NCBI GenBank assembly: GCA_947074185.1
Contig: CAMTOO010000014.1
Location: 1 to 32,471 of the forward strand
Reading direction: 5' to 3'
Source of the DNA: an uncultured Negativicutes bacterium
GTDB lineage: Bacteria > Bacillota > Negativicutes > Acidaminococcales > Acidaminococcaceae
Length of the DNA stretch: 32,471 bases
This document shows, one piece after another, positions 1 through 32,471 of the stretch. The notes beneath the pieces are model-generated. The model made no database searches, was not told where the DNA came from, and saw nothing but the letters and a program-made list of their open reading frames with translations. The translations under genes were made by a program, and so were the position numbers. Each line of letters starts with the position of its first letter. The first letter of the stretch is position 1.

Positions 1-692
1 GCACAGTAGAGACCATGAATAGTGGATTTCAAGGTGTTTCTAACGGCGGCGTTGGTACAGTAGTGACAATGAATAATGGCGGGCAATGGGTTTTGGGCAC
101 AGGCACAGTAGTGACAATGAGTGGTGGCAGTCAATGGGTTTCTAGCGGCGGCGTTGGCACAGTAGTGACAATGAATGATGGCTATCAAGAGGTTTGGAAC
201 GGCGGCGTTGTCACAGTAGAGACAATGAATAGTGGCCTTCAAACTGTTTATGAAGACGGCGTTGGTACAGTAGTGACAATGAATAGTGGCGAGCAATATG
301 TTCAAATGGGCGGCACGGGCACAGTAGAGACAATGAATAGTGGAGTGCAAAATGTTTATAGCGGCGGCGTTGGCACAGTAGTGACCATGAATGATGGCTA
401 TCAAGATGTTGATAGCGGCGGCGTTGGCACAGTAGTGACTATGGAGGATGGTTGGCAATTTGTTTCTAACGGCGGCGTTGGCACAGTAGTGACAATGAAT
501 GATGGCGAGCAAATTGTTGATAGCGGCGGTGTTGGCACGATAGTGACCATGAATAATGGACAGCAAGATGTTTCTAGCGGAGGCACAGGCACAGTAGCAA
601 CAATGAATGATGGAGTGCAATTTGTTGATAGCGGAGGCACAGGCACAGTAGTAACAATGAATGATGGAGTGCAACGAGTTGATGAAGGCGGT
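1..692 (+). repeat. Tandem 54-bp coding repeats (18-residue units)
   Basis: About 13 consecutive units encode VGT-V-x-TMN-x-G-x-Q-x-V-x-x-GG. The period is 54 bp: for example the GTTGGCACAGTAGTGAC block recurs at about 369 and 423. One unit near base 90 is two residues short (VLG then TG). The start of each unit is nearly identical at DNA level, while the residues after Gly and after Gln vary, as expected for exposed positions on a beta-helix. The array probably continues upstream of the window. Confidence 0.92.
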
Positions 693-2210
693 AGTGCAAA
701 CATAGTTAACTTCCTTGGAGGTACTCAGCTGATATTTGTTGACGCAACTGTTTCCGGTCAAGTTATAAATGGTGGTACTCAATTGATGGTATTAGGAGGG
801 GCATTATCTGAAGCAACTGTTTTAAACTCCGGTATGCTTTATTATGGAGACCCTGGAAGTGAAGTGAAAGATTTCACAATGAACGGTGGTAAAACAGTAT
901 TTGCTACAGTAGACGGTACTAAGTATAAATTTACAGGTTTCTTTAAAGCAAATGGTGGCGTTGTTGATATGACAGAAGATCCTTATGGAACCTTTGCAGA
1001 AACTTATGAAACTCTCACTATAGAGCACTTAAGTGGTGTTGGTGGTACATTCAAAATAAATACTGACCTTGCAAGTGAAACAAATAGCGATAAAATTGAT
1101 ATTATAACAAGTGATCCAGGCACAAAACAATATATCCAAGTTGTAGATAGCAGTTTAGCAAGTGGCTCAACGGTAATAGGCATGAGAAGTCTTCTTATTG
1201 CAACAGATGATTCTGGTAACTCAATCTTTGAAGGTAAAGCTTTAGATACAGGCGGATTATGGGACTTAACCCCTGTAATTGAAAGTGATGATGGTGTTAA
1301 TTGGTATTTAAGAAAAATAGAAAAGAAAGAAAACCCATCTACTGAAGCTTTAACTGCAAATATTTCCTCGACTTATGCTTTATGGCGCTCTGCACTTACA
1401 GATGATAATCTTCGTTTACGCCTTGGCGATTTACGCTTGACTGAAGAGAAAACTGGTGTATGGGCAAGAGTAAAAGCAAATAGCATGAGTGGTGATGGTT
1501 ACGATGCTAAATCTCAAGTATTCCAAGTAGGTTATGATAAAGCAGTTGGTAAAAATGTATTTGGTGTAGCAGTAGATCAAACTAATACTAGTAGCGATTT
1601 GACTAACGGTAAATCAGATGGATCCATGACTGGCATTAGCCTTTACATGACCAACTACAAAGATAATGGAATGTATAGCGATATCGTTCTTCGTGGCGGA
1701 AAACTAAGAAACGATATGGATAGCTATGGCGAGTACCCAGACAAATTAGATATAGATACTTTTGGCTATAGCGCAAGCTATGAAATAGGTAAAACTATTG
1801 AGCAAGGAAATGGTTGGTTTATAGAACCACAAGGTCAATTAGTATACGGACATCTAAATGGTGGAGAGTACACAACAAATAGAGGTGTAGTGGTAGATAG
1901 AAATGGCGTAAATAGCTTAATAGCTCGTTTAGGTTTTGTAGTAGGACAAAGAAACGAAACAAGCGATTACTATCTCAAAGCAAACTTCTATCGTGAGTTC
2001 TTAGGTAAAGACAAAATGGACTTAAGAGCAGCAAATGGCGAGACAATGGACTATGCAAGTGAAAACAAAGGAAACTGGTTCGAACTTGGCTTAGGCGGTA
2101 ACGTAAAATTAGCAAAAGAAACTTATTTCTACGGTGATGTAAGTAAATCTTTCGGCGGAGATATTAAGAAAAAATGGCAAGTAAATGCAGGTGTAAGATT
2201 TACTTGGTAA
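1..2210 (+). CDS. Autotransporter adhesin, 5'-truncated, with strand-loop-strand repeats and C-terminal beta-barrel
   Basis: A type V secreted surface protein: the C-terminal barrel inserts in the outer membrane and carries the repeat passenger to the cell surface. The frame is open from base 3 back to the window edge and the first residues (TVETMNSG) are already mid-repeat, so the true start and signal peptide lie upstream. Bases 1-692 encode about 13 units of 18 residues of the form VGTVVTMNDGxQxVxSGG, as in AIDA-I-like passengers, which fold as a beta-helix. Degenerate units follow to about base 850, then a linker. The barrel spans roughly bases 1370-2207, with alternating amphipathic strands, and ends in the aromatic C-terminus RFTW expected for BAM recognition. 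Adhesion or self-association is typical of the family; the actual ligand cannot be read here. A strong terminator follows directly. Confidence 0.9.
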   Translation, partial: TVETMNSGFQGVSNGGVGTVVTMNNGGQWVLGTGTVVTMSGGSQWVSSGGVGTVVTMNDGYQEVWNGGVVTVETMNSGLQTVYEDGVGTVVTMNSGEQYVQMGGTGTVETMNSGVQNVYSGGVGTVVTMNDGYQDVDSGGVGTVVTMEDGWQFVSNGGVGTVVTMNDGEQIVDSGGVGTIVTMNNGQQDVSSGGTGTVATMNDGVQFVDSGGTGTVVTMNDGVQRVDEGGSANIVNFLGGTQLIFVDATVSGQVINGGTQLMVLGGALSEATVLNSGMLYYGDPGSEVKDFTMNGGKTVFATVDGTKYKFTGFFKANGGVVDMTEDPYGTFAETYETLTIEHLSGVGGTFKINTDLASETNSDKIDIITSDPGTKQYIQVVDSSLASGSTVIGMRSLLIATDDSGNSIFEGKALDTGGLWDLTPVIESDDGVNWYLRKIEKKENPSTEALTANISSTYALWRSALTDDNLRLRLGDLRLTEEKTGVWARVKANSMSGDGYDAKSQVFQVGYDKAVGKNVFGVAVDQTNTSSDLTNGKSDGSMTGISLYMTNYKDNGMYSDIVLRGGKLRNDMDSYGEYPDKLDIDTFGYSASYEIGKTIEQGNGWFIEPQGQLVYGHLNGGEYTTNRGVVVDRNGVNSLIARLGFVVGQRNETSDYYLKANFYREFLGKDKMDLRAANGETMDYASENKGNWFELGLGGNVKLAKETYFYGDVSKSFGGDIKKKWQVNAGVRFTW

Positions 2211-2220
2211 GTAGTAAATA

Positions 2221-2255
2221 AAAAAGGGTGGCCTTTAAGGCTACCCTTTTTATTT
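2221..2255 (+). terminator. Rho-independent terminator of the autotransporter gene
   Basis: A 13-bp stem (AAAAAGGGTGGCC paired with GGCTACCCTTTTT, one G-U pair) with loop TTTAA, continuing into a T-rich tail. It begins about ten bases after the stop codon. Confidence 0.93.
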
Positions 2256-2352
2256 AAATAATCAATTCTACTTATTTGATTTTCCTTTCTTGCAAACGCG
2301 CTTAAAATATTATATATTAGATATGTTAAACTATGAGGAAAGCAGGATATTT

Positions 2353-4143
2353 ATGATATTAGAAAAACATTTATTAAAAGGATTAGCAGTAACTTTGGCT
2401 TTTAGTTCCTTACTAATTATGAATGTAGCAGAAGCAAAGCGTGACAATGCTACCAATAGCGTTATCTTAAAAGATTCACAACAGGGAACAGTAGTCTATT
2501 TTAAACCTATAGTAAAACCAATTGTAAAACTAAAAAACGGACAATTTGAAGGAAAAATTGATGAAAAACATCATGTTAAGCAATGGCTTGGCATTCCATA
2601 TGCAAAAGCACCTACGGGTAAATTGCGTTGGAAAGAGCCAAAAAAACTTTCTAAGAGCGAGGAAGTTTATGATGCTACAAAGCCTGGACAACCATTCGTT
2701 CAATTTGCCGGAGGAAAAACAGTAGGTTCTGAGAACGCTTTAACTCTCGATGTATATAGACCTGATACATCAGAAACAAATTTACCAGTATTAGTATTTT
2801 TACATGGTGGCAATAATCAAAATAGTCATAGCAGATTAATTCAAGGTGAAAAATTTGCTTCTGAAGCAAATGCTATTTTTGTATCAGTACAGTATCGCTT
2901 AGGGGTGCTAGGGTTTAATAATTTACCAGCTGTTAGTGAAGGGAATGATTATGAAAAATCGGGTAATTATACTTTACTAGATCAAGCGATGGCTCTTGAA
3001 TGGGTACAAAAGAATATTGCTAATTTTGGTGGAAATCCAAAAAATGTTACGGTTTCAGGTTTTTCTGCTGGAGGTCGCGATGTAATGGCGATGCTCATTT
3101 CTCCAGTCTTTAAGAAAAAGTTTGATAAAGCAATTTCTTTTAGTGGTGGACTAACCGTTGCAGATCCTGAGGCAAGTCGCAAAGTGATTGCTAAAGCTTT
3201 AGCTCCATTAGCAGTCGCAGATAATATGATTGCTAATGAAAAAGAAGCGTTTAATTGGTTTCTTAGTAATAATAAAAAAGATAAAAAAGAAGTAAAAAAA
3301 TATCTGAATGCTATTGATTCTTCCAGATTAGCACCATTAATGGGAAGTGCTGCTATTCGTATGAGTGTATTCCCACATCTATTTGCAGATGGAAAGGTTT
3401 TGCCAAAAGAAGGGTTTAACACAAAAAAATTGAATGATGTTCCTCTTTTAATGCTTGCAAGTAGTAGTGAGTTTAATTCTTTTAGCGCGAGGGATAAGTA
3501 TTTTGCAGCAAATGTAAAAAACAAAAAAATTCTAACTAATGAAACTATTAGAAAAGAATTTGAGTTTGCTAATAAATATGGCAATACTATGTATGGATTC
3601 TTTAATGGACAAGAGGGTGCATTAACCTTAGCAAATCATTATGATGCCCCTATCTATATTTGTGAATTTGCTTATGGTAAAAATGCAGATGTTGTTGGAG
3701 AAGAATTTGCTGTGATTAATGGAGCCGTTCATGGTATTTTTATGCCGTTTTTAAGTGAGCAAGGTTATCCGTTTACTAGACAATATCCTGAAGTTTTTAA
3801 TTCTAATGGAAGCAAAGACCTGAGCAAACAATTTATTGCGGCAATAGCAGCATTTATGCGTTCAGGAAATCCTAATGGAAGCTTGCCTGTACATTGGGAA
3901 GAATGGACAAAAGAAAATAGGACAGAACTAGTTTTTGATGCTGATAAAGATAAAGCAATAATTACATTAAAAAAAGATAAAACAAGTTACGAAAAAATTC
4001 TTAAGGAATTAGAAAAAGACAATAGTATTAGTGAAGTTAGTAAAAAACATATTATTGAAAATGTTTTAAATGGTAGATGGTTTAGCAGTGAATTAGACAA
4101 GAAATATGGTAATTGCGATTTATGGAATATCTTGCCAAACTAA
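2353..4143 (+). CDS. Secreted type-B carboxylesterase (alpha/beta hydrolase)
   Basis: Probable exported carboxylesterase of the PnbA/cholinesterase-like family, hydrolysing ester bonds outside the cytoplasmic membrane. I place the start at ATG 2353, after AGCAGGAT. This gives 596 residues beginning with a clean signal peptide (MILEKHLLKG, then a hydrophobic stretch ending VAEA-K); an upstream ATG at 2290 would bury it. The family signatures are present: the WLGIPYAKAP block near the N-terminus, the HGGNN oxyanion-hole loop, the nucleophile in GFSAGG (Ser238) and the histidine in GAVHG (His460). The motif is usually GESAGG, so Phe replaces Glu before the serine. The gene is monocistronic, between the autotransporter terminator and the queT promoter. 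The substrate is unknown, and loss of activity cannot be excluded. Confidence 0.85.
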   Translation: MILEKHLLKGLAVTLAFSSLLIMNVAEAKRDNATNSVILKDSQQGTVVYFKPIVKPIVKLKNGQFEGKIDEKHHVKQWLGIPYAKAPTGKLRWKEPKKLSKSEEVYDATKPGQPFVQFAGGKTVGSENALTLDVYRPDTSETNLPVLVFLHGGNNQNSHSRLIQGEKFASEANAIFVSVQYRLGVLGFNNLPAVSEGNDYEKSGNYTLLDQAMALEWVQKNIANFGGNPKNVTVSGFSAGGRDVMAMLISPVFKKKFDKAISFSGGLTVADPEASRKVIAKALAPLAVADNMIANEKEAFNWFLSNNKKDKKEVKKYLNAIDSSRLAPLMGSAAIRMSVFPHLFADGKVLPKEGFNTKKLNDVPLLMLASSSEFNSFSARDKYFAANVKNKKILTNETIRKEFEFANKYGNTMYGFFNGQEGALTLANHYDAPIYICEFAYGKNADVVGEEFAVINGAVHGIFMPFLSEQGYPFTRQYPEVFNSNGSKDLSKQFIAAIAAFMRSGNPNGSLPVHWEEWTKENRTELVFDADKDKAIITLKKDKTSYEKILKELEKDNSISEVSKKHIIENVLNGRWFSSELDKKYGNCDLWNILPN

Positions 4144-4160
4144 GTTAGATAGTATATAAT
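4132..4160 (+). promoter_or_regulatory. Sigma-A-type promoter of queT-queF
   Basis: -35 TTGCCA (4132-4137) and -10 TATAAT (4155-4160) are 17 bp apart. The -35 lies inside the last codons of the esterase gene. Transcription would start about 4167, just upstream of the riboswitch. Confidence 0.85.
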
Positions 4161-4177
4161 AAGACGAATTTAATAAT

Positions 4178-4222
4178 AGACAGTTCGGAATCCTCCTGTC
4201 TCTAAACAAAACTACGGAACAT
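4178..4222 (+). promoter_or_regulatory. preQ1-I-type riboswitch aptamer
   Basis: A compact hairpin (GACAG 4179-4183 paired with CTGTC 4196-4200) has a 12-nt loop starting TTC and ending in C. It is followed by an A-rich tail, TCTAAACAAAACTACGG, that can pair back to the loop as an H-type pseudoknot. This is the architecture of preQ1-I aptamers (stem, 10-12 nt loop with the ligand-pairing C at its end, AAAAC-containing tail). The genes that follow, queT and queF, are standard preQ1 regulon members. The class assignment rests on reading, not on a covariance search. Confidence 0.82.
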
Positions 4223-4237
4223 TTTGCAGAATTGCAT

Positions 4238-4268
4238 CAATGGGCGTAGTAGTGCGCCCATTTTTATT
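4238..4268 (+). terminator. Regulatory terminator of the preQ1 riboswitch
   Basis: A perfect 7-bp stem (ATGGGCG 4240-4246, CGCCCAT 4255-4261) runs into TTTTATTT, only about 35 bp before the queT start. Its position after the aptamer suggests transcriptional attenuation when preQ1 is bound. Confidence 0.85.
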
Positions 4269-4302
4269 TGCACTGCAGTTCCTTGAATTTTAAGGAGAAA
4301 TA

Positions 4303-4800
4303 ATGAAAGTAACAACAAACACACAAAAATTAACAATTTCTGCTATTACAATAGCTTTGTACATTGTGCTTATGATTTGCACTCAGCACTTTGCTTTTGG
4401 ACAATATCAAGTACGTATAGCAACAGCTCTATATGGTTTAAGTGCTATATTTCCATTTTTAATAATTCCACTAGGTTTAGCTAATGTAGTAACTAACATG
4501 CTTTTGGGCGGGTTAGGAATCTTAGACATAGTTGGTGGTGGACTTGTAGGAGTAATAACTACAAGTATTATCGTTTTAGGAAAACGCTACAATATAGGGA
4601 ATTGGCTTATAATGGTAGCAATTACATTTGTTCCTGGTTTATTAGTGCCTATATGGCTCTCCATAATCTTAGGAATACCTTATTTGATATTAGCGTCTAG
4701 TATTCTAGTAGGACAATTCATCTGTGGTATTGTAGGGATGGTTTTTGTCAATGCACTTGAAAGATTAAATGTTTTAAATTATGCAAATGTGAAGAAATAA
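4303..4800 (+). CDS. queT: QueT-family queuosine precursor transporter
   Basis: A small integral membrane protein of 165 residues, with five to six hydrophobic segments, matching the S-component-like QueT family. It is thought to import a queuosine precursor such as preQ0 or preQ1 through an ECF-type system. The family-typical block with [11 protein letters not shown] lies near residues 35-45, followed by the glycine-rich [15 protein letters not shown] segment. The start ATG has AAGGAG six bases upstream (TTTTAAGGAGAAATA). The gene follows a preQ1-type riboswitch and is 10 bp from queF, so the two are one operon. ECF energising subunits are not in the window and would be supplied from elsewhere. 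Confidence 0.88.
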
Positions 4801-4810
4801 GGAGATACTT

Positions 4811-5308
4811 ATGGCACAAGGAAGAAATAAAAAAGAGCTTGCAGGAGTAAATCTTTTAGGAAAAGAAACTAATTATCCGACAGATTACGATCCAAAAGTA
4901 TTAGAAGCTTTTAAAAACAAACATCCTGGTAATGATTATTTCGTAAAATTCAATTGCCCAGAATTTACAAGTCTTTGTCCAATGACAGGGCAACCTGATT
5001 TTGCAACAATCTATATATCTTATGTACCAGACAAGAAACTAGTAGAAAGTAAATCTTTAAAAATTTATTTATTTAGTTTCAGAAATCACGGTGATTTTCA
5101 TGAAGATTGCGTGAATATCATCATGAAAGATTTAGTGAAATTATTACAACCTAAATATATTGAAGTATGGGGCAAATTTACTCCACGTGGCGGTATATCA
5201 ATAGATCCATATGCAAACTATGGCAAACCTAAAACTGAATGGGAAGAAGTTGCTAAAAAGCGTATGCACTATCATGATATGAATCCTGAAACTGTTGATA
5301 ACAGATAA
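4811..5308 (+). CDS. queF: NADPH-dependent 7-cyano-7-deazaguanine reductase (preQ1 synthase)
   Basis: A cytoplasmic enzyme of the queuosine pathway reducing the nitrile preQ0 to the aminomethyl preQ1 with two NADPH. The 165-residue length fits the short unimodular QueF class of Bacillus. The catalytic Cys56 sits in [12 protein letters not shown] with the conserved Asp63. The QueF motif ESKSLKIY, the [10 protein letters not shown] block and the FTPRGG motif follow in the right order. GGAGAT precedes the ATG. It is co-transcribed with queT. The other queuosine genes (queC, queD, queE, tgt, queA) are not in this window. Confidence 0.96.
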
Positions 5309-5316
5309 TTAATTCT

Positions 5317-5358
5317 AGCTGAAGTATTTTTTTGAAAAAAAGTATTTCAGCTATTTTA
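5317..5358 (+). terminator. Terminator after queF
   Basis: AGCTGAA (5317-5323) pairs with TTCAGCT (5346-5352); the interior T-run and A-run can extend the hairpin. A T-rich tail follows. It separates the queuosine operon from the glycolytic operon. Confidence 0.8.
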
Positions 5359-5415
5359 TTTTGTTTAATAATATGCTAAAATTATTTATGAGGATTTATT
5401 ATTTTTAGAAATTGT

Positions 5416-5441
5416 GGGACTACAAATGTTCCGCAAGGGAC
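5416..5441 (+). promoter_or_regulatory. Putative CggR operator in the cggR leader
   Basis: Two GGGAC half-sites (5416-5420 and 5437-5441) lie 21 bp apart on the same face of the helix. The first is followed after six bases by TGTTCC. The Bacillus subtilis CggR operator is a pair of CGGGAC-N6-TGTC direct repeats, so the match is good though not perfect. It lies between the presumed promoter (an AT-rich region at about 5361-5388, weak TTGTTT/TATTTA) and the cggR start, as expected for a roadblock operator. Confidence 0.68.
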
Positions 5442-5463
5442 AAAAAGCGAATGGAGGTTGATT

Positions 5464-6498
5464 ATGGACAATATTATCAACTTGCAGAAGAAAATTGTTC
5501 CTGAGTTGACGGCTCTTTTAGTACAAAGATATCGCATTTTAAGGCAGATTAGTAATGAACAGCCTATAGGTAGGCGTGCTCTTTCGGCAAAATTAGATTT
5601 AAGTGAAAGAGTATTACGTGCCCAAGTTGATTTTCTTAAAAATTGCGGACTACTACAGTTTTCCTCAGCGGGAATGTCTGTTACTGAAGAAGGCAATACT
5701 ATTTTGCATGAACTTGCAGAATATGTTCAAAAATTGCACAGGTTATCATCTCTAGAACAAGTTTTATGTGAAAAGTTGAAGATCGGAAAAGTCTTGATAA
5801 TTCCAGGTGACTCCGACGTAGAACCAGTTGTACAACAAGAAATTGGTCGTGCTGCAGCGAGGGTTCTTACATCTTTGATTGGTGATGAAAAAAATCATAT
5901 TGTTGCAGTAAGTGGTGGTAGTACAATGGCTGCTTTAGCTGCAAATGTAAGTGGAACCTATCCTAAGATAACAGTTGTTCCAGCACGTGGAGGTTTAGGG
6001 GATACGGTTGAATTACAAGCTAATACAATTGCAACAGTGTTAGCACAAAGATTAAATGCATCATATCGTCAATTATATGTTCCGGATTCTGTAAGCGAAG
6101 ATATTTTAAACAGTATTTTAGCAGAAGATGTTGGAGTTAAGACGGTAGTTGAACTTATAAAAAAAGCCGACATTTTAGTGCATGGCGTTGGTCAGGCTAG
6201 TGTTATGGCAAAGCATCGTCGCTTGCCTAAAGATTTCATTAAGAAACTTTTAGACGATGGTGCTGTAGGTGAAGCATTTGGTCAATACTGTGCTATTGAT
6301 GGTAGTCAAGTTTATACTACTAATAATGCAGGTCTTATGTTACAAGATTTACCTAAAATAGGAACAGTAATAGGTATTGCAGGTGGTAAATCAAAGGCGA
6401 AAGCAATTTTATCTTTAGTAAGAGCGTCTAGACAAGACATTCTTATTACAGATGAAGCAGCCGCAAATGAAATGGCAAAATTATTAGAAGAATTATAA
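5464..6498 (+). CDS. cggR: Central glycolytic genes regulator CggR (SorC/DeoR-type)
   Basis: A repressor of the lower-glycolysis operon that, in Bacillus, releases DNA when fructose-1,6-bisphosphate accumulates. The start ATG 5464 is six bases after TGGAGG; it gives 344 residues. The N-terminal ~90 residues form a winged-helix region (RYRILRQI, then GRRALSAKLDLSERVLRAQV). The rest is a sugar-phosphate-binding SorC domain with GDSDVEPVVQQEIGRAAA, the phosphate-binding VSGGSTMAALA loop, and GVGQAS and GIAGGKSKAKAI near the C-terminus. It is first in the operon and 27 bp before gapA, as in Bacillus, with an operator-like repeat just upstream. That context separates it from other SorC regulators of sugar catabolism. 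Confidence 0.93.
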   Translation: MDNIINLQKKIVPELTALLVQRYRILRQISNEQPIGRRALSAKLDLSERVLRAQVDFLKNCGLLQFSSAGMSVTEEGNTILHELAEYVQKLHRLSSLEQVLCEKLKIGKVLIIPGDSDVEPVVQQEIGRAAARVLTSLIGDEKNHIVAVSGGSTMAALAANVSGTYPKITVVPARGGLGDTVELQANTIATVLAQRLNASYRQLYVPDSVSEDILNSILAEDVGVKTVVELIKKADILVHGVGQASVMAKHRRLPKDFIKKLLDDGAVGEAFGQYCAIDGSQVYTTNNAGLMLQDLPKIGTVIGIAGGKSKAKAILSLVRASRQDILITDEAAANEMAKLLEEL

Positions 6499-6513
6499 AA
6501 AATAAAATTTTAG

Positions 6514-7530
<1,017 letters not shown>

Positions 7531-7540
7531 TATTAAAATG

Positions 7541-7566
7541 AAGGGCTGCCTTTCTAGGTAGCCCTT
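7541..7566 (+). other. Intercistronic hairpin between gapA and pgk-tpi
   Basis: A 10-bp stem (AAGGGCTGCC 7541-7550 with GGTAGCCCTT 7557-7566, one G-U pair) is followed by ATAATAG and not a T-run. It is therefore a weak terminator at best. It more likely protects the 3' end of a gapA transcript or acts as a partial attenuator that keeps gapA mRNA in excess. Confidence 0.72.
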
Positions 7567-7590
7567 ATAATAGTATGAAGGAGTTATGAT

Positions 7591-9516
7591 ATGAACAAAA
7601 AAATACTTGCTGATCTTGATGTGGCTGGTAAAAAAGTTCTTGTGCGTGTTGATTTCAACGTGCCAATGGATGATAAAGGCAAAATAACTGATGATACTCG
7701 CATAACAGCATCTCTTCCTACAATAAAATATTTATTGCAACATAAAGCAGCTGTTATTTTAATGGCGCATTTAGGAAGACCAAAAGGTACTAAAAATTTA
7801 AAATACTCTTTAGCTCCTGTAGCTAAACATTTAAGTAAACTTTTAGGAAAGAAAGTTGCTTTTGCTACTGATTGTGTGGGTAAATCTGCAAAAGATGAAG
7901 CAAAGAAATTAAAATCAGGACAAGTTTTATTGCTAGAAAATTTACGCTTTCATAAAGAAGAGGAAGCTAATGATATGAAATTTGCAGAGAAGTTAGCTTC
8001 TCTTGCAGACTTGTATGTTAATGATGGTTTTGGTGTGTCTCATAGAGCACATGCTTCTGTAGATGGAGTAACGTACTTCATTCCATCAGCGGCAGGACTT
8101 CTCTTAGAAAAAGAAATCCAGTTTATTGGAAAAGCTGTATCTAATCCAGCACATCCATTTGTTGCTATTATTGGTGGTGCAAAAGTTTCTGATAAAATTG
8201 GTGTTATCGAAAATCTTTTAGATAAGGTAGATACACTTCTTATTGGCGGAGGAATGGCAAATACATTTCTTGCTGCTCAAGGTTATAAACTTGGTAAATC
8301 TTTAGTAGAAAAAGATAAAGTTAAATTAGCAAAAACACTTATTGAAAAAGCTAAGAAGCAAAAAGTAAAATTACTTTTACCTACAGATGTGGTAATGGCT
8401 GAAACTTTTGCTCCTGATGCGAAGCATAAAGTAGAAAAAGTTGCTAAATTAGACCAAAAATATATGGCCCTTGATATTGGCCCAGCTACTTGTAAAGCTT
8501 ATAAAGCAGCATTGCAAGGCGCTAAAACTATCGTTTGGAATGGTCCGATGGGCGTATTTGAAATGGATGCTTTCTGCAAAGGTACAGAAGCAGTTGCTGA
8601 TGCAGTTGCAGCAGCAAAAGGCATCAGTATTGTAGGTGGTGGTGACAGTGTTGCTGCTATTGAAAAATTGAAATTAGCTAAAAAGATTAGCCATATTTCA
8701 ACTGGTGGCGGAGCTTCGCTAGAGTATCTAGAAGGAAAAATTCTTCCTGGTATTGCAGCACTTGATAATGTTCGTCGTTATATGATTGCTGGCAACTGGA
8801 AAATGCATAAGACTGTTGGAGAAGCATTAGAACTTGCTGAGGATCTTGTTTATGAAACAAATGGTACTCTTAATGAAGTTGTAATATTCCCTCCGTTTAC
8901 AGCACTTGAAAGCGTTGCAGATGCTATTGATGGTAAACATGTAGGGTATGGCGCACAAGATCTTCATTATGAAGATGAAGGTGCATATACTGGAGCAATT
9001 TCTGGCAAAATGATTTTTGATATTTGTGCTGAATATGTTCTTGTTGGCCATAGTGAAAGACGTAATGTTTTTGGTGATACGGATGATATCGTTGCTAAGA
9101 AAATGCGTGCTGCATTCCGCAATGGTCTAAAACCAGTATTATGTGTTGGCGAAAATTTAAAAGAACGTCAAAGTGGTCAAGCTGTTCGTAAAATATCAGC
9201 TCAACTTACTAAAGCTCTCAAAAATATCACAGCAGAAGAAGCTAATGTTTTAGTTGTTGCTTATGAACCAATCTGGGCGATAGGTACAGGTAAAACTGCT
9301 ACAGCAACAGATGCTAAAGAAATTTGCGCAGCTATTCGTGAAAAACTAGCAAAAATCTATTCTCCTGAAGTTGCGCGCAAAGTGCGTATTCTTTATGGTG
9401 GTAGCGTTAATGAGAAAAACTCTGGCGAGTTCAAAGTAGATGATATTGATGGAGTGTTAGTTGGCGGCGCTAGCCTTAAAGCTGATACTTTTGCTACAAT
9501 CGTTAGAAGTTTTTAA
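7591..9516 (+). CDS. pgk-tpiA: Fused phosphoglycerate kinase / triosephosphate isomerase
   Basis: One 641-residue frame carries two complete glycolytic enzymes. Residues 1 to about 395 are phosphoglycerate kinase (ADP + 1,3-bisphosphoglycerate to ATP + 3-phosphoglycerate): [10 protein letters not shown] near the start, [26 protein letters not shown] and the nucleotide-site [10 protein letters not shown]. Residues 398-641 are triosephosphate isomerase: GNWKMH with Lys404, the general acid/base His487 in VGHSERR and Glu559 in [12 protein letters not shown], then the phosphate-gripper LYGGSV. The kinase's usual C-terminal LPGIAAL runs straight into [12 protein letters not shown] with almost no linker. 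The fusion order matches the bifunctional protein of Thermotoga. The ATG at 8782 could in principle also start a separate isomerase but has no good ribosome-binding site. Shine-Dalgarno AAGGAG lies before the ATG at 7591. Confidence 0.95.
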
Positions 9517-9528
9517 TAGGAGCTAAAT

Positions 9529-11052
9529 ATGTCTAAAAAGCCTGTAGTGCTTATGATTTTAGATGGGTGGGGTATTGGCCCGAAATCTAAAACTAATGCA
9601 GCAGCAGTTGCGAATACACCTAATTTAGATGGTTATCTTGCTAAATATCCTCACACTGTTTTAAAATGTTCTGGCGAAGAAGTAGGTCTTCCGGCAGGGC
9701 AAATGGGGAATTCAGAAGTAGGGCATTTAAATATAGGCGCAGGAAGAATTATTTACCAAGAACTTACTCGCATTACTAAAGCGATTAAAGATGGTGACTT
9801 CTATAAAAATCCTGTTTTAATAGCAGCTTGCGAAAAAGCTAAATTAAATAATGGAGCTTTGCATTTTATGGGACTTTTAAGTGATGGTGGCGTTCATAGC
9901 CATATTGATCATTTAGAGGGACTCCTAAAACTTGCTCAGCAAGAAAAAGTAGAAAAAGTATTTGTGCATGCATTCTTAGATGGCCGTGATGTGCCACCCA
10001 AAAGTGCATTAGAATATTTAAAACGTTTAGCTATGTTGTTAGAAAAATATGGCGGAAAGCTTGCTACTGTAAGTGGTCGCTATTATGCTATGGACAGAGA
10101 TAACCGTTGGAAGCGCGTTCAAAAAGCATACGAAGCTATGGTTTCTGGTAATGCTCCTGTTTTTGAAACAGGTATTTTAGGTGTAGAAGCTTCTTATGCT
10201 GAAGGCGTAACAGATGAGTTTGTTGTACCTTTTTGCGTAGCTGGTGGCGAAAGTATTAAAGTAAGCGATAGCGTTATATTCTTTAACTTTAGACCAGATC
10301 GTGCAAGAGAAATTACAAGAGCTATTAATGACCAAGCTTTTACTCACTTTGAAAGACCTACTAATGCAAGACCTAACTGTTTTGTATGTATGTGTCAGTA
10401 TGATGAGACTATTGAAGCCTTAGTTGCTTTTGCTCCAGAAAAGTATCAAGATACTTTAGGAGAAGTTTTAGCAAAGCATAACTTACATCAGTTAAGAATT
10501 GCTGAAACAGAAAAATATGCACATGTGACATTCTTCTTTAATGGTGGAGATGAAGTTCCAAATAAATTTGAAGAACGTATTTTGATACCTTCACCTAAGG
10601 TTGCAACTTATGACTTAAAACCAGAAATGAGCGCAGTAGAGGTCAAAGATGCCTTGTTAGAACAATTGAGTCAAAATAAATTCGACGTGGTTATAATTAA
10701 CTTTGCTAATCCTGATATGGTAGGTCATACTGGCGTATTAGCAGCAGCAATTAAAGCTATGGAAACAGTTGATAAATGTGTTGGCGAGATTGTAAGTAAA
10801 GTTTTAGAATTAGATGGAACAATTTGCATTACTGCAGATCATGGTAATGTAGAGCAAATGCAAGACGAAAAAACTGGCACGCCTTATACTGCTCACACTA
10901 CCAATGATGTTCCTTTTATTATGATAAGCAACACGCAACATGAATTACATGCAGGTATGTTAGCAGACATAGCACCAACAGTTCTAAGTTTGCTAAAGAT
11001 TGAGAAACCAGCATTAATGACAGGAAATAGTTTATTAGAAAATAAAAATTAA
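9529..11052 (+). CDS. gpmI: 2,3-bisphosphoglycerate-independent phosphoglycerate mutase
   Basis: A Mn-dependent cytoplasmic enzyme interconverting 3- and 2-phosphoglycerate through a phosphoserine intermediate. At 507 residues it has the family length. The N-terminal metal site LDGWG and the catalytic Ser62 in MGNSEVGHLNIGAGR are present. The substrate domain includes HSHIDH, FLDGRDVPPKSA and FNFRPDRAREITRA. The C-terminal metal ligands lie in NPDMVGHTG and TADHGNVEQM. It starts 12 bp after the pgk-tpi stop (TAGGAGCTAAAT) and is followed by eno after 17 bp, so it is internal to the glycolytic operon. Confidence 0.97.
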   Translation: MSKKPVVLMILDGWGIGPKSKTNAAAVANTPNLDGYLAKYPHTVLKCSGEEVGLPAGQMGNSEVGHLNIGAGRIIYQELTRITKAIKDGDFYKNPVLIAACEKAKLNNGALHFMGLLSDGGVHSHIDHLEGLLKLAQQEKVEKVFVHAFLDGRDVPPKSALEYLKRLAMLLEKYGGKLATVSGRYYAMDRDNRWKRVQKAYEAMVSGNAPVFETGILGVEASYAEGVTDEFVVPFCVAGGESIKVSDSVIFFNFRPDRAREITRAINDQAFTHFERPTNARPNCFVCMCQYDETIEALVAFAPEKYQDTLGEVLAKHNLHQLRIAETEKYAHVTFFFNGGDEVPNKFEERILIPSPKVATYDLKPEMSAVEVKDALLEQLSQNKFDVVIINFANPDMVGHTGVLAAAIKAMETVDKCVGEIVSKVLELDGTICITADHGNVEQMQDEKTGTPYTAHTTNDVPFIMISNTQHELHAGMLADIAPTVLSLLKIEKPALMTGNSLLENKN

Positions 11053-11060
11053 GAAATTGA

Positions 11061-12356
<1,296 letters not shown>

Positions 12357-12360
12357 CATA

Positions 12361-12393
12361 AAATCCCCTACATTGCGTGGGGGATTTTTTATT
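12361..12393 (+). terminator. Terminator at the end of the glycolytic operon
   Basis: A 10-bp GC-rich stem (AATCCCCTAC with GTGGGGGATT, one U-G pair) with a short ATTGC loop is followed directly by TTTTTATTTATT. It starts five bases after the eno stop. Confidence 0.95.
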
Positions 12394-12460
12394 TATTAAC
12401 AAATATAATTAAGGATTAAAAAAAAAAATAAAAAAATGATAACTTTTTAACACTTTTTTC

Positions 12461-12489
12461 TTGAAAGACTTTTAATATTGTGGTAATAT
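12461..12489 (+). promoter_or_regulatory. Promoter of secG
   Basis: TTGAAA (12461-12466) and TAATAT (12484-12489) are separated by 17 bp, about 33 bp before the secG start. Confidence 0.75.
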
Positions 12490-12522
12490 ATTGTGGTACT
12501 AATAATAAAGGAGGTTTTATTT

Positions 12523-12753
12523 GTGATTGCAAATATTTTAATGGGATTAGACATTCTAATCTGCATCGCCTTAATCGGATCTGTTTTAATGCAGTCTGGC
12601 AAAGGTGGCGGACTTTCCGGTTCCTTTGGTGGCGGAGATGGCGCCTTCTTTGGTAAAGGGAATGATGTAGATACGGTTATGAGCAAAGCAACAATTATTT
12701 TAGGAATTTCTTTTGCTCTTGTAACTTTAGCTATAGCTAAACTTACAGCTTAA
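12523..12753 (+). CDS. secG: Preprotein translocase subunit SecG
   Basis: The small SecYEG subunit assisting SecA-driven export. A GTG start at 12523, eight bases after AAGGAGG, gives 76 residues. Two hydrophobic helices (residues ~4-22 and ~53-73) flank the family's glycine-rich loop (MQSGKGGGLSGSFGGG, then FFGKGNDVDTVMSKAT). The loop and the second helix are well conserved in Firmicutes SecG. A TTG-initiated longer form from 12493 would overlap the ribosome-binding site and is unlikely. It has its own promoter and is followed by hppA. Confidence 0.92.
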   Translation: MIANILMGLDILICIALIGSVLMQSGKGGGLSGSFGGGDGAFFGKGNDVDTVMSKATIILGISFALVTLAIAKLTA

Positions 12754-12778
12754 TAGCTTGTAAGTCATTCAAAATGTT

Positions 12779-12799
12779 TATAATGGGATGAATTCATCC
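12779..12799 (+). promoter_or_regulatory. Possible hppA promoter -10 with overlapping palindrome
   Basis: TATAAT at 12779-12784 has no good -35 at the right distance. It is followed at once by a perfect 14-bp palindrome, GGATGAATTCATCC (12786-12799), covering the expected transcription start. Such placement suits an operator, but no regulator is identified. Confidence 0.4.
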
Positions 12800-12841
12800 T
12801 TAAAATTTTAAATTATTATTATTCGAAAGGGGATTAAGGCT

Positions 12842-14863
12842 TTGAGTACTTTTTTAATGTTATCCTTAATCATTGGTGTCGTGGCGCTTGGAGTAGCCAT
12901 GATGATGAGCAGTGCAATTAGTGCTGCAAGTGCGGGTAATGACCGCATGAAAGAAATCGCAGGTTATATTCACGAAGGTTCTATGGCATTCTTGAACCGT
13001 GAATACAGATACCTTGCAGTATTCGTTATCATAGTAGCAGTTGTTATCGCTATTTTCTTATCTGTACAAACTGCAATCTGCTTCATTGCAGGTGCAATTT
13101 TCTCTATTTGTGCAGGTTATCTTGGTATGAACGTTGCAACTAAAGCAAATGTTCGTACAGCTGAAGCAGCACGTCATGGTATGCCAGAAGCTTTGAAAAT
13201 TGCTTTCTCTGGTGGCGCAGTAATGGGTCTTGGCGTTGTTGGTCTTGGTATTGTAGGTCTTTCTCTTATGTTTGTTCTTTTCAATGGTGACATTGAAATT
13301 ATCACTGGTTTTGGTTTAGGTGCAAGTTCTATCGCACTCTTTGCTCGTGTTGGTGGTGGTATTTACACTAAAGCAGCAGACGTTGGTGCTGACCTTGTAG
13401 GTAAAGTAGAAGCTGGTATTCCTGAAGATGATCCTCGTAATCCAGCAACTATTGCTGATAACGTAGGTGATAACGTAGGTGACGTTGCAGGTATGGGCGC
13501 TGACTTGTTTGAATCTTATGTTGGTGCAATCGTTTCTGCAGTTACTCTTGGTGCTGTAGCGTATTCTGGTGGAGAAGGCATTGAATTCGTATTCATGCTT
13601 GCTATTTCTGGTATCATTGCATCTATCATTGGTGTAATGTTCGTTCGTTCTAGCAAATCTCAAGATCCACAAGCAGCTTTAAACAGTGGTACTTATGTTG
13701 CTGGTGTATTAACTCTTGCAGCAGCTGCTTACCTTTCAAATAGTATTTTTGGTTCATTAAATGCATTATGGGCTATCGGTTCTGGTTTAATCGTTGGTCT
13801 TTTAATTGGTAAAGTTACTGAAATTTATACATCCGCTGACTTTGGTAGTGTTAAGAAAATTGCACATCAATCTGAAACTGGTCCTGCAACAACAATCATT
13901 TCTGGTTTAGCAGTAGGTATGTATTCTACATTTGCTCCAATCGCATTCATTTGCGTAGGTGTATTGATTTCTTTCTTTGTAATGGGTGGCGCGCAAGATG
14001 TGAGCATGGGTCTTTTTGGCATTGCTCTTGCAGCTGTTGGTATGCTTTCTACTACAGGTCTTACTGTAGCAGTAGATGCTTATGGTCCTATTGCAGATAA
14101 CGCTGGTGGTATTGCAGAAATGTCTGAATTACCTCCTGAAGTTCGTGAAATCACTGATAAACTTGACTCTGTAGGTAATACTACAGCAGCTATTGGTAAA
14201 GGTTTTGCGATTGGTTCAGCAGCTCTTACAGCACTTGCATTATTCTCTGCATATGCTCATACTGTAGAACTTAAATCTATCGATCTTTTAAATCCTGTAA
14301 CATTAGTAGGTTTATTTATCGGTGCAACTCTTCCATTCGTATTCGGTGCTATGACTATGGAATCCGTAGGTAAAGCAGCTTTCGAAATGATTGAAGAAGT
14401 TCGTCGTCAATTCCGTGAAATTCCTGGCTTATTAGATGGTAAAGCAACAGCTGACTATCGCAGATGCGTTGACATCTCTACGGCAGCAGCTTTACATGAA
14501 ATGATGCTTCCTGGTGTTATGGCTATCGTAGCTCCACTTCTTGTAGGTTTCCTTTTAGGTACAGAAGCTTTAGGTGGACTTTTAGGTGGCGCTCTTGCAT
14601 CTGGCGTATTAATGGCTATCATGATGGCTAATGCTGGTGGTGCTTGGGATAATGCTAAGAAATACATCGAATCCGGTGTACACGGTGGTAAAGGTAGTGA
14701 AGCTCATAAAGCAGCTGTAACTGGCGATACTGTTGGTGATCCATTCAAAGATACTTCAGGTCCTGCAATGAACATCCTTATTAAATTAATGACTATCGTT
14801 GCATTGGTATTTGCACCAGTTCTTGCTGCAAATGGTGGTATCCTTTTAGGATTCTTCAAATAA
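12842..14863 (+). CDS. hppA: Membrane-bound, ion-translocating pyrophosphatase, K+-dependent type
   Basis: An integral membrane enzyme coupling pyrophosphate hydrolysis to Na+ or H+ export. It has 673 residues with about 16 hydrophobic segments. The catalytic block [20 protein letters not shown] is followed by [19 protein letters not shown] and GADLFESY, and the second acidic site near the C-terminus reads [15 protein letters not shown]. The motif [10 protein letters not shown] has Ala where K+-independent enzymes carry Lys, so the enzyme should need K+. K+-dependent members include both Na+ and H+ pumps, and I cannot decide between them. The start is TTG 12842, nine bases after GAAAGGGG; it gives the full first helix, which an internal ATG at 12857 would shorten. 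The gene lies just downstream of glycolysis and secG, with a palindrome in its leader. Confidence 0.95.
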
Positions 14864-14874
14864 GATATTAAATC

Positions 14875-14909
14875 AAAGACCCATATTTTAAAAATATGGG
14901 TCTTTTTTA
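14875..14909 (+). terminator. Terminator after hppA
   Basis: An almost perfect stem (AAGACCCATATTTT with AAAATATGGGTCTT) runs into TTTTTATTG, twelve bases after the hppA stop. Confidence 0.95.
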
Positions 14910-14917
14910 TTGTAGTA

Positions 14918-14926
14918 TGGTATAAT
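14918..14926 (+). promoter_or_regulatory. Extended -10 promoter of the est-paaI-rnr-smpB operon
   Basis: TGG-TATAAT has the TGn extended -10 form and lies about 35 bp before the esterase start. The -35 region is poor, as extended -10 promoters tolerate. Confidence 0.6.
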
Positions 14927-14960
14927 AGAGCATATGTAGTTACTATAGTAGAGGTATATG

Positions 14961-15713
14961 ATGAAAGTTATAACTGGTGCAGAAGAATATTATTTAAAAG
15001 GCAATAATGAAGGTGTTATTGTCGTGCATGGATATACTGGTACTCCAGCTGAAATGCGTCCTTTAGCAGATTATGTACATGAACAAGGTTATACAGTTCT
15101 GGGTGTGCGTTTAAAAGGGCATGGAACTGACTACAAGGAATTAGAAACAACAACTTGGGAGGAATGGTATTCTTCACTAACAGAAGGCATAGAACGTCTT
15201 TCTAAGGACTGTGATAAAATTTATGTAGTAGGTTTATCGATGGGTGCGTTATTAACTCTTAAAGCAGCTACAGAGTTTCCTGTTGAAAAAATTGTAGTAA
15301 TGGCACCGCCTATTTTTGTATGCGATTGGCGTGCGTCTTATGCATGGTTTTTTAAATACTTTATTAAAACCTTAAAAAAACATAAAAAGATATATCCTGC
15401 TGGAGAAAAATACGATTTATCTTATGATGTTCTTCCAGCAAAACCTTTGCCTAGTCTGTTTAAATTAGCAAAGCTGTGCAGAGAAAAATATATTAGCAAA
15501 ATCAACATACCAACTTTAATTGTTCAGTCACAAGTGGAACATACGGTGAAACCTAAAAGCGCGCAATTTGTTTATGATCATTTGAAACCAAAACTTAGAA
15601 AATTAATATGGGTATATAATTCCAGCCATATAGTAACTTTAGATAATGATAGAAAAATGATTTTTGAAGATGTAGTAAAGTTTTTAAAGGAGAATATTCA
15701 TGAAAAATCTTAA
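14961..15713 (+). CDS. Est30-like carboxylesterase (alpha/beta hydrolase)
   Basis: A cytoplasmic carboxylesterase related to Geobacillus Est30 and Bacillus YvaK. The second of two adjacent ATGs (14961) is chosen because GAGG is then six bases away; it gives 250 residues. The oxyanion region [10 protein letters not shown] is near residue 23, followed by LKGHG and the nucleophile elbow GLSMGA with Ser93. His223 lies in [10 protein letters not shown]. The position of the third triad residue, Asp193 in Est30, is Glu193 here (QVEHTV), an uncommon but chemically reasonable swap. There is no signal peptide. It overlaps the next gene by 14 bp and sits upstream of rnr-smpB, as yvaK does in Bacillus. 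The natural substrate is unknown. Confidence 0.85.
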
Positions 15714-16110
15714 CAGTCCAGAAGGTGAATATACTTGGTGCTTTGCATGCGGTAAAGATAATCCTATTGGTTTTAAGTTAGAATTTCAGGAAGAAAATGA
15801 TACCTGTGTAGCTTATTTTACTCCAAAAAAAGAACATCAAAGCTATGATGGAAGAATGCATGGTGGTCTAATTTCTGTACTTTTAGATGAAATAATGGGT
15901 CACTATCTATTTGTTTTAGAAGGAAAACCAGCCTACACAGCCAAAATGGAAGTGCGTTTTAGAGAACCAGTTTTTATTGGCGAGGAAATAAAGTGCGTCG
16001 GCAAATTGCTTAAACGCAAAGGTCGCCTTGTAGAAATGCAAGGAGAAATTATTAATAAAAATAACAAAGTAGTAGCTGAAGCAGTTGCTAAGATGATGTT
16101 AGCTGAATGA
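15700..16110 (+). CDS. PaaI-family hotdog thioesterase
   Basis: A 136-residue single hotdog domain, probably a small acyl-CoA thioesterase. The family signature HGGLISVLLDEIMG is at about residues 52-65, with the catalytic acidic residue in LLDE. The N-terminal part has a CFACGKDNP segment, common in this subgroup, and later strands read TAKMEVRFREPV and VAEAVAKMM. AAAGGAG lies eight bases before the ATG, inside the end of the upstream esterase gene, so translation is coupled. The acyl substrate cannot be read from sequence. It lies between the esterase and rnr. Confidence 0.83.
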   Translation: MKNLNSPEGEYTWCFACGKDNPIGFKLEFQEENDTCVAYFTPKKEHQSYDGRMHGGLISVLLDEIMGHYLFVLEGKPAYTAKMEVRFREPVFIGEEIKCVGKLLKRKGRLVEMQGEIINKNNKVVAEAVAKMMLAE

Positions 16111-16137
16111 TAATCATATTTGAAAGGAGTGAGTATA

Positions 16138-18504
16138 ATGCTTAATTCAGAACTAAAAGAAAAAATATTAGACTTTATGCGCAGAGAAGCTTATGCTCCT
16201 CTTGATGCAGAAGATTTACTACAAGCTACATTTAAAGATGGCGATGTAAACCAGTTTTGGGCATTGCTTTTAGAACTTGAAGAAAATGGCGATGTAATAA
16301 AAACACGTTTTAATACATATGGATTACCAGAAAAAATGGGCCTCGTGGTAGGGCGTTTTCAATTGACCACTAAAGGCTTTGGTTTTGTTATTCCGGATAA
16401 TAAAAATGAACAAGAAGATGTTTTCATTCCACCAAGAGCAGTAGGTGGTGCAATGAATAATGATAGAGTAATGGCGCGTATAGAACGAAAAGCAGATAAA
16501 CGTCCAGAAGGCGAAATTATTCGTATTATTAAACGAAATAATGATAAAGTAGTAGGTCTCTTTAGACAAACAGGAGATTTTGCTTTTGTTGTGCCTGATG
16601 ACAAGCATATTGGCCGCGATATTTATGTTATGCGTAAAAACTTTGGCGGTGCAAAAGATAATCAAAAAGTAATGGTAGAAATTACTCAATGGCCTACAGA
16701 ACGCCGTAATGCCGAAGGTAAAGTGGTAGAGATATTAGGTAATATGGGTGATGTGGGATTAGAAATTCTTTCTATCATCAAACAAAATGGACTACCTTTA
16801 GAGTTTCCACCAGAAGTAATAGAAGCTTCTAAAAAAGTTCCAAGTGAAATAGATCCAAAAGAAATAACAGGTCGTAAAGATTTACGTGATTTAAAAATAG
16901 TTACCATTGATGGTGATGATGCGAAAGATCTTGATGATGCTGTATATGTTAAGCAAATTGATGAAAACACGTACATGTTAGGTGTTTATATTGCAGATGT
17001 AAGTTATTATGTGAAAGAAAATAGTATTTTAGATAAAGAAGCTTTGGACCGTGCTACTAGCGTTTATTTAGTAGATAGAGTATTGCCTATGCTTCCAGAA
17101 CGTTTAAGTAACGGTATTTGCAGCTTGAATGCTGGAGTAGATCGTTTGGTAATGGGTTGCGAAATGAAAATAGATATCACCGAAGGAAAAGTTACTAGTT
17201 ATGAAATTTTCCCAGGTGTTATTAATGTTTGTCATCGCCTAAGTTATCGTATTGTCCGGGAAATACTTGTTAATGAAGATGTAGAATTTAAAGAACAATA
17301 TGCAGATGTATTACCAATGCTTAGAGAAATGGAAAAATTAAGTCTTGCTTTAAAGAAGAAACGTTTTAAACGTGGAGCAATTGATTTTGATTTGCCAGAA
17401 CAAAAGATATTGTTAGATGAAGTAGGTAAGCCTATTGAAATCGTACCTCGTGTACGTTCTATTGCAGAATCTATCATTGAAGAGTTTATGCTTGCAGCAA
17501 ATGAGACAGTAGCTCGTCATATGTTTGATGCTAAATGGCCATTTGTTTATCGTATTCATGATTTACCTGCAGAAGATAAAATGCAAAATTTAGCACGTTT
17601 ATTAAATAATTTCAATGTTCATTTACCAGTAACTGAGGAAATGCATCCCTTAGAAATTCAAAAAGCTCTTGCTCAAATGGCAGGTAAGCCAGAAGAACGA
17701 CTTATTTCCACTGTTGCATTGCGTTGTCTAAGACAAGCTATTTATCAAACAGAAAATATTGGACACTTTGGCCTTGCGGCTGAGTACTATACGCATTTTA
17801 CTTCTCCAATTCGTCGCTATCCAGATTTACTAGTTCATAGAATGCTAAGAAGATGGCTTAATAATCCGGTTATAACTGAAGAAGCAAAAGAAAAATTAGA
17901 AATTAGTTTGGAAGATATGGCTCAGCATTCTTCTATTAAAGAACGCGATGCAGCAGAAGCAGAACGCGCAACTTTAAATCTTAAAAAAGCTGAGTATATG
18001 GTTGATCATATTGGTGAAGAGTTTGAAGGAACTATTAGTAGTGTTACTGCATTTGGCATGTTTGTAGAGCTTCCTAATGGTGTTGAAGGCTTAGTTCATA
18101 TTAGTAGTTTAACTGATGATTACTATGATTTCCATGAAGATCAATATGCTTTAATTGGAACACATACTAAAAAACAATACCGCTTAGGTGATACAGTAAA
18201 AATTGAAGTTTTACAAGTAAATATTGCTGAGCGTACTATTGACTTTATTATGGCAGGCGAAAACGAAGCTATGCGTCAAAAGTTAAGAGAACAATTAGCA
18301 GGCCGTAATGGTATTGATCCTTACGACTTAGTAACTACTAAGGGTGGTACATCTAAGCGTACAGCAAGTAGTCAAAAGCCTCGTGCAGCATCAAAACTTG
18401 CTAAAAAAGACCAAACAAGTGCCCGTAATAAAGCAGGTAAAAAACCAAAAAAGAAATTCTTTGTAGATATAGCTAAAAAGAAGAAGAAAAACAAACGTAA
18501 ATAA
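16138..18504 (+). CDS. rnr: Ribonuclease R
   Basis: A 3'-to-5' processive exoribonuclease that degrades structured RNA and, with SmpB-tmRNA, non-stop mRNA. The ATG at 16138, eight bases after AAAGGAG, gives 788 residues. Order of domains: a winged helix (residues ~1-65), cold-shock OB folds (~70-225, with GFGFVIPD and FAFVVPDD), the RNB catalytic domain with DGDDAKDLDDAV from Asp258 carrying the Mg ligands, an S1 domain (~625-705, GTISSVTAFGMFVEL), and a lysine-rich tail of about 60 residues ending KKKKKNKRK. The tail is the part that in E. coli contacts SmpB-tmRNA. smpB follows after 30 bp and ssrA is in the same window, consistent with that role. Confidence 0.96.
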   Translation: MLNSELKEKILDFMRREAYAPLDAEDLLQATFKDGDVNQFWALLLELEENGDVIKTRFNTYGLPEKMGLVVGRFQLTTKGFGFVIPDNKNEQEDVFIPPRAVGGAMNNDRVMARIERKADKRPEGEIIRIIKRNNDKVVGLFRQTGDFAFVVPDDKHIGRDIYVMRKNFGGAKDNQKVMVEITQWPTERRNAEGKVVEILGNMGDVGLEILSIIKQNGLPLEFPPEVIEASKKVPSEIDPKEITGRKDLRDLKIVTIDGDDAKDLDDAVYVKQIDENTYMLGVYIADVSYYVKENSILDKEALDRATSVYLVDRVLPMLPERLSNGICSLNAGVDRLVMGCEMKIDITEGKVTSYEIFPGVINVCHRLSYRIVREILVNEDVEFKEQYADVLPMLREMEKLSLALKKKRFKRGAIDFDLPEQKILLDEVGKPIEIVPRVRSIAESIIEEFMLAANETVARHMFDAKWPFVYRIHDLPAEDKMQNLARLLNNFNVHLPVTEEMHPLEIQKALAQMAGKPEERLISTVALRCLRQAIYQTENIGHFGLAAEYYTHFTSPIRRYPDLLVHRMLRRWLNNPVITEEAKEKLEISLEDMAQHSSIKERDAAEAERATLNLKKAEYMVDHIGEEFEGTISSVTAFGMFVELPNGVEGLVHISSLTDDYYDFHEDQYALIGTHTKKQYRLGDTVKIEVLQVNIAERTIDFIMAGENEAMRQKLREQLAGRNGIDPYDLVTTKGGTSKRTASSQKPRAASKLAKKDQTSARNKAGKKPKKKFFVDIAKKKKKNKRK

Positions 18505-18505
18505 T

Positions 18506-18534
18506 GGAGGTTCTAACAGGGGTTAGAAAATAGT
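18506..18534 (+). promoter_or_regulatory. smpB translation-initiation region with hairpin between Shine-Dalgarno and start
   Basis: GGAGG (18506-18510) is 24 bases from the ATG, too far for a linear Shine-Dalgarno. Between them a perfect 7-bp hairpin (TTCTAAC 18511-18517, GTTAGAA 18522-18528, loop AGGG) would fold away 18 bases and leave a 6-base spacer (AATAGT). No other start codon exists in frame. The loop AGGG with the next G could itself act as a Shine-Dalgarno when unfolded. Confidence 0.7.
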
Positions 18535-18999
18535 ATGGCAGAAAATATAAAAATAATTGCTGACAACAGAAAAGCAAGACATGATTATAGTATTATAGAA
18601 ACCTTTGAAGCAGGCATTGAATTGCGTGGTACAGAGGTTAAAGCACTTCGTGCTGGTAAGGCTAATCTTAAGGATTGTTATGTGCAAATAACAAAACGTG
18701 CAGAGCTAGTTACGATTGGTATGCATATTAGTCCTTATGATCATGGCAATATCAATAATCACGATCCGTTAAGAACGCGTCGTCTATTAATGCATCGTGT
18801 GGAGATTAACAAATTATTAGGTAAAGTAAAAGAAAAGGGATATTCTCTTATCCCTCTTAAACTTTACTTTAAAAAAGGTAAAGTAAAAATGGAACTTGCT
18901 CTAGCCGCAGGTAAAAAACTTTATGATAAGCGACGTGACATGGCTGAGCGTGATGCAAAACGTGACATGGATAGAATTATGAAAGAAAGAAATAGGTAG
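18535..18999 (+). CDS. smpB: tmRNA-binding protein SmpB
   Basis: Delivers tmRNA to stalled ribosomes for trans-translation. The 154-residue protein has the conserved N-terminal NRKARHDY, the [20 protein letters not shown] block and the [16 protein letters not shown] block that contacts the tRNA-like domain. The C-terminal basic tail ([20 protein letters not shown]) inserts into the empty mRNA channel. It follows rnr by 30 bp through an unusual structured leader. The gene for its RNA partner, ssrA, lies about 6 kb downstream on the opposite strand. Confidence 0.97.
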
Positions 19000-19004
19000 A
19001 AGCT

Positions 19005-19718
19005 TTGGCTACAACAAAAGCGATTTACGATTATCAAGGTATAGAAATTAATATCGAGTATAAACCTATAAAAAGAATGCATCTAAGGGTAAAACCACCA
19101 TTAGGTGCAGTTTCTTTAAGTTGCCCTAAAAGCACTTCCTTGGAAAAAATAGAAGAGTTCCTAAAGCAACATAATTTTTGGCTAAAAAAGACTATCTTAA
19201 AAGTGCAAAGTAGGCCTCAAATTCAAGGGCGTGAATATGTTACTGGTGAGACTATTTATATTTGGGGAAAAGAATATAAATTAGAAGTATGCAGCACAGA
19301 TCAAAAAGAGCGTGTGGGTGTACTAGAAGATAAATTAGTTTTGATGGTGAAAAAAGGGACATCAAAAACCAAAAGAGAACTACTTGTAGAAAAATGGCTG
19401 GTCAAACAGCTAGAAATGCATTTACAGGAAGTTTTTGATGAATCCCAAGCAGTTGTTAGCAAAGAAGCAAATTCTTGGTATACACGCAAAATGTCGACTC
19501 GTTGGGGTACTTGTAATATAACTACAGGAAGAATTTGCATTAATCAAAGATTAGTGCATCTTGAACCAAAGTTTTTATTTTATATTGTAATTCATGAATT
19601 AACTCATTTATGGGAATCAGGACATGGAGAAAAATTTAAAGCTAGAATGGATCTATATTGCCCTAAATGGCGCATTTTACGAAAAGAGTTAAACGAACAA
19701 GCGGGTTTAGCTTGGTAA
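19005..19718 (+). CDS. YgjP-like metallopeptidase (DUF45 / M48 family)
   Basis: A 237-residue protein with a zinc-peptidase motif HELTH at residues 197-201 and a third probable ligand His207 (ESGHGEKF), preceded by the family's RWGTCN segment near residue 166 and CINQRLV. The N-terminal half is a beta-rich region (IEYKPIKRMHLRVKPP), as in YgjP. Members of this family are poorly characterised and a proteolytic substrate is not known. A TTG start at 19005 with AGG eight bases upstream fits the family N-terminus; no ATG is nearby. It lies five bases after smpB, so it is probably in the same transcript. Confidence 0.85.
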   Translation: MATTKAIYDYQGIEINIEYKPIKRMHLRVKPPLGAVSLSCPKSTSLEKIEEFLKQHNFWLKKTILKVQSRPQIQGREYVTGETIYIWGKEYKLEVCSTDQKERVGVLEDKLVLMVKKGTSKTKRELLVEKWLVKQLEMHLQEVFDESQAVVSKEANSWYTRKMSTRWGTCNITTGRICINQRLVHLEPKFLFYIVIHELTHLWESGHGEKFKARMDLYCPKWRILRKELNEQAGLAW

Positions 19719-19745
19719 TTTAAAATAGATTTTTAGTGATTTGTG

Positions 19746-19754
19746 TGTTATAAT
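19746..19754 (+). promoter_or_regulatory. Extended -10 promoter of the lipoprotein gene
   Basis: TGT-TATAAT (TGn extended -10) lies 32 bp before the start codon; the -35 (TAGATT at 19726) is weak. Confidence 0.5.
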
Positions 19755-19786
19755 TGTGACAATGTTAAATTGCTGGAGGAATTAAA

Positions 19787-20356
19787 ATGAAAAAAACACT
19801 TGTTCTTATCTTAGTGGCATTTGCAGTAATAGCAATAGGTTGTGGTGGAGGAGAAAAAGCTTCAACAACTGCACCTGCTAAAACTGAAACTAAACAAGAG
19901 GCTACTACAAAAAAAGAAGATGCAAAGGCTTTGCCTGAAACAGTACGTGTAGGTACAGAAAAATTTGGTTATGTGTCCGTACCAAAAACTTTTGCAAAAT
20001 TTGTAGATTTAAAATCTACTACAGACTTTCAAGTATCAGATGGTGCTAATATTGTAACTATGAATATTATCACTCCTGCCGCAGGTCAAACTTTAACTGC
20101 AGAACAAGCCTGCACTAACATTTGGAAAACTATTGAAAAAGCACCGAATGTTAAAGTAGAAGGTGGTTTAGGAAGAATTGGTAACTATAAAGCATTCCAA
20201 TTGCTTGCTAAATATACTGCTGAAAAAAAAGATATGTATATATGGGTATTTGAAGCAGAGGATAAAGTAATACACTTTGTAGCTGTTGAAGGTCCTTTAC
20301 AAACAATTAGTCAAATGTATCAATTGATTGAAAACAGTTATGCTTTAGAAAAATAA
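19787..20356 (+). CDS. Hypothetical lipoprotein
   Basis: A 189-residue probable lipoprotein of unknown function. The signal peptide (MKKTLVLILVAFAVIAIGC) ends in a lipobox-like AIGC with Cys19 as the lipidated residue; Ala at -3 is less usual. A linker rich in Thr, Lys, Ala and Glu (residues ~24-50) leads to a globular domain of about 135 residues with alternating strands (FGYVSVPKTF, ANIVTMNII, MYIWVFEAEDKVIHFVAVEG). This may be a stress-response or PsbP/Mog1-like fold, but I see no diagnostic motif. It has its own promoter and terminator. In a diderm cell it could sit on either membrane. Confidence 0.75.
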   Translation: MKKTLVLILVAFAVIAIGCGGGEKASTTAPAKTETKQEATTKKEDAKALPETVRVGTEKFGYVSVPKTFAKFVDLKSTTDFQVSDGANIVTMNIITPAAGQTLTAEQACTNIWKTIEKAPNVKVEGGLGRIGNYKAFQLLAKYTAEKKDMYIWVFEAEDKVIHFVAVEGPLQTISQMYQLIENSYALEK

Positions 20357-20357
20357 T

Positions 20358-20404
20358 AAAAATCCTATTAATCTTTAACTTAAGATTAATAGGATTTTGT
20401 TTTT
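20358..20404. terminator. Bidirectional terminator between the lipoprotein gene and fprA
   Basis: A long stem (AAAATCCTATTAATCTT with AAGATTAATAGGATTTT) is flanked by T-rich tails on both strands, between two convergent genes. Confidence 0.93.
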
Positions 20405-20405
20405 C

Positions 20406-21599
20406 TTAGCCTTTGAGTGATTTAGCAAGATTTAGAAGATTTTCTCTATCTGCTTCTTTAACAGTGGACTTAATTGTTACCATTGGCTCGATCATAGTAA
20501 TGTTTTTCAAACTACTTAAAATTTCAATAGTTTGTTTTCCAGCAGTAGGTGCCCAAGAACCGTTTTCAATAATTCCAATAGTTTTATTTTGAATGGCATG
20601 TTCTTTAATCGCTCTTAATAACATGTCCATACTAGGGAAGATACCATTGTTGTAGGTATTTACAGCAAAAACCAAATGGGAATACTTGAAAGCATCTGCT
20701 ATGATATATGAGTAATGGGTTACTGAAACATCATACAGTGCAATATTCTTGAATCCTAAATTTGCAAGGTCGCCAGCAAGTATCTTTGCAGCGTTTTCAG
20801 TTCCACCGTATACTGAAGAATAAGCAATCATTACAGAGTCTTCCTCAGATTCATAACGACTCCATTTGTCATACTTATCAATAAACCAACCTAGGTTTTC
20901 GCGCCAAATAGGTCCATGTAGCGGGCAAATATATTTGACATCTAAGGTTGCAGCTTTCTTTAAAAGAGCTTGTACTTGAGGACCGTATTTACCAACTATG
21001 TTAGTGTAGTAACGACGCGCTTCGTCTAGCCATTTATTTTCAAAGTCTACTTCATCTGCGAAGATGTTTCCGTTAAGTGCACCGAATGTGCCGAAACCAT
21101 CAGCAGAGAAAAGAATTTTATTAGAAGTTTCATAAGTAACCATAACTTCAGGCCAATGTACCATTGGAGCCATGTAAAAAGAGAAAGTATGGGTACCAGT
21201 AGAGAGTGTTTCACCTTCAGCAACTGTTTGTATGTATTGCTCAATGTCATCATTGAAAAATTGTTTGAGCATACCTAAGGCTTTTGCGGAACAAAGAATC
21301 TTAGCAGTAGGATAAAGTTTGATGACTTTTTCTAAAGTTGCACAATGGTCAGGTTCGACATGATTAACTATAATATAGTCTAAGTTTTCTCCTGAAAGTA
21401 ATTCTACAACATTACTTAGAAAAGCATCAAAGACGCTTTTATCTACAGTATCTAGAAGAATATTTTTTTCACCTTTGATTAAATAGGAGTTGTAAGAAAT
21501 TCCTTTTGGAACAGGATAAACATTTTCAAACAATGCAATACGTGTATCACTGCCTCCTACATAAAAAACATCATTAGTTATTTTGCTATATTGAAACAT
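20406..21599 (-). CDS. Flavodiiron protein (FprA-type A flavoprotein)
   Basis: A cytoplasmic O2 and/or NO reductase protecting anaerobes. The start ATG (complement of 21597-21599) has GGAGG five bases upstream; a longer ATG start at 21611 would lie over that site. It has 397 residues. The N-terminal metallo-beta-lactamase domain (~1-250) holds the diiron ligands: His80, Glu82, Asp84 and His85 in HVEPDH, then HWPE, SADGFGTFG and CPLHGP. The C-terminal flavodoxin domain (~254-397) binds FMN, with AYSSVYGGTENAA as phosphate loop and NTYNNGIFPSM. There is no fused rubredoxin, but a rubredoxin gene lies directly upstream and is the likely electron donor. Confidence 0.95.
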   Translation of the reverse strand: MFQYSKITNDVFYVGGSDTRIALFENVYPVPKGISYNSYLIKGEKNILLDTVDKSVFDAFLSNVVELLSGENLDYIIVNHVEPDHCATLEKVIKLYPTAKILCSAKALGMLKQFFNDDIEQYIQTVAEGETLSTGTHTFSFYMAPMVHWPEVMVTYETSNKILFSADGFGTFGALNGNIFADEVDFENKWLDEARRYYTNIVGKYGPQVQALLKKAATLDVKYICPLHGPIWRENLGWFIDKYDKWSRYESEEDSVMIAYSSVYGGTENAAKILAGDLANLGFKNIALYDVSVTHYSYIIADAFKYSHLVFAVNTYNNGIFPSMDMLLRAIKEHAIQNKTIGIIENGSWAPTAGKQTIEILSSLKNITMIEPMVTIKSTVKEADRENLLNLAKSLKG

Positions 21600-21620
21600 T
21601 GTAACCTCCATATATAAAAG

Positions 21621-21643
21621 ACCGGCATGAATGTCATGCCGGT
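21621..21643 (-). other. Intercistronic hairpin between rubredoxin and flavodiiron genes
   Basis: A perfect 10-bp stem (ACCGGCATGA with TCATGCCGGT, loop of three) is followed on the minus strand by CTTTTATATA. It could terminate part of the transcripts, giving more rubredoxin than flavodiiron mRNA, or protect a processed 3' end. Confidence 0.7.
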
Positions 21644-21649
21644 TTAGTA

Positions 21650-21808
21650 TTATTGTTCAGAGAATTGATCTTTACCAACACTGCAAAGTGGGCATAACCA
21701 TTCAGCTGGTAAATCTTCAAAAGATGTGCCAGGAGCAATACCATTATCTGGATCACCAAGTTCTGGATCGTATACATAACCGCATACATCACAAACATAT
21801 TTTTTCAT
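21650..21808 (-). CDS. Rubredoxin
   Basis: A 52-residue one-iron electron carrier. Cys6, Cys9, Cys39 and Cys42 form the Fe(Cys)4 site in VCDVCGY and [12 protein letters not shown]. The aromatic core YVYDPELGD and the middle block [15 protein letters not shown] are canonical. The ATG is the complement of 21806-21808, preceded by GGAGGGTTATTT; a longer frame from 21916 is an artefact. It lies 50 bp upstream of the flavodiiron gene, to which it probably donates electrons. Confidence 0.97.
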
Positions 21809-21848
21809 AAATAACCCTCCTTTCTGGATAATCTTTATCAACAATATA

Positions 21849-21854
21849 ATTATA
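21849..21854 (-). promoter_or_regulatory. Extended -10 promoter for rubredoxin-fprA
   Basis: On the minus strand TGA-TATAAT gives an extended -10 about 40 bp upstream of the rubredoxin start. A TTTACT 15 bp further is a poor -35. Confidence 0.5.
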
Positions 21855-21898
21855 TCACAAAATAGAAAAAGTAAAACAGATATTTTAAAATTAACTAT

Positions 21899-21929
21899 TT
21901 GACTTTTAGTTAGCATGTAGTAGTATAAT
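21899..21929 (+). promoter_or_regulatory. Promoter of the flavoprotein-pncB operon
   Basis: TTGACT (21899-21904) and TATAAT (21924-21929) with a long 19-bp spacer, divergent from the rubredoxin promoter about 50 bp away. Confidence 0.6.
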
Positions 21930-21970
21930 ATTATAACAAGAAAATAAGATGTTACAAGGAGGAAGAACAG

Positions 21971-22591
21971 ATGAAAGTATTATTAGTTAATGGAAGTCCG
22001 CATCCTAAAGGAACAACTTTTAGAGCGCTAACAGAAGTAGCAACAGCGTTAGAAAGTCAAGGTATAGAAACAGAAATTTTCAATGTAGGTGCTAAAGCAA
22101 TTGTTGGTTGTATTGGGTGTATGTATTGCCGTACGCATGAAGGTTGTGTTGCTCAAGATACAGTTAATGAATGTAGAGAAAAATTAGATTCTGCAGATGG
22201 ATTTATTTTTGGAACATCTGTACATTATGCAGCTCCAACTGGTGCAATAACATCTTTTATGGATAGATTATTCTTTAGTAGTGGGTCAAAAATGGCTTAT
22301 AAACCTGGTGCTGCTATAGTTGTAGCACGCCGTGGTGGCACAAGTGCAGCTTTTGATCAACTGAATAAATATTTTACAATTAATAACATGCCTGTAGTAA
22401 GTTCTTGCTATTGGAATTCAGTTCATGGAATGAATGGAGACGAAGCAGAGCAGGATTTAGAAGGCATGTATGTAATGAAGAATTTAGGAATAAATATGGC
22501 GTGGCTTTTAAAATCTATAGATGCAGGCAAAAAAGCAGGTATCGAAACTCCAAATCCAGGAGCAAAACCAATAACAAATTTTATTAGATAG
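21971..22591 (+). CDS. Iron-sulfur flavoprotein-like NAD(P)H:FMN oxidoreductase
   Basis: A 206-residue flavodoxin-fold protein. The N-terminal [14 protein letters not shown] is the FMN phosphate loop of NADPH-dependent FMN reductases. Cys47, Cys50, Cys53 and Cys59 form C-x2-C-x2-C-x5-C, within the compact motif that binds a 4Fe-4S cluster in archaeal and clostridial iron-sulfur flavoproteins. SVHYAAPTG and the [13 protein letters not shown] block further match that group. Such proteins move electrons to O2 or peroxide, or reduce quinones, in anaerobes; the partner here is unknown. AAGGAGGAAG precedes the ATG. pncB starts 14 bp after the stop, linking it to nicotinamide cofactor supply. Confidence 0.85.
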
Positions 22592-22605
22592 TGAAAGGTG
22601 AAAAT

Positions 22606-24054
22606 ATGTCTGTTAGTGTAAAAGAAAATATGACCTTGCTTTGTGATTTTTATGAGCTTACAATGGGCAATGGATATTTTAAAAAAGGTTATAAAGATAG
22701 AATTACATATTTCGATTTATTCTTTAGAAAAGTTCCAGATGGTGGTGGTTTTGCCATTGCAGCTGGGCTAGAACAAATTATAGATTATATAAATGACTTG
22801 CATTTTGAAAGTGATGACATAGAATATTTGCGTTCAAAAGGTTGTTTTGATGAAGAGTTTTTAACATATTTAGCAGAGTTTAAATTTACTGGTGATGTTT
22901 ATGCTGTTCCAGAAGGGACACCTATTTTCCCTTATGAACCTATACTTACAGTTAAAGCACCTGCTATTGAAGCTCAAATACTAGAAACATTTTTGTTATT
23001 GCAAATTAACCATCAATCACTGATTGCAACTAAGGCGAATAGAATTGTTCGTGCAGCTGCTAACAGAACAGTATTAGAGTTTGGGTCTAGAAGGGCTCAT
23101 GGAGCAGATGCGGCAATAATTGGTGCACGTGCAGCATTTATTGGCGGTTGTAAAGGTACAGCTTGTACTATTACTGATGAAATTTATAATATTCCTGCAA
23201 GTGGAACTATGGCTCATTCTTGGGTGCAAATGTTTGATTCTGAATATGATGCATTTAAAGCATACTGCGAAGTTTATCCTAATAGTACTACTCTTTTAGT
23301 TGATACTTATAATACCTTAAAAAGTGGTATTCCAAATGCGATTAAAGCATTTAACGATGTTTTAAAACCTTTAGGTATTACGAGCTGCGCTATTCGTTTG
23401 GATTCAGGAGATTTAGCGTATATTTCTAAAAAGGCTCGTGAAATGCTTGATGAAGCAGGCTGGACAGAATGTAAAATTGTAGCTTCTAATGCATTAGATG
23501 AATATTTAATAAGAGATTTATTCTTGCAAAATGCAAAAATCGATGCTTTTGGTGTAGGTGAACGCCTGATCACAGCAAAAAGCGATCCTGTATTTGGCGG
23601 GGTATATAAACTTGCAGCTGTAGAAGATGAAAGCGGAAAAATAATTCCTAAGATTAAAATCAGTGAAAATACTGATAAAATCACCAATCCTCACTTTAAA
23701 AAGGTTAGACGTTTTTACGATAAAAAAACTAATAAAGCTATTGCAGATGAGATTTGTCTTAAAGATGAAACAATTAATGAAAATGCACCATATACAATTT
23801 TTGATCCAGTGAATACTTGGAAACGTAGAACTTTAACTAATTTTTATGTTAAAGAATTACTAGTACCTATCTTTATCTCAGGTAAATTAGTATATGACAA
23901 ACCAACTATTAATGAGATACAACAGTATTGTCAAGAACGTGTAGATTGCTTATGGGATGAAGTAAAACGTTTTGAGTTCCCGCATAAATATAATGTGGAT
24001 TTATCTCAAAAACTTTGGGAGCTAAAACAAAGTTTATTAGCACACGAAAAATAA
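22606..24054 (+). CDS. pncB: Nicotinate phosphoribosyltransferase
   Basis: The Preiss-Handler enzyme that converts nicotinate, PRPP and ATP to nicotinate mononucleotide for NAD salvage. ATG 22606, six bases after AAAGGTG, gives 482 residues starting with the family's LLCDFYELTMGNGYF. Further blocks are FDLFFRKVP, LEFGSRRAHG with the substrate-binding arginines and the phosphorylated-histidine region, GTMAHSWVQMF, LLVDTYNTL and AIRLDSGDL. Its length matches the Gram-positive PncB2-like type. It is the second gene of an operon with the flavoprotein and ends at a strong terminator. Confidence 0.96.
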   Translation: MSVSVKENMTLLCDFYELTMGNGYFKKGYKDRITYFDLFFRKVPDGGGFAIAAGLEQIIDYINDLHFESDDIEYLRSKGCFDEEFLTYLAEFKFTGDVYAVPEGTPIFPYEPILTVKAPAIEAQILETFLLLQINHQSLIATKANRIVRAAANRTVLEFGSRRAHGADAAIIGARAAFIGGCKGTACTITDEIYNIPASGTMAHSWVQMFDSEYDAFKAYCEVYPNSTTLLVDTYNTLKSGIPNAIKAFNDVLKPLGITSCAIRLDSGDLAYISKKAREMLDEAGWTECKIVASNALDEYLIRDLFLQNAKIDAFGVGERLITAKSDPVFGGVYKLAAVEDESGKIIPKIKISENTDKITNPHFKKVRRFYDKKTNKAIADEICLKDETINENAPYTIFDPVNTWKRRTLTNFYVKELLVPIFISGKLVYDKPTINEIQQYCQERVDCLWDEVKRFEFPHKYNVDLSQKLWELKQSLLAHEK

Positions 24055-24057
24055 AAT

Positions 24058-24095
24058 AAAAAACAACGCTAATTTTTAGCGTTGTTTTTTTATTG
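24058..24095. terminator. Bidirectional terminator after pncB
   Basis: AACAACGCTAA pairs with TTAGCGTTGTT, followed by TTTTTTATT; the minus strand also has a T-run, so it can serve the convergent methyltransferase gene. Confidence 0.92.
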
Positions 24096-24133
24096 TAATA
24101 ATTTAATTAACTTTATTGATTGGGAAGAAGTAT

Positions 24134-24931
24134 TTATTTTACTTCCTTAAAGCCTGTTACTTCTACGTCAAATTCAGCTGGAAGACAAAACCAATTGAAA
24201 GATATTACAATAGCATTGCTTTCAAATTTTCCATCAGGGGTGTAACCGCTTCCTACAAATATATTTACAGGACTACCAAAATAATTGTTTGGTGAGTATA
24301 ATGGTGGATTGTGTTCATAAATTTTATAGTTATACTCTCTTAAAATATCTAAATGATTTTTATTTTGTTCTATGTATATGATAGGGCGATGCTTAGTGAT
24401 AAGCTCTTTAGCTCCTAATAGTACTTCTTTTTCCATACCTTCGCAATCTATTTTAAGCATGTTACAACTTGTTAGATTTAAATCATCTAATCTTACAATA
24501 TCTACTTCGTAGCCAGTGTTTTTAGCTTTTAATTCTACCGCTCCAGTATTAATTTCTGAAATGTATTCGTATGGATCATCGATAGTAATTTTGCCAGCTT
24601 TATCAGATACACCTTTATTATAAGTATATACATTTACCAAACTGTTTATAGCAACATTAGCAGCTAAGACTTGAAAAACCAATCTTTGTGGTTCAAAGGC
24701 AATTACCTTACCAGTTTCTCCTACCATTTGGGCTAAAGGAACTGTTAAAGAACCAATATTTGCTCCCACTTCTATTACAGTATTTCCAGGTTTTAAAATT
24801 TGTTTAAAAAAATCTGCTTCGCCTGGTGAATACTCGCCATATAAAGCTAAAGACCGTCCTATATAACGATCCTTAACATTGTATATTATTTTTCCGTATC
24901 TAAAATCATGACATAGATTTATTATACTCAT
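24134..24931 (-). CDS. FkbM-family SAM-dependent methyltransferase
   Basis: A 265-residue class I methyltransferase of the FkbM group, which usually O-methylates sugars or natural products. The SAM-binding motif I is VIEVGANIGS (residues ~52-61), followed by the acidic VIAFEP (Glu80) and a motif near LKIDCEGMEKEVLLGA that is the FkbM hallmark. The C-terminal part (HNPPLYSPNNYFG) is like those of glycan-modifying members. It stands alone between convergent pncB and ssrA, so the glycan or lipid substrate cannot be inferred from neighbours. GGAG precedes the ATG, and the leader carries an inverted repeat. Confidence 0.85.
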   Translation of the reverse strand: MSIINLCHDFRYGKIIYNVKDRYIGRSLALYGEYSPGEADFFKQILKPGNTVIEVGANIGSLTVPLAQMVGETGKVIAFEPQRLVFQVLAANVAINSLVNVYTYNKGVSDKAGKITIDDPYEYISEINTGAVELKAKNTGYEVDIVRLDDLNLTSCNMLKIDCEGMEKEVLLGAKELITKHRPIIYIEQNKNHLDILREYNYKIYEHNPPLYSPNNYFGSPVNIFVGSGYTPDGKFESNAIVISFNWFCLPAEFDVEVTGFKEVK

Positions 24932-24970
24932 TTTAGTCTCCTTATAAATTGAAATTTACTAGGATTTTCT

Positions 24971-24994
24971 CCAATATGTATTTTAATACATTGG
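24971..24994. repeat. Inverted repeat in the methyltransferase leader
   Basis: CCAAT-AT-GTATT and AATACATTGG are complementary over ten bases with a 2-nt bulge, around a TT centre. It lies about 40-63 bp upstream of the methyltransferase start. It could be an operator or an mRNA hairpin; no clear promoter was found beside it. Confidence 0.5.
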
Positions 24995-25088
24995 TGGTGG
25001 AAAACTAACAGTCAAACTAAAAGCCTGGTAATGTAATCGTAAGACCAGTACAAGATACAAAACAAGGGTGTTCGTAAATAATTCTCTT

Positions 25089-25434
25089 TGGTGGAGATGA
25101 GGGGAGTCGAACCCCTGTCCGAAAATATTGTTATATAACTTTCTCCGAGCGCAGTCTTTTATTTAAGTTTCGCTTCTTAATCGCCAAAAGACAGGCTTTT
25201 AAGTTGCTAGTTTGTAGATTTAATTCAAAGAAGCCAAACAATTCTTTGAACGATCCCGAATAGCGTCATCCTTTCCTCTCCTACGGGAGGCGGATCAGAA
25301 GGATGTTAGCATTAAGCTGCTAAAGCGTAATTTGAATCTGCGTTTAAATTTAAACGTCCACCGTTTAACGTGTTAATGGAATCACGGCTCGCTTATCATA
25401 CACCACCTATCCCCGTCGAAACCGGTACATCCCC
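25089..25434 (-). ncRNA. ssrA: Transfer-messenger RNA
   Basis: A 346-nt one-piece tmRNA. Its 5' end (GGGGATGTACCGGTTTCGACGG) pairs with the 3' end (CATCTCC followed by the encoded ACCA) as a 7-bp acceptor stem. The T-arm GGGGTTCGACTCCCC is plain near 25100-25120. The message ends in GCAGATTCAAATTACGC and TTTAGCAGCTTAA, encoding ...ADSNYALAA-stop (25312-25341), the typical ALAA degradation tag; the resume codon may lie a few codons earlier. GC-rich pseudoknot helices follow (CTCCCGTAGGAG region at 25277-25290). It works with SmpB (18535) and RNase R (16138). No clear terminator follows within the 157 bases before the methyltransferase gene, which carries only that gene's leader. Confidence 0.97.
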
Positions 25435-25446
25435 GATTTATAACAG

Positions 25447-25501
25447 AAGTGATGTTTCACTTATGTTGGATTATTATACTACATAAATTTAATTTTAGCA
25501 A
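25447..25501 (-). promoter_or_regulatory. ssrA promoter and precursor leader hairpin
   Basis: On the minus strand TTGCTA (25496-25501) and TATAAT (25473-25478) are exactly 17 bp apart, just past the AspT gene's stop. The precursor leader of about 30 bases has a 6-bp hairpin (AAGTGA with TCACTT, 25447-25462) and would be removed by RNase P. Confidence 0.85.
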
Positions 25502-25505
25502 TTAA

Positions 25506-27215
25506 CTAATGGAAGAAACCAACACTAATAGGTCCCAGCATAGTTAACAAGATATTAGCAATAGCATAAGTAGGGGTAAAGGCATTAGCAAATATACTGC
25601 TACCGGTATCCTCTACAAGACCGTTAAGTGCTGCAATGTTGGTGCCACAACCTGTACAACCACCTAACAAATCGATAGGGTTTAATTTAAGCACAAAACG
25701 CGCAAAAAGTATTGTAATAACATGTGGGATGAAAGCCATAATAAATACAGAGGTAATCATTGGCGCACCCATTTCTTTTAAGGCAGGAATGAAAGCTGCG
25801 CCTGAAGTTAGTCCAAGACATATTACAAAAAAGTTTAAACCGATGTTTTTCATTAACCAACGTGCACCAGGATTAATATAACATTTGTTAGGGTTTTTAT
25901 CATTATACCAACCGCAAATAATACCTAGAACGATAAGTCCAGCACTAGTACCAAGGCCGACTGCTACACCATTAATATTTATGGAAATTAAACCTAAGAT
26001 AATACCAGCCAAAATACCACCACAAAGGTAAACGATATCAGAATCTTCACCAGCGTCTACAGGGTAACCAATTTCTTTAGTAAGATAGCTTAACGCCGCT
26101 TTAGTGCCCATGAATTCTACAACATCACCATGTTTAAAACTGCTAAAGTCAGTAAATGTTTTACCATTACGAGCGGCTTTAACAGGCATGATGTGATTGC
26201 CAAATAAGGTTTCGACTTCCGATATATCAAGATTTCTTGTAATAACAAGAGTTGATTTAGTAATAAATGCTTTTTGGTACTTGTCGTCAGTAACTTCAAT
26301 AGCGCCAAGCTCTAATAGTTTATTAATGTATTTTAGTTCACCTAGGATAGCAACAACATCTCCAGCTTGCAATACATATTGATTGTCAAAAGCAATGCAT
26401 TCAACATTATCATTAGTAAGCTCTTTAATAACTGTTTCGATAATTAGCTTATTAGCAAATTCTTTTTGAAAGTCTTGAATCGACATTCCGATTAGCTTGC
26501 TATCAGGAGAAATAGAGTAGGTGCGTAATTTAAGGTTGTTAAATATAGAACCTTCATCTTGCTCTAATACATGTGTACCAGCAGCTACAGCTTTCTTGAT
26601 TTCGTTTCTAACTCCGTCAATATTTCTACAACCAGCAAGATATGGTAATAAAGTTTTGATAATAATAACGCAACCAGCATAACTAATTAAATAGCCAAAT
26701 GCGTAGGCAACAGTCATTTTAGTAGTCATAGTGTTGATTTCTTCTGCTGGTAAATTTAAGGCTTGCATCATGGCTGTTGCTGATCCTAATACAGAAGATT
26801 GAGTAGATGCGCCTGCAAATAAACCAACTAGTTCGCCGTTGTCTAAATTAAAGAAATAATAACAAGCAATACCAAGTCCAAGCATAATAGTACAGAAGAA
26901 GAAAGCCATAATAATGAGCTTTACACCACTAGCTTTTAAACTTTGAACAAAGCCAGGGCCTACATCGTATCCTAATGCGAAGATAAATAAAAAGAAAAAA
27001 ATGTTGCTGAAAATTGAAGGCATTTCATAATGTGCATAACTTGATGCAACAATTGAAAGGGTTACAGCAACAAACAATGAGCCAACAGTAGTACCTAGTG
27101 TAATAAAACCAAACTTAATAGTTCCAAATATATGTCCTAATGCAAGACACAAAAAAAGTGAAAATATGATGCCGCTAGTATCAGTTGCTAGCCAAATGAA
27201 AAAATGTTCTAACAT
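25506..27215 (-). CDS. AspT/YidE-family aspartate-alanine-exchanger-like transporter
   Basis: A 569-residue membrane exchanger of the AAEx family. Two blocks of about five hydrophobic helices (residues ~1-190 and ~390-569) flank two soluble RCK_C/TrkA_C-like domains (~205-290 and ~290-380, each with a VVAILGE or VVEFMGT core). This is the AspT layout. The repeated glycine-rich helices include FAGASTQSSVLGSATA in the first half and GGCTGCGTNIAALNGL in the second. Tetragenococcus AspT exchanges aspartate for alanine; related members carry other dicarboxylates, so the substrate is uncertain. GAGG is 11 bases before the ATG. It is transcribed alone and its stop lies at the ssrA promoter. Confidence 0.88.
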   Translation of the reverse strand: MLEHFFIWLATDTSGIIFSLFLCLALGHIFGTIKFGFITLGTTVGSLFVAVTLSIVASSYAHYEMPSIFSNIFFFLFIFALGYDVGPGFVQSLKASGVKLIIMAFFFCTIMLGLGIACYYFFNLDNGELVGLFAGASTQSSVLGSATAMMQALNLPAEEINTMTTKMTVAYAFGYLISYAGCVIIIKTLLPYLAGCRNIDGVRNEIKKAVAAGTHVLEQDEGSIFNNLKLRTYSISPDSKLIGMSIQDFQKEFANKLIIETVIKELTNDNVECIAFDNQYVLQAGDVVAILGELKYINKLLELGAIEVTDDKYQKAFITKSTLVITRNLDISEVETLFGNHIMPVKAARNGKTFTDFSSFKHGDVVEFMGTKAALSYLTKEIGYPVDAGEDSDIVYLCGGILAGIILGLISININGVAVGLGTSAGLIVLGIICGWYNDKNPNKCYINPGARWLMKNIGLNFFVICLGLTSGAAFIPALKEMGAPMITSVFIMAFIPHVITILFARFVLKLNPIDLLGGCTGCGTNIAALNGLVEDTGSSIFANAFTPTYAIANILLTMLGPISVGFFH

Positions 27216-27250
27216 TCAATGCACCGCCTCGAGTTAAAGTATATGAATAT

Positions 27251-27279
27251 ATTATACTATAAGAACGGATTTAAAACAA
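27251..27279 (-). promoter_or_regulatory. Promoter of the AspT-family gene
   Basis: On the minus strand TTGTTT (27274-27279) and TATAAT (27251-27256) are 17 bp apart, about 36 bp upstream of the start codon. Confidence 0.78.
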
Positions 27280-27333
27280 GAAATACAAACATCGCAAATG
27301 CAGTATACTTGGTTTACAAAACAACAAAAACCG

Positions 27334-27362
27334 TTGAAAAAAGTTTACGAAAATGATATAGT
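27334..27362 (+). promoter_or_regulatory. Promoter of the tandem secreted-protein operon
   Basis: TTGAAA (27334-27339) and TATAGT (27357-27362) are 17 bp apart. An untranslated leader of about 90 bases follows, with a small TAGAC/GTCTA hairpin near 27412-27426 and no riboswitch that I recognise. Confidence 0.7.
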
Positions 27363-27458
27363 ATTTATAAAGGATAGATAGTTAATTTTGGGAGACTTTA
27401 ATTATTGCGGATAGACTAAATGTCTAAAATAAATAAGTAAATAAAAGGAGGAGTGTTT

Positions 27459-28376
27459 ATGAGGAGAGAACGTAAAATTTTATCAATGTTAATGGCGGTG
27501 ATGATGTTATTATCAATAACATTCACGGCGGAAGCGTTTAATATTGGTAAAGCAGTGGGGGATGCAGTAAAGAAATCAACTAGCGGTACGTCTGTGCAAA
27601 TTCCAGGCGGTAAGCAACAAGCAGATCCAAATGTTAAAATGACAGGTAACACACCAACAGTCGCATATCTAGAGGCATTAATATCTTATCCATTAGGCTA
27701 TAAATTCAAAGGTTCCCGAGGTCATGCTGTTATTGGGCAAAACTTAGAATTAAAATCTGATGGACGATTAGATACTATAACTGGCGATATTCTTGAACAA
27801 GAATCATTTGAGTATAATTACAATGGTAGACCTAATGCCGAAGGTAAAGGTGTTTCCAGACTTAATAACCATAATACTGCATTAAGATGGGGAAAAACCT
27901 ATGATGTTGTTATTTGGGCAGAAGGATTCAATCCAATTATTTTTAAAAATGTAGAAGTGGGAAAAGCTGTAAAAGGCGAAGCAACAGTTGCTGCAGATGG
28001 TACGCATGAAAAAGTACAAATTCTTAAAGATGGCAAGAATATTAGTGGAGCTGGCGCAGGCGGTTTTGTTAAAGTCACAAGTGGAGGAGCACCTCTAGAT
28101 TTTGTAACAATTTTAGTGGGACCAAATGTTCAATTAGAACGTAAGGATCGTACAGCTCATATTATTGGAACTCATCAATCAGCTGGCATGCGCAGATCAA
28201 AGGAAATTGGTACTTATGATATAGGCACTGCCTATTCTGGCAAGGTAAATTTAATATTCTGGAAACTAGGTTATGTTACTCAAATTAGAACTGTAACATT
28301 GCCTTCTGGCACAGCATTTCCAACTGTTGATATGCCAAAAGAAGGCGGAGATAATTCTATAAACTATGTTAAGTGA
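27459..28376 (+). CDS. Hypothetical secreted protein, first of a tandem pair
   Basis: I do not recognise the family. ATG 27459, six bases after AAGGAGGA, gives 305 residues. A strong signal peptide (MRRERKILSMLMAVMMLLSI...AEA) is followed by FNIGKAVGDAVKKST, closely matching the mature start of the next gene. The mature part is rich in glycine and beta-strand pattern. Two segments, TYDVVIWAEGFNPIIFKNV (~145-165) and KVNLIFWKLGYVTQIRTVTL (~262-281), resemble each other and may be repeats of an Ig-like or carboxypeptidase-regulatory-type sandwich; this is inference. There is no lipobox or LPXTG, so it would be periplasmic or exported. It has its own promoter and is 27 bp upstream of the second gene. 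Confidence 0.8.
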   Translation: MRRERKILSMLMAVMMLLSITFTAEAFNIGKAVGDAVKKSTSGTSVQIPGGKQQADPNVKMTGNTPTVAYLEALISYPLGYKFKGSRGHAVIGQNLELKSDGRLDTITGDILEQESFEYNYNGRPNAEGKGVSRLNNHNTALRWGKTYDVVIWAEGFNPIIFKNVEVGKAVKGEATVAADGTHEKVQILKDGKNISGAGAGGFVKVTSGGAPLDFVTILVGPNVQLERKDRTAHIIGTHQSAGMRRSKEIGTYDIGTAYSGKVNLIFWKLGYVTQIRTVTLPSGTAFPTVDMPKEGGDNSINYVK

Positions 28377-28403
28377 TGAAATTTATAGCTGAAGGAGTAT
28401 TTT

Positions 28404-29030
28404 ATGAGAAAACACATCAAAACTCTTAGTGCTTTTTTAGTACTGCTGGCATTAGTGCTAGTACCATTAACAGCAGATGCTTTTAAGCTAGGTAAAGTCC
28501 TAGGCGATGCTGTTAAAAGCAGTACAAAACAACAGGTTACTGGTGATGCAGAAAAATCTTCTAGACAAGAAGAAGTGGATCGTCATATGGAAAGTTTATA
28601 TGCAAAACGCAGTGATAAAGTAGATGTTAGAACGTATCATATTTGGCAACATACTTCGCCTAGACCTGCTCAATATGCTAGTAAGTTTGGTGACCCATAT
28701 GTTGGGGAAGTTATGATATTTGTAATTCAAGAAGGTTCCGTATCTAAAGATCCAAATGATGAAAGCGTTGATATAGCAAGGGGTCATAAGATTATTTCTC
28801 AACAGACTATAATGTCTGGTCCAGGAAATAATACTATACAAGTTAGTGTTCCTGACATGCCTTATATATCAATACATTACTGGGCAAAGGCTGTTGGTTC
28901 GGGACCAGGAGGTTCTAGAAGAGAATTTTTTGAAGGAAAAGATTTGGGATATAATTTGATTATAACTAAAGAACGTGGAACTCCTTATAGGACTATCCAT
29001 CAAACAATCAAAGTAGAATCTAAAAACTAA
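28404..29030 (+). CDS. Hypothetical secreted protein, second of a tandem pair
   Basis: An unknown exported protein of 208 residues. A signal peptide (MRKHIKTLSAFLVLLALVLV...ADA) precedes FKLGKVLGDAVKSSTKQQ, which matches the mature N-terminus of the preceding gene in about 9 of 13 positions. A charged, probably helical segment (GDAEKSSRQEEVDRHMESLYAKR) leads to a beta-rich domain (YVGEVMIFVIQEGS, NTIQVSVPDMPYISIHYWAKAVG). The two proteins are otherwise not obviously similar, so the shared N-terminus looks like a common module. AAGGAG lies eight bases before the ATG. It ends at a bidirectional terminator. Confidence 0.78.
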   Translation: MRKHIKTLSAFLVLLALVLVPLTADAFKLGKVLGDAVKSSTKQQVTGDAEKSSRQEEVDRHMESLYAKRSDKVDVRTYHIWQHTSPRPAQYASKFGDPYVGEVMIFVIQEGSVSKDPNDESVDIARGHKIISQQTIMSGPGNNTIQVSVPDMPYISIHYWAKAVGSGPGGSRREFFEGKDLGYNLIITKERGTPYRTIHQTIKVESKN

Positions 29031-29047
29031 ATACAGATTAAGTGCAA

Positions 29048-29080
29048 TAAAAAGGCTACCTTTTTAGGTAGCCTTTTAGT
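29048..29080. terminator. Bidirectional terminator between the secreted-protein operon and tyrS
   Basis: AAAAGGCTACC pairs with GGTAGCCTTTT around a short T-rich loop, with T-rich tails on both strands; the genes converge here. Confidence 0.92.
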
Positions 29081-29087
29081 TTAGTTA

Positions 29088-30308
29088 TTATTTAATTATT
29101 AAACGGTAGTATTTCTTTTTACCTTTGCGGATAAGCAAGCTGTTTTCTTCATCAAACATAGCTTTGTCAAATGCACCTTCAGCATCTGCAACAACATCGT
29201 TATTGATATATAGGCCACCTTGTGCAATCATTTGACGTGCTTCTCTTTTACTAGAGAATACTTTTTGTTCTGTTAATACATCAATGATTTTTTGACCTAA
29301 AGTTTCTGTACCCACTTCTAAAGTTGGTACATCTGTCATAACACCGCCACCACCAAAGAGAGCTTCAGCAGCTTGTTTAGCTTTTTCAGCTTCTTCTTCA
29401 TTGTGAATAAGTTTAGTAACTTCGTAGGCTAATACTTTTTTAGCTTCGTTGATTTCTGCATCTTTTAATGCACCAAGTCTACGAACTTCGTCCATAGGCA
29501 AGTAGGTGAGGAGAGCGAGACATTTTTCAACATCATTATCATCAATGTTGCGCCAGTATTGATAGAATTCGTAAGGGGAAGTTTTTTCAGGATCAAGCCA
29601 TAAAGCGCCTTTTTCTGTTTTACCCATTTTACGACCATCGCTAGTAGTTAAAAGTTTGCAAGTCATACAGAAAGCAGGCTTTTGTTCTTTTTTGCGAATA
29701 AGTTCAACACCGCCTAGCATATTAGACCATTGATCGTCGCCGCCAAGTTGCATTACGCAATTATGATCTTGGTTTAATTGCCAAAAATCGTAAGATTGCA
29801 TAATCATATAGTTGAATTCAAAAAAGGAAAGACCTTTTTCCATACGTTTTTTGAAACATTCAGCAGAAAGCATTCTATTTACAGAGAAATGAACACCTAC
29901 GGTTCTTAAAAGCTCAATATAGTTTAAGTCTAAGAGCCAATCTGCATTATTTGCCATAATAGCTTTATTATCAGCAAAGTCAATGAATTTAGACATTTGC
30001 TTCTTGAAGCACTCAATGTTATGGTTGATAAATTCAGTCGTTAACATTTTACGCATATCATCTTTTCCACTTGGATCGCCAACCATACCAGTACCGCCGC
30101 CTAAAAGGCAGATAGGTCTATGACCAGCTTTTTGCATGTGGGACATTGCCATAAGAGCAATGAAGTGACCTACATGAAGACTATCTGCAGTAGGGTCAAA
30201 TCCTATATAGAAAGTTATTTTCTCTTTTTCAAGTAATTCTTTAATTTCTTCTTCGTGGGAACATTGTGCAACAAAGCCGCGTTCCTGTAATACGTCAAAA
30301 ACAGACAT
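29088..30308 (-). CDS. tyrS: Tyrosyl-tRNA synthetase
   Basis: A class I synthetase charging tRNA-Tyr, 406 residues. The HIGH-like motif is HVGH at residues 45-48, the KMSKS-like motif is KMGKT near residue 227, and the tyrosine-recognition loop includes YMIMQSYDF and [10 protein letters not shown]. The C-terminal S4 RNA-binding domain (~340-406) reads [18 protein letters not shown]. The sequence is of the TyrRS type with the S4 tail (TyrS, not TyrZ-like). The short leader shows no T-box: the gene lies 34 bp after mscL and probably shares its transcript. AGGACTTGAA precedes the ATG. Confidence 0.97.
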
Positions 30309-30342
30309 TTCAAGTCCTCCAAAATTTATTTAATATATTGTA

Positions 30343-30777
30343 CTATTTTACATCATTTAATTCAGATGTGCAATGAGGACAACGAGTTGCATCATCAGCG
30401 ATTTCCATTTTGCAGAATTGGCATGTTCTTTTTGGAACAGCTTCTTCTTCTTTTTTCATTTTATTAATTCTGCTAACGATTACGAAAAGAACAAAAGCAA
30501 TAATTAAAAAATCAATGATAGAATTAATGAAAAGACCATAAGCAATAACGGGAACATTAGCTTCTTGAGCAGCTTTTAATGTTTCTACTGGTGTATTGCT
30601 GAGATTGATAAATAAATTGGAAAAATCTTTCCCACCAAAAAAATGTCCAATAGGTGGCATAATAACATTAGTTACAAGGGATGCAATGATTTTACCAAAG
30701 GCAGCACCGATGATAACACCAACAGCTAAATCGACAACATTTCCTCGCATAGCAAATTTTTTAAATTCTTCAAACAT
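30343..30777 (-). CDS. mscL: Large-conductance mechanosensitive channel with C-terminal zinc ribbon
   Basis: A pentameric inner-membrane safety valve opening at high membrane tension. The N-terminal helix [24 protein letters not shown] is canonical and the pore helix carries the small-residue pattern [14 protein letters not shown]2 is at about residues 77-102. The usual charged C-terminal helix is replaced by a short linker and a zinc-ribbon: Cys119, Cys122, Cys133 and Cys136 in CQFC and CPHC. Similar C-terminal ribbons occur in other anaerobes' MscL as I recall; their role is unknown. AGGAGGATTTGTT precedes the ATG. It heads an operon with tyrS. Confidence 0.95.
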
Positions 30778-30813
30778 AACAAATCCTCCTAATAAATAGA
30801 CTATCTATTTCAA

Positions 30814-30842
30814 ATTCTATTTTTATTAAAAAAATCCTGCAA
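30814..30842 (-). promoter_or_regulatory. mscL-tyrS promoter
   Basis: On the minus strand TTGCAG (30837-30842) and TAGAAT (30814-30819) are 17 bp apart. Its -35 box is separated by only two bases from the -35 of the divergent promoter. Confidence 0.75.
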
Positions 30843-30844
30843 TA

Positions 30845-30873
30845 TTGACTGGAGTTGGTTATTATTTTATAAT
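30845..30873 (+). promoter_or_regulatory. Promoter of the DnaA-N-like and PepSY genes
   Basis: TTGACT (30845-30850) and TATAAT (30868-30873) are 17 bp apart, a near-consensus promoter 44 bp upstream of the start codon. Confidence 0.85.
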
Positions 30874-30917
30874 ATATAGGATAGGAAATATAATAATTTT
30901 CGAAAGGAGTTGAAGAT

Positions 30918-31253
30918 ATGAGAGAAGATTTAGTAGTTCCTGGTGAGAAGGAAGAAGAGTTTGTTGCCGCTCAAAATACAAGAGTAGTTACAATTCCATT
31001 TTCTCCGCTAGAAGAAAGAATGGCAAAAGAAAAACCACACCTAATGCCTGGTCTTTTTGCTTTAAGAGAAGAATTGGGCGAAGAGAAGTTTGCAAAACTA
31101 ATTAGCAGGATTCACAATATAAATGTTGATGGGGAAAGAATATTAATGGTTGCTGAAAGCGAATTGCATCGCACAAACATTGAAAGAGATGCACTTCCTG
31201 CAATTGCAAGAGCATTTAAAGTGTCCAATATTCGCGTAGTTACCCAAGGCTAA
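30918..31253 (+). CDS. Small protein resembling DnaA domain I
   Basis: A 111-residue protein with no signal peptide. From residue ~45 the pattern LFALREELGEEKFAKLI, then NVDGERILMVAESELHRTNIERDALPAIARAF and NIRVV, follows the DnaA N-terminal domain (helix, helix, a beta hairpin VDG-hLhVAxxE, a long helix, and a final strand). The AAA+ and DNA-binding parts of DnaA are absent. The N-terminal 40 residues are acidic and probably flexible. If the match is right it could bind DnaA domain I partners such as helicase or modulators, or simply share the fold. GAAAGGAG lies seven bases before the ATG; a PepSY gene follows after 18 bp. Function not known. Confidence 0.6.
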   Translation: MREDLVVPGEKEEEFVAAQNTRVVTIPFSPLEERMAKEKPHLMPGLFALREELGEEKFAKLISRIHNINVDGERILMVAESELHRTNIERDALPAIARAFKVSNIRVVTQG

Positions 31254-31271
31254 AATTAGGAGGGGTTTATA

Positions 31272-31781
31272 ATGAAAAAAGGAAATTTATTGTTAACTGT
31301 CTTAATGTTTATTGTACTTTGCTTTACAACAGTTGGTTTTGCAAAGGAAGATTCTATGGCACCATCAATGTATCGTGAAGGTGTACGTGCTATAGATGCC
31401 GCTAAAGCAGAAATCCCAGAAACTTGTGTTTTAACTAGTTATGATGTTGATGGCGAAAAAAGTGTTGTAGCTTTTTATGACCAAGCAACTACAGACAGAT
31501 ACAAAGTAAAAGTATTGACTGGAACATCTAAAGTTCTCGAAATTGAAAGAAAAGGTGCAACTTTTGTAAAAGGTAGTACTATGGTCAACTTATCTGTTGA
31601 AGATATTAAGAAGATAGTATTAGCACATTTCCCAGATGCTAAAAATATTGAAGTAGAGCTTGATTCTGATGGTAACAACAAATACTATGAAGCTAAATTC
31701 GTGTCAAACAGATTTGCAGGTGAGTTAGAAATGAACCCTGTAACTGGCGCGATTTTTGAATTAGATTTAAAATTTTATTAA
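31272..31781 (+). CDS. Secreted PepSY-like protein
   Basis: A 169-residue exported protein. The signal peptide (MKKGNLLLTVLMFIVLCFTT...GFA) is followed by two repeats of PepSY type. The second (SVEDIKKIVLAHFPDAKNIEVEL, YYEAKFVSNRFAGELEMNPVTGAIFEL) is typical; the first, around YDVDGEKSVVAFYDQATTDRYKVKVLTGTSKVLEIE, is weaker. PepSY domains occur in peptidase propeptides and in small periplasmic proteins of unclear role. AGGAGGGG precedes the ATG. Co-transcribed with the DnaA-domain-like gene; ends at a strong terminator. Confidence 0.82.
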   Translation: MKKGNLLLTVLMFIVLCFTTVGFAKEDSMAPSMYREGVRAIDAAKAEIPETCVLTSYDVDGEKSVVAFYDQATTDRYKVKVLTGTSKVLEIERKGATFVKGSTMVNLSVEDIKKIVLAHFPDAKNIEVELDSDGNNKYYEAKFVSNRFAGELEMNPVTGAIFELDLKFY

Positions 31782-31787
31782 AATAAA

Positions 31788-31822
31788 ATAAGGAGTTACT
31801 AGTTTCTAGTAACTCCTTTTCC
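31788..31822 (+). terminator. Terminator after the PepSY gene
   Basis: AAGGAGTTACTAG pairs with CTAGTAACTCCTT around a three-base loop, followed by TTCC and T-rich sequence. Confidence 0.92.
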
Positions 31823-31861
31823 ATTATTTATAAAAATTACAATAAATAGGATAGGTTGGAA

Positions 31862-32425
31862 ATGCGAATTATTACAGGTAGAGCTCGAGGCTTACGTTTG
31901 ATAGAACCAAAAAATTATGATGTTAGACCTACTTCCGATAGGGTTAAAGAGTCGCTTTTTAGCATTATCGGAGCAGGTATTGTTGACGCGAAAATTTTAG
32001 ATCTTTTTGCAGGCACAGGAAATCTATGCTTAGAATCTTGGAGTAGAGGTGCTAACCATGTAACATTTGTTGATCAAAGCAAAGAGTCTTTAAAACTAGT
32101 TACTAGCAATATTGAAAAATGTAAGGCAAATGCTGATTGTACTGTTATAAATGGCAATGCTTTAAATGTCTTGACAAAACTTGCAAGTAGTTCTGAGGAG
32201 TTTGATTATATTTTTTGTGATCCGCCTTATGATAAAGGACTAGTGCAAGAAGTATTAAAAAAGCTAGCTGGAATAAACATTCTAAAAAATACAGGAACAT
32301 TAGTAGTAGAACATTCTCTAAAAGACGATATAAGAGGTGCTTTAGGAGCAAATTATGAAGTTTTTCGTTCTGAAAAATATGGACAAACTAGAATAACTTG
32401 TATTAGATTGATTAATGGATTTTAA
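31862..32425 (+). CDS. rsmD: 16S rRNA (guanine966-N2)-methyltransferase
   Basis: Methylates G966 of 16S rRNA. ATG 31862, with TAGG six bases upstream, gives 187 residues beginning MRIITGRARG as family members do; the TTG at 31856 is less likely. The SAM motif DLFAGTGNLCLESWSRGA is at residues 47-64 and the catalytic DPPY is at 120-123. NVRPTSDRVKESLF-type residues (VRPTSDRVKESLFSII) are present near residue 21. In Firmicutes it is usually followed by coaD, which would lie just beyond the window. The last 46 bases show no feature. Confidence 0.95.
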   Translation: MRIITGRARGLRLIEPKNYDVRPTSDRVKESLFSIIGAGIVDAKILDLFAGTGNLCLESWSRGANHVTFVDQSKESLKLVTSNIEKCKANADCTVINGNALNVLTKLASSSEEFDYIFCDPPYDKGLVQEVLKKLAGINILKNTGTLVVEHSLKDDIRGALGANYEVFRSEKYGQTRITCIRLINGF

Positions 32426-32471
32426 AATATCAAGAAAAAACTTAAAAAATTTACAAAAACCCTAATTTTTT

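Follow-up and report, generated by a model that had tools for sequence, protein, structure and literature searches.

Two adjacent exported proteins of an Acidaminococcaceae bacterium share a short mature start on different bodies

The ProtA-ProtB gene pair

In a diderm bacterium belonging to the Acidaminococcaceae, two adjacent plus-strand genes, ProtA and ProtB, are read from their open reading frames as encoding exported proteins that begin, directly after the signal peptide, with nearly the same residues and then continue into different bodies (Table 1). Judged by codon comparison, this shared start, termed the module here, is real and selected at the peptide level. Both genes lie in the window, which is the whole 32,471-nucleotide stretch of DNA that was analysed.

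The pair is preceded by one good promoter-like site, which is sigma-70-like with a TG before the -10 element, and the gap between the two genes is 27 nt. The upstream neighbour encodes an Asp-Al_Ex-type permease (Pfam) and the downstream neighbour is a tyrosyl-tRNA synthetase-like gene, both on the minus strand. Because promoter-like and terminator-like sites bracket the two genes, the gap is 27 bases and the flanking genes are on the opposite strand, ProtA and ProtB likely form one two-gene transcript; the earlier proposal that they are transcribed together from one promoter is retained at that strength. No Rfam RNA element was found near the pair, and the window's one match, a tmRNA gene (RF00023, 194.5 bits), lies elsewhere (25089-25434, minus strand).

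Table 1. Coordinates of the ProtA and ProtB features in the window.
Feature	Position	Strand	Description or basis
Promoter-like site TTGAAA-17-TATAGT	27334..27362	+	Upstream of ProtA-ProtB; 10/12 consensus matches; consensus match only
Shine-Dalgarno-like AAAGGAGG of ProtA	27445..27452	+	Sequence
ProtA gene	27459..28376	+	305 aa, stop included; ORF
ProtA signal peptide MRRERKILSMLMAVMMLLSITFTAEA	27459..27536	+	N-terminal positive charge, then a hydrophobic stretch and a cleavage-type AEA site; by eye
ProtA module FNIGKAVGDAVKKST	27537..27581	+	Common to ProtB
ProtA domain 1, residues 65-178, TTR-like	27651..27992	+	Smith-Waterman z 9.4 against L091 second-gene piece; hhalign against A4
ProtA domain 2, residues 187-305, CarboxypepD_reg/TTR-like	28017..28373	+	Weak Pfam match; Succiniclasticum relatives, z 16
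Shine-Dalgarno-like TGAAGGAG of ProtB	28390..28397	+	Sequence
ProtB gene	28404..29030	+	208 aa, stop included; ORF
ProtB signal peptide MRKHIKTLSAFLVLLALVLVPLTADA	28404..28481	+	Read from sequence
ProtB module FKLGKVLGDAVKSST	28482..28526	+	Common to ProtA
ProtB body	28542..29027	+	Relative in none of class genomes, Pfam, PDB sequences, phages, plasmids
Terminator-like stem-loop	29050..29077	+	12-pair stem, 4-nt loop, T-rich tail; between ProtB and convergent tyrosyl-tRNA synthetase-like gene

Shared start of the mature proteins

Both signal peptides are predicted by eye to be 26 residues long and end in AEA or ADA, with the module following directly. The sequence-only reading had described two adjacent genes whose products are almost alike after the signal peptide and different thereafter, and both parts of this description are confirmed. 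The modules FNIGKAVGDAVKKST and FKLGKVLGDAVKSST are identical at 10 of 15 residues in a fixed register, for which the chance probability is 1e-9 to 2e-7 (binomial, per-position match rate 0.06-0.10, fixed register). BLASTP aligns the two proteins over residues 1-41 only (19/41 identical, E 3e-7 for the pair), and no other significant match is found beyond these residues.

Codon identity between the two genes across residues 24-41 is 83%, 83% and 22% at positions 1, 2 and 3, with 34% expected at the third position from composition, and the 12 identical residues of this stretch use the same codon in just 4 cases; spanning 18 codons, the comparison gives a clear sign of selection on the peptide and not a measured rate. 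The likeness of the modules is therefore not that of a recent duplication, as the peptide was preserved through the randomisation of its synonymous sites. The pair may nevertheless have originated by duplication, and it could be the relic of an old tandem event in which the 5' part stayed alike, one body was replaced or diverged past recognition, and the segment has no special function. The genes are adjacent, in the same orientation and similar at the 5' end only, and ProtB has a marginal Smith-Waterman match to ProtA domain 1 (z 3.4, shuffle p 0.009, one of several comparisons), all of which would suit such a relic; neutral retention, however, would not keep residues whose third codon positions are randomised, and this explanation is considered unlikely.

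A lipobox with cysteine at +1 is absent from ProtA and ProtB, and both have F at this position. The hydrophobic moments of the two modules are 0.49 and 0.46 (shuffle p about 0.03 each, the two values not being independent) and their mean hydrophobicities are 0.03 and 0.08. The earlier description of the module as amphipathic thus holds weakly for ProtA and ProtB and does not extend to related starts, since the Succiniclasticum version described below has a moment of 0.06 and is not amphipathic, and the versions encoded on contig L091 are likewise not clearly so. In the structural models, which are single-sequence or shallow and of low confidence, one continuous helix runs through signal and module (residues 2-67 in ProtB and 2-39 in ProtA). 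Such a helix would be expected if the segment were the late part of the targeting signal, with an extended or uncleaved signal peptide holding the proteins in the inner membrane by an N-terminal helix, and the corresponding motif in the M48 and VGG families discussed below also merges into a hydrophobic helix. Against this, the canonical AEA and ADA sites exactly precede F, and the segment contains K, D and S/T and is far less hydrophobic than the signal core, so that an extended signal is regarded as improbable.

Domains of ProtA and the body of ProtB

ProtA is predicted to be an exported protein with two domains of the transthyretin (TTR)/carboxypeptidase-regulatory (CarboxypepD_reg)-like group, and as such is a novel two-domain variant of a loosely defined exported TTR-like group. 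This reading follows from the matches of domain 2 to Succiniclasticum proteins (Smith-Waterman z 16) and of domain 1 to an L091 protein and, by hhalign, to the family profile A4 (probability 86 across 28 columns). Relatives of domain 2 are found in several Succiniclasticum genomes, and the named matches place the family in Acidaminococcaceae. The Pfam match of ProtA to CarboxypepD_reg (PF13620) is weak (E 0.0033; 18.2 bits, under the gathering score of 32.3). ProtA is absent from the Pfam match list of DUF4198 (PF10670), and a scan of genome contigs with full-length ProtA gave no match. Direct comparison of domain 1 with domain 2 is not significant (p 0.33); the idea that the two are an internal duplicate was dropped, as both merely resemble members of one group.

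ProtB is, by the same kind of comparison, an orphan. Its body has no relative in 59 genomes of the family or in 350 Negativicutes genomes, and no match in Pfam, PDB sequences, or phage or plasmid records. It also lacks the relation to the single Succiniclasticum-type domain that ProtA domain 2 exhibits. A reading of ProtB as a third TTR-like domain was rejected (hhalign probability 0.3%; Smith-Waterman p 0.009 with domain 1 only).

Neither protein contains an SLH domain (PF00395) in the Pfam search, in which the OmpM-like control from L194 scored 9.6e-13, or a Peptidase_M48 domain or HExxH zinc motif by Pfam and sequence. The model of ProtA, built from eight alignment rows, predicts strands with a mean pLDDT of 47, and Foldseek returned no PDB match with E <= 0.001; the single-sequence model of ProtB is beta-rich but poor (pLDDT 54), and Foldseek found nothing significant in the PDB. 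Of the earlier expectation that both bodies are beta-rich and belong to no recognisable family, the first part is supported for ProtA by homology and otherwise rests on these low-confidence models, which were not counted as evidence of fold, and the second stands for ProtB and falls for ProtA.

Relatives in Acidaminococcaceae

Among the closest relatives of ProtA are secreted Succiniclasticum proteins that belong to no curated family (e.g., L084:5001-5483 of Succiniclasticum ruminis DSM 9236). In these proteins the signal peptide and the start GFN[IVM]GN lead into one domain. Like them, ProtA has a signal peptide followed by an FN[IVM]G-type start and a related domain, domain 2, the relation covering most of the domain length with 25-29% identity; the profile E-value on ProtA is 2.7e-40, ProtA itself being a profile member. 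Unlike ProtA, they have one domain instead of two, their segment reads GNVLKGKPT without GDAVK, and they are encoded by single genes without a ProtB neighbour. Domain 2 and these relatives weakly match CarboxypepD_reg and DUF4198, both TTR-like beta-sandwich domains; every match is under the curated cut-off (for DUF4198, the Succiniclasticum relatives score 14.6-22.6 bits with a gathering score of 34), and the N-terminal segment lies outside both families.

The Acidaminococcaceae MAG UW_MP_ACID4_1, of another genus, has a comparable pair of neighbouring genes on contig L091 (4435-4971 and about 4995/5001 to about 5524). The mature starts, GFNIGGILNKLPGVS and GFNIGGVLNKIPGVS, have the common pattern GFNIGG[IV]LNK[LI]PGVS, and the bodies behind them differ. 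That of the first gene is CarboxypepD_reg/fn3_3-like and near the L019 protein from another family of the class (Smith-Waterman z 16). That of the second is related to ProtA domains 1 and 2; the assembly interrupts its frame near 5275, and the gene was compared in pieces only. As in ProtA and ProtB, neighbouring exported proteins have a near-identical mature start and different bodies; unlike them, the first body does not correspond to ProtB and the shared segment has other letters. Since their third codon positions are 65% alike, the L091 genes are younger or more constrained. Among the sequences compared, this pair is the best support that the ProtA-ProtB arrangement is no one-off.

Similar starts across Negativicutes

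A looser A-F-x-[LIF]-G motif directly after the signal peptide is present in M48 peptidases (L006, L021, L043, L070 and the bacterium's own L130, EAFNLGTFNAIMDSTK). It also occurs in a small family spread across the class, designated VGG; 79 of the 111 good genomes have this family, and its starts include AFGLGDILKVGG. Many members of the Negativicutes M48 peptidases (BepA/LoiP-like) and of the VGG family thus have an F-x-[LIF]-G start as ProtA and ProtB do; their bodies are unrelated to those of the pair, and the likeness of the starts is one of pattern. In both families the motif is variable and heads a longer hydrophobic helix, and the first residue of M48 proteins can also be I, L, G or S. 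Within the same genome the M48 protein retains only AFNLG and the VGG member (L210) has lost the motif, beginning AGVITSILKTGG. As the motif runs into a hydrophobic helix in both families and is frequently missing, these starts do not establish a single portable tag.

Of 30 VGG loci of about 3.4 kb, 7 have an SLH-type motif like that of OmpM close by; a dominant OmpM neighbourhood for the family was rejected on this count, and the association is best described as occurring sometimes. In two distant genomes, genes for exported proteins that carry MTVLDKxAAVEK close to the N-terminus (L194:315-1238 and L188:2015-2929) adjoin VGG-family and OmpM-like genes. These proteins match no Pfam family and may be a third component of an envelope cluster.

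A degenerate DNA pattern gives about 150 matches class-wide and about 60 in the reversed control (about 2.7-fold), of which only about 13 to 15 were seen behind a signal peptide; most of those read were not. In a signal-peptide and module profile run against 250 genomes, signal-peptide look-alikes dominate below the known relatives, and weak matches were counted only if individually read. These matches and the presence of F-x-[LIF]-G starts on unrelated families would fit convergence, in which a signal-peptidase or translocon preference gives many exported Negativicutes proteins an F-led, glycine-rich hydrophobic helix and the pair is an extreme case. Among 119 proteins with signal peptides listed heuristically from the loci retrieved, a small sample biased by the choice of loci, the F-x-[LIVMF]-G start is nevertheless confined to the M48, VGG and ProtA/ProtB groups; in the unrelated neighbours A, E, P, N and Q are the usual first residues, and no protein begins with this motif. 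Convergence is accordingly given a low probability.

The sequence-only reading had suggested looking for the module in other Negativicutes. Similar starts do occur in Acidaminococcaceae, including the L091 pair, with looser ones on the M48 and VGG proteins, but the strict form GKxxGDAVK is confined to ProtA and ProtB among the sequences examined. The exact pair is not conserved, because the ProtB body is without a relative in the 350 genomes, yet further proteins with a similar start exist; of the two outcomes that would together have counted against the sequence-only reading, one half is thus observed. A conserved two-protein system, as the earlier reading envisaged, is not upheld, ProtB being an orphan and the GDAVK half of the module being present only here.

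Proposed role

The sequence-only reading, upheld in part, saw in the module a possible sorting, assembly or partner-binding tag. A tentative proposal, the likeliest of those considered here and held as quite possible but short of probable, is that the segment docks co-expressed envelope proteins on a membrane or partner via a short post-cleavage helix. ProtA and ProtB would be Sec-exported to the envelope from one transcript, and cleavage at A-F would expose a 15-18-residue, probably helical segment selected at the peptide level. A linker would connect the segment to a beta-type body that differs between the two proteins, comprising two TTR-like domains in ProtA and the orphan body in ProtB. 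In place of a lipid anchor, it may put both proteins at the same membrane face or partner, where the two bodies could cooperate. The proposal starts from the observed segment with its synonymous randomisation, the gene arrangement, the homology of ProtA and the adjacent pair in the second genus. Counted in its favour are the restriction of the BLASTP alignment to the N-terminus, the codon pattern, the L091 pair, the Succiniclasticum starts, the M48/VGG starts with none in unrelated neighbours, and the low-confidence helix models. Counted against it are the restriction of GKxxGDAVK to one pair, the low Succiniclasticum moment, the motif loss in L210 and the retention of only AFNLG in L130, and the orphan status of ProtB.

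No LolA or LolB homologues have been found in Negativicutes (PMC5007114). Lipid modification of the outer membrane (OM) proteins of Veillonella parvula was looked for and not found, in an analysis that its authors call inconclusive, and an M48 peptidase is among the OM proteins of that study (PMC5491611). Because LolA/LolB homologues were not found and no lipid-modified OM proteins have been demonstrated, non-lipid attachment in Negativicutes is a live question. A broader and far more doubtful extension is that a lipid-free N-terminal helix, led by F-x-[LI]-G and uncovered by signal peptidase, serves Negativicutes as a shared means of attaching unrelated envelope proteins, partly filling the missing-Lol gap, with ProtA and ProtB as one co-expressed set. 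If true, such a helix, short, exposed by cleavage and common to exported proteins that are otherwise unrelated, would offer a simple and testable candidate for OM attachment in this class. If the segment is mere signal-peptide context, the pair would be ordinary, two small beta proteins that are exported and of which one is specific to its lineage.

Other features of the window

Several further features of the window lie outside the pair. By eye, a long protein (15-2210) contains repeated GG-GTVVTMN-type units and an autotransporter-like C-terminal part. A 641-residue frame (7591-9516), also recognised by eye, reads as phosphoglycerate kinase followed by triosephosphate isomerase (a PGK-TPI fusion) and is situated in a run of glycolytic genes. 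An enolase-like frame (11070-12356) is split into 11070-11336 and 11349-12356 in different frames, by a frameshift or an assembly error; the gene is expected to be essential. An exported protein with a PepSY domain (Pfam) is encoded at 31272-31781, and PepSY proteins are listed among the OM proteins of Veillonella (PMC5491611).
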